From: Halotia branconii CENA392
GTDB taxonomy: Bacteria > Cyanobacteriota > Cyanobacteriia > Cyanobacteriales > Nostocaceae
Assembly: GCF_029953635.1 (NCBI RefSeq)
Contig: NZ_CP124543.1
Coordinates: 3,575,455-3,639,454, forward strand
DNA: 64,000 bases
Reading direction: 5' to 3'
Within the stretch, counting starts at the first letter, position 1, and every line of letters begins with the position of its first letter. The notes under the pieces are model-generated. The model saw only the letters and a program-made list of their open reading frames with translations, did no database searches and had not been told where the DNA came from. Below are positions 1 to 64,000 of the stretch, piece by piece. A program made the position numbers and the translations under genes.

Positions 1-231
1 GGAAAGAAGAATACTAGACAATAACTTCCTTTGCTCCATGCTTCAAGAGCTTAAAGGAATCTTTTAATACATCCTAACTTTTGGATGCACTAGTAGACAA
101 AATGGCTATCCTTTGAAAGAATGACCTTACAATCATATATCTTAAAAAAGTTTTTAGAATTTACTGTAAACAACTATGTTGTTTTCGGGTATTCAATAAT
201 CTGTTACTCGATCGCAGCACTGATATCGACA

Positions 232-3200
232 ATGACAAACTCTCCAAATCCCGAAAACGATCAGGAATCATCCAATCGTCGTCTGTTGCTTCTTCTCTTA
301 GGACGTACCAGTCTGGCTTTAGGTGTGGTTTTACTCATTGGAATTGCAATTGGTGCTTGGTGGGCTAGAAATTACGTATATAAAGATTTAGCACCATTAG
401 TAGAGAAAAACCTTGAGGATTTACTAAGCCGTCCAGTCAAAGTTGGGCAAGTAGAAAGTTTTTCCCTCTCTGGTCTCAGGTTTAGCTCTCTAGCAATACC
501 AGCAACTCCTACAGATGCAGACCAAGTAACAGCAAAAGCATTAGATGTAAAATTCTCTCCTTTGCAAGTCCTCTTCAATAGAAAGCTGGTATTAGATGTC
601 ACATTAGTTCAGCCTGATGTCTATATTCAACAGGATAAAGACGGTCGTTGGGTGACAGCTCAGGTAAAATCTGGAGAAGGCAAAGGTTTTATTCAAACCC
701 AATTGCAAACACTGCGGATTCAAAATGGCGATGTAGAATTAATGCCATTTGCCGCACCAACAAAACCAAAAGGTTCAGTAGTATTAGATCAATTCGGTGG
801 TATTGCCCGATTTTCACCTGATAATCAAAAAATTAGTTACGATATTAATGCCCAACCCACCAGGGGAGGCACAGTTAAAATTGTTGGTCAAACACAACCC
901 AAAGCCCAACAAACTAATCTCCAGGTTTCAGTACAAAATTTCCCAGCATCTAATATTAGTCGATTAATTGATTTGCCAGTTGCTTTGCAAGCAGGGCGCT
1001 TAAATGCTGATTTAGCTGCTGAAATTCCAGCAAATTTGTCCAAAACAGAAGTTACAGGAACAGCTACAGCTAATCAAGTCACTGCCAAAATTCAAAACAT
1101 TCCTCAGCAAATTTCTAATTTTAATGGCAGATTTGCATTTCAGGGTCAGACAGTTGCTTTAGAAAACCTCAATACAAATTTTGGCAAAGTTCCGATCGCA
1201 GCTAATGGCACAATTAGTAACCAAACAGGTTTTAATGTTTCTGCTCAGATTAAACCAGTTAGTGCAAAAAATATCTTAGATACATTAAAAGTAAAATCTT
1301 CAGTCCCAGCGACTGGGGAAGTTAGAGCAGATGTGCGGGTGCAAGGGGCGATTCAACAGCCAATCGTCAGTGGTACAGTAAACAACACAAAACCAATTCA
1401 AGTTGACCGCCTGTTATTTCAAACAGTTAATACTGACTTCCGCTTGAATGTAGATAAAACTGCATCAAAAGTTGTAGTTTCCAATTTGAAATTAGTCCCA
1501 GCCGCAGGCGGTCAAATTACAGGCGGTGGTCAAGCTACACTGGGAGATCAAAGTAAAGTATTATTTAATGCTCAAGTTGACGGCATTTCCGGGGATATAC
1601 TAGCACGAAACTACGGTGTAAATTTACCGATCGCAGTTGGCAATGTCTCAGCCAAAGCCCAAGTTTCTGGTTCCCTAAATCAACAACCATTGGCACTTAA
1701 CATTTCCACTGTACAAGTAACACCGCCTACAGGGGGGCAAATCACAGCCAGCGGTCAAATTCAACTCGCACCCCAAGGACGGGTAGCTTTAGGTATTCAA
1801 GCCCAAAATTTACCAGGAAATGCGATCGCTCAAGGTTACAATGTTTCGACTCCGGTTAATATTGGGGGAATATCTGCAAAAGCGACAATTTCTGGTGATC
1901 TGGGTACACCATTAAATGTGAATGTTGCTAGAGTGCAGGCAACTCCCGAAGTTGGAGGACAAATTACAGCCAATGGTCAAATTCAACTTGCACCCCAAGG
2001 TCGGGTAAATTTGAATATCCAAGCTCAAAATTTACCAGGGGATGCGATCGCTAGAGCATATAATTCTTCACCTAACATTACTATTGGTACTGTTGCGGCT
2101 AATGCTCAAGTTTCCGGCACTTTAAACAATTTGCGGACAGTAGCGCAGGTACAAGCACCAGGGGCGACTTATCCCATTCGCGGACAAGCTGTAATTACTC
2201 AACAAGGCAAGAGAATTGTTGTACCCAATGCTGTTTTAAATGTGGCAGGTGGGACAATCACAGCTAAAGCTCAAGTAGTACAACAACGCTGGCAAGCTTT
2301 TGTCAATGCTCAAAAATTGCAGTTAAGCCGTTTGGCTCAGATACCGCCACAGTTCCAAGGGATTTTAAATAATGCAGCCTTGAATTTGTCAGGCAGCACC
2401 ACTGCTTTGCAACCCTCAAACATTCAAGCTAGAGGACAAGCTAACTTGAGTGTCGCTGGAGGTGAAGTTAACGTCAGCCAGATTAACCTTAATGATGGTC
2501 GCTGGCGAGTGTTAGCCAATCTTGACCAAATTCAACTCAACCGTTTTTCACCACAGTTGCAAGGAAGACTCAATAGTAATGTTCAGTTAGCAGGCACAAC
2601 GGCATCCTTTGCGCTACCAGATATTCGAGCCAATGCCAAAATTCGAGTTCCCCAAGGGGTAGCACCGCTAGCACAACCACTGACAGCCCAAGTGCAATGG
2701 AACGGTAAACAGATTATAGTCCAAAACGCATCTACCCCAGGACTGAATGCAAGTGGAGCGATCGCAGTTCAATTCCCCGAAACTGGTACACCCGAAATTG
2801 CTGGCTTGAATTTAGATGTGGTAGCCCAGAATTTCAACCTGCAAAATACTGGCTTTAATGTTCCTGGAGATATTGCTCTAGCAGGGCTACTCGATTTTAA
2901 TGGACAAATCACAGGCACTCCCGCGGTTCCTAACGCCAGTGGTAATATCCGGCTGCGGAATTTCCAGGTTAGTGACTTGAAATTTGACCCAGTTTTAGCT
3001 GGAAACGTTAACTTCCAAGGAGGACAAGGAGGAAGACTGCAACTGGCAGGGACAGAAGATCAAATTGCTCTTAACTTGAATGCCAATTATCGCCCGACTT
3101 CATTTTTATTTCGCGCCGATGGAGCAGTCGCCACGGGTAGAACCGAGGGAGATAACTTAATTGTCAATGCTCAAAACTTTCCCATTGCTTTGGCTAGCGG

Positions 3201-5832
3201 CTTCTTACCTAACAATCAATTGCAACCACTGGGGGGAAAACTATCCGGCAATTTAGCTGTTAATTTAAATAATTATGCCCTAGCTGGAGATGTGGCGATC
3301 GCTCAACCTCGTGTTGGCAGAGTTACAGCAGATGCGTTTCGAGGTAACATCAATTATGCCGATGGTGCTGCTAGCTTGGCGAATGGTCAACTGCAAATAG
3401 GAGATAGCAATATTGCCTTGAGTGGCAATGTCCAAACCGGAAACGACCCGCAATTTCAAGTGCAAGCTGATTTCGCGCAACTGAGAATCCAAAAACTCTT
3501 ACAATCCTTTAATATCTTCGATTTTCAAGACCTTGGTGGAGGATTAGAATCTCCAGATTTGGCTGGGGCAAATGTCCTCGACACTGTGCCGATTAATTTG
3601 CCTAACGCAGACTTAATCTCACAATTAAAATATTTTTCCCAAATAGAAACATTAACAGCTAGACAACAGCAAGCAGAAGAAGCACAAACAACAGCGGCTT
3701 TACCCCCCCTGACAGAACTAATAGGTGCATTAAGTGGAGCAATTCAAGCTAGAGGCTCATTGAAGTCTGGGTTAAATGTCGGTTTTAATTTGCAAGGTGA
3801 TAATTGGCAATGGGGTAACTATTCTATTAACGAAGTTGTTGCTAATGGCACTTTTGCAGATGGTATCGTCACCCTATCACCATTGCGTGTTGGTATAGAT
3901 CAAGGATTAGTGGCTTTTTCCGGACAGTTAGGAACTGAGCAATTGTCTGGAAATTTAAGCGTAGCCAGTTTACCCTTGTCACTTGTCCAGCCTTTTATCG
4001 AAAAATACCCGATAGATGTCACTGGTGAGGTGAATGCTAACGCCACCTTAGGAGGTAGTTTAGAAGATCCCAATGTTAAGGGAGAAGTAGCGTTAGCAGA
4101 TGCAACTTTAAACCAACAACCAGTACAAACAGCCCAGGTAAACTTTGACTACGATAATGCGCGGTTGAATTTTGACAGTACTTTGTTGGTGACAGGAAAC
4201 CAGCCAGTGGCAGTTACAGGTAGCGTACCTGCTCCGTTGCCTTTTGTCACAGCCCAACCAGACAGCAATCAAATTAGTATCAACGCCAGTGTCAATAATG
4301 AAGGTTTGGCATTATTAAACTTGTTTACTAACAATCAAGTTGCTTGGGTCGATGGTCAAGGGCAAGTGGATGTCAACGTCCAAGGTACTTTAAATCAGCC
4401 AATTGTTAACGGTAATGCCACACTTAATAATGCCACTGTTCGCGCTCAAGCCTTATCTGAACCTCTAACGAATATCACAGGGACACTGCAATTTAATGGC
4501 AATACGCTCAATGTTCCAGGTCTTCAAGCTAATTATAATCAAGGGCAAATCAGCGCATCAGGAATCCTGCCGGTTTTTTCTCCTCAACCAGGCATATCAA
4601 ATCCTTTCAGAGTATCAATTGCAGACAAATTAGATTTTAAACTGCCAGAATTGTATGAAGGCGATGTTAGCGGTGATGTTGTTATTCAAGGAACAGCACT
4701 CAAACCGCAAATTGGCGGAGAAATTACGCTGAGTGATGGTCGTGTCATTATTGGAAGTTCGGCTACTGCTGGCTCAAATCCAGGCGCGACAACAGAAGGT
4801 AATAATAGTGCAGGAACTAAAGCAATAGCTAGTACTAGTGCTACCACGTCATCTGGTTCAAATCTAGCTGCGACAACAGAAGGTAATAACGGTGCAGGAA
4901 CTAAAGCAGTCGCTAACACTAGTCCCACCACTTCATCCAAGTTACCTATTAGCTTTAACGATTTACGGATCATCTTAGGCGACGATGTGAATGTTACCAC
5001 TACATCTCTACTAGACTCCGTACCAGGAGGAGCCTTGTTTAGCCAGCCTATAGTCAGCTTTCAAACAAAAGGCGACTTAACTCTTAACGGAACTTTAGCC
5101 AATCCTCGCCCTCAAGGAGTCATTAATTTAACAGGAGGACGAATCAGCTTATTTTCAACTGAGTTTACCTTGGCAAGAGGCTATGAACAAACTGCCACAT
5201 TTACTCCTAGTGAAAGACTTGACCCTATCTTAGATGTTCGACTGGTGGCAATTGTACCTGAAGCATCGGCAGTAGGTAATCGAATTTTGGAATCACCTTT
5301 TTCTTCGGAAGTCAGTGACGTTCAGGCCACCAGTTTTGGGACTTTACGTACTGTTCGAGTTCAAGCCAGCGTCAACGGGCCAGCTAGTGAATTAAATGAA
5401 AATTTGGAATTGACGAGTGAACCTCGCCGTAGTGAATCAGAAATTGTAGCTCTCTTGGGTGGCTCTATTCTCGGTGGTTTTGGTCAAACAGACGCTACAC
5501 AAGGGCTGACTAATTTTGCTGGCTCTACTATTTTAGGTGGTTTACAAGGAACCATCACTGCTGTAGGACAAGCGATTGGTTTTAGTGAATTTCGGATATT
5601 TCCTACTCCTGTCACTAGTGAATCATCTACAGCCTCGATTCTTGATTTATCGGCAGAGGGTGTGTTTAATATCAATAGAAATTTCTCTGCTTCTTTATCG
5701 CGGCCTTTGTCTAATGATGGGTCTCTCCGTTACAATCTGCTTTATCGACTCAACGACCAAATTTTACTCCGAGGCTTAACTAATTTGGGAGATGAAAATC
5801 AATTACTTTTTGAATATGAAAGCCGATTCTAA
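232..5832 (+). CDS. tamB: TamB-like translocation and assembly module protein (DUF490)
   Basis: A very large envelope protein of about 1866 residues. It has one N-terminal membrane anchor (about residues 20-42), then a long beta-rich body of AsmA/TamB-type repeats, then a C-terminal TamB domain ending in a short barrel-like strand with a final Phe. TamB-family proteins span the periplasm and act in outer membrane protein assembly or lipid transport. The reading frame is open back to 121, but that extension would put an extra hydrophobic stretch before the anchor. The ATG at 232 gives a charged N-terminus directly before it and is preferred. Two segments stand out. Around 1730-2050 two near-identical blocks repeat the motif QIQLAPQGRV. 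At 4771-4938 an 84-bp tandem duplication encodes two 28-residue Ser/Thr/Gly/Asn-rich linkers. Family assignment is firm; the start is inferred. Confidence 0.88.
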   Translation: MTNSPNPENDQESSNRRLLLLLLGRTSLALGVVLLIGIAIGAWWARNYVYKDLAPLVEKNLEDLLSRPVKVGQVESFSLSGLRFSSLAIPATPTDADQVTAKALDVKFSPLQVLFNRKLVLDVTLVQPDVYIQQDKDGRWVTAQVKSGEGKGFIQTQLQTLRIQNGDVELMPFAAPTKPKGSVVLDQFGGIARFSPDNQKISYDINAQPTRGGTVKIVGQTQPKAQQTNLQVSVQNFPASNISRLIDLPVALQAGRLNADLAAEIPANLSKTEVTGTATANQVTAKIQNIPQQISNFNGRFAFQGQTVALENLNTNFGKVPIAANGTISNQTGFNVSAQIKPVSAKNILDTLKVKSSVPATGEVRADVRVQGAIQQPIVSGTVNNTKPIQVDRLLFQTVNTDFRLNVDKTASKVVVSNLKLVPAAGGQITGGGQATLGDQSKVLFNAQVDGISGDILARNYGVNLPIAVGNVSAKAQVSGSLNQQPLALNISTVQVTPPTGGQITASGQIQLAPQGRVALGIQAQNLPGNAIAQGYNVSTPVNIGGISAKATISGDLGTPLNVNVARVQATPEVGGQITANGQIQLAPQGRVNLNIQAQNLPGDAIARAYNSSPNITIGTVAANAQVSGTLNNLRTVAQVQAPGATYPIRGQAVITQQGKRIVVPNAVLNVAGGTITAKAQVVQQRWQAFVNAQKLQLSRLAQIPPQFQGILNNAALNLSGSTTALQPSNIQARGQANLSVAGGEVNVSQINLNDGRWRVLANLDQIQLNRFSPQLQGRLNSNVQLAGTTASFALPDIRANAKIRVPQGVAPLAQPLTAQVQWNGKQIIVQNASTPGLNASGAIAVQFPETGTPEIAGLNLDVVAQNFNLQNTGFNVPGDIALAGLLDFNGQITGTPAVPNASGNIRLRNFQVSDLKFDPVLAGNVNFQGGQGGRLQLAGTEDQIALNLNANYRPTSFLFRADGAVATGRTEGDNLIVNAQNFPIALASGFLPNNQLQPLGGKLSGNLAVNLNNYALAGDVAIAQPRVGRVTADAFRGNINYADGAASLANGQLQIGDSNIALSGNVQTGNDPQFQVQADFAQLRIQKLLQSFNIFDFQDLGGGLESPDLAGANVLDTVPINLPNADLISQLKYFSQIETLTARQQQAEEAQTTAALPPLTELIGALSGAIQARGSLKSGLNVGFNLQGDNWQWGNYSINEVVANGTFADGIVTLSPLRVGIDQGLVAFSGQLGTEQLSGNLSVASLPLSLVQPFIEKYPIDVTGEVNANATLGGSLEDPNVKGEVALADATLNQQPVQTAQVNFDYDNARLNFDSTLLVTGNQPVAVTGSVPAPLPFVTAQPDSNQISINASVNNEGLALLNLFTNNQVAWVDGQGQVDVNVQGTLNQPIVNGNATLNNATVRAQALSEPLTNITGTLQFNGNTLNVPGLQANYNQGQISASGILPVFSPQPGISNPFRVSIADKLDFKLPELYEGDVSGDVVIQGTALKPQIGGEITLSDGRVIIGSSATAGSNPGATTEGNNSAGTKAIASTSATTSSGSNLAATTEGNNGAGTKAVANTSPTTSSKLPISFNDLRIILGDDVNVTTTSLLDSVPGGALFSQPIVSFQTKGDLTLNGTLANPRPQGVINLTGGRISLFSTEFTLARGYEQTATFTPSERLDPILDVRLVAIVPEASAVGNRILESPFSSEVSDVQATSFGTLRTVRVQASVNGPASELNENLELTSEPRRSESEIVALLGGSILGGFGQTDATQGLTNFAGSTILGGLQGTITAVGQAIGFSEFRIFPTPVTSESSTASILDLSAEGVFNINRNFSASLSRPLSNDGSLRYNLLYRLNDQILLRGLTNLGDENQLLFEYESRF
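4771..4938 (+). repeat. 84-bp tandem duplication inside tamB
   Basis: Two adjacent in-frame 84-bp units (4771-4854 and 4855-4938) each encode 28 residues. Both contain ATTEGNN and end in TTSS. The copies have diverged at several bases but keep the reading frame, which suggests a flexible linker between the body and the TamB domain. Confidence 0.8.
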
Positions 5833-5848
5833 TGTATTGATGGTGATT

Positions 5849-5881
5849 AGATCCCCGACTTCTTGAAGAAGTCGGGGATCT
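5849..5881. repeat. 33-nt palindromic repeat, copy 1
   Basis: A near-perfect palindrome with arm AGATCCCCGACTTCTT and a single central base, 16 bp after the tamB stop. Three further 33-nt copies lie at 52991, 53525 and 56640. It could act as a tamB terminator-like hairpin, but no T-tract follows. Confidence 0.85.
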
Positions 5882-5917
5882 CGCAGCTCTTATATTTTTA
5901 GCTTTCTGATCTAAAAA

Positions 5918-5940
5918 CCCCCGACATAGCTAGTCGGGGG
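5918..5940. terminator. Hairpin between convergent tamB and SLH-fasciclin genes
   Basis: The arms CCCCCGAC and GTCGGGGG enclose a 7-nt loop between two convergent genes. On the minus strand the hairpin is followed by a short U-containing stretch. A bidirectional terminator is plausible but not proven. The core resembles the neighbouring 33-nt palindrome. Confidence 0.4.
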
Positions 5941-5991
5941 AGAACACATTAGCCTTTGTAATTTTTAAAATCTCTGCCTGAGATTGCTCTT

Positions 5992-7692
5992 CTAAAAGTT
6001 GTAGCCAATCCCTAGTGAAAGACCGACATCAGTTTCATCCATAAAGGCTGCATTCACAGCACCGTTGATTGTAAAGCGAGAACTTAAAGGAAAATCTACA
6101 CCGCCAGTTAATAAGAAGCCTAAATCAGCGTCATCGTTAGTGTCAATAGCTACACCAGCACCTACATAAGGAGATATAGAAAATGTTTGTTCGCCCAAAG
6201 CATCTACTGAACGTGGGGCAAAATCGAAAGTAACGGGAACTAAAACTATTGTCTCATCGCCAAACACTGCTGATGGCCGTACTGATATTGTACGTGTCAA
6301 ACCAACTTTGCTAATCACTGCAATGTTAGTTTCGCCCAGAGCTGAATCGCCGCTTAAGCCAATATTACCAGCTACACCGATATAACTAGAACCACCACGA
6401 GTAGATCTACCTGGAGTCACATCATTGGGATTTTGTCCTTGAGTAGTTCCATCTTGTGACTGGCCAGCGTTTAGATTAGGTGGTACAAGAACTTGGTTAA
6501 TTGGATAGATCACACCATTAGCAGCTGAAACACCCGGTTGCAGAACTCTAGCATCATTGACCGAAATTTGATTAGTAGCACTATCAACTTTAATATTGAC
6601 AGATGAATCCTCGAAGGTTTTTACTTCTCCACCTGAAAGTTGAGTAGAAGTCAGTTCACCAGGAATAACGTGATATCTCAAGATCTTAATTAATAACTCT
6701 CTATTCTCTGGCTGCTGTAACTGCTGTAGCGTGCTAGGTGGTAAAGCTGCAAATGCTTCATCAGTGGGAGCAAACACTGTGTAAGGTCCTGGCTGTTGCA
6801 GAATATCTGTTAAACCTGCTGTCTTTAATAAAGAAGTCAAGGTTGTAAAGGAACTACTAGATGCAGCTAGGGAAACAATATCATTAGTATTTTGAGTGCT
6901 GCCACCTGCAACTATATAATTAGCAGCCGCAAGATTACTGGCAATGGGCTGTACCTGTCCTTGTTTAACCAAAGCTTGATACAAAATTGCTGCCGCTTCG
7001 GCACGAGTTAGAGGAGTTTGGGGGTTGAGTTGTTTAACGTCGGGATAATTGACAACTATATTAGATTGTGTCGCTGTTGCTACATCATTAACAGCATAGT
7101 TGGGGATGGCAGAGGCATCTGTGTAGTAAGTGTTAACATCAACTGGAGTGCCGCTGCTAGTTAAATTTAAACCACTTCTGAGAGCGACGATCGCCTGAAC
7201 TTTAGGAATTTGCTGATTTGGCAAAAACACGTTTCCAGGATAACCTGCCATAAATCCAGTTTCGTAAGCTTTTTGGATGGCAGAGGTTGCCCAGTAATTA
7301 CTAGGAACATCACTAAAACCACCTGAACTTAATTGACGCACCGCAGGTTGGTTAAAAGCTTTTTGAATCATCGCTGCAAATTCAGCACGACTCACAGATT
7401 GATTAGGCTTAAAGGAATTATCAGGAAAGCCAGCAATGATGTTTCTTTGGGCTAAAGCCTGAATAAACGGATATGCCCAATAATCTGCACTAACATCATA
7501 AAAATTAGGAGCAGCAGTTGGCGATGGTGTTGTAGATGGTGTTTCAGTCGGTGTTTCAGTCGGTGTTTCAGTTGGTACAGGAGTTTGGGCTGATGCTAAA
7601 TTAGCGATCGCTAAAGGACTAACTGTAGCTGCTGTCAGTCCTAGAGCTAGCAAAGTTGTTCTTGCTGACGACAATTGAAATAAACTACCCAT
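5992..7692 (-). CDS. SLH-fasciclin outer membrane protein with barrel-like C-terminus
   Basis: A 566-residue exported protein. The signal peptide (about 1-35) ends near ASAQ. A Thr/Pro/Glu linker (about 36-62) comes from a 12-bp tandem repeat. Three S-layer-homology repeats follow (about 63-240, with motifs such as DVSADYWAYPFI), then a FAS1/fasciclin domain (about 265-402, with YTVFAPTDEAFAALP and a YHVIPG motif). The last ~135 residues are Gly-rich and strand-like and end in Asn-Phe, as in outer membrane barrels. In cyanobacteria SLH domains tie proteins to peptidoglycan or the envelope, and FAS1 is an adhesion fold. The ATG at 7692 follows a GAGGAG ribosome site at good spacing. The fusion of SLH, FAS1 and barrel is visible; an envelope or adhesion role is inferred. 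Confidence 0.82.
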   Translation of the reverse strand: MGSLFQLSSARTTLLALGLTAATVSPLAIANLASAQTPVPTETPTETPTETPSTTPSPTAAPNFYDVSADYWAYPFIQALAQRNIIAGFPDNSFKPNQSVSRAEFAAMIQKAFNQPAVRQLSSGGFSDVPSNYWATSAIQKAYETGFMAGYPGNVFLPNQQIPKVQAIVALRSGLNLTSSGTPVDVNTYYTDASAIPNYAVNDVATATQSNIVVNYPDVKQLNPQTPLTRAEAAAILYQALVKQGQVQPIASNLAAANYIVAGGSTQNTNDIVSLAASSSSFTTLTSLLKTAGLTDILQQPGPYTVFAPTDEAFAALPPSTLQQLQQPENRELLIKILRYHVIPGELTSTQLSGGEVKTFEDSSVNIKVDSATNQISVNDARVLQPGVSAANGVIYPINQVLVPPNLNAGQSQDGTTQGQNPNDVTPGRSTRGGSSYIGVAGNIGLSGDSALGETNIAVISKVGLTRTISVRPSAVFGDETIVLVPVTFDFAPRSVDALGEQTFSISPYVGAGVAIDTNDDADLGFLLTGGVDFPLSSRFTINGAVNAAFMDETDVGLSLGIGYNF

Positions 7693-8792
7693 GTAAATCT
7701 CCTCACAAAAAAATTAGAGTAATTTTTAACTAAAGTGATTTCCTCTGGGAGGAAACTGCGTTCAGTCATGCTAAGTAGTGCAAACAAAAAAAATTTGCTT
7801 TACCTGGACATCAATAAGATTATTGAATTAGGCAAATATGATTGTGTCTGGTGATTATGACATCTGCTAATATTCAAGAGAGAAAATTAAGCATATATTG
7901 ATGATATTTTCCAATTTTCATCCTAATTACACAACTAGCTAAAGACCAAAATTGTCAAAAAAAATTTCTATCCTTAGATAGATGAGCAGAATAAATAATT
8001 TAGAAAATCACGCTCAAAAATTTTCTGCATCTTTAATTAAAACTTGACAATTTTTTAGCTAAGTTGATGTCCAATACAATTATTTGGTTGTAATTTTACT
8101 AATATCTTTAGTTCTGAGCCTCCTAGTAATTATTTTGATTGATGCTAACCATTTGGCTAATCCTAAACTAAATTATCAAGTCTCAGATTACGGCTGTGAC
8201 ATCACATTTGCTAAATGAGAGAGCAATTTAGAAAATCGTTTTTAATTTTACATTAAATTTGTAGTATTTTTGCAATCCTACCTAGGATAGAATTTTGTTA
8301 AAATATGTATTTTTTATTTTTTATATGTAGAAAAAACAGACTTCGATAAATTTTTCAGATTCATTCGGTATCAGATGCTTGTGTTGCTAAATAGGCTAAC
8401 TTCATGTCCGATTTGATGAATAAAAAACTCCACCCACGAGGGGATAGAATTTTTGGGCATGGGGAATCGGGCATAGGGCATGGGGAAGAAGTGATCAGTT
8501 ATCACTGATAATTGATGACTGATTTAAATACCCACGTTAGCGAAGCAAGACGAAGTCCGGGGATGGAGTTTCTCGTCGCTTGTAATGAATATTCTTATAT
8601 AGGTGTTTAGTATTGCAGAGGGGCAGGGAAGACAAAAAGACAAGGAAAGACGCTACGCGCTAAACGTAGCTATGCCGCAGGCTTTACGGGGGAGAGGTTT
8701 TCAACCTTATTCTTTTGATCAACAATAGAAATGCTACAAATGCTATAAAAGACGTGTTTTTCTGATTACAAAATTAATATAATGCTCTTACT
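7693..8792. other. 1.1-kb AT-rich intergenic region with dispersed repeats
   Basis: I see no credible gene. The first ~700 bp are AT-rich and hold the promoters of the leftward SLH-fasciclin gene. The region 8430-8530 has a CCACCCACGAGGGG hairpin-type repeat, CATGGGG-type heptamers and a TGATAACTGAT-type repeat. A longer repeat at 8667-8719 also occurs at 15323. The ABC gene's promoter must lie in the last ~100 bp. Confidence 0.6.
8667..8719. repeat. ~53-bp dispersed repeat, copy 1
   Basis: This stretch, beginning TAGCTATGCCGCAGGCTT and ending TTTTGAT, recurs almost unchanged at 15323-15374. The two copies differ by one indel and a couple of bases. Confidence 0.8.
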
Positions 8793-10679
8793 ATGAGCAT
8801 TTACCAATCCTTGAAAAAATCTTATAGAAAAAGCCGCGATCGTAACAATGACTGGCGGTTATTTCTGCGTTTAGTACCTTATATCCGTCATAGCCAAGGA
8901 ATACTAGTATTAGTAATGGTTTTACTGGTGCTGGTAGCCGTAGCTAATGCTGTACAGCCGCTGCTAATTGGACAGATTATTTCTTTAATTCGCAATGAAC
9001 CAAGTGCCTACGAGTTTCTAAGGAATCGCCCCTTGGGGCAAGGGTTAAACATTCTTTTAGGGTTGCTAGTCGTTGCAATTACTACACGACTGATAGTAAC
9101 AGGTCTTCAGGGTTATCTACTACAGAAGCTAGGGCAACAAATTACAGCTGCAATTCGTCGGGACTTATTTCATCACGTAACATCTCTAGCAGTGCGTTTT
9201 TTTGATCGCACACCCGTAGGTAAGTTAATTACTCGACTGACTAGTGATGTGGAAGTATTGGGAGATGTCTTTTCTACTGGGGCGATTGGGATTGTATCCA
9301 ATATATTTTCTATGTTAGTTATCATTGGCGTGATGGTTTCTATCCAATGGCAACTTGCTTGCTTGCTATTAGTGATACTTTTACCCATCACCTCAATGAT
9401 TATTTACTTTCAGCAGCAGTATCGCCAAGCCAACTACAAAGCACGAGAAGAACTTTCGATTTTAAACTCCCAGCTACAAGAAAATGTGGTTGGCATGAAT
9501 GTAGTGCAGTTGTTCCGGCGAGAAAAATTTAATGCCCAAATGTTTCGCGACAGCAACGAACGCTACACCCAGCAAGTAGATCAAACCATTTTTTATGATT
9601 CAGCTGTTTCTGCAACCCTTGAATGGATTGGCTTAGTAGCTATTGCAGGTGTGCTTTGGTTGGGTGGTTGGTTACTGTTGGGAAATAATCTCACCTTTGG
9701 GACTTTATCAGCATTTGTTTTATATGCTCAAAGATTATTTGATCCTCTCAAAGATTTTGCTGAAAAATTTACTGTCATTCAAGCTGGGTTTACTGCTATA
9801 GAACGTGTTAGCGATATTTTAGATGAACCAATAGAAATCCGCGATCGCCCTACTGTCAATACACGTTTTTCGATGTTTGATGCTAAATTCGGCTACATTG
9901 ACGAAATTGCTGCTGATTTAGAATCCGAAAATTTTCAAACTACGCCGGAATTAGGCGAAATCCGCTTTGAACATGTCTGGTTTGCCTACAAAGATGACGA
10001 TTATGTCATTAAAGATTTAGACTTTGTGATTCATCCTGGTGAAAAAGTGGCATTAGTAGGCCCTACTGGTGCAGGTAAAAGTTCAATCATTCGTCTTTTG
10101 TGTCGCCTTTATGAACCCACTCAAGGGCGGATTTTAGTTGATGGCGTAGATATTAGAGAACTACCCCAAGCAGAACTGCGACGCTATTTAGCGGTGATTT
10201 TACAAGAAGGCTTTTTATTTGCTGGGGATGTTAAGAGTAATATTACTTTAGGCGATCGCTACACATTGGAAGAAATTGAAGAAGCTGCCCAAAAAACAAA
10301 TGTTGCTCAATTCATTGAACAACTACCCCTAGGATATGATACTCAATTAAGAGAAAGAGGTACAAATATTTCTAGTGGCGAAAAACAACTGTTAGCCTTT
10401 GCCCGTGCAGCCATTCGCAATCCGCAAATATTGATATTAGATGAAGCAACCGCTAGTTTAGATGTAGGCACAGAAGCCTTAATTCAAGAAGCCTTAAACC
10501 AACTTTTAGTTAAACGTACTGCGATTATTATCGCTCACCGTTTGTCTACAATTCGCAATGTAGACCGGATTTTTGTGTTGAAGCGAGGTGAATTAATCGA
10601 ACAGGGAAGCCATGACGAATTATTGCAACAAGGAGGAATGTATGCCACTTTACACAACTTGCAAATGTTAGGAACTTAG
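8793..10679 (+). CDS. ABC exporter half-transporter (MsbA/MdlB-like)
   Basis: A fused permease-ATPase of 628 residues. A type I ABC exporter membrane domain with about six helices spans roughly residues 35-340, and the nucleotide-binding domain about 380-628. Visible motifs are Walker A GPTGAGKSS (about 423), a Q-loop (VILQEGFLFAG), the signature SSGEKQ (about 525), Walker B ILILDEATASLD (about 545) and the switch His in IIAHRLST. Such half-transporters work as homo- or heterodimers and export lipids, peptides or drugs; the substrate cannot be told here. No partner ABC gene is adjacent, so a homodimer is likely. The N-terminus is Arg/Lys-rich. Family assignment is certain. Confidence 0.9.
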   Translation: MSIYQSLKKSYRKSRDRNNDWRLFLRLVPYIRHSQGILVLVMVLLVLVAVANAVQPLLIGQIISLIRNEPSAYEFLRNRPLGQGLNILLGLLVVAITTRLIVTGLQGYLLQKLGQQITAAIRRDLFHHVTSLAVRFFDRTPVGKLITRLTSDVEVLGDVFSTGAIGIVSNIFSMLVIIGVMVSIQWQLACLLLVILLPITSMIIYFQQQYRQANYKAREELSILNSQLQENVVGMNVVQLFRREKFNAQMFRDSNERYTQQVDQTIFYDSAVSATLEWIGLVAIAGVLWLGGWLLLGNNLTFGTLSAFVLYAQRLFDPLKDFAEKFTVIQAGFTAIERVSDILDEPIEIRDRPTVNTRFSMFDAKFGYIDEIAADLESENFQTTPELGEIRFEHVWFAYKDDDYVIKDLDFVIHPGEKVALVGPTGAGKSSIIRLLCRLYEPTQGRILVDGVDIRELPQAELRRYLAVILQEGFLFAGDVKSNITLGDRYTLEEIEEAAQKTNVAQFIEQLPLGYDTQLRERGTNISSGEKQLLAFARAAIRNPQILILDEATASLDVGTEALIQEALNQLLVKRTAIIIAHRLSTIRNVDRIFVLKRGELIEQGSHDELLQQGGMYATLHNLQMLGT

Positions 10680-10869
10680 TGAATTTAATAATTTGATGCT
10701 TTCTGTTTTTTTACTCTAAAATAAAGAAAGTTTTTCACTAAAAACCTGAAAAGTTCGCTTTCAATGTAAATCATTTGCTAGGAATATCAATATAAACCTA
10801 GAAACCCACATAAAATCTGAGTTGTTTAATTACGAATTTGGTAGATGATAACCCTTTTCTTTCACTAAA

Positions 10870-11847
10870 TCATATACTATAAGTTACGATTTTATGAGAG
10901 ACAAGCCAGAAACTATCTACAGCATATTTGACAAATACAGATTTTTTTGTTGCCTTGCAAGAACTTTTTACTTGTAGAGTCTTTGTTTCATCTTTGACAA
11001 GTTTAGCTTGGTAAGTGTAAAGAGAGCCAGCTTTGTCTTCAAAAGTTAGTTCACCTAAAATAGTGTTGTTATCTAAACTTTGCTCAATAATTTTACCTGC
11101 CACTTGATAATTGAACCAATTCCATCCGTTTTTCAAAATGAGTTCTCTTTCTAAAATCTGAATCGCTGGAGGTAAAATTCCCCAGCCTCGATAGATTTTA
11201 TTGAAACATTGAATATCACCAGTACGCGTCAAAATTGACCGGAATGACTCTTGTTCAAGCAGACCATAATATCTTCCTTCTGGTAAATCTATAGCTGTTG
11301 GTGCAAATCGATGTCCACCAAAATGACTGGATTGCCAAACCCGAATATTATCCAAGTGCAAATCAGAGATAGCAGCTTTAGCATAAAAATAAAAAGGATT
11401 ACCATATCTAGCACAGCACTGATCATAGCTACCGTGGGTACACACTAAAATGTCTCTAGTTTTACTTGTTGCTATTTCATATTTAGGTGTTTTTCCCCGT
11501 AAATATTTTTTAATTACTTCGGCTACTTGTTCAATATTTGGTACTTGAAACTCTTGCTGACGATATCCGTGGCTTAAACCTGTTTGCCTTTGATAAATCA
11601 ACAAAGTTGTATGATCTGACTTATGTGATAAATCATTAGCAATTAACAGAAATCTAATTGGCAATTTAGCACGATTTACCTCTTCTACCAAAATCTGCAA
11701 GTTTTTTGGTATCCATTTAGAATTAAAAGCTTCTGACATCCACGGTGGAGGACATTCAATTAAAATATAAGTTTGATAATTAATTGCACTACCAATAACA
11801 TCTTCTCCTACCTTTCGGGCATAATCAGAACAAAAAAAAGTATTCAT
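10870..11847 (-). CDS. Sucrase/ferredoxin-like family protein
   Basis: A 325-residue protein matching the Suc_Fer-like family (thioredoxin-like ferredoxins). It shows an early Cys (FFCSDYAR), the cluster-type segment CTHGSYDQCCARYG near residue 135, and the family motif SSHFGGHRFAPTA with RYYGLL. These proteins are predicted [2Fe-2S] proteins. In cyanobacteria I recall them often sitting with siderophore or iron-uptake genes, but the biochemical role is unproven. The gene stands alone. A 19-bp Fur-box-like palindrome lies about 265 bp upstream at 12112-12130, which fits iron-responsive expression. Family call is from motifs; regulation is inferred. Confidence 0.8.
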   Translation of the reverse strand: MNTFFCSDYARKVGEDVIGSAINYQTYILIECPPPWMSEAFNSKWIPKNLQILVEEVNRAKLPIRFLLIANDLSHKSDHTTLLIYQRQTGLSHGYRQQEFQVPNIEQVAEVIKKYLRGKTPKYEIATSKTRDILVCTHGSYDQCCARYGNPFYFYAKAAISDLHLDNIRVWQSSHFGGHRFAPTAIDLPEGRYYGLLEQESFRSILTRTGDIQCFNKIYRGWGILPPAIQILERELILKNGWNWFNYQVAGKIIEQSLDNNTILGELTFEDKAGSLYTYQAKLVKDETKTLQVKSSCKATKKSVFVKYAVDSFWLVSHKIVTYSI

Positions 11848-12111
11848 TGATCGTACTCATTAGATATATATTCAGAACAAAGGGTACAATAAACTAAAAC
11901 TGTGTTTTGTGTTACATTCTCCTTGACTTAAAAAGAACGAAAAAAACTAATCTACATTTACTAGTTAATGCCAAGTAGCCACTTTATAACATCATTTTTC
12001 CTAAACATCTTTGCCATTAATAAAATCTCTACAATATAGCTGAACAAACTTCAAAGAAAAAGGTGTCCTTGTTCAATCCCTTGAATTGATAGAAATTTAT
12101 TCTCCCTCCTT

Positions 12112-12130
12112 AATGATAATATTTATCATT
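12112..12130 (-). promoter_or_regulatory. Candidate Fur box
   Basis: A perfect 8-3-8 inverted repeat, AATGATAA then TAT then TTATCATT, closely follows the 19-bp Fur consensus. It lies about 265 bp upstream of the sucrase/ferredoxin-like start on the same transcriptional side. A purine-rich AAGGAGGGAG stretch directly follows on the minus strand, so an unrecognised short leader is possible. The sequence match is seen; Fur binding is inferred. Confidence 0.55.
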
Positions 12131-12318
12131 TGAGATTGGTAAAGATTTTATGTATGTTTACGTTTTGTAATATAGTTCTTATATATGCATAGTTACTGAG
12201 AACCAATGCTACAGTTGGAAAAAACTATAGGACTAGTAATAGCAGTCCTTAATCATTCGTAAAACTCTTTTTCTCTTTCTTCGTGTCCTTTGCGCCCTAA
12301 CGTGCGGCTTCCGCCTTA

Positions 12319-12469
12319 TACCGTTTCACTTTAAAGTTGATACATTTGGGCAAGCAGGGGAGGCAGGGGGCAGGGAGCAGGGGAGGCAGAGGAAGCAGGG
12401 GAGGCAGGGGAAGCAGAGGGCAGGGGGAGTAAGAAAAGTAATTTGTATCAATAATTTCGTGAAATAGTA
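12319..12469. mobile_element. MITE-like element A, copy 1 (151 bp)
   Basis: The ends TACCGTTTCAC and GTGAAATAGTA form imperfect terminal inverted repeats, and similarity continues inward to TTGATACA on both sides. TTA directly repeats on both flanks (12316-12318 and 12470-12472), as expected of a 3-bp target-site duplication. The interior is a purine-rich array of GCAGGGGA-type units. A second copy lies at 39033-39210. No coding capacity. Confidence 0.72.
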
Positions 12470-12531
12470 TTAGCGGTATGCGGTTCGTTAAAAAGAATAT
12501 TTTTCACAACTGGGATAGGATTGCTATACTT

Positions 12532-12580
12532 ACTTAGTGTCTTAGTGACAAAAAAACCGGAATCACTAAGACACTTAAGT
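12532..12580. repeat. Inverted repeat downstream of cydB
   Basis: Arms of about 17-18 nt built on CTTAGTGTCTTAGTGA pair with one bulge across a loop containing seven T (minus strand). No T-tract follows on the minus strand, so this is a dispersed CTTAGTG/CACTAAG repeat rather than a clear terminator. Related sequence lies between sufB and sufC. Confidence 0.6.
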
Positions 12581-12619
12581 ATGTTTAGGTCAAGTCAATT
12601 GTCAACTTATAGATGATAT

Positions 12620-13633
12620 CTATTCTCCATATTGACCACCTGTTACCTTACCTCGAAAAACAATGTATTGGTAGAGGTTGTAAAACAGCATTATTGGGAT
12701 AAGAAAGCCAATAAAGATAATCATGATTACTAGAGAACTAGGATCAGCAGCAGCTTCATAGATAGTGATCTTAGTGGGAATAATGTAGGGAAAGACAACC
12801 AATCCTAAGCCCAAAAACGTCAACACAAACAGCAAAATTGTCCAGACGAAAGGCGCTCTTTCTTCTTGGCGATTGAGACTTTGCAAAAGTTGCCAAATTA
12901 ACCATACTCCCAAGATAGGAATGACAGCAAAGATGTAAACTAAAGGCTGTTGAAACAAACGCGATCGCGCACTTTCATAAATAATTGGTGTTGTAATCGT
13001 GATAAAAACAGCACCAATCAAAGTTGTCCAAGCGGCAAGTTTAGCAGTTTTGTAATGAGTTACCTGCAATTCCCCGGTGGTTTTCCACACCAGATAGGTA
13101 GAACCAATTAGCACATAAGCTTGAATTAACGTCAAAGCCACCAACGTCGAGGGAATACTCAGCCAATCCCAAGTTGTACCAATAAAGTGTCCCGTTTCAT
13201 CAACCGCAATACCTTTGAGTACAGCACCAAGGGCAAATCCTTGACCGAGTGCAGCTAAAAAACTGCCAGCACCAAAAGCGAAATTCCAAAAGAATTTGCG
13301 GGTAGATAGCTCCCGAAATTCAAATGCTACAGCCCGAAAAATAAACCCAAACACCATCGTTAAAATCGGGATGTATAAAGCAGTCAAAATCGTGCCGTAA
13401 GCTAAGGGAAATGCACCAAATAAACCTCCTCCCATCAGTACCAGCCAAGTTTCATTAGCATCCCAGATGTTGCTTAAGCTGGTCATTAAGATGCCCCGGC
13501 GTTCATCATCAGAGGAGGTAAGAGACAATATCCCTACCCCCAAGTCAAACCCGTCTAACATTACGTACAGGAATAAGAACAGAGCTAAAACTACAAACCA
13601 TACTTGGGGGAGAAAATAGCTGAGCGTCTCCAT
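12620..13633 (-). CDS. cydB: Cytochrome bd-type quinol oxidase subunit II
   Basis: A 337-residue polytopic protein of the CydB family, with nine or so hydrophobic helices and the conserved N-terminal WFVVLALFLFLYVMLDGFD segment. CydB pairs with CydA to form the membrane quinol:O2 oxidoreductase. In cyanobacteria it is an alternative terminal oxidase drawing on plastoquinol. The ATG at 13633 follows a GGAG site. Only 8 nt separate it from the cydA stop, so the two are one operon. Length is usual for the family. Confidence 0.93.
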   Translation of the reverse strand: METLSYFLPQVWFVVLALFLFLYVMLDGFDLGVGILSLTSSDDERRGILMTSLSNIWDANETWLVLMGGGLFGAFPLAYGTILTALYIPILTMVFGFIFRAVAFEFRELSTRKFFWNFAFGAGSFLAALGQGFALGAVLKGIAVDETGHFIGTTWDWLSIPSTLVALTLIQAYVLIGSTYLVWKTTGELQVTHYKTAKLAAWTTLIGAVFITITTPIIYESARSRLFQQPLVYIFAVIPILGVWLIWQLLQSLNRQEERAPFVWTILLFVLTFLGLGLVVFPYIIPTKITIYEAAADPSSLVIMIIFIGFLIPIMLFYNLYQYIVFRGKVTGGQYGE

Positions 13634-13641
13634 ACAATCTC

Positions 13642-15087
13642 CTACTCTTGTGCTTCTACAGGACGTTCATCGGGAACAAACTCTCCAGGGGTAGTTTCCA
13701 CGGCTGGTTTGTCTACTTCCATTCCTGGTATTGGTAGGTTTAAATTGGGGCCTCTACGGATAATGCGACTACCAAAGTACAAAACCGCAACAAATAAAAT
13801 GCTGTAGACTGTGGCAAAGCCAGTCAGCGAGACTAAGACATTGCTAGCAGGGATATGAGATGCAGCGTCAACTGTACGAATTTGTCCGTAGAGAGTCCAA
13901 GGCTGTCTGCCTACACAGCGGACAATCCAACCAGACTCTACAGCGATGTATCCCAAAGGAGCCGCTAAAATCCAGCCGCGCATTAACCACTTTTGCTGAG
14001 CAATATTTTCGGCTGAGAGCTTACCCCGCAACCATTGCAATGTACTCAATAGCATTAAGCCAGCAAAGAAAAAGCCGATAGCAATCATGGTACGGAAAGC
14101 GTAGTAAATCAAACCAACCATGTGCGGACGATCCTCTGGTTGCCATTCTTTCAAGCCGCGTAGTGGTTCCGAAAGATTCTTTTTAAATTCCAGAATGTAC
14201 CCTAATGCATTAGGTACGGTGATTTCCCAATCGTTTTTCTGAGCTTTTTCGTTGGGTATAGCTAAAAGACTCCAATCCGCAGGTTTGCCAGCAGGTGAAG
14301 ATTCCCACTGAGCCTCCATTGCAGCGAGTTTTGTTGGTTGATAATGAAAAACTTGTTCGCCGCTTAAATGCCCGATGTATATTTGTAACGGAGCAACTGC
14401 GATCGCAGCTGCCAAAGCAATCTTCAAAGACTTAGCAAAAAACGCCTGATGGCGGTCTTTTAGCACATACCAAGCACTAATTCCACCAATCACAAACAAA
14501 GAAGTCTCCAATGTGGCAAAGAACATGTGCAGCACACTGTTGACCATGAAGGGATTTAAAATTGCCTGAAAGTAATCGTGGACAATAAATTTACCATTAA
14601 CCATTTCTCCACCTGCGGGAGTTTGCATCCAGGAATTTGCTGTTAAAATCCACAGGGTTGATAAGTTAGCTCCTACAGCCACCAAAATGGTCGCAAGATA
14701 GTGAATGGCAGGGTTGACACGTTCCCAGCCAAATAACATAATTCCTAAAAATGCAGCTTCTAGCATGAATGCCCAAGAAGCTTCAAAGCCAATCACACTA
14801 CCAAAAAAGTTCCCTGCTGCCTCAGAAAAAGGGGCCCAATTAGTCCCAAATTGAAATTCCATTGGGATACCTGTTGCTACACCAATCCCAAAGTTCAGAA
14901 CGTAGAACTTAGACCAAAAGCGGGCATGAAGATAATAATCTGGATTACGAGTTTTCAGCCATACTCCCTCGACGATTACTAAATAAATCCCCATCCCTGT
15001 AGTCAGGACAGGCCAAAGCATGTGAAATATCGCAGTCAAAGCAAATTGCATCCGTGATAGCACCACAGAATCGGATAAAAATTCCAC
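13642..15087 (-). CDS. cydA: Cytochrome bd-type quinol oxidase subunit I, short Q-loop type
   Basis: A 481-residue CydA protein. Heme ligands are visible: His22 (FHMLWP), His187 (VLHMFF) and Met334 (FRTMIAIG), with acidic residues Glu102 and Glu110 in the proton-path helix. The motif GRQPW lies at 393-397. The Q-loop is short, as in the cyanide-insensitive (CioA) group. The start is a GTG at 15087 with GGGGAAAA upstream; an ATG alternative would remove the conserved N-terminal helix. It is first in the cydAB operon and no cydX-like gene is seen. It oxidises plastoquinol and reduces O2 to water. Assignment is firm; the CIO-like label rests on loop length. Confidence 0.93.
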   Translation of the reverse strand: MEFLSDSVVLSRMQFALTAIFHMLWPVLTTGMGIYLVIVEGVWLKTRNPDYYLHARFWSKFYVLNFGIGVATGIPMEFQFGTNWAPFSEAAGNFFGSVIGFEASWAFMLEAAFLGIMLFGWERVNPAIHYLATILVAVGANLSTLWILTANSWMQTPAGGEMVNGKFIVHDYFQAILNPFMVNSVLHMFFATLETSLFVIGGISAWYVLKDRHQAFFAKSLKIALAAAIAVAPLQIYIGHLSGEQVFHYQPTKLAAMEAQWESSPAGKPADWSLLAIPNEKAQKNDWEITVPNALGYILEFKKNLSEPLRGLKEWQPEDRPHMVGLIYYAFRTMIAIGFFFAGLMLLSTLQWLRGKLSAENIAQQKWLMRGWILAAPLGYIAVESGWIVRCVGRQPWTLYGQIRTVDAASHIPASNVLVSLTGFATVYSILFVAVLYFGSRIIRRGPNLNLPIPGMEVDKPAVETTPGEFVPDERPVEAQE

Positions 15088-15441
15088 GAATTTTCCCCAT
15101 TAGTTAGCCACACTTAACAGGATAGACTCATACTCTGTAGAGTCAACCTCAAAGGGGCAGCACTTCAACTACGCGGTAGTTGAATCTCGACTTCGCGGCA
15201 GTTGAGCGTAGTCGAAACTCAATTGCCGCGCAGCGCCGCACTGAGCCTGTCGAAGTGTCGAAACTCAGTGACCAAAGTTGAGGAGCTAGTTTGTTGCAGT
15301 GAGTCTAGCAATGCGTAAAGCTTAGCTATGCCGCAGGCTTTACGGGGGCGAGGTTTTCAACCTTATTGTTTTGATAAATATGCAATGATTTGTTCTATGC
15401 AGCGATCGCTTCTACTACTCTGTCAAGATAATTTTGCTGGG
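15088..15441. repeat. Repeat-packed intergenic region
   Basis: No gene. Positions 15160-15275 carry several direct and inverted copies of the CACTTCGACTACGC / CGAAACTCAGTGACC module, also found at 25895, 28003, 39090 and 51672. Positions 15323-15374 repeat the 8667-8719 sequence. The left part of MITE-like element B starts at 15416. Confidence 0.7.
15323..15374. repeat. ~53-bp dispersed repeat, copy 2
   Basis: Matches 8667-8719 from TAGCTATGCCGCAGG through TTTTGAT with minor changes. Function unknown. Confidence 0.8.
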
Positions 15442-15539
15442 TTAATGTGAAAAAGTCCACTTCTTTTCTCCCCCTACTTCCCCTGCTTCCCCTGCTTCCC
15501 CTGCCTGCCTCCACCTGTTATTTTTGGGTTGACAGACCA
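15416..15539 (-). mobile_element. MITE-like element B, copy 1 (124 bp), inserted in the EAL gene
   Basis: Read on the minus strand the ends are TGGTCTGTCAA and TTGACAGAGTA, an imperfect inverted repeat sharing TCTGTCAA. GTAG lies directly on both sides (plus strand CTAC at 15412-15415 and 15540-15543), a 4-bp target-site duplication. A copy of exactly the same length lies at 56484-56607, flanked by CTAG on both sides. The interior is a GCAGGGGA-type purine-rich array. Removing the element and one GTAG restores a short open end to the host gene. Confidence 0.85.
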
Positions 15540-17226
15540 CTACTGGCTGACGCAACATTTGAGTAATTATATCAGCAGGGACAGGGCGACTAAAGTAAAA
15601 TCCCTGACCTTCGTCACAGCCGCGCATTTGCAAATATTCCAGTTGTTCTTGAGTTTCTACGCCTTCGGCTGTGATGTTTAATCGCAAACTCTTGGCTAAG
15701 GCAATAATCGCATCGGTGACAGCGGCGCTATCAGGATTAGTCATTACGTCTTGCACAAATGATCGATCAATTTTTAACATGTTGACAGGAAAACGTTTCA
15801 AGTAGTTCAAAGAAGAATAGCCAGTACCGAAGTCATCCAAAGCCAGGGATATACCTAGTTCTCGCAATTGTTTTAGAGTTTTCATAGAGCGCTCAATGTC
15901 AGCCATTAAAAAGCTTTCAGTTACTTCTAATTCCAGATTCGATGCTTCTAGTTCTGTTTCTTGCAGAATTTGGCTGATTATCTCTACTAAATTGGGTAGT
16001 TCAAACTGTCGAGCTGATAAGTTTACCGAAATGCGAATTGGGGAAAATCCTGCCAGTTGCCAAGCACGGTTTTGGGCGCAAGCAGTTCGCAAAACCCATT
16101 CACCTATGGGTACAATTAAATTATTAGCTTCGGCAATGGGAATAAACTTTGTAGGAGAAACTAAGCCTAAAGTTGGATGTTGCCAACGAACTAACGCTTC
16201 CATCGCCATTATTTGTTTGCTGTGTAAATCAATTAGGGGTTGATAATAAACCAGCATTTCGTTACGTTCAAGTGCCCCATGTAATTCATTTTCTAAAGTT
16301 AGTCGCTGCCGTAATTGAGCATTAATTTCTGGTGAATAAAACTGGAATTGGTTACGTCCCTGCCGTTTGGCTTGATACAATGCTATGTGAGCTTGTTGTA
16401 ATAGTTGATCCACACAATTTGGAGCTTCGCAGCCATTGATTGTAATACCGATACTAACTGTAATATGAATCGAGTTGCCTGCTATCAAAAAGGGTTTTGC
16501 CAGGGTAGTTAGTAGCAGTTGAGATAACTTGATTATACTTTCAAAAGAATGAATCTCGATTTGAGCGATCGCAAATTCATCTTTACCCAAATGAGCCAAA
16601 ATATCTGTTTGAGCTATGCAGGTTGTCAAACGTTGGCCAACTGCTCTTAACAATAAATTAGTTTGTTCATGTTCCAACGTATGACTCATAGCCGTGAAAT
16701 CATCGATACCCAATAAAAAAACTGCTACAAGCCCTTGATGGTTTGGAGGTTGAGATAAGGTATTATTAAGGCGATCGCCAAACAAATCTCGATTGGGTAA
16801 ACCAGTCAAATCATCATAGTTAGTGATGTAGTGAATTAGCTCATCCAGTTTGTGCAAAGTTTGTGAAGTATCTGCCATCAATGTCCCTGCTTCATCGGCA
16901 AACTGTATAGGTAGTTCAGGTAATGTTTTGGTGTTTAGATAATTTTGTAGAGCAGCAGATGTCAAAATAACTGGGGCGAGAAGATGGCGGAGTGCATAAA
17001 GAGTAGCTGCCGTACCCGCTAACGTAGCAAACAAAGCAATAATCAAAACTTGTGCTGCCATCTCCAAAGAATAAGAATTGGAGATGACGAAACTAAAAAG
17101 TAAAGTCAAAAGTGGTACATGCGTTCCTAAAAATGCCACCAACATAATTTTGGCGGTATAACTTTTCTTGAGTACTCTCAAATGAGCTAAGGACGAGTAC
17201 AGGAAAAGTCTGTGATTTAACTTCAT
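15442..17226 (-). CDS. Membrane GGDEF-EAL protein, likely c-di-GMP phosphodiesterase
   Basis: A 594-residue protein. Two hydrophobic segments (about 27-50 and 57-80) are followed by a linker, a GGDEF domain (about 130-300) and an EAL domain (about 310-558). The cyclase motif is degenerate: GKDEF at 214-218 in place of GGDEF. The phosphodiesterase motifs are intact: EAL at 343-345, DDFGTGYSSL at 464-473, AEGVET at 520-525. It therefore probably hydrolyses c-di-GMP, with GGDEF as a regulatory domain. The last 32 residues (563-594, Gly/Glu/Lys-rich, ending WTFSH) are encoded by MITE-like element B. The ancestral gene would have ended QPV-EAIAA at about 567 residues. Confidence 0.88.
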   Translation of the reverse strand: MKLNHRLFLYSSLAHLRVLKKSYTAKIMLVAFLGTHVPLLTLLFSFVISNSYSLEMAAQVLIIALFATLAGTAATLYALRHLLAPVILTSAALQNYLNTKTLPELPIQFADEAGTLMADTSQTLHKLDELIHYITNYDDLTGLPNRDLFGDRLNNTLSQPPNHQGLVAVFLLGIDDFTAMSHTLEHEQTNLLLRAVGQRLTTCIAQTDILAHLGKDEFAIAQIEIHSFESIIKLSQLLLTTLAKPFLIAGNSIHITVSIGITINGCEAPNCVDQLLQQAHIALYQAKRQGRNQFQFYSPEINAQLRQRLTLENELHGALERNEMLVYYQPLIDLHSKQIMAMEALVRWQHPTLGLVSPTKFIPIAEANNLIVPIGEWVLRTACAQNRAWQLAGFSPIRISVNLSARQFELPNLVEIISQILQETELEASNLELEVTESFLMADIERSMKTLKQLRELGISLALDDFGTGYSSLNYLKRFPVNMLKIDRSFVQDVMTNPDSAAVTDAIIALAKSLRLNITAEGVETQEQLEYLQMRGCDEGQGFYFSRPVPADIITQMLRQPVVVCQPKNNRWRQAGEAGEAGEVGGEKKWTFSH

Positions 17227-17655
17227 AGATTCTGAGCAAGATTTAGCAAATTGGTTGTGAAATACCCTGATAAAAAGATGTTTTTAATTCACAAACTATG
17301 GCACTCAACTCTAATAGATTGTGAATCTAAATCAGGTTATATGTTATGTTTCCCAATATTGCTTTCTACTTAATCAATATTTAGATGTATTTTCAATAAA
17401 GCTGATTAAATAGTTGTTTTTTTATGAAGATACAAATTTTTAATCACGAACCGCCCTACGGATTTAGTAATGATGCAAAAAAATTGTAGGTTTGGTTGAC
17501 GTAAGGAAACCAAACCTACGCCTGATAACTTCTTCTCCATGCCTCATTCTTACTTGCCCTGATTTTAGCCTGAGCGCAGCCTCTGGTAGAGAAGAGATCC
17601 CCTATGTCTATGCCCAAAAACTTCACCCACAAGAGGATGGAGTTTTGTATAATAG
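17227..17655. other. Intergenic region with two hairpin repeats
   Basis: No gene. A 12-bp stem hairpin at 17486-17519 has arms GTAGGTTTGGTT and AACCAAACCTAC. A second, at about 17616-17645, is of the CACCCACAAGAGG type seen also at 8430 and 18042. The rest is AT-rich. Confidence 0.6.
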
Positions 17656-17886
17656 CTACTTAACGAGAGAATTTAAACGTTTGTAGCGCTTATTTTGTAT
17701 TGACCAATATCTACAAACTTCTGTGACAAGTTCTATTTCTTCTTTCGTCAGCAGTTCATCCGGTTTCCCAGATGCTAAAATCTTAGCTGCTTTCGCTGCT
17801 TTTTCGTATTCCACACCGTACTTAACTAATTGTGTATGAAATATCCTCTCTTTTTCTGCCGCTGTTGTTGAAAACTTACGTTGCAT
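17656..17886 (-). CDS. Small conserved-looking hypothetical protein
   Basis: A 76-residue, mostly helical and charged protein of no family I recognise. It begins MQRKFSTTAAEKERIF and has an Ala/Lys-rich centre followed by an acidic helix. There are no cysteines beyond one, no signal peptide and no membrane segment. The gene stands alone between repeat-rich spacers. Composition looks protein-like and no competing frame exists, but the function is unknown. Confidence 0.55.
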   Translation of the reverse strand: MQRKFSTTAAEKERIFHTQLVKYGVEYEKAAKAAKILASGKPDELLTKEEIELVTEVCRYWSIQNKRYKRLNSLVK

Positions 17887-18041
17887 AAATAGACAAAGAT
17901 GAAAATGTTTTGAGTTACATGCATAAAAAATGTATTTATAATATTAAGTCTCACAAAACTTAAAGTTAATCACGTCTATCTAGAGACACATAAGCAAATA
18001 TACTTAATATTTTCTTTATAAATCAGGACTTACGTTTAAGC

Positions 18042-18160
18042 TCATCCCACCCCCACGAGGGGCGGGATTTTGTATCAGTGGTCAGCGGTTAGTGGTCAGT
18101 TGTCAGTTGTCAGTCGTGTTTTTTCTTCTTGCCCTCTGCCCCATGCCCCATGCCCAAAAA
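18042..18160. repeat. Dispersed short repeats downstream of mnmA
   Basis: This block has three parts in order: a CCACCCCCACGAGGGGCGGG hairpin (about 18042-18070), a heptamer array of GTCAGTT/GTCAGTG units (18075-18116), and CCCCATG heptamers (about 18139-18160). All three types recur elsewhere in the window. Confidence 0.75.
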
Positions 18161-18165
18161 CTTCT

Positions 18166-19215
18166 TCAAGATTCAATAATTCCTCCACCCAACACTTTAT
18201 CGCCGTCGTACCACACGGCGGCTTGTCCGGGGGTAATGCTAAATTGAGGTTCATCAAATACCAAACGGACGCGGGAGTTTTCTAAGGGGATTACTGTTAC
18301 GGGTTCGGGGTGAGAACGATAACGGATTTGTACTTCCGCACGAATGGGGGTAGAAGGTTCCACAATAGAAACCCAATTTACCCGATTTACTGTGCATTCC
18401 GGCTGAGTTACTTTAGTGCGATCGCCTACAATCACTTTATTATTCACTGCATCTAATTCAATTACATACAGCGGTTCGGGTGCTGCTATACCCAAGCCTT
18501 TACGTTGTCCAATGGTGTAGTGATGCACACCATCATGTTGCCCCAAAATTTTGCCTGTGGTATCGACAATGTCACCTTGCTTGGGAGCAAGATATTTATC
18601 TAGAAATGCTCGCATGGAACCGTTGCTTTCCACTAAGCACAAATCTTGACTTTCTGGCTTATCGGCAGTTTTAAGTCCATATTCAGCGGCGACGCGGCGG
18701 GTGTCGGTTTTTTGTAATTCACCTAGAGGAAATACGGTTGCTGCCAGTAATTCTTGAGACAAATCGTAAAGAAAATAAGACTGGTCTTTATTTCGGTCAA
18801 CAGCCCTTAATAGCTGATAGCGTTCAGTAACTTCGTCATAGTTAATTTGAGCATAATGACCAGTGGCAATGCGATCGCATCCCAATTGTTCGCAGGCATA
18901 CTGCACCATTGGCCCAAACTTGACAGTTTTATTGCACTGAGAGCAAGGTAGAGGCGTGATCCCAGCACTATAACCAGTCACGAGGTAATCGACAATATGG
19001 GTTTGAAAGACATCCCGCATATCGACAATTTGATGGGGAACGCCTAATTGTTCACAAATATAAGCCGCGTCGATCATTCCTTCAGAGCAACATTGACCTT
19101 TGCCTTTCATTAGCCAAAGAGTCAAACCAATTACTTCATAGCCCTGATTGTGTAGGATAGCAGCAGCGGTGGAACTGTCAACGCCACCGGAAAGACCAAC
19201 GACGATTTTTTTCAT
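18166..19215 (-). CDS. mnmA: tRNA-specific 2-thiouridylase MnmA
   Basis: A 349-residue enzyme that thiolates U34 of tRNA-Lys, -Glu and -Gln anticodons, using sulfur relayed from a cysteine desulfurase. The PP-loop ATP-binding motif GLSGGVDSS is at 7-15. The two catalytic cysteines are in PCSQCNK (about 100) and ESQDLCLVE (about 200), with the conserved [18 protein letters not shown] segment after them. Length is normal for the family. The ATG at 19215 is the only start that keeps the PP-loop at the N-terminus. The gene stands alone, and its 3' end is bordered by repeats. Confidence 0.95.
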
Positions 19216-19481
19216 ATCTCTAAATTTTATTTACGCTACGCGGGTCAGTTGTCAGTTGTTAGTTGTCAATAGATGGTGGGCTAACCAAAATAAAATCGGT
19301 GTTATTTAGTCAAATCAGCTTTGCGATCGCTCAAAGTTGCGTATACGTTACCTTGCTAATGCATTAGTGAATTTTTTTCAGTTATATTGATTGCAACATG
19401 GGCAAGCTAATTCTAAGCTAACACTATATAGTTGCTATAACGGTGCATTCATTAAGTTTCCGAACTAGAAATATTATTACT

Positions 19482-20303
19482 ATGTCCAGTCAAATATCGA
19501 GTAAATTTATCACATTTCAGATTCTGCCCTTACTTGTAGGAAGTTGGTTGGCGCTGATTTTCCACAGTTATCCAGCACAAGCGCAAATCAACAATGATCA
19601 AGGCATTTTGCTAACTCAAGGAACTTTACCGCCGCCACCAAACGTCCCAGGAACTTATTATGGGCAGCAACCATTACCGCAGCTGCAACCCTCCCAACCA
19701 GGACAGCCTTATTATCCTTACGAGCAAAATTTACAGCCTGCTCAACCAGTACAAGAATATCAGTATCAGTATGAATATCAGCCCTCTCAACCTCAATATA
19801 ACCAAAACTGGGAGCGTTACTTAGTATATGTTGAGAGTAATAATTACCAAACGCTACAACAAATCAAGCAAATAGAACCTGGTGCTTATATCCGGCAATA
19901 CAGAGGACGTTCTGTTATTCAGTCAGGAGTTTTTAGCAGACCATCAAATGCCCAAGAACGGGTTAGACAACTGCAATCATACGGCATATATGGCGCACAG
20001 ATTGTCAATTTCAATAACGGTCAGGAAGTACTTGCTTCCCCAAGTGGCAGTAATATAGTCAATCCTAGGGGTAGTAGTTCTCGATATTATGTCGTTATTC
20101 CTACCAGTTCAGAAAATTTGAATGCACTTGCAGAACAGGTTGGACGGAGTGTAGCACAACCTGGTGCTGTGCTTGCAAGACAAAAGCCGTTGGGGCTACA
20201 TGTAGCTGTAGGGCCTTTTCCTGGGCGAAAAGATGCCACGCAATGGAACAACTATCTACGAAATTTAGGTTTCGGTGATGCTAGGGTTTACTACGGTAAG
20301 TGA
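19482..20303 (+). CDS. Exported Pro/Gln-rich protein with two SPOR-like repeats
   Basis: A 273-residue protein if started at the ATG at 19482. That start gives a clean signal peptide (hydrophobic core LPLLVGSWLALIF, cleavage near AQAQ). A GTG at 19443 would add 13 residues before it and is less likely. After a Pro/Gln/Tyr-rich spacer (about 50-115) come two related ~70-residue units, starting near RYLVYVES and RYYVVIPT. Each ends in a segment like those of SPOR peptidoglycan-binding domains (SGVFSRPSNAQERVRQL; VGPFPGRKDATQW). A periplasmic cell-wall role is inferred from the fold-like pattern, not proven. Confidence 0.72.
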   Translation: MSSQISSKFITFQILPLLVGSWLALIFHSYPAQAQINNDQGILLTQGTLPPPPNVPGTYYGQQPLPQLQPSQPGQPYYPYEQNLQPAQPVQEYQYQYEYQPSQPQYNQNWERYLVYVESNNYQTLQQIKQIEPGAYIRQYRGRSVIQSGVFSRPSNAQERVRQLQSYGIYGAQIVNFNNGQEVLASPSGSNIVNPRGSSSRYYVVIPTSSENLNALAEQVGRSVAQPGAVLARQKPLGLHVAVGPFPGRKDATQWNNYLRNLGFGDARVYYGK

Positions 20304-20341
20304 AGGGGGCATGGGGCATTGGGCATGGGAAAACATTTAGG

Positions 20342-20453
20342 ACTTACGCAAGAACTCTCCCAAACCCTCTTAACTTAGTGTACTTTGTGTCCTACCCTGC
20401 GGGAAGCCGCTGACGCGTCTATGTGGTTAGTTTTTCCATAGTTTTGCGTAAGT
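20342..20453. mobile_element. MITE-like element C (about 112 bp)
   Basis: The termini ACTTACGCAA and TTGCGTAAGT form a perfect 10-bp inverted repeat, and AACT/AGTT continues inward after one base. The interior holds the CTTAGTGTACTTTGTGTCC and GCGGGAAGCCGC modules common in these genomes. I could not define a target-site duplication. A solitary half end (AGGACTTACG) is at about 18026. Confidence 0.55.
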
Positions 20454-20485
20454 TGTGACATTGAATAATTCAGGGCTTAGAACTG

Positions 20486-22039
20486 ATGCATGATAGGCAA
20501 GAATACATTTCACAAATCGTAGTCACCGCTGAACAAATGCGGGATATTGAAGGGCGGATATTTGCAGCAAAAATGCCTGTGGCGGCTTTGATGGAAAAGG
20601 TGGCAGGATTAATTGCTTGTCGCATCCAAGAGATAATTCCTTCACACCCCGTTATTAAGTCTCGTGTCGGGATTTTAGTAGGCCCTGGTCATAATGGTGG
20701 TGATGCTTTGGTGGTAGCCCGTGAGTTACATTTTCGCGGGTATGAAGTTAGCATCTATTCGGCTTTTTCTAAGCTGAAGGAATTAACATCGCAGCATTTG
20801 CAATACGCCCAAAGTTTGGGTATTCCATGTTTTCAAGAATGTACACAATTATCAGACTGTGATTTTTTCATTGATGGATTATTTGGATTTGGTTTAGAAA
20901 GAGCGATCGCTGATCCTATAGCTTCTACAATTAATCAGATCAATAATTGGCATAAACCGATTATTAGTATTGATTTACCTTCGGGTTTGCACACCGATAC
21001 AGGCGAAGTTTTGGGAACTGCTATTCGTGCTACTCACACATTTTGCTTGGGTTTGTGGAAGCTGGGTTTTTTACAAGATCAGGCTTTAGAATATATCGGC
21101 AAAGCTGAATTAATCGATTTTGATATTCCTTTAGCTGATGTGCAAGCTGTTTTGGGAAATACACCGCAGATTAAACAAATTACAAAAGCAACGGCACTTT
21201 CTACTCTTCCTTTACCCCGTCCGTCAGTTACTTACAAATATAAAGAAGGTCATTTACTGTTAATTTGTGGTTCACGTCGCTATGCTGGTGGGGCAATTTT
21301 AACTGCTTTGGGGGCGCGTGCTAGTGGTGTAGGGATGCTCTCTATCGCTGTACCAGAATCTTTGAAACAACTTTTGGTGTCTCATTTGCCAGAAGCGCTG
21401 ATTGTTGGTTGTCCAGAGACGGAAACCAAAGCCATTGCACATTTACAATTACCAGAAAAGACTGATCTAAGTTCTTTTAGTGCGATCGCTTGTGGCCCTG
21501 GTTTAACATTAGATGCTACTTCTATTGTCGAACAAGTAATCAATAGCGATCGCTCTTTAGTTCTTGATGCTGATGGTTTAAATATTTTGGCACAATTGGG
21601 AACAATCCCCACCTTACAAAAGCGTCAAGCAGCAACGGTACTCACACCCCATACTGGCGAATTTCAAAGGTTGTTTCCTAATATTGCAGAACCCAAACAA
21701 GATAGAGTCAAAGCTGTACGGTCAGCAGCAGACCAAACTGGGTCGGTAGTCCTATTAAAAGGCGCAAGAACGGCGATTAGTAACCCTGAAGGCTTAATTT
21801 GGATTAATCCTGAAAGTACCCCGGCTTTAGCCCGTGGCGGTAGTGGTGATGTCTTAACTGGCCTACTGGGTGGATTATTGGCACAAGCGGCTACTAAACA
21901 AATTGCCGTTGAGGATATTGTGGCGACTGCGGCTTGGTGGCATTCGCAAGCAGCTATTTTAGCAGCCCAAGAGCGTACAGAATTAGGTGTAGATGCGTTT
22001 ACATTGACACAATATTTAATGAGAGTTGTTAGTAATTAA
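20486..22039 (+). CDS. nnr: Bifunctional NAD(P)H-hydrate epimerase / ADP-dependent dehydratase
   Basis: A 517-residue fusion that repairs hydrated NADH and NADPH. The N-terminal YjeF_N epimerase (about 1-225) shows GPGHNGGDALVVAREL and DLPSGLHTDTGE. The C-terminal dehydratase (about 240-512) shows GSRRYAGGAILTALGA, TPHTGEFQRL, LLKGARTAI and the nucleotide motif ARGGSGDVLTGLLGGLL. The two-domain fusion is the usual bacterial form. The ATG at 20486 precedes the conserved VVTAEQMRDIE segment. It is monocistronic, just downstream of MITE-like element C. Assignment is firm. Confidence 0.94.
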   Translation: MHDRQEYISQIVVTAEQMRDIEGRIFAAKMPVAALMEKVAGLIACRIQEIIPSHPVIKSRVGILVGPGHNGGDALVVARELHFRGYEVSIYSAFSKLKELTSQHLQYAQSLGIPCFQECTQLSDCDFFIDGLFGFGLERAIADPIASTINQINNWHKPIISIDLPSGLHTDTGEVLGTAIRATHTFCLGLWKLGFLQDQALEYIGKAELIDFDIPLADVQAVLGNTPQIKQITKATALSTLPLPRPSVTYKYKEGHLLLICGSRRYAGGAILTALGARASGVGMLSIAVPESLKQLLVSHLPEALIVGCPETETKAIAHLQLPEKTDLSSFSAIACGPGLTLDATSIVEQVINSDRSLVLDADGLNILAQLGTIPTLQKRQAATVLTPHTGEFQRLFPNIAEPKQDRVKAVRSAADQTGSVVLLKGARTAISNPEGLIWINPESTPALARGGSGDVLTGLLGGLLAQAATKQIAVEDIVATAAWWHSQAAILAAQERTELGVDAFTLTQYLMRVVSN

Positions 22040-22193
22040 ATGTGAGTTCTATAAAACTAAGCATTCAAAGCCTCAGCACACATTGGGATTTGGCTGTGCC
22101 ATTCTCAGTATGATATTTGTATCAATGAGATATGCCACTAAATATCCTCATCCTCATAGATACCTGCCCGACTTACGGCATAGCTTAATATTT

Positions 22194-22268
22194 GTAGGTT
22201 GGGTTGAGGAACGAAACCCAACATGTCTGGGGTTTTTTTGGGTTTCACTTCGTTTAACCCAACCTACA
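22194..22268. repeat. Inverted repeat of the GTAGGTTGGGTT type
   Basis: Arms GTAGGTTGGGTT and AACCCAACCTAC lie at the ends of a ~75-bp block with an inner AAACCCAACA/GGGTTT pair. It is a longer relative of the hairpin at 17486-17519 and lies between the convergent nnr and phoD genes. Confidence 0.7.
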
Positions 22269-22324
22269 ATGATCCTTAACCGAGTAGTATTGCTTACGCT
22301 CCTATCTCTAAAATGCTGCTAAAA

Positions 22325-23914
22325 CTAGCCTTGCTGTACTCCCAAACGACCGTTTTCAACCACAAATGAAGCACGTTTACTAATTGTGCCAAATTGAGTT
22401 GTCACTTCTGACATTACTAAATAATCCGTCTTCCACATTCTAGAAGTCAATTCGCAACGGGCATATCCTCGTTGACCATTGAAAAATTTAATGTGGGGAT
22501 TATCTGGTAAGTAAGCTTGAACTGTGGGGTTTGTGTCAGAACCATCTCCACCAGAGCTAATCGAGCTACAAACAAATTCGCTTCCTACTATAGGCGATCG
22601 CGGGTTATCAAAGTCAGTCTTTAAATCCATTGCCCAATGAGAATGCACATCACCTGCTAAAGAAATGGGATTAGAGGGACGACGCTTTTCTAGGAAATCC
22701 GTCAAGCGATCGCGGGAAGCTAAATAACCATCCCACTTATCCATACTATAAGTTCCACCTTCGCCCGGTGTCATATCTCTTTGGGCGATGGGAACTTGTT
22801 GAGCTAAAATATTCCATTTAGTTTCAGAGCGATTCAAACCGTCAAATAACCAATCCTCTTGACGTTTACCAGTAATTGTTGCCTGTGGATCAAAGTTCTC
22901 TGGACAACGTTCTTTGGTTCCATCTCCGCAGGGCTGATCAGTGCGATATTGACGGGTATCTAAAACATTAAAGGTTGCCAAATTACCAAAAGACAGGCGA
23001 CGGTACAGTTGCATATCAGAACCACGCGGTCGTGAGAAAGGACGCAGTGGCATGTGTTCGTAGTAAGCTTGATAAGCCAATGCTCGTCGCTGGAGAAAAA
23101 TCGCTCGGTTTTGATCTGGTTCGTTATCAACTTCTGAGATGTCATTAGCGTAGTTGTTTTCTACTTCATGATCATCCCAGGTAACAATCCAAGGAAATGC
23201 TGCGTGGGCTGCTTGCAGATCAGGATCGGCTTTGTAGAGGGCGTAACGATTGCGGTAATCTTCCAGCGTCAAAATTTCTGGACTATTGTGCTGTCTAACG
23301 GCATTTGCTCCAATTCCCCCCTCGTAAATATAGTCCCCAACATGCACAACTAAATTGAGGTCTTCTTGAGCCATGTATTTGTAAGCAGTATAATAGCCCT
23401 GCTGATAGTTCTGACAAGAAGCCAGGGCAAAGTTAAATCTATTCAAATAGCTCTCTGGTAAAGGGGCGGTACGAGTCCGACCAGTTGGACTAGCGTAATT
23501 ACCCACATTAAACCGATACCAATACCAAGTATCCGCTTGCAGTCCATCAACAACAATCCGAACTGAGTGAGCCATTTCTGGGGTAGCAAACTCAGTACCT
23601 TTAGCTACAATGCGTCTCATCTTCGCATCGGTTGATACTTCCCAGCGAATTGGCACATTTAGGGGTGGCATTCCCCCTCCATTTAAAGGTTCGGGAGCTA
23701 AACGAGTCCAGAGAACTACACTACTTGGATATGGTTCACCTGATGCTACACCAAGTGTAAAAGGATATTTGGAAAATCTACCTCTAGCTATCGCTCTTTG
23801 ATGGGGAAACTGGCTAGCAATCATTAAACCAGTAAATGCTCCTGCCCCAATGATTAAGTTGCGTCGTTTGATTCGGCTGTGCAGCAACAGCTGGAAATTT
23901 TCGTAACTTCCCAT
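22325..23914 (-). CDS. phoD: PhoD-type alkaline phosphatase, Tat-exported
   Basis: About 529 residues from the ATG at 23914. The open frame extends 19 codons further, but only the inner start puts the twin-arginine signal (RIKRRNLIIGAGAF) near the N-terminus. Features typical of PhoD are the N-terminal Fn3-like domain (PFTLGVASGEPYPSSVVLWTRL), the metallophosphatase core with ASCQNY and HVGDYIYEGG, TWDDHEVENNY, and the late His motif AGDVHSHWAMD. PhoD enzymes are Ca/Fe-dependent phosphomono/diesterases secreted by Tat to scavenge phosphate. A Pho-box-like array is about 180 bp upstream. It is monocistronic. Family call is strong. Confidence 0.92.
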   Translation of the reverse strand: MGSYENFQLLLHSRIKRRNLIIGAGAFTGLMIASQFPHQRAIARGRFSKYPFTLGVASGEPYPSSVVLWTRLAPEPLNGGGMPPLNVPIRWEVSTDAKMRRIVAKGTEFATPEMAHSVRIVVDGLQADTWYWYRFNVGNYASPTGRTRTAPLPESYLNRFNFALASCQNYQQGYYTAYKYMAQEDLNLVVHVGDYIYEGGIGANAVRQHNSPEILTLEDYRNRYALYKADPDLQAAHAAFPWIVTWDDHEVENNYANDISEVDNEPDQNRAIFLQRRALAYQAYYEHMPLRPFSRPRGSDMQLYRRLSFGNLATFNVLDTRQYRTDQPCGDGTKERCPENFDPQATITGKRQEDWLFDGLNRSETKWNILAQQVPIAQRDMTPGEGGTYSMDKWDGYLASRDRLTDFLEKRRPSNPISLAGDVHSHWAMDLKTDFDNPRSPIVGSEFVCSSISSGGDGSDTNPTVQAYLPDNPHIKFFNGQRGYARCELTSRMWKTDYLVMSEVTTQFGTISKRASFVVENGRLGVQQG

Positions 23915-24090
23915 CTTCCCTGATTCCTTAGGTGAATTGAAGCAGAGCAATATCTGACACCACAAAGGCAAAACAATTACAGGTTCACTTTTTAATCAAT
24001 ACTTTTGCTCAATTAAGCTTCAACCATCAAATTTTTCTGCCAATTATGATGTGTCAAACAATACTTTGCTGCTTCGACCCTACCAAGGAG

Positions 24091-24131
24091 ATGTTAATTC
24101 TTCACCAAGATACAGTTAATATCAACTTAAT
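24091..24131 (-). promoter_or_regulatory. Candidate Pho box upstream of phoD
   Basis: Read on the minus strand there are four 8-mers with exact 3-nt spacers (11-nt period): ATTAAGTT, ATTAACTG, CTTGGTGA and ATTAACAT. Three of the four keep the TTAA core of the cyanobacterial Pho-box unit (consensus close to CTTAACCT). The array ends about 177 bp before the phoD ATG. The pattern is seen; SphR/PhoB binding is inferred. Confidence 0.5.
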
Positions 24132-24353
24132 AAGTAGTTAGGTAAAATTAAAGAAACTCCATGCCATTTACAAGATAGAGTTTTTGTCGGTGGTCAGTGG
24201 CAATCACATTTTTTAAGACTATGCTACTTGCACTTTGGGGATATTAAACTAACGGGAGTTCGACAAGCCTTATTTGACCTCTTCCCCAACCCCTCTCCGT
24301 GTCGGAGAGCTACGGTGTACACACAAGTCATCTAAAACTGCCCCATTGACTGA

Positions 24354-24687
24354 CAATGCCAATGTCTCGACTAATATCATGTTCGGTAAAAGGCTTATCA
24401 TTAAGACCGCAGGGGGGCAGGGAGCAGGGAGCAGGGGGAAAGAGATTTTTAATATTTTTGCATAGATGCCCGGAATCATAACTAATCAAGCGAACATGAT
24501 ATAACAATGCCAATGTCTCGACTAACAATACCAATGTCTCGACTAACAATGCGATTGTATCGACTGACAATGCCAATGTCTCGACTGACAATGCGATTGT
24601 ATCGACTGACAATGCCAATGTCTCGACTAACAATGTGATTGTATCGACTGACAATGCCAATGTCTCGACTAACAATGTGATTGTACT
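24354..24687. repeat. 21-bp minisatellite with alternating variants
   Basis: One unit (24354-24374) and eight and a half units (24505-24687) of 21 bp are separated by element D. Two variants alternate, one with CAATGCCAATGTCTCGACT and one with GATTGTATCGACT, making a 42-bp higher-order period. Because 21 bp is seven codons, a minus-strand frame stays open across it, but I do not regard that as a gene. Confidence 0.9.
24375..24501. mobile_element. MITE-like element D (127 bp) inside the minisatellite
   Basis: Perfect inverted termini TATCATGTTCG and CGAACATGATA are flanked by TAA on both sides (24372-24374 and 24502-24504). Deleting the element and one TAA restores an exact minisatellite unit junction, so the insertion boundary is unambiguous. 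The interior carries a GCAGGGAGCAGGGGG purine-rich stretch like elements A and B but with different termini. Confidence 0.85.
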
Positions 24688-24940
24688 GGCCTGCAAAAAT
24701 TAACCCACCTTACGTTATACAGCAACTCTAAAAGACTTGTGTGTACACGTTAGGTGTCAAAGAGGGGAGCCAAAAGCTCAATTTTCCGTTACTCCTCCCT
24801 TTCCGTTTCAAAGAGGGAGGCTGGGAGGGAGAGGTTCATCGAACTCACGTTAAACTAGATCAAAAACTAACTGACAGCTGACAACTAACAACTGACAAAT
24901 TTAGTAATTTTTAGACTTTTCAGTTATTTAAAACAAAACT

Positions 24941-24982
24941 AAAACTGCCCTTGCTGGTAGTTAGTGCAAGAGCAGTTTTTTT
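24941..24982. terminator. Rho-independent-type hairpin, likely bidirectional
   Basis: The arms AAAACTGCCCTTGC and GCAAGAGCAGTTTT (one mismatch) enclose an 11-nt loop, with a T-run on the plus side and a U-rich tail on the minus side. It lies 28 bp beyond the stop of the leftward 106-residue gene. Confidence 0.7.
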
Positions 24983-25009
24983 ATATTCAAACCCAAACCA
25001 ACTAAGGAA

Positions 25010-25330
25010 CTATACATCCTCAAGTTCAAATTGAGCGACTGTAACAGCGTTAAAAGCAAAAGCAAAAACCAATGGCATTGGACATCTGAATACAAAGGTA
25101 GAAACAACTGCTGCGACTGTGCCAATCACTGCTGACATCGACCACAATCTTTCTTCTAAGGTTAATCCTTTTTCAGCTTTAATCACTCTTAGAACATGAC
25201 TAGGAATTGGTTCAGGCATGACTCCTCCAGGAGGAAAAGCCCAATAGCTGTTACGCCGTTCGACAAATAATTCTGTCCAGCCATTTTCTTGACACCATGC
25301 TTCGATCCAGTCAACAGAGTAATGTGTCAT
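25010..25330 (-). CDS. Conserved-type hypothetical protein with C-terminal hydrophobic region
   Basis: A 106-residue protein. The N-terminal ~60 residues are soluble and contain WIEAWCQENGWTELFVERR and YWAFPPGGVMPEPIP. The C-terminal ~45 residues hold two hydrophobic segments (about 62-80 and 82-98) ending in acidic FELEDV. I do not recognise a named family, though the architecture is typical of small cyanobacterial membrane-associated proteins. It has its own terminator-like hairpin downstream. Function unknown. Confidence 0.65.
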   Translation of the reverse strand: MTHYSVDWIEAWCQENGWTELFVERRNSYWAFPPGGVMPEPIPSHVLRVIKAEKGLTLEERLWSMSAVIGTVAAVVSTFVFRCPMPLVFAFAFNAVTVAQFELEDV

Positions 25331-26061
25331 ATCGGTGTGGGTAATTCGACTTGTTGAATTTGTGTAGTGGGTGAAAATAAATCTTGAGGGGGATTTGAAG
25401 AATAGTTAAATAATTACTATGCAGTTACAGTTAATTCTCCTCTGGTAAAGCTTGCTGAACATATTCTTGCTCGAAGCAATGCTCATTACTCACCTTAATT
25501 AAAAGACTAACAGTCAATAGTGGCTGTTGACCTCAAAAGACAATAAACTTTACTTGAAAAGCTTTAATGTCAAGAAATGTAAATACTCAGCGATCGCTTG
25601 ATTAACAAATCCACTTTTGATGTCAATAATTGTAAATTTTCTAGTTAGCTAATACTTTCTTTGATTTATTTAATTTCTAAAAGTTAAATCTTATGCTAAT
25701 TATATTTAGTTGCGAATTAGTCACTCTATCTCTAGTAATAAATCCTAGGATATTTTAGTGCGATCGCCAACTGAATATTACAGAACATTAAAAGTGTACA
25801 TTGCATAACGTCTAACTAATTTTTCTAGGGGAACTCGAAAAAATAAATTATCCAAATTTATTCAGACTCTATTTTTCTTACTCCCCCTGCCCCCGGTCAC
25901 TAAGTTTCGACTACGCTCAACTGCCGCGTAGCCGAAGTGCTGCTCCCCTGCCTACCTCAACGGTGGGATATTTTTTGAGTTGGAAGTCCCTAATCTCCGG
26001 TCTGTTTGAGATGCGGTAAGCTTAAATGCAGTGATGGAACATCAAATTGGCTACTTAGATT
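25331..26061. other. 730-bp AT-rich intergenic region
   Basis: No gene is visible. Positions 25871-25965 carry a rearranged copy of the TTACTCCCCCTGCC / GGTCACT / GAAGTGCTGCTCCCC material that fills MITE-like element A, but without recognisable termini. The rest is AT-rich and holds the divergent promoters. Confidence 0.5.
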
Positions 26062-26553
26062 ATGTTTTGGAAGCAAGGAATAGCATTAATTTTGGGGATA
26101 ATAGTATTTTTCTTGGCTTCCCCAGCGCAAGCGGTAGATTGGACTCACCCTTTCTCATTTAGCAATGCAGAGTTATCAAGGCGTGATTTTTCTGGTCAAA
26201 CTTTGCAAGCTGCGGAGTTTTCTAACGCCAATATGGAAATGATTAACTTTCAAGATGCAGACTTGCGGGGAGCAGTCTTAAGTGCTTCGGTAATGACGCA
26301 AGCAAATCTGCATGGAGCAGATTTAACTAATGCGATGGTTGATCAGGTAAACTTAACTGGGGCTGATTTAAGTGATGCCGTTTTAAAAGAAGCTCTTTTA
26401 CTTCGTGCCATTTTTCCTGATGTGAATATAGAAGGTGCAGATTTCACTGATGCAATTTTAGATGGCGCACAAATTAAAGAACTGTGCAACAAAGCCAGTG
26501 GAGTAAATTCTAAAACTGGCGTAGAAACTCGTTATTCTTTGGGATGTCGATGA
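26062..26553 (+). CDS. Exported pentapeptide repeat protein
   Basis: A 163-residue protein with an N-terminal signal peptide (hydrophobic core IALILGIIVFFLA, cleavage near AQAVDW). About 14 pentapeptide A(D/N)LXX units follow from residue ~45 to ~140 (for example ADLRGAVL, ADLTNAM, ADLSDAVL). The C-terminal cap has two Cys (ELCNKASG, SLGCR) that could form a disulfide. This matches thylakoid-lumen or periplasmic pentapeptide proteins of cyanobacteria, which form a right-handed quadrilateral beta-helix; the role is not established. Its TGA overlaps the purK ATG, so the two genes are translationally coupled. Confidence 0.82.
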   Translation: MFWKQGIALILGIIVFFLASPAQAVDWTHPFSFSNAELSRRDFSGQTLQAAEFSNANMEMINFQDADLRGAVLSASVMTQANLHGADLTNAMVDQVNLTGADLSDAVLKEALLLRAIFPDVNIEGADFTDAILDGAQIKELCNKASGVNSKTGVETRYSLGCR

Positions 26554-27686
26554 AGCGCGTTGGTGTAATTGGTGGTGGGCAACTTGCCTGGATGATGGGG
26601 GATGCCGCAAAAAAGTTAGGGGTAAAATTGGTAGTGCAGACTCCTAGTAAAGATGACCCTGCTGTATCCATTGCTCACGACAAGGTTTTTGCCGCAGTTG
26701 ATGATGTCATTGCTACTGAGGTTTTAGCAACCAAAAGCGATGTCATCACCTTTGAAAATGAATTTGTGAATTTAGCTGCTTTATCTGTTCTAGCTGGGCA
26801 AGGTGTATGCTTTCGTCCTAGTTTGGGGGCTTTGGCTCCTCTTTTAGATAAATATCATCAACGTTGCTATTTACGTGATTTAAAACTACCTGTTCCCCAA
26901 TTTTTTGCCTTGGAACCACAGGAAGATATTGCATTTAAGGTAGAACATTTAAATTTTCCCCTAGTTCTCAAATCCCGCCGTCATGGCTATGACGGACAAG
27001 GTACTTTTATCATCCAGAATTTAGCTACTTTGCAGCAAAAGCTAAATTCCAGCAACTTAACTTTGTTTTTAATCGAGGAATTTGTACCCTTTACCAGAGA
27101 ACTAGCAATAATTGCGGCTCGTTCTGTAGCAGGTGAGATTGTGACTTACCCAGTGGTAGAAACCCAGCAAGAACAACAAGTGTGTAGACGAGTGATTGCC
27201 CCAGCAGATATTACACCCAATCAAGCAGCAGAAATAGAGGCGATCGCCCATACTTTACTCAATAGCTTGCAAGCAGTAGGAGTTTTCGGCATTGAGTTAT
27301 TTCTGACTCATGACGGTAAGGTGTTAGTTAATGAAATTGCTCCTCGTACCCATAATTCTGGGCATTTTTCCCTGGATGCTTGTGAAACATCTCAGTTTGA
27401 ACAACACTTAAGAGCCGTTTGTGGTTTGCCTTTGGGTAGTCCCGCTTTACAATGTGCTAGTGCTGTGATGGTTAACCTCTTGGGATATGAAAACTCTCAT
27501 AGTGACTACCACAGCCAACGCCAACAACTAGCAGCGATTCCCCGCGCTTTTGTTCACTGGTATGGAAAAACAACATCCCGTCCTGGGCGTAAGTTGGCAC
27601 ACGTTACTGTTTTGCTAGATGATCAAAACCAAGATACCGCAAGTGCCATCGCTCATAATATAGAATCTATCTGGTATCCCAGCTAA
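26550..27686 (+). CDS. purK: N5-carboxyaminoimidazole ribonucleotide synthase
   Basis: About 378 residues. PurK uses ATP and bicarbonate to carboxylate AIR in purine synthesis. The N-terminal GVIGGGQLAWMMGDAAKKLG is the family signature. The ATP-grasp domain follows with VLKSRRHGYDGQGT, LIEEFVPFTRELA and the metal-binding VNEIAPRTHNSGH. Two ATGs are possible, 26544 and 26550. The second forms an ATGA overlap with the pentapeptide gene stop and is preferred. A 6S RNA gene follows directly, an arrangement I recall from other cyanobacteria. Firm assignment. Confidence 0.93.
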   Translation: MKRVGVIGGGQLAWMMGDAAKKLGVKLVVQTPSKDDPAVSIAHDKVFAAVDDVIATEVLATKSDVITFENEFVNLAALSVLAGQGVCFRPSLGALAPLLDKYHQRCYLRDLKLPVPQFFALEPQEDIAFKVEHLNFPLVLKSRRHGYDGQGTFIIQNLATLQQKLNSSNLTLFLIEEFVPFTRELAIIAARSVAGEIVTYPVVETQQEQQVCRRVIAPADITPNQAAEIEAIAHTLLNSLQAVGVFGIELFLTHDGKVLVNEIAPRTHNSGHFSLDACETSQFEQHLRAVCGLPLGSPALQCASAVMVNLLGYENSHSDYHSQRQQLAAIPRAFVHWYGKTTSRPGRKLAHVTVLLDDQNQDTASAIAHNIESIWYPS

Positions 27687-27734
27687 ATTCGTGCTTAATT
27701 TCTGATCTTGAACACACAACCTGTTTTAGAAAGC

Positions 27735-27740
27735 TATAAT
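27735..27740 (+). promoter_or_regulatory. -10 box of the 6S RNA candidate
   Basis: A perfect TATAAT lies about 50 bp after the purK stop and about 7 nt before the expected RNA 5' end. No good -35 hexamer is at standard spacing (a TTGAAC is 21 nt upstream of the box). Confidence 0.45.
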
Positions 27741-27746
27741 GAGTTA

Positions 27747-27929
27747 GTTGCACTGCGACGTTGGTGACTGCCATCAAGTTTTTTGATCTATGTCTTTAAA
27801 GAAAAGGGAGCTAAATATTTCTCGTGGCAGTAGACCGGGCATGTACCCGGAAACTTTAAACGTAGAACATCGGTTCCCACCTGGTTTAACCAGGTCATAA
27901 ACTTAGGTAAAACGGCGTTGCGGTGAACT
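27747..27929 (+). ncRNA. ssaA: 6S RNA candidate (SsaA/SsrS-like)
   Basis: A ~183-nt non-coding stretch right after purK, the position I recall for cyanobacterial 6S RNA. CACTGCGACG (27751-27760) pairs with CGTTGCGGTG (27916-27925) through G-U wobbles as the closing stem. The interior holds small hairpins CCGGGCATGTACCCGG and ACCTGGTTTAACCAGGT, and a long irregular rod is plausible. It is bounded by a TATAAT box and an intrinsic terminator at 27940-27979. 6S RNA binds RNA polymerase holoenzyme as a promoter mimic. Ends are estimated. Confidence 0.75.
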
Positions 27930-27939
27930 CAAAATTATC

Positions 27940-27979
27940 AAGCTCCCAGATTTAGCAAGAACTTGGGAGCTTATTTTTT
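27940..27979 (+). terminator. Intrinsic terminator of the 6S RNA candidate
   Basis: A 9-bp stem AAGCTCCCA / TGGGAGCTT with a 15-nt loop is followed by TATTTTTT. Confidence 0.8.
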
Positions 27980-28192
27980 GGACGTATGTGAAGCAGGGGA
28001 GCAGCACTTCGACTACGCTCAGTGACCGGAGCAGAGGAGAAAATAATATCTATAGCTCCATGCCCCATGCCCCATGCCCAATGCCCAATGCCCAAAAAAA
28101 AACAAAATCTGTATAGGTTGATTCTAAATTAGCGATCGTTCGGAGTTAAGATAACAAAAATTACATTAAATTGTGGTTAAAGCTACAAAAAA
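27980..28192. repeat. Dispersed repeats upstream of the M16 peptidase gene
   Basis: A CACTTCGACTACGCTCAGTG module lies at about 28006-28030, and CCCCATG/CCCAATG heptamers at about 28059-28094. The remaining ~100 bp are AT-rich and hold the promoter. Confidence 0.65.
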
Positions 28193-29461
28193 TTGTCACA
28201 AAAACAAATTACTAATACCGTGTTTCCAGCCTCGGTTCTCCGACTAGACAGTGGTTTAACATTTATTCATCAACAAATTCCCACTACTCCTGTAGTTGTG
28301 GCTGATGTTTGGGTGCGTGCTGGAGTAACCCTTGAGCCTGAACCTTGGTTTGGCATGGCTCACTTTTTAGAACACATGATTTTTAAAGGTACAGCAAAAC
28401 TAGCCCCTGGCGTGTTCGATTACAAAATTGAAAACGGGGGTGGTGTAAGTAATGCAGCCACAAGCTACGATTATGCTCATTACTCTTTAACTACAGCTGC
28501 TCCTTATTTAGCAGATACGCTACCCCATTTAGGAGAATTATTGCTAAATGCGGCAATTCCAGATGATGAATTTATCCGCGAACGAGATGTGGTACTTGAG
28601 GAAATCCGTTCTTGTAATGATGATCCCGATTGGATAGGATTTCAAGCCCTTAATAAAAGCATTTATCAACACCATCCTTATGGGCGTTCTGTGTTGGGTA
28701 CTGAAAAAGAACTGATGCAGCAGTCACCAGAAGCTATGCGCTGTTTTCATCGCACTCATTATCAACCGGAAAATATGACAGTAGTGATTGCGGGGGGAAT
28801 TGCCCAACAGCAAGCTTGGGAGTTGGTAAATTGCTCATTTGTTGATTTTGCCGAACGCTCTAATTGTCCACCATCTCCAAAGGTGGTAGAGCCAGTTATC
28901 ACTGGGATTTGTCGTCAAGAACTGTGTTTACCTCGCTTAGAGCAAGCACGGCTAATGATGGCATGGGTTGTCCCAGGAGTAGAACAGCTGCGAACTGCTT
29001 ATGGTTTAGATATATTGTCAGTATTATTGGCAGAAGGGCGGACTTCGCGTTTAGTGCGCGATTTGCGAGAAGAATTGCAATTGGTACACGGAATTTATAG
29101 TAATTTTTCTTTACAGAGAGAATCAAGTTTATTTACTATTACTGCTTGGTTAGAGCCAGAAAACTTAGAGCAAGTTGAGTACTTAATTCTGACTCATTTA
29201 GATAATTTGCAAAATCAAGGAATTAATGAACAGGAACTTGTGCGTACACGCAGATTACTTTGTAATGAGTACGCTTTTTCTACAGAAACGCCAAATCAGC
29301 TGACTGGTCTTTATGGTTACTACAATACCATTGCCCAAGCTGAATTAGCTGTGGCATATCCTCATCAAATTCAATCATTAAATGCTCAAGAACTGCAACA
29401 ATTAGCTAAACAGTATCTTTCACCGCAGAATTACGCGGTTACTATACTTAAACCCTGTTAG
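28193..29461 (+). CDS. M16 zinc peptidase, catalytic subunit
   Basis: A 422-residue processing-peptidase-like protein. The inverted zinc motif HFLEH is complete (His57, Glu60, His61), with a downstream acidic ligand region RERDVVLEE (about 130-138). The C-terminal half has the substrate-binding R/Y-type region (SVLLAEGRTSRLVRDLREE). The best start is a TTG at 28193; a GTG at 28220 would remove nine residues. The neighbour at 29718 encodes a second M16 protein lacking the motif, so the two probably form a heterodimer, as in mitochondrial processing peptidase and other bacterial M16B pairs. The substrate is unknown. Confidence 0.88.
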   Translation: MSQKQITNTVFPASVLRLDSGLTFIHQQIPTTPVVVADVWVRAGVTLEPEPWFGMAHFLEHMIFKGTAKLAPGVFDYKIENGGGVSNAATSYDYAHYSLTTAAPYLADTLPHLGELLLNAAIPDDEFIRERDVVLEEIRSCNDDPDWIGFQALNKSIYQHHPYGRSVLGTEKELMQQSPEAMRCFHRTHYQPENMTVVIAGGIAQQQAWELVNCSFVDFAERSNCPPSPKVVEPVITGICRQELCLPRLEQARLMMAWVVPGVEQLRTAYGLDILSVLLAEGRTSRLVRDLREELQLVHGIYSNFSLQRESSLFTITAWLEPENLEQVEYLILTHLDNLQNQGINEQELVRTRRLLCNEYAFSTETPNQLTGLYGYYNTIAQAELAVAYPHQIQSLNAQELQQLAKQYLSPQNYAVTILKPC

Positions 29462-29717
29462 TCAGTGGTCAGTTGCTATAAGCAGCCGTCATGAACTGCA
29501 TACACTAGAACGAATGAAAATTATTTTCCTCTTTGTGTCTTGGTGCGGGCAGTCCGTTCAAGTCGGGAAACCCGCCCACACGGCTGCCCTCGTCTCTGTG
29601 GTTAAAAATTTTTCACCACTAAGGCACAAAGGCACAAAATTTTTTCCAGTCAAGGTGAACATGCCTTCTGACAACTGACAACTGACTTTTAACAACTAAC
29701 AACTCATAATTTAAATC
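29462..29717. repeat. Repeat-filled spacer between the M16 genes
   Basis: Contains a GTCAGTG heptamer start, a GCGGGCAGTCCGTTCAAG / CCCGCCCACACGGCTGCCC inverted block, a CACCACTAAGGCACAAAGG module and a CAACTGAC/CAACTAA array at 29667-29705 that runs up to the next gene. No coding capacity. Confidence 0.7.
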
Positions 29718-30989
29718 GTGAATCCTTCCCTATCTCACTTCCCTATCCATCGCACTGTCTTGAATAATGGCATTGTATTACTGGTAGCAGAAAATCCGGC
29801 TGCGGATATTATTGCAGCGCGAGTTTTTATCCGTGCTGGTAGTTGTCATGAACAACCAGGACAGGCGGGTTTAGCCCATTTGCTGTCAGCAGTCATGACA
29901 AAGGGATGTGATGGACTTTCGAGCTTAGAAATTGCTGAACAAGTTGAATCTACAGGGGCAAGTTTGAGTGCAGATGCCGCTACTGATTATTTTTTGCTGT
30001 CGTTGAAGACGGTAACATCTGACTTTGCAGAGATTTTAGCATTAGCAGGACGGATTTTGCGATCGCCGACATTTCCTGAAGCTCAAGTTGAACTAGAACG
30101 ACGTTTGACACTACAAAATATTCGCTCCCAACAAGAGCAGCCGTTTACTATTGCCTTTGAACAAATGCGGCAGGCAATGTACCAAAATCATCCCTACGCT
30201 ATGTCCGTGTTAGGTAATGAAGCCACAGTGAACCGCTTAACCCGTAGCGATTTAGTAGAATATCACCAAACTTATTTTCGTCCAGATAATGTAGTAATTA
30301 GTATTGCTGGACGTGTAACACTAGCTGACGCAGTAGCACTAGTAGAACAAGTGTTTGGTGATTGGCAAGCTCCCACCCAAGCGCTGCCAACAATTACTTT
30401 ACCTGAGATTCAAGTGTCACCGCAGCACCAATTAAAACCTATACAAACGCAGCAATCAATCGTCATGCTGGGTTATTTGGGTTCATCAGTCATGTCTGTT
30501 GATTATGCTCCACTAAAGTTGTTATCTACTTATCTCGGCAATGGGCTTTCTAGCCGCTTGTTTGTAGAATTACGAGAAAAGCGGGGTTTAGCTTACGAAG
30601 TCTCCGCATTTTACCCCACACGGCTGTATCAGGGGTCATTTGTCGTGTACATGGGTACAGCACCAGAAAATACCAGTATCGGTTTGAACGGATTACGCAA
30701 AGAAGTAGAGCTAATCTGTACTACAGAAGTATCAGAAGACGCACTGCAAGCTGCTAAAAACAAAATCCTGGGGCAGTATGCCTTGGGTAAACAAACGAAC
30801 GGCCAAATTGCTCAAATCTACGGTTGGTATGAAACTTTGGGTTTAGGAATTAATTTTGATAGTGAGTTTCAAGAGTTGATTACATCGGTGAATGCCCAAG
30901 ATGCAAAGGCAGCCGCTGCTCGATATTTACAGGAACCTTATTTGTCTTTAGTTGGTCAAGAAGAAGCAATTAATAGGGCGCTGGCGTAA
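29718..30989 (+). CDS. M16 peptidase-like protein, non-catalytic subunit
   Basis: A 423-residue M16 fold protein. The zinc motif is broken: His54-Leu-Leu-Ser57-Ala58 replaces HXXEH, so it should not bind zinc or cleave peptides. The C-terminal half keeps the Gly-rich loop and the LSSRLFVELREKRGLAYEVSAF segment, which in the regulatory subunits of such dimers helps hold substrate. The start is GTG at 29718, directly after a heptamer repeat array. It pairs with the catalytic gene 256 bp upstream. The missing residues are seen; the heterodimer is inferred from family knowledge. Confidence 0.88.
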   Translation: MNPSLSHFPIHRTVLNNGIVLLVAENPAADIIAARVFIRAGSCHEQPGQAGLAHLLSAVMTKGCDGLSSLEIAEQVESTGASLSADAATDYFLLSLKTVTSDFAEILALAGRILRSPTFPEAQVELERRLTLQNIRSQQEQPFTIAFEQMRQAMYQNHPYAMSVLGNEATVNRLTRSDLVEYHQTYFRPDNVVISIAGRVTLADAVALVEQVFGDWQAPTQALPTITLPEIQVSPQHQLKPIQTQQSIVMLGYLGSSVMSVDYAPLKLLSTYLGNGLSSRLFVELREKRGLAYEVSAFYPTRLYQGSFVVYMGTAPENTSIGLNGLRKEVELICTTEVSEDALQAAKNKILGQYALGKQTNGQIAQIYGWYETLGLGINFDSEFQELITSVNAQDAKAAAARYLQEPYLSLVGQEEAINRALA

Positions 30990-31058
30990 GTAATTTACGT
31001 GCGATCGCCATCATCCGGGGTGTACTATTAGCATCAGAAGATTCTGGGAACAAATTCC

Positions 31059-31955
31059 ATGAAAGGCAGCCTGACAGCAAGTATCTTGAATTACTTAGAG
31101 TTACCGAAAACAACTCGCCTTTTAAAGGCAAGTCGGCTTTCTTGGTTACTTTTGTTTGCTTCTATATCTGTGCTAATTGCCTCCTGGGCTGTAGTATCAA
31201 TTGCTGCAACACAAAAAGTTGCCCAAGTCAATGTCGTAGATAGCATCAATCGTCCTACCCTCAAAGTTGGTAGTCAAGGAGAACGTGTATCAGAACTGCA
31301 AGCAGCTCTCAAGCTTTTGGGATTTTATTCAGGTGAAGTAGATAGTAATTATGACGAGGATACGGCCAAAGCTGTTTCTCGATTTAAGCAGGCAGTCGGC
31401 TTGAATCCAGATGGTGTTGTTGATGCTGCTACTTGGCAAAAACTGTTTCCTTATCAGCCAACAACGACAACCGTTTCTTCATCTAATTCCCCAACTAACT
31501 CTGCATCTAACTTGACACCCAAGTTTCCTGTGCCAACTCCAACAGCTACAACTAAACCTGAGCCAAAACCTGCCAATAAAAAACCCCCTACAACTCAAGT
31601 ACCAACCAAACCTGCGGCAAAACCTGCTAATAAAAAACCCCCTACAACTCAAAGTACAAAAAAAACGCCTCCACGACCGTCAACAAATACGCGTACTAGT
31701 CAAATCGCTGGCGTTCAATACACTTCAGAAGGATGGCCAATTTTACGTGTAGGGATGAATAATGCAGAAGTGACCAAGTTGCAACAGCGATTGCAAAAGC
31801 TGGGGTTTTTAAATGGTAGTGTAGATGGAGACTTTGGCCCCACAACCGAAGCAGCAGTAAAAGCTGCACAAAAACGCTATGGACTAGAGCCTGATGGCGT
31901 AGTTGGAGGTGCGACTTGGGAAGTTTTATTGCGGCGATCGCCCCAAGGGCGTTAA
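31059..31955 (+). CDS. Membrane-anchored protein with two peptidoglycan-binding domains
   Basis: A 298-residue protein. A transmembrane or signal-anchor segment (about 29-50) precedes a PG_binding_1 domain (about 65-128, LKVGSQGERVSELQAALKLLGFY), a repetitive Pro/Lys/Thr linker (about 150-215, with KPANKKPPTTQ twice) and a second PG_binding_1 domain (about 228-292, LRVGMNNAEVTKLQQRLQKLGF). No catalytic domain is fused. It likely sits in the inner membrane and binds the cell wall. The linker repeat is visible in DNA as an imperfect tandem. Confidence 0.86.
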   Translation: MKGSLTASILNYLELPKTTRLLKASRLSWLLLFASISVLIASWAVVSIAATQKVAQVNVVDSINRPTLKVGSQGERVSELQAALKLLGFYSGEVDSNYDEDTAKAVSRFKQAVGLNPDGVVDAATWQKLFPYQPTTTTVSSSNSPTNSASNLTPKFPVPTPTATTKPEPKPANKKPPTTQVPTKPAAKPANKKPPTTQSTKKTPPRPSTNTRTSQIAGVQYTSEGWPILRVGMNNAEVTKLQQRLQKLGFLNGSVDGDFGPTTEAAVKAAQKRYGLEPDGVVGGATWEVLLRRSPQGR

Positions 31956-32000
31956 TTAACTAGTAAGTTAAAAGTTGCGAGAATGTCTCTAAAATAGCTC

Positions 32001-32354
32001 ATGAAAAACTTTCTACTAACTTGGCTGGCAACGGCGGTGGCTTTGCTCATTACCGCTAGTATTGTTCCGGGATTTTATGTCAAAAATTTTATCGCTGCTT
32101 TAGTTGCTGCTATTGTCATCGGGCTAGTAAATGCATTTATTCGCCCAATTTTAGCTATTTTGACCTTTCCCATTACCTTACTCACGTTGGGTTTATTTAC
32201 ATTGGTCATTAATGCTTTAACTCTTTGGTTAGCAAGCGCCCTTACTCCTGGTTATGGTTTTGAGATTCGAGGATTTCTACCTGCTTTGTTGGGATCAATC
32301 GTACTAGCAATTGTTTCTAGTGTGATTAACTATTTTGCCAGAGTGATTGATTGA
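32001..32354 (+). CDS. Phage holin family 4 / DUF (PF04020-type) membrane protein
   Basis: A 117-residue, very hydrophobic protein with four predicted helices and the family-type segment GLVNAFIRPILAILTFPITLLTLGLFTLVINALTL. The family is widespread in chromosomes and is not tied to prophage; no phage genes are nearby. Function unknown. It lies 45 bp after the peptidoglycan-binding gene in the same direction, so they may be co-transcribed. Confidence 0.82.
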   Translation: MKNFLLTWLATAVALLITASIVPGFYVKNFIAALVAAIVIGLVNAFIRPILAILTFPITLLTLGLFTLVINALTLWLASALTPGYGFEIRGFLPALLGSIVLAIVSSVINYFARVID

Positions 32355-32469
32355 AAGCATGGGGCATGGGGCATTGGGGAAAGAACTGTCTTTTTGTCTT
32401 CCCCTGCTTCCCCTGCTTCCTCTGCCTCCCCTGCCTCCCCTGCTTTCTCTGCCTCCCCTGCTCCCCTAC
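32355..32469. repeat. Pyrimidine-rich array (CCCCTGCTTCCCCTGC type)
   Basis: Tandem CCCCTGC(T/C)TC units with CATGGGG heptamers at the left edge. This is the same purine-rich array (other strand) that fills MITE-like elements A, B and D, here without clear termini. It separates two convergent genes. Confidence 0.75.
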
Positions 32470-32931
32470 TTATCCGAACCGGATTGCAACAGCTAGTGTT
32501 ATTGTTCCTAGTTGCTCCCGCAAGCGGAAAATTTGTTTAGGAACCAATAATTTTACTTTTAACTTCTGCTTTCCTATAACATCAGGAGGGAAGCTAGAGG
32601 CTGCAAGAATAGCAGCAGCCTCTGCTACGCTTGGTGTACCTACTTTTTCGTTAGTGATTTTATTAGGGTTGGGTACACAAACAGTAGAAAGAATTGACGC
32701 TGCAAAGGTTTTTAAGGGTAAATTGCCTAGACGACAAAGTTCTATTAACCCGACTTCTGAAGCTTTAGTTTCAATGGTAGCAAAACCTGCGATCGCACTT
32801 TGGTCAAGTTGATTTTCTTGAAACACCTGCTCAATTGCCGCTGCTATCAACTCCTGCGAACTGCCTCTTTGACAACCAATCCCCACCCATAAATTCTTTA
32901 GCTGCTGCTTTGGAGGATTTTTTCCATTCAC
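32470..32931 (-). CDS. Stand-alone CobE / CbiG C-terminal domain protein
   Basis: A 153-residue protein equal to the C-terminal domain of CbiG (CobE), the precorrin-5A-related cobalamin-biosynthesis fold. It shows the family start WVGIGCQRGSS, a central AGFATIETKASEVGLIELC and the loop VGTPSVAEAAAI. In many bacteria this domain is fused in CbiG; here it is alone, as in organisms carrying CobE. No other corrin-ring gene is adjacent. Other cobalamin-related loci in the window are the cbiMNQO transporter and its riboswitch. The stop lies right at the edge of a pyrimidine-rich repeat. Confidence 0.82.
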   Translation of the reverse strand: MNGKNPPKQQLKNLWVGIGCQRGSSQELIAAAIEQVFQENQLDQSAIAGFATIETKASEVGLIELCRLGNLPLKTFAASILSTVCVPNPNKITNEKVGTPSVAEAAAILAASSFPPDVIGKQKLKVKLLVPKQIFRLREQLGTITLAVAIRFG

Positions 32932-33303
32932 TGAGCTTGTTTACAGTTGCATTACGAACTTAAAATTACCTAAAAATGTGAAATTAATTGAGTCTTTTTT
33001 GGCAGTTTACTATGATACCTGAAAACTGATCTTTATAATACTGTTCCTAGAAATAAAAACTTATATATTAAGCATATCTAGCACAGTAGGAAATACCGAG
33101 GGGGAGGCGAGGTAAAAGTTAAAAAGAATTTCTTTCTTTATTTTGGCTTTTTTGGTATCTTTGAAGCCCAAGGATTTTACCTTCTCTACCTCGGTCTTTC
33201 AATTTTTAAACTCTCCGCCGTAGCAAGTTCACAACAGCTACGACGGAGTTTTGCTTTGTTCACGAGAGCGTAACATTTTCGATAAATTAATAGTATCCAA
33301 GCA
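32932..33303. other. Intergenic region with inverted-repeat element and hairpin
   Basis: No gene. Positions 33095-33195 form a ~101-bp element with inverted ends built on ACCGAGG and AGGTAAAA; I could not define a duplication at its borders. A strong hairpin follows at 33208-33252. Confidence 0.5.
33208..33252. terminator. Hairpin downstream of the 91-residue gene
   Basis: CGTAGC pairs with GCTACG and, after a small bulge, AAACTC pairs with GAGTTT. A T-run follows on the plus side and a UUUAAAAAUU tail on the minus side. It is about 50 bp past the stop of the leftward gene at 33304. Confidence 0.5.
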
Positions 33304-33579
33304 TTAAGAGTTATTCTGAATACTACTCACACAAAATTTAATATGAGAGCGAATAGCTCGCTCATAAACTACAGTTTGTTCTCTGCGTACTCCTACAGGT
33401 TGATATATCAAATTAATTTCGGGAAATTCGCACCAAGACATTAAAAAAACGTCTTTGGCTGGTGTAATAATTTCATAATTATTTTCTTGCTTCCTCTTTT
33501 TGAGTCGACAATTATTTAGTTGTAGTTTTTCTCTCAACAGTTTTTCAAATTCTGGAATCAAAGTTGAAGTTGTATTCAT
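33304..33579 (-). CDS. Small hypothetical protein
   Basis: A 91-residue protein I do not recognise. The N-terminal helix is charged (FEKLLREKLQLNNCRLKKRK), and later segments look like alternating strands (YEIITPAKDVFLMSWCEF, INLIYQPVGVRREQTVVYERA). Three Cys are present. There is no signal peptide. It lies alone with a hairpin downstream. Composition supports a real gene; function unknown. Confidence 0.5.
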   Translation of the reverse strand: MNTTSTLIPEFEKLLREKLQLNNCRLKKRKQENNYEIITPAKDVFLMSWCEFPEINLIYQPVGVRREQTVVYERAIRSHIKFCVSSIQNNS

Positions 33580-34056
33580 AGTTTCTACAATTTTAATTGT
33601 ATTAGTTCAACAAACAGAGAAATCTTGTTTGGTTTTTGAAAAGCTGGACAGGCAAAGCCATCCATTACAATGATTAGAGCCGAGCTATACTTAGCAGGAC
33701 TCTAGTTAGAAGGTTTTTCAGAATTTGAGTTTAACTTCTCTTTGTCAGAGTAACAGAAAACAGCCGATTATAATTAAGTTTGTTACAGCCTGATCCTAAT
33801 CTGTACTTTATGTTTGCCTTAAAGTCGGAGGCTGTAAAATTAGTTTAAAATTATGGATTTACTAAGCTGCAAAGCTCTGTTATTGTTCTATTCCAGATTA
33901 AATAAGCCTGTATTTACTGCTCAATCAAGATCAGAGGCTACATTAGTACATTTATACCGATGAATGTTAAGTTAAAACACCAGATGTTGTTGCTGATAGT
34001 GGTGTTATAACGCTTATCGTTTTAGTGAGGTACGTACATCTCGTTGAGTTCAGGGA

Positions 34057-34166
34057 CTAGGAGCTAGGGGCTAGGGGTTAGTGGCTATGTACCTTGATCT
34101 ATCAGGGAGATGAATCGAAACATGACATCTAGGAGCTAGGGGCTAGGGGTTAGTGGCTGTGTACCT
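34057..34166. repeat. Direct repeat pair of the CTAGGAGCTAGGGGC type
   Basis: Two ~38-bp copies (34057-34095 and 34129-34166) differ at only a base or two. Each consists of short CTAGGGG units followed by TTAGTGGCT and TGTACCT. Confidence 0.85.
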
Positions 34167-34194
34167 CATGTAATTGAGAACTTCTATATCTATT

Positions 34195-34287
34195 ATGATT
34201 GACACAATTTTAATTCCTGCTGAAGCAAAGCCTGAGAAAGATAATACTGTATTGTGGAGCAGCGATTATTTAGTTGCTGCTCCATAA
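34195..34287 (+). CDS. Candidate 30-residue small ORF upstream of the radical SAM gene
   Basis: The ORF starts ATG at 34195 and stops TAA at 34285-34287. The peptide begins MIDTILIPAEAKPEKD and ends DYLVAAP. Its last codons lie on an inverted repeat (GGAGCAGC / GCTGCTCC, 34257-34283). There is no clear ribosome-binding site, and 245 bp separate it from the radical SAM gene. It could be a leader peptide, a modified-peptide precursor, or chance. Confidence 0.22.
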   Translation: MIDTILIPAEAKPEKDNTVLWSSDYLVAAP

Positions 34288-34532
34288 ATGTCTAAATATA
34301 TTTACTAAGGTATATTTACACATCTGACTATTTCAGCTAACAATAAATCTATCTCAGAAGTTTGCCTTTGTTCTGATCGGGCTAGCTTTTTGATATGGAG
34401 CAAGTGTAGCAAAATATAAATTTAGGAACCCATTGCAGAGACTGAGATACACGGACTGATAAGCAAATTCAAGTTTAGTTATTTGATGCATTTGCTCATA
34501 CCAAAGTAAACCAACATTGCACACAGGATTTT

Positions 34533-36116
34533 ATGAAAGCATTATTGATTTACCCTCGGTTCCCCCAGTCTTTTTGGTCTTACGATCGCTTTATGGAAAT
34601 CGCTGGACTCAAAGCCGTTTTGCCTCCACTAGGTATCATAACAGTAGCAGCTCTTCTGCCTCAAGACTGGGAAATTAGATTTTGCGATCGCAATGTCAAT
34701 TTAGAAACAGATGCAGATTGGGAGTGGTGTGACCTTGTAATTCTTTCTGCAATGCTAGTACAAAAGCCAGACTTCCACGCCCTAATTAAAAAAGCAGTAC
34801 GTTTAGGCAAAAAGGTCGCAGTTGGTGGCCCCTATCCCACCTCTGTCCCCCAAGAAGCCCTTGACTCTGGAGCGCATTATCTGATTTTGGACGAAGGGGA
34901 GTTAACGATTCCCCAGTTTTTAGAAGCGCTCAATCAAGGCCAAGAGCAAGGAATCTTTCGCTCTTTGGAAAAACCTGATGTTACCCAAAGTCCAATGCCG
35001 CGTTTTGACTTGCTACAACGGGATGCCTATTTGATGATGGCTATCCAGTTTTCTCGCGGTTGTCCTTTCAACTGCGAATTTTGTGACATCATCTCCCTCT
35101 ATGGTCGCAAACCACGCACTAAAGAACCAAGCCAAGCCTTAGGTGAGTTACAAACCCTCTACGATTTAGGCTGGCGAGGCTCACTTTTTATTGTTGATGA
35201 CAACTTTATTGGCAATCAACGTAATGTCAAACGCTTCCTAAGAGAATTGATTCCTTGGATGAAGCAACACGACTACCCATTTACCTTCATCACCGAAGCT
35301 TCTGTAAATTTGGCAGAAGATGATGAATTGTTGCAATTAATGAATGAAGCAGGCTTTTATGCTGTCTTTCTCGGCATTGAAACCCCCGATCAAGATAGCC
35401 TACAAGTAACACAAAAACTACAAAATACTCGCAATCCACTAATCGAAGCCTGCCGCAAAATCAATAACGCAGGGATGCTCATCTATGCTGGCTTTATCCT
35501 CGGTTTTGATGGAGAACGTGCAGGAGCAGGAGAGAGGATTCAAGCTTTTGTGGAACAAACTAGTATTCCTCAACCCATGCTGGGTATCCTCCAGGCTCCT
35601 CCTAACACTGCTCTGTGGACTCGGCTCCAAAAAGAGCAGCGTTTATTTGATGACATTAGCCATCCTACGGGAGACCAAAATACTTTAATGAATTTCATTC
35701 CCACCCGTCCGGTAGCTGAAATTGCTAAAGAGTATGTAGAAGGCTTTTGGATCTTATATGAACCCACAAATTATCTTAGACGCTGCTTTCAGCAATGCCT
35801 TAGTATTGGCTCTTTGGAAAGACGAAAACAGACTATGCAATTTCCCTTGGGTAAAGGGTTACAGCTTGTTGCTCAGGTAATTTGGCATCAAGGCTTACGG
35901 CGGACGGAAATTCGCTTGCAGTTTTGGCAACAATTATGGACTATTCTGCGGAAAAAACCTCAAGTTCTCAATATGTATTTAGGTTTATGCGCTGCTGGAG
36001 AACATTTCTGGGAATACCGCGCTTTAGCTAGGAAACGGATTAGTGAACAACTAGGCTACGACCCAATGCAAGTTTCTGTGCTATCTAAGCCAGAACCAAT
36101 GTTAATCAAATCTTGA
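34533..36116 (+). CDS. B12-binding radical SAM protein, HpnP/DUF4070-like
   Basis: A 527-residue enzyme. The N-terminal B12-binding-like domain (about 1-150) starts MKALLIYPRFPQSFWS. The radical SAM core carries the [4Fe-4S] ligands in CPFNCEFC (about 177-184), with GRKPRTK just after. DDNFIGN and EASVNLA follow, then the C-terminal DUF4070-type domain (LQAPPNTALW, MNFIPTRP). This architecture includes the hopanoid C-2 methylase HpnP and several paralogues of unknown substrate common in cyanobacteria, so I do not assign HpnP. It probably transfers a methyl group or does related radical chemistry on a lipid-like substrate. Followed by a good terminator. Confidence 0.85.
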   Translation: MKALLIYPRFPQSFWSYDRFMEIAGLKAVLPPLGIITVAALLPQDWEIRFCDRNVNLETDADWEWCDLVILSAMLVQKPDFHALIKKAVRLGKKVAVGGPYPTSVPQEALDSGAHYLILDEGELTIPQFLEALNQGQEQGIFRSLEKPDVTQSPMPRFDLLQRDAYLMMAIQFSRGCPFNCEFCDIISLYGRKPRTKEPSQALGELQTLYDLGWRGSLFIVDDNFIGNQRNVKRFLRELIPWMKQHDYPFTFITEASVNLAEDDELLQLMNEAGFYAVFLGIETPDQDSLQVTQKLQNTRNPLIEACRKINNAGMLIYAGFILGFDGERAGAGERIQAFVEQTSIPQPMLGILQAPPNTALWTRLQKEQRLFDDISHPTGDQNTLMNFIPTRPVAEIAKEYVEGFWILYEPTNYLRRCFQQCLSIGSLERRKQTMQFPLGKGLQLVAQVIWHQGLRRTEIRLQFWQQLWTILRKKPQVLNMYLGLCAAGEHFWEYRALARKRISEQLGYDPMQVSVLSKPEPMLIKS

Positions 36117-36141
36117 TCTGACTCAGAAATACTCTCAAAAT

Positions 36142-36170
36142 AAAGGGGCAAAAAGCCCCTTTTTATTTTT
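36142..36170 (+). terminator. Intrinsic terminator of the radical SAM gene
   Basis: Stem AAAGGGGC / GCCCCTTT with a 5-nt loop, followed by TTATTTTT, 25 bp after the stop. Confidence 0.85.
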
Positions 36171-36234
36171 GCTTCTATTTAGTAAAAAGCAACAAATTAT
36201 TGACAAAGTTAAACAAATATTCTGGCAGTTTTTC

Positions 36235-37260
36235 TTACTGTTCTCTATTTCCTGTTTCTTGTTCCCCATCGCTTGCTGGTTCAAGAGGATGCAGTATTGT
36301 TAAATGAAAGCTATGCTTAGTTTCAGGTTTTAAATACCGTTCTTGTAAAGGTTGCCACTGTTGCCATAATTTATAACGATGTTCTGTTAATAAAGTAGCA
36401 AGACCGGGTAAATGAGTGTGAATTTCTGACTTAAATACATCTACAAGCCACTCATCTAAAACTACACCATCTTGCATAGCACCTAAAATATCTTGCATAC
36501 TATTCACTTCGGCAATATAAGCCGCGTAAGACTCTCCATAGAGTTCAGTGAATAACTCCATTTGATAACGTACTCGTTTGGCTTGTTTCCGCAAACTATG
36601 AATAGTTGAGCCTTTTGCTGTCAATTGTTGTTCTATTTTTTCTGCTTTCCAGTTTGTTCGGATTTTTACTTGTGAATCTATCACTTGAGTACCAACTAGC
36701 CAACCTGGATGCAGTAAGAAACTACTCACTTCAGGTAATAACAAATCTGGTAAAACCTGCTGAATTGGTAAAGATGCCAAGGATTGATAATCAGGTTTTT
36801 CCAACCATTCTGCTAATTCATCTTTTAAAGACTTGTAAGGCTCATCTTTTAATGTTGCTTGCACCTTAGAAAGTGTATCTTCACGTTGTTTAGCTAAAGC
36901 ATTAAAAGCTGTTTGCAGAGATTCTTGTTCTTTAGATGATAAATACGGTTGGTAGCGAGTTGTCAAAGTTTCTTTTAATACGTCTAAATCTCGGAGATTA
37001 CCAAGACGACGAGCGATTTTACCAATATTTTTATCACTGACTGGCTTGGGCAAATTCAGTGCCAAGTCAAACCGACTTACAGCCGTACGTAAACGGCGCA
37101 TTCCCACTCGCATTTGATGCAGTGCTTCTGGATCTTCATCTTTCTTAACTGATTTTTCCCACTTCAAGGTTTTCTTAAAGTGTTTTTGCAGCGCTTGGTA
37201 AGCATAATCTCCTAGAGTTTTGATTGTTGGTTCTGTCACTAATTTCATCTTTGATAGCAA
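36235..37260 (-). CDS. CHAD domain protein
   Basis: A 341-residue, highly charged all-helical protein made of one CHAD domain. It shows the conserved His/Arg helix ALHQMRVGMRRLRTA near residue 47 and a second basic helix HSLRKQAKRVRYQMELF near 225. CHAD domains bind inorganic polyphosphate through these basic helices. No CYTH/triphosphatase domain is fused and none is adjacent. The ATG at 37248 (five codons in) is an alternative start. The last ~15 residues (Glu/Gln/Gly/Asn-rich, GEQETGNREQ) are encoded by a GGAACA/GAAACAGG-type dispersed repeat, so the natural C-terminus may have been extended. Confidence 0.85.
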   Translation of the reverse strand: MLSKMKLVTEPTIKTLGDYAYQALQKHFKKTLKWEKSVKKDEDPEALHQMRVGMRRLRTAVSRFDLALNLPKPVSDKNIGKIARRLGNLRDLDVLKETLTTRYQPYLSSKEQESLQTAFNALAKQREDTLSKVQATLKDEPYKSLKDELAEWLEKPDYQSLASLPIQQVLPDLLLPEVSSFLLHPGWLVGTQVIDSQVKIRTNWKAEKIEQQLTAKGSTIHSLRKQAKRVRYQMELFTELYGESYAAYIAEVNSMQDILGAMQDGVVLDEWLVDVFKSEIHTHLPGLATLLTEHRYKLWQQWQPLQERYLKPETKHSFHLTILHPLEPASDGEQETGNREQ

Positions 37261-37525
37261 TGACCTACTTAATTAGGTTATTTCATAATAGCATTAGCGA
37301 AAATTTCCCATCTATCTTTTGATATTTTTTTAAAAAAAATACTTGAGAAGTAAGTATTATTATTACCATTGATACAGGATATTTTTGGAAAAAAGACAAA
37401 ATCTAAAACATAATTGGTTTACTGAAATGCATTTAGCATCAGCTTTGAGCAAATTTCCTATCGCTCAGTATTAAATCATACTAAAATGATAATTTAGTAT
37501 TTTTGAACACAAAAGACTAAGTAAA

Positions 37526-38593
37526 ATGCTTAATTCACACTTGCTCCATCAAGTTTCTTTAATATTTAACGATAGTTTTCAAGAATACAGGAAAGACCTT
37601 TCAGCTTTGCGGCTGACTCCTGATAATCATTTATGGTTTGGTTCAGATGAAACTTCTTCTATTGAACGTCTCTCTTTTGTTGATTCACAAAACTTTGCAA
37701 AACACAAACAATTTAGAGTCGCAGAATTTATCAGTTTACCAGAATCAGAGGATAATGAAATTGATATTGAAGGAATCGCTTATGACGATTATTACCTTTG
37801 GTTTGTTGGCTCCCATAGCTGGAAACGCAAAAAAACTAAACCAGATAATAATGATCCAGAAAATATAGACAGACTTACAAAAACCGAATCTGAATCTAAC
37901 CGCTATATTTTAGGAAGAATCCCCCTAGTATATGGTGAATTATTGGCATCTTGTCCGCATCCTCAAAATCCGGATATAGAATTAAGTGCCGCAAAATTAG
38001 AGCTAAAGAAACAAGGAAATTTACTAACCAAATATTTAGCAGATGACCCACATTTAGGCTTATTTATTAATGCTGGGGTTCCAGGTAAAGATAATGGTTT
38101 CGATATAGAGGGCATAGCCGTTTATCAAAATCGAGTTTTTTTAGGTTTGCGCGGCCCTGTATTGCGGGGTTGGGCAATGATGTTAGAAATAGAGTTAGAA
38201 AATTCTAGCCCAGGTTTAATGAAATTACAAAAAATTGGCGATGATAAACAAAGATATAAAAAACATTTTGTTTGGTTAAATGGATCAGGAATTAGAGATT
38301 TATGTTTGGATGGCGATGACTTGTTAATTTTGGCTGGGCCAACAATGGTTTTAGATGGTAAGGTGCAAGTTTATCGCTTGAGAAATGGTGTAAATATGCG
38401 AGAAAATGTTTTGAATAATCCTCAATTGCTGCTTGATCTTCCTTATGGAAATGGAAACGATCGCCCAGAAGGAATTACCTTATTTCAGGATGTTACTGGT
38501 GTGTCTTCTGTATTAGTCGTTTACGATGATCCAGCAGAAAATAGGCTGTTGGATAATAGTGGTGTTATGGCAGATGTATTTAGCCTCGGTTAA
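37526..38593 (+). CDS. DUF3616 domain protein
   Basis: A 355-residue protein matching DUF3616, with beta-propeller-like strands. Repeated DIEGIA motifs (IDIEGIAYDD near 83 and FDIEGIAVYQ near 193) and DRPEGITLF near the end mark the blades. No signal peptide is seen. The role is unknown. Its 3' end overlaps the convergent ferredoxin gene by 4 bp. Confidence 0.8.
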   Translation: MLNSHLLHQVSLIFNDSFQEYRKDLSALRLTPDNHLWFGSDETSSIERLSFVDSQNFAKHKQFRVAEFISLPESEDNEIDIEGIAYDDYYLWFVGSHSWKRKKTKPDNNDPENIDRLTKTESESNRYILGRIPLVYGELLASCPHPQNPDIELSAAKLELKKQGNLLTKYLADDPHLGLFINAGVPGKDNGFDIEGIAVYQNRVFLGLRGPVLRGWAMMLEIELENSSPGLMKLQKIGDDKQRYKKHFVWLNGSGIRDLCLDGDDLLILAGPTMVLDGKVQVYRLRNGVNMRENVLNNPQLLLDLPYGNGNDRPEGITLFQDVTGVSSVLVVYDDPAENRLLDNSGVMADVFSLG

Positions 38594-38994
38594 ATATTGG
38601 TGGAGATTGCCTGTACAGGACAGGTAGGGATACATTGTTCACAGACAATGCAACGCGATCGCGTGAATGTGAGTTTGTATGTCTCTGGATGAAGACTCAG
38701 GGCTTCAGTAGGGCAAACCCCAGTACATAAGCCACAGTGGACACAGACATCTTCATCTACAGCAATTTCACCTAAAGTATAGGAGACATTAATATGCCGC
38801 GATCGCATCCACTCAATAGCTGCATCTAACTGATCAATATCCCCCGATAGTTCTACCACGAGGTTGCCAATTTGATTGGGGGCAACTTGAGCGCGGATAA
38901 TATTAGCAGCTACGTTAAACTCTTTTGCCAAAACATAAGTGACTGGCATTTGAATAGCGCGTTTAGGAAAGGTAAGGGTAACTCGTTTTTTCAC
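38590..38994 (-). CDS. NIL-domain 2x[4Fe-4S] ferredoxin
   Basis: A 134-residue protein. An N-terminal NIL domain (about 1-72) is followed by a bacterial-type ferredoxin with two cluster motifs: CVHCGLCTGVCP (about 84-95) and CIVCEQCIPTCP (about 114-125). NIL domains are ligand-binding folds also found on methionine ABC ATPases; NIL-ferredoxins are often linked to sulfur or methionine metabolism, but the partner here is unknown. All eight cluster cysteines are present. MITE-like element A copy 2 lies just upstream (39033-39210), so the promoter must lie within or beyond it. Confidence 0.87.
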   Translation of the reverse strand: MKKRVTLTFPKRAIQMPVTYVLAKEFNVAANIIRAQVAPNQIGNLVVELSGDIDQLDAAIEWMRSRHINVSYTLGEIAVDEDVCVHCGLCTGVCPTEALSLHPETYKLTFTRSRCIVCEQCIPTCPVQAISTNI

Positions 38995-39281
38995 AGGTTT
39001 ACCAGAGAGTTTTTTCTGTTGTAGCGCACTAATACCGTTTTACTTTAACGTTGATACATTTGGGCAAGCAGGGGAAGCAGAGGTAGCAGCACTTCGGCTA
39101 CGCGGTAGTTGAATCTCGACTTCGCTCGATTGCCGCGCAGTCGAAACTCAGTGACCGGAGGCAGGGGGAGTAAGAAAAGTAATATGTATCAATAATTTTG
39201 TGAAATGGGATAAGACTCTCAACAGTAAACAGTTATTGAAAAGTTAGGATATGAGTCTCTTACCAACGCCTGATAAGTGAT
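38995..39281. other. Spacer largely occupied by MITE-like element A
   Basis: Of 287 bp, 178 are element A copy 2. Only ~38 bp remain between the element and the ferredoxin start, and ~70 bp on the HAD side. Confidence 0.7.
39033..39210. mobile_element. MITE-like element A, copy 2 (178 bp)
   Basis: Ends TACCGTTTTAC and GTGAAATGGGA with inner TTGATACA on both sides, flanked by TAA on both sides (39030-39032 and 39211-39213). It shares the first and last ~40 bp with copy 1 at 12319, but its centre has extra CACTTCGGCTACGCGG / CGAAACTCAGTGACC material inserted in the purine-rich array. Confidence 0.75.
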
Positions 39282-39959
39282 TTAACTTGTACTCTTCTCA
39301 AATAACTCTTCTAATAATTCGCCTACTTGCTCTAAGGAGTTGAATACTCGGTAAGCTAAAGATGCTACTTCAGGCGACGGTTGTTTTATGTCAGGAACCA
39401 TAATTGTCCACATCCCAGCCTGAAATGCTGCTTGAACACCTACAAATGAATCTTCAAAAACCATGCACTGTAAAGGAGCAACATTAATTTGACGACTAGT
39501 TTCTAAAAAAATATCTGGAGCAGGTTTACCCTTAGCAACATCTTCACTAGTGACAATTGTTGTAAAGTATTGGTAAATTCCAGCATCTGTCAAACGTCGA
39601 ATTGTTCTAATTCGAGATGTTCCAGTTGCTAATGCCATGATCAGCCCCAAGTTACTTAGTTGATTGAGCAAATCTAATACACCTGGTTTAACTGGCAGAC
39701 CTTCTCGCATTTCTCGTTCATCGCCAATTGTGACGCGTTGCGCTTTTACAGAATCAAAAGGAAAGTTTTCTCCATATTTTTGTTTAAAAATTTTTTCCCG
39801 CGATGACAGATCTCGACCAATTAATTCGTTATATAACTCGTCGCTCATCACATAACCATGATTTTTTATAGCCTTTTTCCACGCCCAGCGAGCAATGCTT
39901 TCCGTATCGAAAAGTAAACCATCCATATCAAAAATTGCGGCTTGGATACTTGGTAACAC
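39282..39959 (-). CDS. HAD-superfamily phosphatase, beta-phosphoglucomutase-like
   Basis: A 225-residue HAD hydrolase of subfamily IA. Motif I is DMDGLLFDTES with the nucleophile Asp near residue 11, motif II ATGTS, motif III the Lys in AKGKPAPDIF, and motif IV FEDSFVGVQAA. The helical cap lies between motifs I and II. It is likely a sugar-phosphate phosphatase or mutase-like enzyme; specificity cannot be read from sequence. Monocistronic, with AT-rich upstream sequence. Confidence 0.86.
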   Translation of the reverse strand: MLPSIQAAIFDMDGLLFDTESIARWAWKKAIKNHGYVMSDELYNELIGRDLSSREKIFKQKYGENFPFDSVKAQRVTIGDEREMREGLPVKPGVLDLLNQLSNLGLIMALATGTSRIRTIRRLTDAGIYQYFTTIVTSEDVAKGKPAPDIFLETSRQINVAPLQCMVFEDSFVGVQAAFQAGMWTIMVPDIKQPSPEVASLAYRVFNSLEQVGELLEELFEKSTS

Positions 39960-40194
39960 ATTCAGTCCTTTGATTCAAATTTGACAATATTGTAACTATG
40001 TAATGATACTTAAACATAAGTCTGATAATAATTTGTAATTAATACATACTCAAACAAGCTTGATATTAAGAGTTTCCCACAACTTACTTGATGACAGTGA
40101 AATAATAAATGATTTGCCAATTTAGTTGAAAATTAATCATCAACTTGATAACTGACTACACTGAATTAAATAACCAGAAGATTGTACCTGAAGA

Positions 40195-41043
40195 ATGCAC
40201 ACCATTTCTAGAGAAACTAACCTACTGACTCCATCTAGTAAATTACCTCTGTATGGCAAGAGAATTTTAGTTACAGCACCAAAAAATTATGCTTTCAGGT
40301 TTTCAGAACAAATTATTAAAAAAGGTGGTATTCCGGTTTTCATGCCTACCATTGAAACCTGTTATCTTTCAAATTACACAAAGCTAGATAATATTTTAAA
40401 TTGCATAGATAAATTTAACTGGATTGTTTTTACAAGTAGAAATGGAATTATTGGATTTTTTGAGCGCATGAATAATCTAGATATTTCCGTATCTGCTTTA
40501 CAAAACTGTCAGTTATGTGCTTTAGGTAAAGATGCAGAACTTTTATTCACTTTCTGCGGTAGAGTTGATTTAATTCCCCAAGAATCTGGACCAACAGGAA
40601 TTATTTTAGAATTAGGAAAAATTCCTCAAATTAATCAGCAAACAGTACTAGTTCCGGCTCCAGAATTTATTGGTATACCTGAGCCTAATGTCATACCTAA
40701 TTTAATTGCAGATTTACAAAAATTAGGTATGAAAGTTACTCATATACCTACTTATATTACACAATGTATCAACAAGCATCTTTATACAGTTGAATTAAAC
40801 CTAATTCGCCAAGGAATGATAGACATAATTGCCTTTAGCAGTACGGCGGAAGTAGAAAGTTTTTTGAGAATGATCAACTCGCACAAAGATTATGAAAGTT
40901 GTATTGTGGCTTGTTTTGGCCCTTATACAGCTGCTAACACTCGAAAGTTAGGCATAAATGTCTCTATCTTGTCAAAGGATTATAGTTCATTTGCCGGATT
41001 TACGGAAGCGATCGCAGAATTTTTGACTTGTGATCCCAAATAA
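40195..41043 (+). CDS. Uroporphyrinogen-III synthase (HemD)-like protein
   Basis: A 282-residue protein of the HemD fold with two alternating lobes. It shows GKRILVTAPKNYAFRFSEQI at the start, WIVFTSRNGIIGFFERM (about 80-97), the second-lobe motif IIAFSSTAEVESF (about 213-225) and VACFGPYTAANTRKLG near the end. HemD cyclises hydroxymethylbilane for heme, chlorophyll and B12. The sequence looks divergent, and Nostocales usually have a more canonical hemD elsewhere, so this may be a paralogue. The terminator follows almost immediately. Confidence 0.75.
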   Translation: MHTISRETNLLTPSSKLPLYGKRILVTAPKNYAFRFSEQIIKKGGIPVFMPTIETCYLSNYTKLDNILNCIDKFNWIVFTSRNGIIGFFERMNNLDISVSALQNCQLCALGKDAELLFTFCGRVDLIPQESGPTGIILELGKIPQINQQTVLVPAPEFIGIPEPNVIPNLIADLQKLGMKVTHIPTYITQCINKHLYTVELNLIRQGMIDIIAFSSTAEVESFLRMINSHKDYESCIVACFGPYTAANTRKLGINVSILSKDYSSFAGFTEAIAEFLTCDPK

Positions 41044-41075
41044 AAAGCCCATTCGTACAATGACGAACGGGCTTT
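41044..41075 (+). terminator. Terminator hairpin of the HemD-like gene
   Basis: AAAGCCC then TTCGT pair with ACGAA then GGGCTTT across one A-C mismatch and a 6-nt loop; the hairpin is followed by AAATAAAT rather than a full T-run. Confidence 0.6.
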
Positions 41076-41144
41076 AAATAAATGACTACAACCCACCTAA
41101 TTCACTAGCAATTAGCTTACTTTGCTCAAGCGATATTAACTAGA

Positions 41145-41585
41145 TTATGCTAGGTTAACTTTAACGACTTTGTTCTTTTCTTCTTCAGCTTTCGGTAGTG
41201 TCAAAGTCAAGATACCATCTTTATAGTCTGCGGTGACATTGGTATTTTGAATCCGAGTTGATAAAGGAATTACTCGTTGGAATTTACCATAGTGAAATTC
41301 GCTCTTGGTAATACCTTTGTCTTCGGTTTTGGTTTCCGATTTACGTTCACCACTGATGGAAACTGCTTTATCTGTGACTTGCACATCCAGGTCTTTGGCT
41401 TCAATTCCTGGAAGTTCTAGCTTGAGATGAATTGCTTCTTCAGTTTCTTTTAATTCAGCAGCAGGAACTCTGGATAAACCTTTTTCAACTAACGTAGATG
41501 GTAGCATTTCTTCGTCAAACAGGCGATTAATTTGGCGTTGTAAAGTGTTCATGTCTTGCCAGGGATTCCAACGTACTAGTGTCAT
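41145..41585 (-). CDS. hspA: Small heat shock protein (Hsp20/HspA)
   Basis: A 146-residue alpha-crystallin protein. The N-terminal arm is MTLVRWNPWQDMNTL. The ~90-residue crystallin domain (about 45-135) contains LELPGIEAKDLDVQV and the conserved YKDGILTLTLPKAEE. The C-terminus ends KVVKVNLA without a clear IXI. It is an ATP-independent chaperone that binds unfolding proteins and stabilises thylakoid membranes in cyanobacteria. A GAGGTTGAG ribosome site precedes the ATG. A K-box-like motif lies ~175 bp upstream, suggesting heat or light-linked control. Confidence 0.93.
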   Translation of the reverse strand: MTLVRWNPWQDMNTLQRQINRLFDEEMLPSTLVEKGLSRVPAAELKETEEAIHLKLELPGIEAKDLDVQVTDKAVSISGERKSETKTEDKGITKSEFHYGKFQRVIPLSTRIQNTNVTADYKDGILTLTLPKAEEEKNKVVKVNLA

Positions 41586-41757
41586 ATCTCAACCTCGAAT
41601 GTATAAGTAGTATTTGTTTGCGGTCGTAACTCTTTGATTTGTTTTTATCTTATTCTGAACTAAAAGTAGTGTAAATTCGGTTTTTATTACTTAGTTAATG
41701 ATGATTACCGAACCAGAATATTAATCAAAACTATGTACGGTAAATAACTTAATTAAA

Positions 41758-41773
41758 GTTCGGTAAACTCTAC
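41758..41773 (+). promoter_or_regulatory. Candidate K-box upstream of hspA
   Basis: GTTCGG then TAAA then CTCTAC fits the K-box described for cyanobacterial groESL (as I recall, GTTCGG, NNAN, CCNNAC) with one mismatch. It is on the plus strand while hspA is on the minus strand. A second half-site (TTACCGAAC) is inverted at 41705-41713. Confidence 0.35.
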
Positions 41774-41892
41774 TTAAATAAAAAAAAAATATTTTGACAA
41801 TTACAGTAAAATATTATATTAATTTCTCAAATACATTTTTAGCAGATATTATATTGTTAACAGAGAGCAGAAAAACGAGTTTTTAGAGTATT

Positions 41893-42087
41893 TTAAAAGC
41901 AGGCGATCGCCTTTAGTATTTTTTTCATGAAATCGTTGCTGATTTCTAAGTAATTCTGTTGCGTTTGGCTGTCAAAGGTTAGGCTAATTGGACGAGAAGT
42001 AACATTTACAGATTGTAAAGCCCAAGAAGAACTCGGATATACTCCAATTGTCACTCGCAATCTTGGGTTAGCTGAACTTGCAAGCCA
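41893..42087 (-). pseudogene. Reading-frame remnant of unknown origin
   Basis: A 65-codon minus-strand frame with no good start, bounded upstream by a stop. It reads like a protein C-terminus (it includes VTIGVYPSSSWALQSVNV and ends KKILKAIACF). I do not recognise the parent family. It may be the tail of a decayed gene. Confidence 0.28.
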
Positions 42088-42334
42088 CTATCGATAAAAC
42101 AGGCTAACAAATTATTGGATCGATAAGTAAAAATTCTCTAACGGATAATCTAAAACTCTATTTTTTGTTATTGGTTAACTGTGCGATCGCCAGAAAACAC
42201 CTGTAAGATCAACTATTAGGATATTAGCGCACCAGCATATAAATTTATTCATAGTTACTATTGTTGAAGATGAGAAAAATCAGCATCTTCGAGTCGTCAA
42301 CGTTTGCTGATGTACTATATTATGAGGCTAATCG

Positions 42335-42661
42335 ATGATTTTAACCACAACTGATGTGATTCAAGGTGCAGTTATTGAGTCATATTTAGGTATTGTGACG
42401 GCGGAAGTCGTCTACGGTAGCAATTTTCTACGGGATTTTTTAGCTGGTATCCGAGATGTCATTGGTGGACGTACCAGTAGCTATGAGCGCCTATTTGAAC
42501 AGGGTCAACAAAAAGCCTTAGCAGAATTAGAACAACGAGCACAGCGTTTAGGCGCTGACGCTGTAATTGGCATTGAAATTGATACTGGCACAATCAATGT
42601 TGATCAGTCAGGAGTTCTGATGCTAATTACCGCTACAGGTACGGCTGTGAGAATGCGTTAG
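42335..42661 (+). CDS. YbjQ/UPF0145 family protein
   Basis: A 108-residue protein of the YbjQ family (called heavy-metal-binding domain in some databases). Family signs are the early EVVYGSNFLRDFLAGIRDVIGGRTSSYE segment, helix ALAELEQRAQRLGADAVIGIEI, and the short strand end VLMLITATGTAV. The family forms pentameric rings; its function is not established. It stands alone, and an inverted repeat (TAATGGGTAA / TTACCCATTA, 42711-42744) lies downstream. Confidence 0.87.
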   Translation: MILTTTDVIQGAVIESYLGIVTAEVVYGSNFLRDFLAGIRDVIGGRTSSYERLFEQGQQKALAELEQRAQRLGADAVIGIEIDTGTINVDQSGVLMLITATGTAVRMR

Positions 42662-43017
42662 TCTTTCGAGTTTATCTGCATAAATTTATTGAGATTTTTT
42701 TGATAATGGCTAATGGGTAATTATGACAAAATTCTTACCCATTACCAATGCTTCACTTAATAATTCAAAATAAAAAGTTTTGATAAAATTTATAGACATA
42801 TTTAAAATTATTATTCAGAGAAATCAAGCTAAAAAATTAATAAATTAAAAGTTGTAAATTTAAGTCTTGGTTATTACTCACGATAGAGTGTTTATATCCT
42901 TCCATTGATAGATACTAAAATCTGTAATAAATAATTTAATTCTAAATATAGAATCACTAAAATATATCTGTTAAAAATCTTTGCTGAAACAGCAATACAG
43001 AGGAGAAAACTAAAGTT
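42662..43017. other. AT-rich spacer between YbjQ and a membrane protein gene
   Basis: Apart from the inverted repeat at 42711-42744 I see nothing specific. A GAGGAG ribosome site precedes the next gene at about 43001. Confidence 0.5.
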
Positions 43018-43653
43018 ATGTCATACGTAAATCGCGTAGGTGATGATGTTATTAATGAGCCTGTAGTAGCGGGTAGAGTAGCAGAATACCATGATCGTGT
43101 CCGCTGGGGTCCCATAATATCTGGTGTATTGGTTGGCTTAGCCACTCAATTAATTTTGAGTTCCTTATTTGGAGCAATTGGGGCAGGTAGTATTGCAGGT
43201 TCAGGAGCGCCTAGAACGATTTCACCAGATATTGCGGGTAATGTAGGAATCTGGTCAACTATTGCTTTGTTAATTTCCTTATTTGTTGGCGGCTGGGTGA
43301 CAACCCGCGCTTGTGGGCCAATGAATCGCAGCACAGCGTTACTTAACGGCGCAATATTTTGGGCTACTACTTTAGCACTCAGTTCTTGGCTATTAGCAAG
43401 TGGTGTGTCTGGTGCTTTTGGTGTTGCTGCTTCCAATGCAGCAGGAGTTATCAACCAAGTACAACAACAACCAGGTACTGTTTTACCACAAAATGTGCCT
43501 ACTATAACTGCTGAACAAGCTCGTGATATCGCTGCTGCAACCTCAAGAGGTTTGTGGTGGTTTGTGTTTGGTTCTTTACTAGGTTTAGTGGCTTCTTTAA
43601 TAGGATCTGTTGTTGGTGCTCGTAGTCCCAGAGTTAATACTTACAACCAATAA
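43018..43653 (+). CDS. Four-helix Gly/Ala-rich membrane protein of unknown function
   Basis: A 211-residue protein. An N-terminal cytosolic ~30 residues containing RVRWGPIISG is followed by hydrophobic helices at about 33-56, 75-97, 107-128 and 178-202. A soluble loop (about 135-172, Gln/Pro-rich, with ITAEQARDIAAATSRG) separates helices 3 and 4. It resembles small-residue-rich stress-related membrane proteins common in Nostocales, but I cannot name the family. It has a good ribosome site (GAGGAG) and a perfect terminator. Confidence 0.72.
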   Translation: MSYVNRVGDDVINEPVVAGRVAEYHDRVRWGPIISGVLVGLATQLILSSLFGAIGAGSIAGSGAPRTISPDIAGNVGIWSTIALLISLFVGGWVTTRACGPMNRSTALLNGAIFWATTLALSSWLLASGVSGAFGVAASNAAGVINQVQQQPGTVLPQNVPTITAEQARDIAAATSRGLWWFVFGSLLGLVASLIGSVVGARSPRVNTYNQ

Positions 43654-43690
43654 CTTTAAATAGTAATTTGTTGCTAAACTAAATTTCATT

Positions 43691-43718
43691 AAAAAGCACC
43701 TTATATAAGGTGCTTTTT
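43691..43718 (+). terminator. Perfect intrinsic terminator
   Basis: AAAAAGCACCTTAT pairs fully with ATAAGGTGCTTTTT, giving a self-contained hairpin with a T-tail, 38 bp after the membrane-protein stop. Confidence 0.88.
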
Positions 43719-43775
43719 GCAATTTAACATTGGCGTTGATAGTATGCTATTAATTCTACCGTTGCTAAAACATGA

Positions 43776-43958
43776 TCTTTGATAACTGCTAATACCAATT
43801 CACTAACTCCTCAACGTCCAGAATTTAAAGATGAAATCAGCAAGGATGAATTGATTCTCCGTTTCGGTTTGAAATATCAATTCAATCCTAATTTTATGGG
43901 ATACGTGACTATTACCAAAGGTTATAGACCCGGTGGATTGAAACTATCGCGCCAATAG
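43776..43958 (+). pseudogene. C-terminal remnant of a TonB-dependent siderophore receptor
   Basis: A 60-codon open stretch bounded upstream by a stop. It contains RPEFKDEISKDELILRFG, then LKYQFNPNFMGYVTITKGYR and PGG, a segment typical of the C-terminal barrel strands of TonB-dependent receptors (strand, turn, GYRPGG). No start, plug domain or final barrel strand is present, so it is a relic. It abuts a truncated lipoprotein start on the other strand. Confidence 0.6.
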
Positions 43959-44099
43959 GAAAGTTAGGACATTATCACAGTTGTTATTAGATTTAATTTG
44001 AGTATTGCGATCGCTAGTTTGATTACAACTAGTTACAGATAATGCTACTAATCCCAATATAGCAATACTTTTAACCATCAAAACTTGCTTTCTATTCAT
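43944..44099 (-). pseudogene. 5' remnant of a periplasmic-binding lipoprotein gene
   Basis: A 51-codon frame begins MNRKQVLMVKSIAILGLV and has a clear lipobox (LSVTSC), then an Asn/Thr/Ser-rich spacer, and stops within 30 residues of the lipid Cys. This is the start expected of an iron-siderophore ABC binding protein, cut off before the binding domain. It overlaps the end of the TonB-receptor relic by 15 bp, which points to a deletion junction. Confidence 0.5.
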
Positions 44100-44298
44100 A
44101 ATAAATAACATTCTTAATAATTAGTTTACCATATATAACTTCACAATTAAAGCTAATTTTTGAAGTTTTTGTATAGAAAAAAACATACTATTTTTAAACA
44201 AAATTGGGTGAAAATACATACTAAATTTATATTCATTTTCTTCTATAAGCATATACTCGGAGAACAGAATCAAGTTATGCCAAAAATACTTAAATTAT

Positions 44299-45291
44299 AT
44301 GTTGGAACCTCTAGTTACAATTGTTGTTGTACCACGAGAGCGCTTTAGTTATACACAATTTTCATTAGAAGGTATTTACGCACATAGTGATATCCCTTTT
44401 AAATTAATTTACATAGATGGCAATTCTCCACAGCCAATTAAGCGCTATCTAGAAGCACAGTCATTCGCAAAAGCTTTTCACTTAATCCGTACAGAAAACT
44501 ATTTATCTCCTAATCAAGCACGTAACCTAGCATTACCATATATTGATACTAAATACGTTGTTTTCATTGATAATGATGTTCAAGTTACATCTGGTTGGTT
44601 AAACAAGCTTGTGGAGTGTGCGGATGAAACAAACGCATCGGTTGTAGGGCCACTCTACTTAGATGGAGTATCAACAAATCTTGAAACTCAAAATATCCAC
44701 ATGGCAGGTGGCTTTTGTGAATTTCAAGAGCAAGAAGGAAAACTCGATTTACGTGAACATAGGTACTTTGCCAAGAACCAGTTATCGGCAGTGAAATCTC
44801 AACTCCTAAGAGAAGCAACGCAATTGATAGAATTTCATTGTGTTTTGGTACGTACTACTATTTTGAAGCAGTTAGGTGACTTTGATGAAAAATTGATGAG
44901 TCTTGCAGAAGAGAGTGATTTTTGTTTAACAGTCCGTACCCTCGGTGAGACTATTTATTTAGAGCCGGCTAGTACTGTAATTTATGTACTTCCAGTGCCA
45001 TTAAAATTATACGATTTACCATATTTTTGCTTACGTTGGAGTGATGCTTGGAATAAAGCATCTTTGAATCACTTCCAACAAAAGTGGGGTTTAGCTGAAG
45101 ATGCTAAATTTATGACTATTGGCTACAAATGGGCAAATCGTCATAGATTAGTTCCTCTGCAACAGATACAAGATGTGCTGTTAAATATTTTACCTTGGAA
45201 ATTTAACTCTAAGATCTACCTAAATTTTCGAGCTTTTATGGAGGGTATACTAACTCAGCTTTTTGTGAAAGATAAACACCAAAAAATCTAG
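44299..45291 (+). CDS. Family 2 glycosyltransferase
   Basis: A 330-residue GT-A fold protein. The nucleotide-sugar region has VTIVVVPRERF at the start, IYIDGNSPQP and the metal-binding D91-N-D93 in VVFIDNDVQ. The acceptor region has AEESDFCLTVRTLG (about 208-221). No membrane segment is obvious. The best hit type is the rhamnosyl/galactosyl-transferase-like GT2 group; donor and acceptor are unknown. A terminator follows, so it is probably a separate transcript from the oxygenase-like gene downstream. The local sequence is AT-rich. Confidence 0.84.
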   Translation: MLEPLVTIVVVPRERFSYTQFSLEGIYAHSDIPFKLIYIDGNSPQPIKRYLEAQSFAKAFHLIRTENYLSPNQARNLALPYIDTKYVVFIDNDVQVTSGWLNKLVECADETNASVVGPLYLDGVSTNLETQNIHMAGGFCEFQEQEGKLDLREHRYFAKNQLSAVKSQLLREATQLIEFHCVLVRTTILKQLGDFDEKLMSLAEESDFCLTVRTLGETIYLEPASTVIYVLPVPLKLYDLPYFCLRWSDAWNKASLNHFQQKWGLAEDAKFMTIGYKWANRHRLVPLQQIQDVLLNILPWKFNSKIYLNFRAFMEGILTQLFVKDKHQKI

Positions 45292-45661
45292 AATGTAGAA
45301 GATATGGAACATAGATAAAGAGTAAGCCAATACTGTTAACTATTTACCCCCTAAAATTATCTTGATTTAGGGGATTTTTTATTACTAATATACAATTTTA
45401 TTTTTATAACTATTTCGTAGCAAGGTTTTCAGACTTTATATAGCAACTTATGAAGTATTTGCTACTTTCATACCGATTAAGTGTGTTTCTTATCTATCTA
45501 AAGGTAGAAGTATTAACACTAGATAATTTGGGAAATTAAAACTTACAAATGGTACTAATTGTATAGAAAAAACCAATAGTTTTTTACTTTTTACTATTTT
45601 TAAAGGAGAATAATTTTGAAATCAAATTTGACTGGGCTGAAACTAAAAAAATAGATAAACA
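45292..45661. other. AT-rich spacer with terminator
   Basis: Holds the terminator of the glycosyltransferase gene at 45348-45380 and an AAAGGAGAAT ribosome-site-like stretch at ~45602, which is too far from the next ATG (45662) to serve it. Nothing else is seen. Confidence 0.5.
45348..45380 (+). terminator. Intrinsic terminator of the glycosyltransferase gene
   Basis: Stem CCCCTAAA / TTTAGGGG with a 10-nt loop, followed by ATTTTTT. Confidence 0.85.
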
Positions 45662-46549
45662 ATGAAACAAACCATACTAAAAATTAATCATCGAATTATA
45701 CAAAATATTTACCGAACTCCATTGGTAAGTCATTTTTCTGATCTTACTTATCAAGCATTAATAGAAAAACATCTAAATAATTTGCCTAGTCTTCCAATCA
45801 CTGATTTAAGTTTAGTTGAGGCTCTTAAAAGTGAAAAAATTGTTGTCACTTCATTGGCAGCACTCTCAATTCCCTCTACTCCACAAATGTTAAAAGCAGC
45901 GTCAAGCTTGATCTCAGAAATTCCTGAAAGCGTTTCTGGTAGTAAACATGATTTCACAATTCATGCTACTCCGAAGCAAATTATGGAATATTCAGAAATT
46001 TTTCTCTGGGGACTTCAACAACGTTTACTCAATATTGCCGAAAACTATATAGGTCTGCCAGTAGCTTATCATGGTTCTTATTTTCGTAGAGATCTCGCCA
46101 ATGGAGTTCAAAAAAAATCCAGGCTGTGGCATTTAGACAAGGAAGATAGAAAAGTATTCAAAATTATTATTTATTTAAATGATGTATATGATGATGGCGG
46201 TCCATTTCAATATATTCCTTACTCTTTTACCTCAGCAGTAGCTAGCTCTCTAAGATATAACTATGAATACATTCAAAACCAAACTATGCAGCAAGTGATA
46301 TCACCACTAACTTGGAAATCTTGCACAGGCATTTCTGGTACAGTGATCATTGCTGACACAGCTAACATTTTCCATCGAGGAACTGTACCTACTGCTTCAG
46401 ATAGATTCACAATATTTTTTGACTACAGTTGTAGATCCCCAAAACACCCTTTTTATTACCAACCTTCTTTGACTAATGAGGATTTAGCAATTATTGCTAC
46501 AAAACTTTCAGAACATCAAAGACAGTGTGTTTTTTGGCGTTCCATCTAA
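45662..46549 (+). CDS. 2-oxoglutarate/Fe(II) oxygenase-like protein
   Basis: A 295-residue protein with the facial-triad pattern of the double-stranded beta-helix dioxygenases: His157-X-Asp159 (LWHLDKED) and His238 (IFHRGT), with Arg248 (DRFTIFFDY) placed to bind 2-oxoglutarate. Strands between them read VFKIIIYLNDV and GPFQYIPYSF. It may be related to the phytanoyl-CoA dioxygenase group. The N-terminal ~130 residues are helical and not recognised. The substrate is unknown; the neighbouring glycosyltransferase may act in the same pathway, but separate transcription is likely. Confidence 0.68.
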   Translation: MKQTILKINHRIIQNIYRTPLVSHFSDLTYQALIEKHLNNLPSLPITDLSLVEALKSEKIVVTSLAALSIPSTPQMLKAASSLISEIPESVSGSKHDFTIHATPKQIMEYSEIFLWGLQQRLLNIAENYIGLPVAYHGSYFRRDLANGVQKKSRLWHLDKEDRKVFKIIIYLNDVYDDGGPFQYIPYSFTSAVASSLRYNYEYIQNQTMQQVISPLTWKSCTGISGTVIIADTANIFHRGTVPTASDRFTIFFDYSCRSPKHPFYYQPSLTNEDLAIIATKLSEHQRQCVFWRSI

Positions 46550-46602
46550 GTAGTGCAGACACAAAAAAATAATTAATTACGTATCTTAAGTTATTTCTCT
46601 AA

Positions 46603-46863
46603 TCACCATTTTAGGTATGACGCTTCAATTCCCTGTTCTCGTCTAATTTTGCTATCTTTCTCAAACCAGGCAATTACGTGTTGTGCTGTTAAATCTTCAA
46701 CAGCAACATCATACTCTTGGGCGATATATTTTAAAAGTTTAAGTGATGAAATAGTCAATCTTGTTAAGAATTTTTCTGGAGAAGATAGTAAAGCAGCGTC
46801 TACTTTTGCTGATTCTTCTAAGGTTAAAAATTGTGTTGAAGGCTGCTGTGGCTGTACATCCAT
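46603..46863 (-). CDS. Small conserved-type hypothetical protein near sufR
   Basis: An 86-residue helical, acidic protein, MDVQPQQPSTQFLTLEESA at the start and AWFEKDSKIRREQGIEASY near the end. It has no Cys, no signal peptide and no recognised domain. It lies downstream of sufR in the same orientation with ~108 bp between, so co-transcription is possible. Function unknown. Confidence 0.6.
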   Translation of the reverse strand: MDVQPQQPSTQFLTLEESAKVDAALLSSPEKFLTRLTISSLKLLKYIAQEYDVAVEDLTAQHVIAWFEKDSKIRREQGIEASYLKW

Positions 46864-46971
46864 AAATACTCAACTTAGTTTAAATAACTTCTGATGGACA
46901 ATTGATAATAACTAATTGGTAAAGTCTTTTACTACTAATTTGTTATTTATGATTTAAACTAGACATGAAAT

Positions 46972-47700
46972 TTATCCATGAGACTTTTGTTTTCGAGCTT
47001 CTACTAAATAACCACAACGATGTTCACCATTGATCAGCCAATGGGTACGCTCAACTGTACAATCTGGTAAAACGGCAGCAAACATTTCTAGTTCGTGACC
47101 GCAAATGCTGGGGAATGACTCGGCAACATTAGAAATTGCACAATTATGTTCCATGAAGATAAACTTATCTCCTGCTGAGGAACTATTCGAGTCTACAGGG
47201 TGATACTCTGCCATAAAACCTTCAGCTTTTCTTAGTTCCACTAATTTCACTACCCGTTCTTGTAGAGAACCACTGCCTAAATGTTCGCGGTATTCTTGGG
47301 CTTTGCGCTCCCACTGCTTTTGTAAAATTGAACTAACTTGCTCATATCCCACGGTTTCGGCTAAAGTATCCAACAGAGAAACAGCAAAATCGCCATAGCG
47401 ATCGCTTTGAAAATCATTCTTTCGATAGATGCGATCGCGTCCTTGACGACTAAGTTGATAAACATGCTGCGGCCGCCCCATTCCCCGAACCTCACTTTGT
47501 TCGGAGTCAGCATCGTGAGTGCTTTGTACTGTTGACGAATACAAAACTAGCTCCTGTGCTTCTAAATCTTTGAGATGACGACGAATCGCTTGAGGACTAA
47601 CTTCTAAAACTGTCGCTAGCTCAAAAGCTGTTGCCTGTGAGTGTTTCAGCAGGTATTCTAGGATATCTTGCTTGGTTGAGGACTGGTGAGTAGTCGCCAT
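46972..47700 (-). CDS. sufR: Fe-S cluster-binding repressor SufR
   Basis: A 242-residue regulator. The N-terminal winged helix (about 8-55, FELATVLEVSPQAIRRHLKDLEAQ) binds DNA. The C-terminal half carries the SufR cysteine pattern C187-X12-C200-X13-C214-X14-C229. SufR binds a [4Fe-4S] cluster and represses the sufBCDS operon when clusters are sufficient; loss or oxidation of the cluster derepresses it. It is transcribed divergently from sufB with two CAAC-N6-GTTG operators in between, so it should control both sides. Assignment is very firm. Confidence 0.95.
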   Translation of the reverse strand: MATTHQSSTKQDILEYLLKHSQATAFELATVLEVSPQAIRRHLKDLEAQELVLYSSTVQSTHDADSEQSEVRGMGRPQHVYQLSRQGRDRIYRKNDFQSDRYGDFAVSLLDTLAETVGYEQVSSILQKQWERKAQEYREHLGSGSLQERVVKLVELRKAEGFMAEYHPVDSNSSSAGDKFIFMEHNCAISNVAESFPSICGHELEMFAAVLPDCTVERTHWLINGEHRCGYLVEARKQKSHG

Positions 47701-47758
47701 CTTCTCTACAAGACGTTTCGCAAACGCCCCAAAAATTTTTCAGAAAAATTGACTTTAA

Positions 47759-47772
47759 CAACATTGTTGTTG
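47759..47772. promoter_or_regulatory. SufR operator 1 (CAAC-N6-GTTG)
   Basis: CAAC, ATTGTT, GTTG: the perfect SufR-binding inverted repeat, 58 bp upstream of the sufR ATG. Confidence 0.85.
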
Positions 47773-47803
47773 TTAATTTAGCGTAAAATGAAGATAAGTT
47801 AAA

Positions 47804-47817
47804 CAACATAATTGTTG
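47804..47817. promoter_or_regulatory. SufR operator 2 (CAAC-N6-GTTG)
   Basis: CAAC, ATAATT, GTTG, inside a larger palindrome AAACAAC / GTTGTTT. It is 45 bp from operator 1 and about 167 bp before sufB, leaving a long sufB leader. Confidence 0.88.
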
Positions 47818-47984
47818 TTTTATTGTCTATCCTTATTCTAGCAGCCGTGTAACCACTCGGTCATCCAAAATGGGAATCGATTAATCAGCCTGTATCCCAT
47901 CCTTAAGAGGCAGCGCATTGTGAAAATTTTTTTTGCCATAGCGCCTGCCGTAGAGAACTAACCGAACACGAGAGATTATTACTG

Positions 47985-49424
47985 ATGAGTGCCACTGTCA
48001 AAACCTTAGTCAACCAACCCTACAAGTACGGCTTTATCACTGACATTGAAGCCGATACTATTCCGCGTGGACTAAACGAGGACGTTGTCCGCTTGATTTC
48101 TGCCAAGAAGAATGAGCCGCAGTTCATGCTGGACTTTCGCCTGAAAGCTTATCGGCAGTGGCAAAAAATGACGGAACCAACTTGGCCTAATGTCAAGTAT
48201 CCGCCGATAAATTATCAGGATATCATTTACTATTCAGCTCCGAAAAAAAAGCCACAAAAGTTAAATAGTCTAGATGAAGTTGATCCTACCCTCTTAGAAA
48301 CCTTTGAGAAGCTAGGCATTTCTCTATCTGAACAAAAGCGTCTAGCCAACGTCGCCGTTGATGCGATTTTCGATAGCGTTTCCGTCGCCACTACATTTAA
48401 GGAAAAGCTAGCCGAAGACGGCGTGATTTTCTGCTCAATTTCGGAAGCATTACAAGAATATCCAGAACTAATCAAAAAATATCTGGGTAGTGTCGTTCCT
48501 GTCGCAGACAACTACTTTGCAGCCTTGAACGCTGCTGTATTTAGTGATGGTTCTTTTGTCTACATTCCTAAAGGCGTGAAATGCCCAATGGAACTATCTA
48601 CCTACTTCCGCATCAACTCTGGCGATACAGGACAATTCGAGCGGACTTTAATTGTCGCCGAAGAAGATAGTTATGTTTCCTACCTCGAAGGTTGTACCGC
48701 ACCGATGTACGACAGCAACCAACTACATGCTGCTGTTGTAGAACTTGTCGCCTTGGATAACGCCGAAATTAAATACTCCACCGTCCAAAACTGGTACGCT
48801 GGCGATGAAAAGGGTAAAGGCGGTATTTATAATTTCGTCACCAAACGCGGTTTGTGTAAAGGTGTCAATTCCAAAATTTCCTGGACTCAAGTTGAAACTG
48901 GTTCCGCGATTACTTGGAAGTATCCTAGCTGTGTTTTAGCGGGTGATAATTCTGTAGGTGAATTTTACTCGGTAGCGCTAACTAATAATATGCAGCAAGC
49001 CGATACCGGAACCAAAATGGTTCACATCGGCAAGAATACTCGCAGTACAATTATCTCGAAAGGTATCTCCGCAGGTCAATCTAATAATAGCTATCGGGGT
49101 TTAGTGAAAGTTAATCCTACAGCTAAAGGGGCAAGAAATTATTCCCAGTGCGATTCAATGTTAATTGGGGATAATGCTCATGCGAATACTTTCCCTTATA
49201 TCCAAGTACAGAATAATACTGCCAAAGTAGAGCATGAAGCTTCTACTTCTAAGATTGGGGAAGATCAATTATTTTACTTCGCCCAAAGAGGCATTTCAGC
49301 AGAAGATGCCATTTCAATGATGATTAGTGGCTTCTGTAAAGATGTTTTCAATCAATTGCCGATGGAATTTGCTGTGGAAGCTGATAAATTGTTGAGCCTG
49401 AAGTTGGAAGGTAGTGTTGGGTAA
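47985..49424 (+). CDS. sufB: Fe-S cluster assembly protein SufB
   Basis: A 479-residue scaffold subunit. SufB with SufC and SufD forms the SufBC2D complex, where Fe-S clusters are built from sulfur delivered by SufS. The beta-helix core with [19 protein letters not shown], the conserved Cys region YLEGCTAP (about 228), and the C-terminal [21 protein letters not shown] shared with SufD are all present. First gene of sufBCDS, with a ~165-nt leader after the second SufR operator. Confidence 0.96.
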
Positions 49425-49436
49425 TGTTGAAGGTTT

Positions 49437-49500
49437 ACCTTAGTGTCTTTGTGGTGAAGTAAACCACTAAGACATTAAGGCACTAAGAAAGAAGAGCACA
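49437..49500. repeat. CTTAGTGTCTTTGTGG-type inverted repeat between sufB and sufC
   Basis: The repeat TTAGTGTCTTTGTGGT is mirrored by ACCACTAAGACATTAAGG within 60 bp. It could lower downstream expression or protect sufB mRNA. Confidence 0.65.
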
Positions 49501-49506
49501 GAGAAC

Positions 49507-50292
49507 ATGATTATCGAAAATAGTGAAGTCGTGCTGTCAGTTAAGAATTTGACAGCTACAGTTGATGACGCGCCAATTCTTAAAGGTTTAAATCTAGAGG
49601 TTCGCTCTGGTGAAATCCATGCAATTATGGGGCCGAATGGTTCTGGTAAAAGCACCTTTTCTAAAGTTTTGGCGGGACATCCAGCTTATGAAGTAACTGG
49701 CGGTGAGGTAATTTTCCAAGGGCAAAACCTGCTGGAAATGGAACCGGAAGAACGAGCCAGAAGTGGCATATTTTTGGCATTTCAATATCCCCTGGAAATT
49801 CCGGGTGTGAGCAATTTGGATTTCTTGCGGGTGGCATACAATTCTCGTCGCAAGTCACAAGGTTTAGAGGAAATAGACGCTTTTGATTTTGACGATTTGA
49901 TTGAGGAAAAGCTGGAAGTGGTGAAAATGAATCCGGCTTTTCTGAGTCGAAGTTTGAATGAAGGGTTTTCTGGTGGTGAGAAGAAGCGGAATGAAATTCT
50001 GCAAATGGCGCTGTTAGAACCAAAGTTGGCAATCTTAGATGAAACTGATTCTGGTTTAGATATCGACGCGCTGAAAATTGTGGCGAATGGAGTCAATCAG
50101 CTGGCAAATCCGCAAAATGCCACAATTATGATTACTCACTACCAGCGGTTACTTAATTACATTGTGCCAGACTACGTACATGTAATGGCAAATGGGCAGA
50201 TTCTTACCAGTGGCGATAAGGAACTGGCACTAAAATTAGAATCTCGCGGTTATGACTGGGTGCTAGAAGAAGCGGTTGAGGTGGGTGTGTAA
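49507..50292 (+). CDS. sufC: Fe-S cluster assembly ATPase SufC
   Basis: A 261-residue ABC-type ATPase without membrane domain. Walker [10 protein letters not shown] (about 40-48), Q-loop [11 protein letters not shown], signature [11 protein letters not shown] (about 158) and Walker [18 protein letters not shown]. It drives the conformational change in SufBC2D. Its TAA overlaps the sufD ATG by one base (TAATG), so the two are coupled. Confidence 0.96.
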
Positions 50293-51668
50293 TGACAATT
50301 CAAGTATCTCCTAGTCCAATGCCTAACTCGGATACAGTTGAGTTGACATCTACTTTGTTGGATAAAGATGCTTATTTAACTGGATTGTTAGAGCAGGTAA
50401 CAGCAACAAAAACAGTAGGTTGGTTGCAAGAATTACGCGATCGCGCTACTAATTGGGTACGTCATGCTACTATTCCTACTAATCGTGAGGAAGAATGGCG
50501 ATTTACTGATTTGTCAGAGTTGCGAAAGCTGCAATTTCAGGTAGATGGGCAAGTTAAATTGCCTGATATCTCATCGCTGATTTTACCAGAAGCAGCTCAT
50601 AGCCGTTTGGTGTTTGTGAATGGGGTTTACGCGTCGGAGTTATCTGCTGTTGCAGGTTTGCCTTCTGGGGTGGTGGTAAGTAATTTGGCTGGGTTAGCTG
50701 AATCTAAGCAGCAGCTTGTTAGTCAGTATTTAGCTAAAGCTGAGGGAGCGCAAGAAGTTTTTACTGCTCTTAATACTGCTGGGATATGTGATGCAGCGGT
50801 GGTGTGGGTAGGAAAGAATGTGATGGTTGAGACACCAATTCATTTGGTGTTTGTTGCGGTTGCTGGGGAGACACCAGTGATTTCTCAGCCGCGTTGTTTG
50901 GTGGTGGCAGAAAGTGGTTCGCAGGTGAGTTTGATTGAGGAGTATACGAACCGCCAAGATGCCAAGAGCGCCAAGGAGGTTTACCTCACCAATGCAGTTA
51001 CGGAAATCTGGCTTGCTGAAAATGCTGAGGTGAATCATACTAGGGTTGAGCGTGAAAGTAAAGAGGCTTTTCATGTAGGGAAGACTGCGATCGCTCAAGC
51101 TCGTGATAGTCGATATACTTGTCATGCCATAAGTTTGGGTGGTAAGCTGTCACGGCACAATTTAGAAGTTTTGCAAACTGGTGAGCAAACCTTAACTGTT
51201 CTCAATGGATTAACGATAGTTTACGGGAATCAATTGGCGGATACTCACAGTGCAATCGCACTGAATCACCCATACAGTACAAGTAGACAATTGCATAAGT
51301 GTATTGTAGGCGATCGCGCTCATGGGGTGTTCAATGGCAAGGTTTTTGTGCCTAAATTAGCGCAGTTGACGAATGCTACCCAGTTAAATCGAAATTTGCT
51401 TTTATCATCGAAAGCCAGAGTTGATACTAAACCCCAATTGGAAATTACCGCTGACAATGTCAAATGCGCTCACGGTGCTACAGTTAGCCAATTGGAAGAT
51501 GATGAAATTTTTTATCTGCAAAGCCGGGGAATTGATGAAAATGATGCTCGTAATTTGTTAATTAATGCCTTTGCAACTGAAATCATCAACCAAATCCCTA
51601 TCTCATCTGTGCAAAAAATCCTCTTAAATATAGTCACTAATCTGAAGTCTTTAACAACTGACAACTGA
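50292..51668 (+). CDS. sufD: Fe-S cluster assembly protein SufD
   Basis: A 458-residue SufB paralogue, with EEWRFTDLSELRKL near 73 and the conserved C-terminal GATVSQLEDDEIFYLQSRG. Two features are unusual. Residues ~219-228 (NRQDAKSAKE) are encoded by a GCCAAGANN nonamer repeat, in frame within the core. The last four residues and stop come from a CAACTGA heptamer array that fills the gap to sufS. It completes SufBC2D. Family call is certain; the insertion seems tolerated. Confidence 0.95.
   Translation: MTIQVSPSPMPNSDTVELTSTLLDKDAYLTGLLEQVTATKTVGWLQELRDRATNWVRHATIPTNREEEWRFTDLSELRKLQFQVDGQVKLPDISSLILPEAAHSRLVFVNGVYASELSAVAGLPSGVVVSNLAGLAESKQQLVSQYLAKAEGAQEVFTALNTAGICDAAVVWVGKNVMVETPIHLVFVAVAGETPVISQPRCLVVAESGSQVSLIEEYTNRQDAKSAKEVYLTNAVTEIWLAENAEVNHTRVERESKEAFHVGKTAIAQARDSRYTCHAISLGGKLSRHNLEVLQTGEQTLTVLNGLTIVYGNQLADTHSAIALNHPYSTSRQLHKCIVGDRAHGVFNGKVFVPKLAQLTNATQLNRNLLLSSKARVDTKPQLEITADNVKCAHGATVSQLEDDEIFYLQSRGIDENDARNLLINAFATEIINQIPISSVQKILLNIVTNLKSLTTDN
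50949..50976 (+). repeat. GCCAAGANN nonamer repeat inside sufD
   Basis: Three 9-bp units (GCCAAGAT, GCCAAGAGC, GCCAAGG) in frame, encoding NRQDAKSAK. The same repeat is common between genes in Nostocales; here it is inside an essential-type gene. Confidence 0.75.
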
Positions 51669-51717
51669 CCACACTTCGACTACGCTCAGTGCATCGCTGA
51701 CAACTAACAACTGACAA
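51650..51717. repeat. CAACTGA heptamer array at the sufD-sufS junction
   Basis: AACTGAC/AACTAAC units with a CACTTCGACTACGCTCAGTG module in the middle. It supplies the sufD stop and reaches to within 8 bp of the sufS ATG. Confidence 0.8.
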
Positions 51718-51724
51718 ACTACCA

Positions 51725-52984
51725 ATGACCTTCACCTCTACCAAAACTCTAGCCGATAAAGTCCGCGCTGACTTCCCGATATTACGTCAGGAAGTCAACG
51801 GGAAACAATTGGTTTACCTAGATAATGCAGCTACCTCGCAAAAACCTTTGCTCGTATTAAACGCCTTGCGCGATTATTACGAACAATATAATGCCAATGT
51901 GCATCGGGGAGCGCATACACTCAGTGCTAAAGCTACTGATGCTTATGAAGCAACACGGGACAAGGTTGCTAAATTTATCAATGCTGCATCACGTCAGGAA
52001 ATTGTCTATACCCGTAACGCTAGTGAGGCTATTAATTTAGTCGCCTACAGTTGGGGAATGAATAATTTACAGCCGGGAGATGAAATTATTCTGTCGGTAA
52101 TGGAACACCACAGTAATATTGTTCCCTGGCAACTTGTCGCCCAAAAAACGGGTGCAGTTTTGAAGTTTGTAGAACTGACACCTGCACAAACTTTTGATTT
52201 GGAACAGTTTAAACAACTGATTTCCGAGAAGACAAAATTGGTGGCAGTATCCCATGTTTCTAATACTTTGGGTTGTATTAACCCAGTAGCAGAAATTGAG
52301 GCGATCGCTCACAGATACAATGCGAAATTCTTAGTTGATGCTTGTCAAAGCGTACCACACATGCCTGTAGATGTACAGCAAATCAATTGTGATTGGTTGG
52401 TTGCATCTGGTCATAAAATGTGCGCTCCCACTGGCATCGGGTTTTTGTATGGTAAGTTGGAACTTTTGGCATCAATGCCACCATTTTTTGGTGGTGGTGA
52501 GATGATTGCAGAGGTTTATTTAGACCATTCTACTTATGCAGAATTGCCCCATAAATTTGAAGCTGGTACACCTGCAATTGCAGAGGCGATCGCTCTTGGT
52601 GCAGCGGTAGATTATCTTAGTAATATTGGTATGGATAAAATCCATGCCTACGAAGCCGAATTAACTGCTTACTTGTTCCAACAATTGCAGCAAATTCCTC
52701 AAATTCAAATTTATGGCCCTCAACCAAATGCTCAAGGAGAAGGTAGAGCTGCCTTAGCATCATTTACAGCTGGGGAAGTCCACGCTAACGACTTATCGAC
52801 ATTATTAGATCAAGAAGGCGTAGCTATTCGTTCGGGACACCACTGTACTCAACCTTTACACCGTTACCTAGGTTTAGCGGCAACTGCACGGGCAAGTTTA
52901 TCCTTTTATAATACCCGCGAAGAAATTGATATTTTCATCAAAGCATTGAAGGAAACCTTAGACTTTTTCGCAGAGTTTTCGTGA
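51725..52984 (+). CDS. sufS: Cysteine desulfurase SufS
   Basis: A 419-residue class V aminotransferase-fold enzyme. It contains the PLP lysine in [16 protein letters not shown] (about 223), the catalytic Cys in [10 protein letters not shown] (about 375) and the N-terminal [11 protein letters not shown]. It removes sulfur from cysteine, forming a persulfide passed to SufBCD (usually through SufE, not found here) and probably also to tRNA thiolation. Last gene of the operon, 56 bp after sufD across a heptamer repeat. Confidence 0.95.
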
Positions 52985-52990
52985 ACAACA

Positions 52991-53023
52991 AGATCCCTGA
53001 CTTATTTCATAAGTCGGGGATTT
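52991..53023. repeat. 33-nt palindromic repeat, copy 2
   Basis: Arm AGATCCCTGACTTAT, 3-nt centre, mirrored arm with two mismatches, 7 bp after the sufS stop. Could serve as a hairpin terminator for sufBCDS. Confidence 0.8.
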
Positions 53024-53049
53024 GAGCTTCTTGACGTTAAATTACCACA

Positions 53050-53559
53050 ATGCATCGGATTTTAATATTTGGTAATTCCGGTTCTGGAAAAAGCACTCTT
53101 GCAAATAAACTTGGTAAAGACTTAGAGATTCCAATTCTTGATCTCGATACTATCGTTTGGGAACCCAATCAAATTGCCATACGCCGTTCTCACGCCGATG
53201 CGGCTAAAGATTTACAAGACTTTATCGACAATAATATTTCTTGGATAATTGAAGGCTGTTACAGTACTTTAATTGAAATTGCGATCGCATTCTCAACTGA
53301 AATCTATTTTCTCAATCCCGGCATTAATAAGTGTCTTGAAAATAACCGCAATCGTCCTTGGGAACCACATAAATTTAAATCAGCTGAGGAACAGGCGCAA
53401 ACATTCGAGTTTCTTCAAAATTGGATTCAACAATATGAAGAACGCGATGATGAATTTGGTTATTTATCCCATCGCTCAATATTTAATCAGTATAATGGTC
53501 AAAAATACGAAATAATTGACAACGAGATCCCCGACTTCTTTAAGAAGTCGGGGATCTAA
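53050..53559 (+). CDS. P-loop kinase-like protein with repeat-derived C-terminus
   Basis: A 169-residue nucleotide-kinase-fold protein (adenylate or shikimate-kinase-like, as in so-called topology modulation proteins). The P-loop GNSGSGKST is at 8-16 and the next strand is PILDLDTIVWEP. The LID region NRNRPWEP lies near 98. The last ~11 residues (EIPDFFKKSGI) and the TAA come entirely from the 33-nt palindrome, copy 3. The natural C-terminus is therefore replaced or extended. Substrate unknown. The stop overlaps the stop of the convergent cbiO gene. Confidence 0.72.
   Translation: MHRILIFGNSGSGKSTLANKLGKDLEIPILDLDTIVWEPNQIAIRRSHADAAKDLQDFIDNNISWIIEGCYSTLIEIAIAFSTEIYFLNPGINKCLENNRNRPWEPHKFKSAEEQAQTFEFLQNWIQQYEERDDEFGYLSHRSIFNQYNGQKYEIIDNEIPDFFKKSGI
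53525..53557. repeat. 33-nt palindromic repeat, copy 3 (coding)
   Basis: Perfect palindrome with arm AGATCCCCGACTTCTT around one T. On the plus strand it encodes the kinase C-terminus; the first base of the kinase TAA is its last base, and it reaches into the cbiO stop codon. Confidence 0.9.
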
Positions 53560-54383
53560 ATAATAGTTCTATTTAATATCTTATTTTGGACTCGTTGTTT
53601 AACTGATTCATCTTCAGAAGATAATCCATAATATAATATTTCATATATCAATGGTATTCCTAATTCTAACTCTAATAACAGGTCATGTTGCAAAAACACA
53701 TCCTGGGGTTGACCTTCTAGTACTAATCGTCCTTCGTGCATCACAAAAACCCAATCTGCCCACCGATAGACTAAATCTAAATCATGGGTTGCCATTACTA
53801 AAGTAGTTCCATTTTGATGAATTTTTTTTAGAGTTGCTATCAAATTACGAGTATGTTTTACGTCTAAATAAGCGGTAGGTTCATCCAACACCAATAGTTC
53901 TGGTTGTAACACCATCACATCTGCTATAGAAACTCGCTTTTTTTGTCCTAAACTCAAATGATGCACTGGTCTTTCGGCTAAAGTAGTCAACCCAAATTCA
54001 ACTAATGCTTGCTCTACTCGGTCTTTAATTTCGGATACTGGTAAACCCAAATTACATAAACCGTAAGATATATCTTCTTCAACAGTAGAAGCTACTAATT
54101 GTTGTTCTGGGTCTTGAAATACCAAACCAACTTTTTGCCGTAATTGACTAAGATAATTCCGGTTATAATTTAACGGTTCACCACGCCAACGGACAATGCC
54201 AGAATTAGGTTTGTATAGACCATTAGCTAATAATAATAGTGTCGTTTTACCACAACCATTTTGACCAATTAGCGCACATCTTTTACCTAACGGAATCTTT
54301 AATGTTAGATTATTCAAAGCCAATTGTTGTGCGCCTGAATAGGTGTAATATACCTGCTCAAATTCGAGTAAATATTCCTGCAT
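53556..54383 (-). CDS. cbiO: Cobalt ECF transporter ATPase CbiO
   Basis: A 275-residue ABC ATPase of the energy-coupling-factor type. Walker A GQNGCGKTT (about 39-47), Q-loop VGLVFQDPEQQL, signature LSLGQKKRVSIADVM and Walker B LLVLDEPTAYLD. It powers CbiMNQ. Last gene of cbiMNQO, overlapping cbiQ by 26 bp. The C-terminal end faces the kinase gene, and their stops overlap. Confidence 0.93.
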   Translation of the reverse strand: MQEYLLEFEQVYYTYSGAQQLALNNLTLKIPLGKRCALIGQNGCGKTTLLLLANGLYKPNSGIVRWRGEPLNYNRNYLSQLRQKVGLVFQDPEQQLVASTVEEDISYGLCNLGLPVSEIKDRVEQALVEFGLTTLAERPVHHLSLGQKKRVSIADVMVLQPELLVLDEPTAYLDVKHTRNLIATLKKIHQNGTTLVMATHDLDLVYRWADWVFVMHEGRLVLEGQPQDVFLQHDLLLELELGIPLIYEILYYGLSSEDESVKQRVQNKILNRTII

Positions 54384-55170
54384 TCCGCCAAAAATCCAAT
54401 CCTATTAATACTACACAGCCGAAAATAGCTTCGATGATATATCGTAATTGAGGACGATAGCGACGAGGATGCCAAACTCGAAATTCACTGACAAAACCCC
54501 GTGCTTCCAGTCCCAGAGAAAACTGACTATATCGTTGTAAGGTTCGCTGTAATAGTTGCCCGATTAGTAATGCTAAACTTTTCATACCAATAGCAACAGT
54601 GCGGTAGCCACCACGAGAATTTTGTGCTGTCCACAATTCACTGGCTGTATTCAGCAGAATGAAAATAAACCGATACATTAGTAATAACAAATCAGTTAAA
54701 AGCACTGGAAATCGTAAGTAACGCAAAGTTTGTAATAGCTCTGTGAAAGGGACAGTTAACATGAGAAAATATAAGCAAGAAACAGAGGCTAATGCTCTAG
54801 TTAAAATTTCCAATGCTTGGATACTGCCACTATGACTAATATAAATATAGAAGTGTCCGAGAGTTAGTCCATACCAAGAATCTAATTTTACGCTTTGTAA
54901 ATCAGGAATCGCAACTCCATTTACTATCAGGGCTGGTAAACTTGTCAAACAAAAAACTATCGTGAACATTAACAATCGAAAATAAACACCAGCCGGGATT
55001 CTGGCATAAATCACCGTCCAAGCACTCATCCAAAGCGCCATCAAAATTTGCACAAATGGATGGGTAACAAGGGAAATAGCAAGGGTAGTAAATGCAAAAA
55101 TCAGTTTATGTTCTGGTGGTAATCTTCGCAGTCGATTAGTATAAGCTAAAGTGTCTAATTGCAGACTCAT
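54358..55170 (-). CDS. cbiQ: Cobalt ECF transporter transmembrane protein CbiQ
   Basis: A 270-residue membrane protein of the ECF-T family with five or six helices. The second Ala-Arg-Gly-type coupling motif is seen in GLEARGFVSEF (about 217). It couples CbiO to the CbiMN substrate part. Overlaps cbiN by 4 bp (ATGA-type) and cbiO by 26 bp. Confidence 0.92.
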   Translation of the reverse strand: MSLQLDTLAYTNRLRRLPPEHKLIFAFTTLAISLVTHPFVQILMALWMSAWTVIYARIPAGVYFRLLMFTIVFCLTSLPALIVNGVAIPDLQSVKLDSWYGLTLGHFYIYISHSGSIQALEILTRALASVSCLYFLMLTVPFTELLQTLRYLRFPVLLTDLLLLMYRFIFILLNTASELWTAQNSRGGYRTVAIGMKSLALLIGQLLQRTLQRYSQFSLGLEARGFVSEFRVWHPRRYRPQLRYIIEAIFGCVVLIGLDFWRNAGIFTRI

Positions 55171-55469
55171 TCTTCATGTTTTTGTTGTTGGGAACGTCCT
55201 TTATACAACCCAATTGCATAACCAACTACTCCTGCACCCAAAGCTGCTTGCGAAGCAAATAATAAGCTTGCTATTTCCCCACTAGCTGGTTCAAAAAATG
55301 ATTTAAACCAGGGTTTATATCCAGGTTGGATTTCAGCAATTGCTTCTTGTGCTTTGCTATCAGCACCGCCAAATTCCGCACCCCGCACAAATATTAACGG
55401 TGCAACTGCTAAAGCTAAGACAGCTACTACCAACAGCCAGTTACTCAACCCTTTTTTAGACTGATTCAT
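55167..55469 (-). CDS. cbiN: Cobalt transport protein CbiN
   Basis: A 100-residue protein with two helices (about 9-28 and 60-85) around a periplasmic loop, the usual CbiN topology and size. It contains [19 protein letters not shown]. CbiN is the accessory subunit that makes CbiM active for Co2+. Overlaps cbiM by 14 bp and cbiQ by 4 bp. Confidence 0.92.
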
Positions 55470-56235
55470 TTCTTTGAGGTTCCCGTTTGATTAATTTCAG
55501 CAATTCTAACTCTTGAGGATTATAAGATTGCAGCCAGTTCCACACTAATACAGTTAGTAATCCTTCACTAATTGCTAAGGGAACTTGAGTTATGGCAAAA
55601 ATTCCGGCAAACTTGATAAATGAAGCGAAAAACCCACCAACAGGTGCAGGAAAAGCTAAGGCGAGTTGGATAGAAGTGATAATATAGGTAAGTAAATCTG
55701 CGATCGCAGCTGCTAGAAATATCGCGATTTTTTCTTTACCACCCAACTTGATTGTTAAATTATATATCCAGTAAGCTGCAAATGGCCCAGCGATCGCCAT
55801 CGAAAAAGCATTTGCCCCCAACGTCGTCAAGCCGCCATGCGCTAGTAATAAAGCTTGAAACAACAATACTAAGCTACCCAAAACCGACATAGTAAGGGGG
55901 CCAAACAGCACCGCACCTAACCCCGTTCCTGTAGGATGAGAACAACTGCCTGTAACAGAAGGGATTTTCAAGGCTGACAGTACGAAAGTGAAAGCACCAG
56001 CCAAGCCCAGGAGTAGTTTGAGTTGCGGGTTCGCTTGGGTAATGCGAGTCAGGCTACGCAATCCTAATATAAAAAATGGTAATGCCACAATCCACCAAAA
56101 AATTGCCCACTGCACTGGTAAAAAACCTTCCATAATGTGCATGGCATAAGCGGGTTTGGGTAAACCAACTACCAAGTAAAAACTGATAACTCCCATCAGG
56201 GTTAGACTGACTAACGCCTGTGTTTTTCTTTTCAT
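55456..56235 (-). CDS. cbiM: Cobalt ECF transporter substrate-binding CbiM
   Basis: A 259-residue membrane protein. A ~31-residue signal peptide ends near AYA, exposing the mature N-terminus MHIMEGFLP, whose Met-His coordinates Co2+ in the CbiM/NikM family. The later motif [16 protein letters not shown] (about 124-139) is also typical. It is first of cbiMNQO and lies directly behind a cobalamin riboswitch, which argues for cobalt over nickel. A GAGGT site precedes the ATG. No intrinsic terminator is seen between riboswitch and start, so control is probably translational. Confidence 0.94.
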
Positions 56236-56277
56236 AATCTGTACCTCGCAGATTTATGTAAATGAATTGATTATAGT

Positions 56278-56395
56278 CGGCGGGCATCCTGACTCACCTA
56301 TATTTGGGTTCACAGTTGCGGGACAGCGCCGGATTTACACCGGACTTTCCCCCTTGCGTCCGATGGCTGTTCCCCACCAGAACCGATTGGAGTCA
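56278..56395 (-). promoter_or_regulatory. Cobalamin riboswitch of cbiMNQO
   Basis: On the minus strand the aptamer shows the conserved blocks in order: GGGAA near the 5' side, GTCCGGTG, AATCCGGCGCTGTCCCGCAA, CTGTGA, and finally GAGTCAGGATGCCCGCC (the conserved T-CAGGA-GCC end). Adenosyl- or methylcobalamin binding should turn off the downstream cobalt transporter. Ends are estimated. Confidence 0.95.
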
Positions 56396-56483
56396 CTATA
56401 ACACCATTACTAATAAACTTGGTAAAGACTTGGGGATTCCTCTCATCGCTCAATAGACATCTTGGAAAACTATATAAGACTAG

Positions 56484-56607
56484 TGGTCTGTCAACCCAAA
56501 AATAACAGGTGGAGGCAGGCAGGGGAAGCAGGGGAAGCAGAGGAAGTAGGGGGAGAAAAGAACTGGGCTTTTTCACATTAATCCAGCAAAATTATCTTGA
56601 CAGAGTA
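56484..56607 (+). mobile_element. MITE-like element B, copy 2 (124 bp)
   Basis: Ends TGGTCTGTCAA and TTGACAGAGTA with CTAG directly on both sides (56480-56483, 56608-56611). Same length and nearly the same interior as copy 1 in the EAL gene, which has GTAG on both sides. The different flanks in the two copies show that the 4-bp repeats are duplicated target, not element. Confidence 0.88.
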
Positions 56608-56639
56608 CTAGTATTTAATTTGTGAAAATTGAGAGCCTC

Positions 56640-56672
56640 AGATCCCCGACTTCTTTGAGAAGTCGGGGATCT
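56640..56672. repeat. 33-nt palindromic repeat, copy 4
   Basis: Perfect arms AGATCCCCGACTTCT around a TTG centre. Confidence 0.9.
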
Positions 56673-56919
56673 TGTTGTTCGTGAATGATTTAGGACTGTT
56701 ATAGAGGTAATTATTACGTAAATGCCAAAATTGAAAATTGATTTACTAATTAAGCAAGCATAATTACTTACATTAATATAATGCTAACCTCTTGAATGTT
56801 TAAGAATTACCTGAAAATAACGCAACTAAATTTTTAGCAGATTCTCAGCTTAAACTAATTTTGTTAATAGTAGAAAGCTTTAAATTATTTTTAAAGATGC
56901 ATTTGAGAATATTAAAGCC

Positions 56920-57381
56920 ATGAAATTTAAGCATTTAGCCATTCTAGCGATCGCTACTGTTTTTACTATAAATCTGACAAAACAAGCAAGTTCTAATCCG
57001 CCAGCAACTCAAACGCCTGTAGCTAGTCTATTTGCAGCATCAATGTCAATGGCTGAGTCTGGAAAGTTCCAGTCTGGAGAACACCCTACCCAAGGAACAG
57101 TTAAAGTGATCGCTGAACAAGGAAAACGCTATTTAGAGTTTGATCAGAGTTTTCAAACAGATTCAGGCCCTGATTTATTTGTTATTTTATATCGCTCAGA
57201 TGCACCGCCAATAACTGGGATTAAAGAAAAAGATTATGTCAGCATTGCTCGTTTAAAAAGTATCAAGGGTACTCAACGTTATGCCTTACCTGATAATCTG
57301 AAGTTAGCAGAATTTAAATCTGTAGCGATCTGGTGTCGCCAATTTAATGCTACTTTTGGCTATGCTTCTTTGAAAGGATGA
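56920..57381 (+). CDS. Exported DM13 domain protein
   Basis: A 153-residue protein. A signal peptide (about 1-26) is followed by a DM13 domain (about 46-152) with SGKFQSGEHPTQGTVKVI, FQTDSGPDLFVILYRS and the conserved Cys in SVAIWCRQFNATFGYA. DM13 domains are predicted to take part in electron transfer through that Cys, from work on metazoan and bacterial proteins; biochemical proof is limited. It starts a co-directional set with a DUF4079 membrane protein (31 bp downstream) and a histidine kinase (GTGA overlap after that), so a signalling or redox module is inferred. Confidence 0.85.
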   Translation: MKFKHLAILAIATVFTINLTKQASSNPPATQTPVASLFAASMSMAESGKFQSGEHPTQGTVKVIAEQGKRYLEFDQSFQTDSGPDLFVILYRSDAPPITGIKEKDYVSIARLKSIKGTQRYALPDNLKLAEFKSVAIWCRQFNATFGYASLKG

Positions 57382-57412
57382 AATTTATTTATTATTTAGT
57401 CAAAGGTTTGAT

Positions 57413-58132
57413 ATGGAAATAGCAGATTTTTTGGGGCTTTTACATCCAGCGATCGCAGTTATTTTTGTCTTTCCATTAATTGGTAATGTAGTCAATTTTG
57501 CTTGGCAAACACGTCAACGTCGTTTGCAAAATTTAGCTGGAGGTAAAAGTAAAATTCCTCCAGTAGTTGGCAAAGAACACAAACAATTAGGTGAATGGCT
57601 TACAGGTGCAATTGTCGGATTAGTCTTACTTGGATTAGCTTACCCAATTGGTAAAAATATTTTGCACAATCAATTGTGGAATCAAGCTACTTTTCAAGTT
57701 GCATTTATTCTGCTGATGTTTATTTTAACCATTGCTGCATTAGTGTTACTTTATCGAGCAAAAAAACGAGTATGGCGGGCAGTTTTTGCAACTTTAACTG
57801 GTGCTGGTTTAATAATTATCGGTTGTCAAGATGGAGTATTTCGTCGTACAAATGAATGGTACTGGTCACACTATTATATTGGGATAACCGCAGCTTTGTT
57901 GATGATTTTTTCTTTAGCGATTGTACAAGATATTTATCAAGATAGATCTAATCGCTGGCGAACTGTGCATACAATTTTGAACTGTATTGCTTTATTATTA
58001 TTTATCGGGCAAGGAATGACAGGAACGCGAGACTTACTAGAAATTCCCCTGAGTTGGCAAGAACAATACATTTATAAATGTGATTTTGTCAATAAAACTT
58101 GTCCGACAATCAACCCCCAAGCGCCAAAGTGA
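57413..58132 (+). CDS. DUF4079 membrane protein, b561-like histidines
   Basis: A 239-residue protein with five to six helices. Histidines lie at or near helix ends in LLHPAIAV (about 11), VGKEHKQLGEW (about 59), YWSHYYIGIT (about 152) and RTVHTILNC (about 187). A four-helix, His-rich layout resembles cytochrome b561-type heme proteins, though DUF4079 has no proven cofactor. It follows the DM13 gene by 31 bp, and its TGA overlaps the kinase GTG. Heme binding and a role as an electron path between DM13 and the kinase are inference. Confidence 0.82.
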   Translation: MEIADFLGLLHPAIAVIFVFPLIGNVVNFAWQTRQRRLQNLAGGKSKIPPVVGKEHKQLGEWLTGAIVGLVLLGLAYPIGKNILHNQLWNQATFQVAFILLMFILTIAALVLLYRAKKRVWRAVFATLTGAGLIIIGCQDGVFRRTNEWYWSHYYIGITAALLMIFSLAIVQDIYQDRSNRWRTVHTILNCIALLLFIGQGMTGTRDLLEIPLSWQEQYIYKCDFVNKTCPTINPQAPK

Positions 58133-59589
58133 ATCAAATCAGCAAAATTTGGTCTAAAATTGACCCTTTTTCATTACGAGTACGCTTAACAGTCGGTGTT
58201 GCTGGGGTTTCAGCTTTGGGGTTAGGTAGCCTCGCTATTTGGACAAGCTGGAAAATGCAGCAAATTTTAATTAACGATCATAAACTGAATGTTGAACAAA
58301 TTGCCGAACGTTTACCCCGCGATGTGCAACTGTATAGCGAAATCATGCCACCATCAACTGGGTTACAAAAAGCAATTAATAATTTAACAACTACCAATAC
58401 ATATTTATGGATCAAAAGTTCCGATCATCAAATTATCGCACAATCTCCAAACTGGAATCAGTTATCTCAGACAACAAGCACTAAGTTAATGTCTTTAACT
58501 GAGATGTCGGTTAAACCCCAAGTAGCAAAAGTTAACCAACGTTATTTTGTGTTATGTAGTAGTGCATTACCAATACAAGATCAGACATTAGGAAAATTGT
58601 TTGTAGTTCAAGATGTTACCAGTGAACAAACAATTTTTTTAGTCATAGTGCGGTATTTGGGAATTGGCAGTATTTTAGCAATTATCACAATTTCTGTAGC
58701 GATCGCATTTTATATTAAACGTTCTTTGCAACCTCTGCGTCAGTTAAGTCAAATGACACAAGTCATTTCCTTAGCCGATTTAGGACAAGCGCAAATTTAT
58801 TTAGATAATGCACCTAGCGAAGTTAAAGAACTAGCTAAAACCTTCAATATGATGTTATCTCGCCTGTCCCAATCTTGGGAACAAGAGCGACAATTTGTGA
58901 GTAATGTTTCTCACGAACTACGTACACCATTAACTATAGTACATGGTTACTTGCAAAGTGTATTACGTCGGCAAAAAAACTTAACCCCAGCCCAACAAGA
59001 AGCTTTAGAAACTGCGGCTTTGGAAGCGGAACGCACCATCCGGCTATTACAGCATTTACTAGATTTAGCACGAGCAGATAGTGGTCATTTACATCTGCGG
59101 ATGGAACCTTGTGTGTTGAATGACTTAGTTGCAGAAGTTGTCAACATGGCAGAAAAATATAGCGATCGCACAATCAAAATTGAGTCTACTACAAAATCAA
59201 TAGAGGTAAGAACAGACTACAATCGTCTGAAACAAGTATTATTAAATTTAATTGATAATGCTGTTAAGTATTCCGAAGCTGATACACCCGTAATTGTCAA
59301 ATTAAATCAGCAAGGAGAAGAGGCAATCATTGAAGTTTGCGATCAAGGTTGTGGTATACCTTTACAAGAACAATCGCGGATTTTTGAACGATTTTATCGT
59401 ATTGATGAAGCTCGCGATCGCTCTACCGGGGGTTATGGATTAGGATTGTCGATTGTTAAAACATTTGTAGAGGGTATGGGTGGTACTGTGACGGTGCGTA
59501 GCCGTACAACAACTTATCATCAGACATCGCGCTTAAATAAAGGAAGCGTATTTACAATCACTTTGCCAGCCTGCTCATTACTAGAATAA
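58129..59589 (+). CDS. Membrane sensor histidine kinase (HAMP)
   Basis: About 486 residues from the GTG at 58129, which overlaps the DUF4079 stop as GTGA; a TTG at 58099 is also open but less likely. TM1 (about 17-38) and TM2 (about 175-200) enclose a ~135-residue extracytoplasmic sensor region. HAMP (about 200-250), HisKA with FVSNVSHELRTPLTIV and HATPase_c with LLNLIDNAVKYSE, DQGCGIP and GGYGLGLSIVK follow. No cognate response regulator is next to it on this strand, so its output is unknown. Coupled translation ties it to the DM13-DUF4079 pair. Confidence 0.9.
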   Translation: MNQISKIWSKIDPFSLRVRLTVGVAGVSALGLGSLAIWTSWKMQQILINDHKLNVEQIAERLPRDVQLYSEIMPPSTGLQKAINNLTTTNTYLWIKSSDHQIIAQSPNWNQLSQTTSTKLMSLTEMSVKPQVAKVNQRYFVLCSSALPIQDQTLGKLFVVQDVTSEQTIFLVIVRYLGIGSILAIITISVAIAFYIKRSLQPLRQLSQMTQVISLADLGQAQIYLDNAPSEVKELAKTFNMMLSRLSQSWEQERQFVSNVSHELRTPLTIVHGYLQSVLRRQKNLTPAQQEALETAALEAERTIRLLQHLLDLARADSGHLHLRMEPCVLNDLVAEVVNMAEKYSDRTIKIESTTKSIEVRTDYNRLKQVLLNLIDNAVKYSEADTPVIVKLNQQGEEAIIEVCDQGCGIPLQEQSRIFERFYRIDEARDRSTGGYGLGLSIVKTFVEGMGGTVTVRSRTTTYHQTSRLNKGSVFTITLPACSLLE

Positions 59590-60762
59590 TTAAACAAATT
59601 GCAATGGTAATGTCACTGTCACCGTTGTACCAATATTTTGCTGACTTTCTATTTGAATCTCACCCCCATGTAAATCCACACACCTTTTAACAATCGCCAG
59701 TCCTAAACCTGTACCTTGAATCCGACCTACATTACTGGCGCGATAGAAACTTTGAAATAGATTAGATTGGTCTTTTTGGGGAATGCCTACTCCTTGGTCT
59801 TGAACCTGGAAAGTTGCAATACCATTATTGCAGTTTAAATCAAATTTAATATAACTTGGTTGAGGAGAATACTTAATCGCATTAGAAAGTAAATTGGTTA
59901 AGATACAAGTTAGTAAGTCTTCATCCATTTGGACGTGGTTACATTCACCTTGAACAGTAAAACTAATGGTGTGATGACTACCCGTCCTCATTTGAAAAAT
60001 GTCGGCAATTTCGCTACAGAAGTTTTCTAAATGCAAAGGTGCAGGGTTATATTCTAATTTGGCAGCTTCAGTTTTACTCAAAAACAATATCTCATCTAAA
60101 AGCTGAAGCATTTGCTTAATAGCATTTTGAACCCGCTCAAAATATTTCGTTCGTTGTTCTGGGGTTAATTCTGCATTATTATATTCGAGAATTTCTAAAG
60201 CCGTGCGAATTGTGGTCATTGGGTTACGAAATTCATGAGAAACCATAGCCACAAAATTTGACTTGAGTTCGTTGAGTTCTTGTTCTTTCGCTAATGCATG
60301 ACGGCTACGTTCTTCAGTCTCCCGTAGCTTGTTGAGAATATCTCCCCGTTCAATGGCATAACGTGCAGCCCGCACTAACAGTTGCATAGTAATTTGATCT
60401 TTAACAAGATAGTCTTGTGCGCCTTCTGCCAAGGCTTGCAGTGCCAACTGTTGATCATCAAGCCCTGTTAAGACTACGACTGGAATGTCTGGTATTTCTG
60501 CCTGATATTCTTTCAACGTGTCTAGTCCTGTAGAGTCTGGCAGGCTAAGATCTAACAAGACTACATCAAATCTGCGTTGCTTGACATTTTGAGTTTGAGA
60601 ATCATCAGGTATAAATATAGGGTTTTCTAAACTAATATTAATCGCCTCAGATAGTCGCTCAACATGTGTCATCTGCCATTCTTCTTGATCTGCACGCATA
60701 AATATTTGATGTAGCAGTCTGGCATCAGTAGGGCTATCTTCTACCAGTAGAATGTGAATCAT
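59590..60762 (-). CDS. Receiver-histidine kinase hybrid protein
   Basis: A 390-residue protein with an N-terminal receiver domain (about 1-140; phospho-Asp in DVVLLDLSLPDSTG, Lys in YLVKDQ), a short coiled linker, HisKA (FVAMVSHEFRNPMTTI, about 175) and HATPase_c (LLSNAIKYSPQ, GVGIP, GTGLGLAIVKR). Receiver-first hybrids usually take a phosphate from an upstream kinase and pass it on. It is last in a set with the Rcp1-like regulator (108 bp upstream) and the CHASE3/PAS kinase. Its stop abuts the convergent kinase gene with no spacer. Confidence 0.9.
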   Translation of the reverse strand: MIHILLVEDSPTDARLLHQIFMRADQEEWQMTHVERLSEAINISLENPIFIPDDSQTQNVKQRRFDVVLLDLSLPDSTGLDTLKEYQAEIPDIPVVVLTGLDDQQLALQALAEGAQDYLVKDQITMQLLVRAARYAIERGDILNKLRETEERSRHALAKEQELNELKSNFVAMVSHEFRNPMTTIRTALEILEYNNAELTPEQRTKYFERVQNAIKQMLQLLDEILFLSKTEAAKLEYNPAPLHLENFCSEIADIFQMRTGSHHTISFTVQGECNHVQMDEDLLTCILTNLLSNAIKYSPQPSYIKFDLNCNNGIATFQVQDQGVGIPQKDQSNLFQSFYRASNVGRIQGTGLGLAIVKRCVDLHGGEIQIESQQNIGTTVTVTLPLQFV

Positions 60763-60870
60763 GATTTTTTCTATCAGATACGGTTATTTAAGTTTGCTTA
60801 ACTCTCACTTGATTTCTATTTGTTAGAAAGTACTTCATCTGCTGATTTACAAGCGAAATTGTTAAACCTA

Positions 60871-61332
60871 TTAATCTGGTGGAAGGGCTACTGCTGCTAA
60901 CCAAAAATCTTTAATTAAATGCACAACTTGAATGAACTGATAAACATCTAGGGGTTTTGTGACATAGCAATTAGCACTAAGATTATAAGAACGGAGGATG
61001 TCCTGTTCATCAGTTGAAGTTGTAAGTACGACAACAGGAATACATTTGAGATTTGGATTTGATTTGATTTCTGTTAAGACTTCGCGCCCATCCATTCCTG
61101 GCAAATTTAAATCGAGCAAAATTAAGTCTGGACGAGGTGCATCAGCAAACTCTCCTTGCTGTTGTAGGTAATTTATCGCAGTTTCACCATCTTCAACCCA
61201 GTGCAAATTGTTAGCGATTTTGGCATTGAGAAAGCCTTTGATGGTGAGGTTCGCATCGCTAGGCGAATCTTCAATTAAAAGAATTTCAATATGTCGGAAT
61301 GACTGATTATTAACCATGCAGTTACTAAGCAT
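60871..61332 (-). CDS. Rcp1-like single-domain response regulator
   Basis: A 153-residue receiver-only protein. Acidic pair in [13 protein letters not shown], phospho-Asp in [19 protein letters not shown], Thr in [13 protein letters not shown] and Lys in CYVTKPLD. The extended form is typical of the cyanobacterial phytochrome partners Rcp1. It lies between two kinases and probably shuttles phosphate between them. A second ATG at 61317 is possible. Confidence 0.92.
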
Positions 61333-61370
61333 TTATTAGATTGATATAAAACTCACAACTATAAGGTAAC

Positions 61371-63560
61371 TTATTTTGCATTCAAAGTTAAATAAAATAT
61401 TGTCTCTATACCTAGCTCAGACTCAGCCCAGATTCGACCTCCGTGACGCTCAACGATTTTTTTGCAGATAGCTAGACCAATACCTGTACCAGTAAATTCT
61501 CTACGAGTATGTAGCCGTCGGAAAACCTCAAATATACGGTCAAGATACTGAGACTTGATACCGATGCCATTATCTTGTACCCAGATTAGCCATTCTGGAG
61601 AGTGAGGAGTGGGGAGTTCTTCTGTTGCTTCTACATCTTTTTGCACTGCACCGATATGAATTTTTGGAGGTTGATCTTTTTGGCGAAACTTGATAGCATT
61701 ACCGAGCAAATTTTGAAATAATTGCACCATTTGGGTTTTATCAGCAAGTAACTGTGGCAAAGGATCATGAGTGATGATGGCTTGACTTTCGGCGATCGCT
61801 ACATGTAAATTACCCAGAGCTATATTGAGTGCAGCATTACAGTCAACACGAGTAAATTCCTGACCGCGAGTGGCCACGCGAGAAAAAGCCAGCAAGTCTT
61901 GAATCAAACGCTGCATCCGGGTTGCCCCATCCACGATATAACTTAGATATTCTTGGGCAGATTCGTCGAGGCGGTCTTGATATTCCTGTCCTAAGAGTTG
62001 ACTATAACCTGTCACAGCTCGTAGTGGTTCTTGTAAATCATGGGAAGCTACATAAGCAAATTGCTCTAACTCTTGATTAGAGCGTTTAAGTTCTTCATTC
62101 AGCTTTTGTAATTCTGCTGTTCGTTGTTCTACTTTGGTTTCTAAATCTTCGTTTGCTTGTTGCAATAAGGCTTCAGCAAGTTTGCGTTCGGTGATATCAG
62201 TATTAGCACCTACCCACTCTTGAATTTCATCATTGTCATCCAAGACGGGAACTGCACGCGCGGCAAAAAATCGATAACTACCATCAGCAACTCGTACACG
62301 ATGCTCAGTTCTGTAAACACTTTTTGTTGTCAGCGCCTGATTCCATAATAGCTCTGTCAATTTTCGATCTTCGGGATGAATTGCATTAAGTCGTCCTCTC
62401 CCCTTGACTTCTGCCTCACTTTGCCCTGTTAAATTTCTCCAAGAGGGAATATCTTCTACTACATTGCCATTAATATCAGTTATCCAGATAGCTTGAGAAG
62501 TGGCAATCACCAATGAGCGATAACGTCTTTCATTTCTTTCTAAGGCTATTTCTGCTAGTTTGCGTCGAGTAATGTCTTGAAAGAAAATTGATAGTCCTTC
62601 TGAAGACGGGTAAATACGATTTTCAAACCAACGATCCCAAGGTGGATAATATTCTTCTATCTCAATTACTCGCTGTTCTGCCATAGCTTGGTAGTAGGCG
62701 TGATAAAACTTTTGTCCAACACCTTCCGGTAACTCTTCCCAAATGTTTTTGCCAATTAAATCTTCTGGGTGGCGATTGAAAATTTTGCCTGCTCTTTGAT
62801 TGATATAGGTGTAGCACCAGTTGCAATCAAGACTAACAAAAGCATCTGTCACCGTCTCTAAAATATCTGCCAGTTTAGCTTTTGCGGCTTGCTGCTCTAA
62901 AAGAATAGCTTCTTGCGATAAAGCCTTGTTAATGCGAATTTGCTTTTGCAGGAGTAAGTAAACCACAATTAGCAGGACAATACTTAAACCATATCCCAGA
63001 CTCACCACAACAATGATTTGATAAAAAATAGCATCTGTTATTGCTGTCTGTTGTTTTAATAAGGTTTTTTCCTCATTTTCCATTGCTCTGTTGACAGACC
63101 GAAGTTTTATACGTACTTTTATCAACTGCTCGGTAATAGCCATTTGACTTGTCTGGTCTAAGTTTCTCTGTGCCAACAAGTTTATTGACTGTTCAAGTAA
63201 AGTAAATCTTTGGACAATTAGGGGTTCAATTGTATCAAGCCGCTTTATTTGACCAGTATTATTACTGATTAGGTGTCGTACTGACTTGAGCGTCTGATAG
63301 ACTTTTTGCTTCTCCGTATTATAAGTTTCTCGATCAACTGCTTTTTGGGTGAGCATGTAACTACTTTTTGCACTTTCGGCATTACCAAGACCAATCCGTA
63401 TACGAGCAAGAAGTTCTAAAACTTCATAAGTATGAATGACCCATTGCTTTTCTGCCCTCAGCCTTTGAATGCTCAGATAGGAGACTGTTCCCACGCCACA
63501 CAGCAGCAGTAATGCCAAGCTAAAACCAGCTGCAACAAATTTTTCTAATAATCTGTTCAT
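61371..63560 (-). CDS. CHASE3-type PAS/PAC histidine kinase
   Basis: A 729-residue kinase. TM1 (about 11-31), a helical CHASE3-like extracellular region (about 38-180) and TM2 (about 184-206) are followed by two PAS domains (about 230-335 and 345-460, the second with a PAC motif), a coiled coil (about 465-510), HisKA (FAYVASHDLQEPLRAVTGYSQLL) and HATPase_c (LLGNAIKFRQ, DNGIGI, GTGIGLAICKKIVERHGG). The HDLQEP version of the His motif is the phytochrome-like group, which usually works with Rcp1-type regulators; one follows after 38 bp. Confidence 0.92.
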   Translation of the reverse strand: MNRLLEKFVAAGFSLALLLLCGVGTVSYLSIQRLRAEKQWVIHTYEVLELLARIRIGLGNAESAKSSYMLTQKAVDRETYNTEKQKVYQTLKSVRHLISNNTGQIKRLDTIEPLIVQRFTLLEQSINLLAQRNLDQTSQMAITEQLIKVRIKLRSVNRAMENEEKTLLKQQTAITDAIFYQIIVVVSLGYGLSIVLLIVVYLLLQKQIRINKALSQEAILLEQQAAKAKLADILETVTDAFVSLDCNWCYTYINQRAGKIFNRHPEDLIGKNIWEELPEGVGQKFYHAYYQAMAEQRVIEIEEYYPPWDRWFENRIYPSSEGLSIFFQDITRRKLAEIALERNERRYRSLVIATSQAIWITDINGNVVEDIPSWRNLTGQSEAEVKGRGRLNAIHPEDRKLTELLWNQALTTKSVYRTEHRVRVADGSYRFFAARAVPVLDDNDEIQEWVGANTDITERKLAEALLQQANEDLETKVEQRTAELQKLNEELKRSNQELEQFAYVASHDLQEPLRAVTGYSQLLGQEYQDRLDESAQEYLSYIVDGATRMQRLIQDLLAFSRVATRGQEFTRVDCNAALNIALGNLHVAIAESQAIITHDPLPQLLADKTQMVQLFQNLLGNAIKFRQKDQPPKIHIGAVQKDVEATEELPTPHSPEWLIWVQDNGIGIKSQYLDRIFEVFRRLHTRREFTGTGIGLAICKKIVERHGGRIWAESELGIETIFYLTLNAK

Positions 63561-64000
63561 GAATACTCACGCAAGTATAACTAACAACCAAATCAGTGTT
63601 AGCTATTACGACAAGCTACTACTGACTCCTGAAGAAAATGATACAGTCGAAGCGTTCACAGGCGATCGTAAAATCATGTTAATAGCTAAATGCTTTTTTA
63701 ATCGACATATAGCTAAGTAGTTAAAAAAGGGGGCAAAAACCTCTCAAAGTCCTCCTTTTTAAGGAGGATTTAGGAGGATCTACAACGATTTTGGTTTTGT
63801 ACAGTGATGTGTGTACACGGTAGGCTTCTTTTGTGAGGGTGAAGCTTGGTATCGCAGTTTGTCTTAATTAAAAAAGCCTAATTATTTAACTTTCCTAAAT
63901 CTTGTTCAAGAAAGTTTTGTTATAGCAGAAGGCAGAAGGTAAAACTACTGCCATCAAGAGCATTCATGCTTTTCAAATGTCCTAACCTATGTGGCTACGG
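63561..64000. other. Terminal intergenic region with repeats
   Basis: A TCCTCCTTTTTAAGGAGGA hairpin at about 63752-63771 is followed by a GTGTGTACACGGTAGG module (about 63808-63824) of the type that flanks the minisatellite at 24315 and 24734. No gene is seen before the window ends. Confidence 0.6.

Follow-up and report, generated by a model that had tools for sequence, protein, structure and literature searches.

The 3' end of a GGDEF-EAL gene in a Nostoc-like genome of 7.1 Mb (two contigs) raises the question of how a signalling protein came to end in residues that are encoded by a mobile element, and which transposase moved that element. The gene lies in a stretch of 64,000 nucleotides (contig positions 3575455-3639454), referred to here as the window. 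The main reading, to which a probability of roughly 0.85 is given, is that a 124-bp MITE was inserted at a GTAG that lay five codons upstream of the stop codon, with duplication of the GTAG. Translation would then enter one forward frame of the element and halt at an internal TAA, so that 32 new residues take the place of the native end EAIAA. An IS630-type transposase would have acted on the MITE in trans, and the tail, which comes after the final EAL-domain helix and is predicted to be disordered, is probably tolerated and not selected.

The insertion in the GGDEF-EAL gene

The GGDEF-EAL gene (15442..17226, minus strand) encodes 594 amino acids, of which the last 32 come from the element, as does the TAA stop. 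The element is in the same orientation as the gene (15416..15539, minus strand) and has the ends TGGTCTGTCAA and TTGACAGAGTA. It is flanked by one GTAG on the 3' side of the gene (15412..15415, minus strand) and another on the 5' side (15540..15543, minus strand), where the nearest relative has a single GTAG. Read along the strand of the gene, the order is therefore GTAG (15543-15540), TGGTCTGTCAA...TTGACAGAGTA (15539-15416) and GTAG (15415-15412). The 11-bp ends form an inverted repeat in which 9 of 11 positions are paired and 8 bp are perfect. The codon of the first element-derived residue straddles the junction between GTAG and the element. Beyond the element lie the former last codons and stop (AA GCG ATC GCT GCA TAG; 15394..15411, minus strand), which are now untranslated here and are still used in the nearest orthologue. 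When the flanks are rejoined without the element and one GTAG, they read ...DIITQMLRQPVEAIAA followed by the stop, and the open reading frame (ORF) has 567 residues and ends in QPVEAIAA.

These results agree with the original prediction in most respects. Its 124-bp element bounded by GTAG on both sides was exact in its coordinates, the reading frame with 32 element-encoded residues in a protein of 594 was reproduced, and the ancestral end QPVEAIAA at about 567 residues was obtained both by excision and from the empty site of a relative. Thus the prediction was upheld as regards insertion of a MITE, duplication of 4 bp and the ancestral end, and was not upheld as regards IS701-like mobilization, for reasons given below.

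The protein matched the profile PF00563 at 8.4e-77 over residues 313-548, and also PF00990. Since none of the 25 matches listed was an NCBIfam equivalog at its cut-off, the product is regarded as a putative c-di-GMP phosphodiesterase on the basis of its EAL domain. The GGDEF motif is spelled GKDEF, and the cyclase domain may thus be inactive. Between the GGDEF-EAL gene and the neighbouring ORF (13642-15087) is a repeat-rich stretch (TTCGAC.../GTCGAA..., 15155-15285).

Orthologues and the empty site

Orthologues of the gene were collected in two ways. A search of the family gave matches at E <= 1e-180 in 36 of 145 genomes, including its own, and yielded 30 loci, one of which is the gene itself. 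The other source was a scan of the GTDB collection: of 151 relatives the best 80 were considered, and the cyanobacterial loci among them with at least 71% identity were used, 53 in all (L199-L251). Together with the 29 loci of the first set (L071-L099) these make 82 orthologue loci, with some overlap of organisms between the sets. Among the matches listed, the closest was that of Atlanticothrix silvestris CENA357, with 92% identity across the 562 residues that could be matched; the other close matches were mostly from Nostoc.

This nearest orthologue appears in both sets, as L071 and L199, which are probably one organism. Its junction reads CAGCCAGTAGAAGCGATCGCTGCATAA, and its protein ends in QPVEAIAA at 570 amino acids, being three residues longer just upstream of the junction. 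Together with the sequence itself, this empty site establishes the insertion, the frame and the stop of the GGDEF-EAL gene. The element was absent from all 82 orthologue loci (blastn, E <= 1e-4). The ORF ends at 564-570 amino acids in 64 of them (22 of 29 and 42 of 53); the remaining 18 end elsewhere, such as L077-L078, L080 and L088/L226, which have other ends. The L229 orthologue has 599 amino acids, and the matches of L242 and L243 stop at residues 449 and 437 respectively. GEAG occurs in the last 10 residues of none of the orthologue ORFs, and no tail of the GEAG type was seen within their last 28-30 residues. The search for orthologues that lack the element and yet carry the same tail, or that lack an end of the QPVEAIAA type, thus left the insertion reading standing.

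Orthologues of other species (L080, L088/L226 and L097) have differing Gly/Ser-rich ends unrelated to the present tail. These ends resemble reads into other G-rich repeats, and the 3' end of the gene may therefore have been invaded more than once. The L080 contig stops just past the stop codon, in sequence that resembles a sequencing adapter.

The element family

The genome carries the element at no fewer than 40 sites, to which 46 matches belong; the number is a minimum, as scoring covered the top 40 of 229 first-look candidates, and every one of the 40 sites was examined. The flanks were analysed for the 34 copies in which the two ends could be located; the six others (L026, L028, L029, L033, L039 and L040) have an end that is missing or too divergent. 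All 34 are flanked on both sides by NTAN with a central TA. The two 4-bp flanks are identical in 29 of the 34, compared with a mean of 13.9 when the right flanks were shuffled, and none of 20,000 shuffles reached 29. The left flanks were CTAG (19), CTAC (7), GTAG (5), TTAG (1), ATAG (1) and CTAT (1), and the right flanks CTAG (21), CTAC (7), GTAG (5) and CTAA (1). Sixteen copies have flanks other than CTAG/CTAG, and these include 11 with identical flanks (six CTAC and five GTAG) and five with unequal flanks (L016, L019, L023, L034 and L038). The element is a MITE: it is short, lacks a transposase, has terminal inverted repeats and is present in many copies with a target duplication.

A second copy in the window (56484..56607, plus strand) is intergenic, with CTAG on both sides. 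It lies near a cobalamin riboswitch (RF00174; 56262-56402, minus strand), which itself precedes cobalt-transport-like ORFs.

In the copy at the GGDEF-EAL gene, 3.8 copies of a 9-bp minisatellite (15471..15504, minus strand) are read as GEAGEAGEV in the protein. The unit is GCAGGGGAA and its copy number varies; as nine is a multiple of three, changes in repeat number keep the reading frame. Minisatellites of the GCAGGGGAA type also occur outside the MITE, at 12354-12416 and 32398-32471 of the window and at several loci elsewhere, and may belong to a repeat capable of spreading independently. When the family of genomes was searched with the element, matches at E <= 1e-8 were obtained in 62 of 145 genomes, but many of these cover the 9-bp repeat only, and the number of genomes with the element itself is therefore smaller. 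In several other genomes, full-length related elements flanked by NTAN were seen by eye (e.g. L279-L298 and L135-L138).

The same genome contains a second type of MITE, of 126 bp, with the ends TGGTCTGTCCCATTAATTTTG and TGGTCTGTCGCAAAAGTTTTG, for example at L069 (272-397) and L129 (1377-1502); by their coordinates there are four such end pairs.

Judged by title, no bacterial paper with TGGTCTGTCAA was found, nor did the top-ranked titles include a published description of this MITE family. Reported MITEs of heterocyst-forming cyanobacteria include Nezha, attributed to Zhou (2008), and those of Anabaena PCC 7120. The present family may have an earlier name and could be an already named one.

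Candidate transposases

Some copies of the MITE terminate in GGGACAGACCA. The end pattern TGGTCTGTCNCATTAATTTTG, with up to three mismatches, was found at 34 places in the genome, compared with two for a control. At one of these, L054, a pair of ends 1884 bp apart bounds disrupted genes, the domains of which are HTH and DDE_3, and a second IS630-type copy lies inside it. The original prediction had suggested a genome search for full-length insertion sequences with the ends of the element. The L054 relic carries matching ends; no intact transposon with such ends was found in this genome among the TGGTCTGTCNCATTAATTTTG places, and L054 was the sole pair of transposon size noticed. The relic and one MITE copy (L018/L068) have 27 bp in common. 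The copy in the GGDEF-EAL gene has fewer bases in common with the IS630-type relics, and only its outer end bases match them.

Relatives of the outer gene of L054 extend this comparison to other genomes. L101 and L110, in another genome, lie between matching ends with 0-2 mismatches of 21. More distant relatives, L107 and L108, have 5-6 end mismatches (5 and 6 of 21 in L107), and 7 of the 14 loci with relatives have no end pair or no end at all. L107 has an uninterrupted ORF of 389 amino acids, which scores 217 bits against NF033545 (cut-off 100), identifying it as an IS630 transposase, and also matches PF13358.

The agreement between the ends of the MITE and those of the IS630-type relics points to an IS630-type transposase as the most likely mover. 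Of the features that characterize an IS630-derived MITE, ends common with an IS630-family transposon and a TA target (34 of 34 copies) were found. Duplication of TA only was not, since all four bases agree in 11 of the 16 informative copies. IS630 and ISY100 are reported to duplicate TA (PMC2170065). In view of this difference from the 4-bp duplication, the MITE is described as appearing IS630-mobilized and is not classed with the ordinary IS630 MITEs.

The difference would disappear if TA alone were duplicated and the bases beside it were variable ends of the element, a reading that is rather improbable. TA is present on both sides in all 34 well-delimited copies, the flanks of L107 are unequal (CTAA and CTAG), and IS630 is said, by the title of Tenzen and Ohtsubo's 1991 paper, to prefer TA inside CTAG, all of which would suit it. 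What opposes it is the agreement of the outer bases in the 11 informative copies, as CTAC/CTAC and GTAG/GTAG, and the same agreement by eye at L283, L295 and L138 in other genomes, with L142 unequal.

The misfit between four bases and IS630, together with a 4-nt MITE on record that is linked to IS5, leaves room for another mobilizer. In Pseudomonas syringae, the 100-bp MITEPsy1, a presumed derivative of an IS5-family element, duplicates 4 nt, CTAG or YTAA (PMC3189936). If IS5 or another family that duplicates 4 bp moved the present MITE, the ends common with the IS630-type relics would reflect convergence or an exchange of ends. The well-supported 4-bp duplication (29 of 34 copies) is in keeping with such a family; the 27 bp that a MITE copy has in common with the relic weigh against it, and this explanation is considered unlikely.

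The IS701-like transposase of the original prediction is a highly improbable mobilizer. Transposases of this type are abundant in the genome, with 40 matches to PF13546, and in one group (L049-L052) the flanks seem to be 4 bp long with TA in the middle, as in CTAA. The ends were compared for 18 of the 40 matches, which represent five multi-copy PF13546 groups; three of the remaining 22 matches fall outside these groups. All the ends compared differ from TGGTCTGTC, and an IS701-like partner was rejected in favour of the IS630-type relics, which carry matching ends.

Other genes at copies of the element

In five of the 40 copies, an ORF that belongs to a known family terminates within the element: the GGDEF-EAL gene (L001) and those for a molybdopterin oxidoreductase (L120), a radical SAM protein (L019), an endonuclease III (L125) and a TauD-like dioxygenase (L007), the last in the opposite orientation. 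Uninterrupted sites of relatives were compared for three of them (L120 with L164, L125 with L175 and L019 with L187), and the element was absent from each. In the molybdopterin oxidoreductase relative L164, the site reads GTCCGCCTAGAAAGACAAAGC and the protein ends in ERQS, and the DNA of L120 reads GTCCGCCTAG, then the element, then CTAGAAAAACAAAGC. The last 33 residues of the L120 protein form the same type of tail as that of the GGDEF-EAL protein. No molybdopterin oxidoreductase match was found in genome G069. The endonuclease III ends in GLSTQK in L125 and in ANKIRA in its relative L175, with an approximate match of the DNA that follows the element; L184, whose end is unreadable, was left out of this comparison. 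Twelve relatives of the radical SAM protein extend 14-27 residues beyond the insertion point, and thus the element shortens the L019 protein, to the end TGLSTQK. The flanks of this copy, CTAC and CTAG, are unequal. The best homologues of the TauD-like protein are 54% identical to it, too distant to serve as orthologues in a comparison of sites.

Two short ORFs, of 74 and 76 amino acids, also end inside a copy (L006 and L128 respectively). Others start inside a copy (L005, L007 on the plus strand, L114 and L130) or span one (L114, L119, L120 on the minus strand and L126); the true start of the DUF2887 gene at L005 may lie after the element. At L011, a 125-bp copy lies in frame inside a gene for an FAD-binding protein, and the ORF crosses the element and stops at 352 amino acids. 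Such proteins are usually longer, and L011 was for this reason counted as a broken gene and rejected as an intact gene with an internal copy.

The added tail

In a structure model of the GGDEF-EAL protein, the last helix extends to residue 559, beyond which residues 561-594 all score under 50 in pLDDT and lack secondary structure. Confidence in the model as a whole is low (mean pLDDT 60.5, from 23 sequences), so it is read as predicting nothing folded for the tail. The 32-residue tail is accordingly a predicted disordered one, and is probably tolerated rather than selected.

Selection of the tail for its effect on the protein, or of the G-rich element at the 3' end of the gene for an effect on the mRNA, is a distinctly unlikely alternative. 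It would account for the presence of the same type of tail on two unrelated proteins and for a G-quadruplex pattern in 11 of the 40 copies, including that in the GGDEF-EAL gene, but the pattern is lacking in the other 29. Gene 3' ends that are overlapped by a copy, or lie within 50 bp upstream of one, were on the strand of the element in 10 cases and on the other in 1, a count made with crude, uncurated ORFs of at least 100 amino acids, with the doubtful L119 set aside and the 50-bp limit chosen post hoc. Widening the limit to 100 bp gives 10 vs 3 (binomial 0.09), and at 150 bp the difference has vanished (13 vs 9). In Nostoc PCC 7120, G-rich repeats on the coding strand have been reported in the vicinity of stop codons (PMC4692102), which would suit selection. 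Tolerance of altered C-termini accounts for what remains.

Relation to known elements and significance

Elements that alter the ends of genes have been described in other bacteria. In Coxiella burnetii, the insertions of QMITE1 and QMITE2 in functional annotated genes are all at 3' ends, where they supply new C-terminal residues and stops; in enhC of the Dugway strain, about 33 new residues arose via an indel beside the element (PMC5896051). The QMITEs differ from the present MITE in sequence and host, and are not known to contain an internal 9-bp minisatellite. The palindromic elements of Rickettsia are similarly repeats, of about 150 bp, that join proteins in frame, but they lie within genes and encode a conserved peptide, whereas the present MITE forms C-terminal ends in intact genes and its internal copy, at L011, is in a broken one (review PMC10969869). 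MITEPlu5 of Photorhabdus is close in size, at about 123 bp, and has ends related to IS630-type transposons; elements of its type duplicate TA only, in contrast to the 4 bp (NTAN) duplicated here (PMC6267812). The BrickBuilt MITE of Porphyromonas gingivalis also contains a minisatellite, but with a unit of 23 bp instead of the frame-keeping 9 bp (PMC4596501). MITEs are on record in cyanobacteria as well (PMC3542288).

With these precedents from Coxiella, Rickettsia, cyanobacteria and Porphyromonas, the rewriting of a C-terminus by a MITE is an event of a known kind. The finding at the GGDEF-EAL gene is correct and well supported, and the rewriting of gene 3' ends by MITEs is already known. It is less usual that the empty site is so clean, that two unrelated proteins have tails of the same type, and that 4 bp are duplicated. 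The locus is a clear case in which a mobile repeat alters the end of a signalling protein and the empty site is found in a named relative, and a single genome shows such rewriting at several genes through different reading frames of the element. The system thereby allows the tolerance of C-termini, and whether the tails matter, to be tested. That an element with ends of the IS630 type duplicates 4 bp is a minor anomaly, open to direct verification. More speculatively, and as a tentative suggestion only, a lineage of IS630 elements in the Nostocaceae, with its MITEs, may duplicate NTAN and not TA, and one MITE with a frame-keeping, G-rich 9-bp minisatellite may be a portable 3'-end module that gives stops and a common tail to unrelated proteins. 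If true, the NTAN duplication would mean that the spacing at which strand transfer takes place has changed within the Tc1/mariner-IS630 superfamily.
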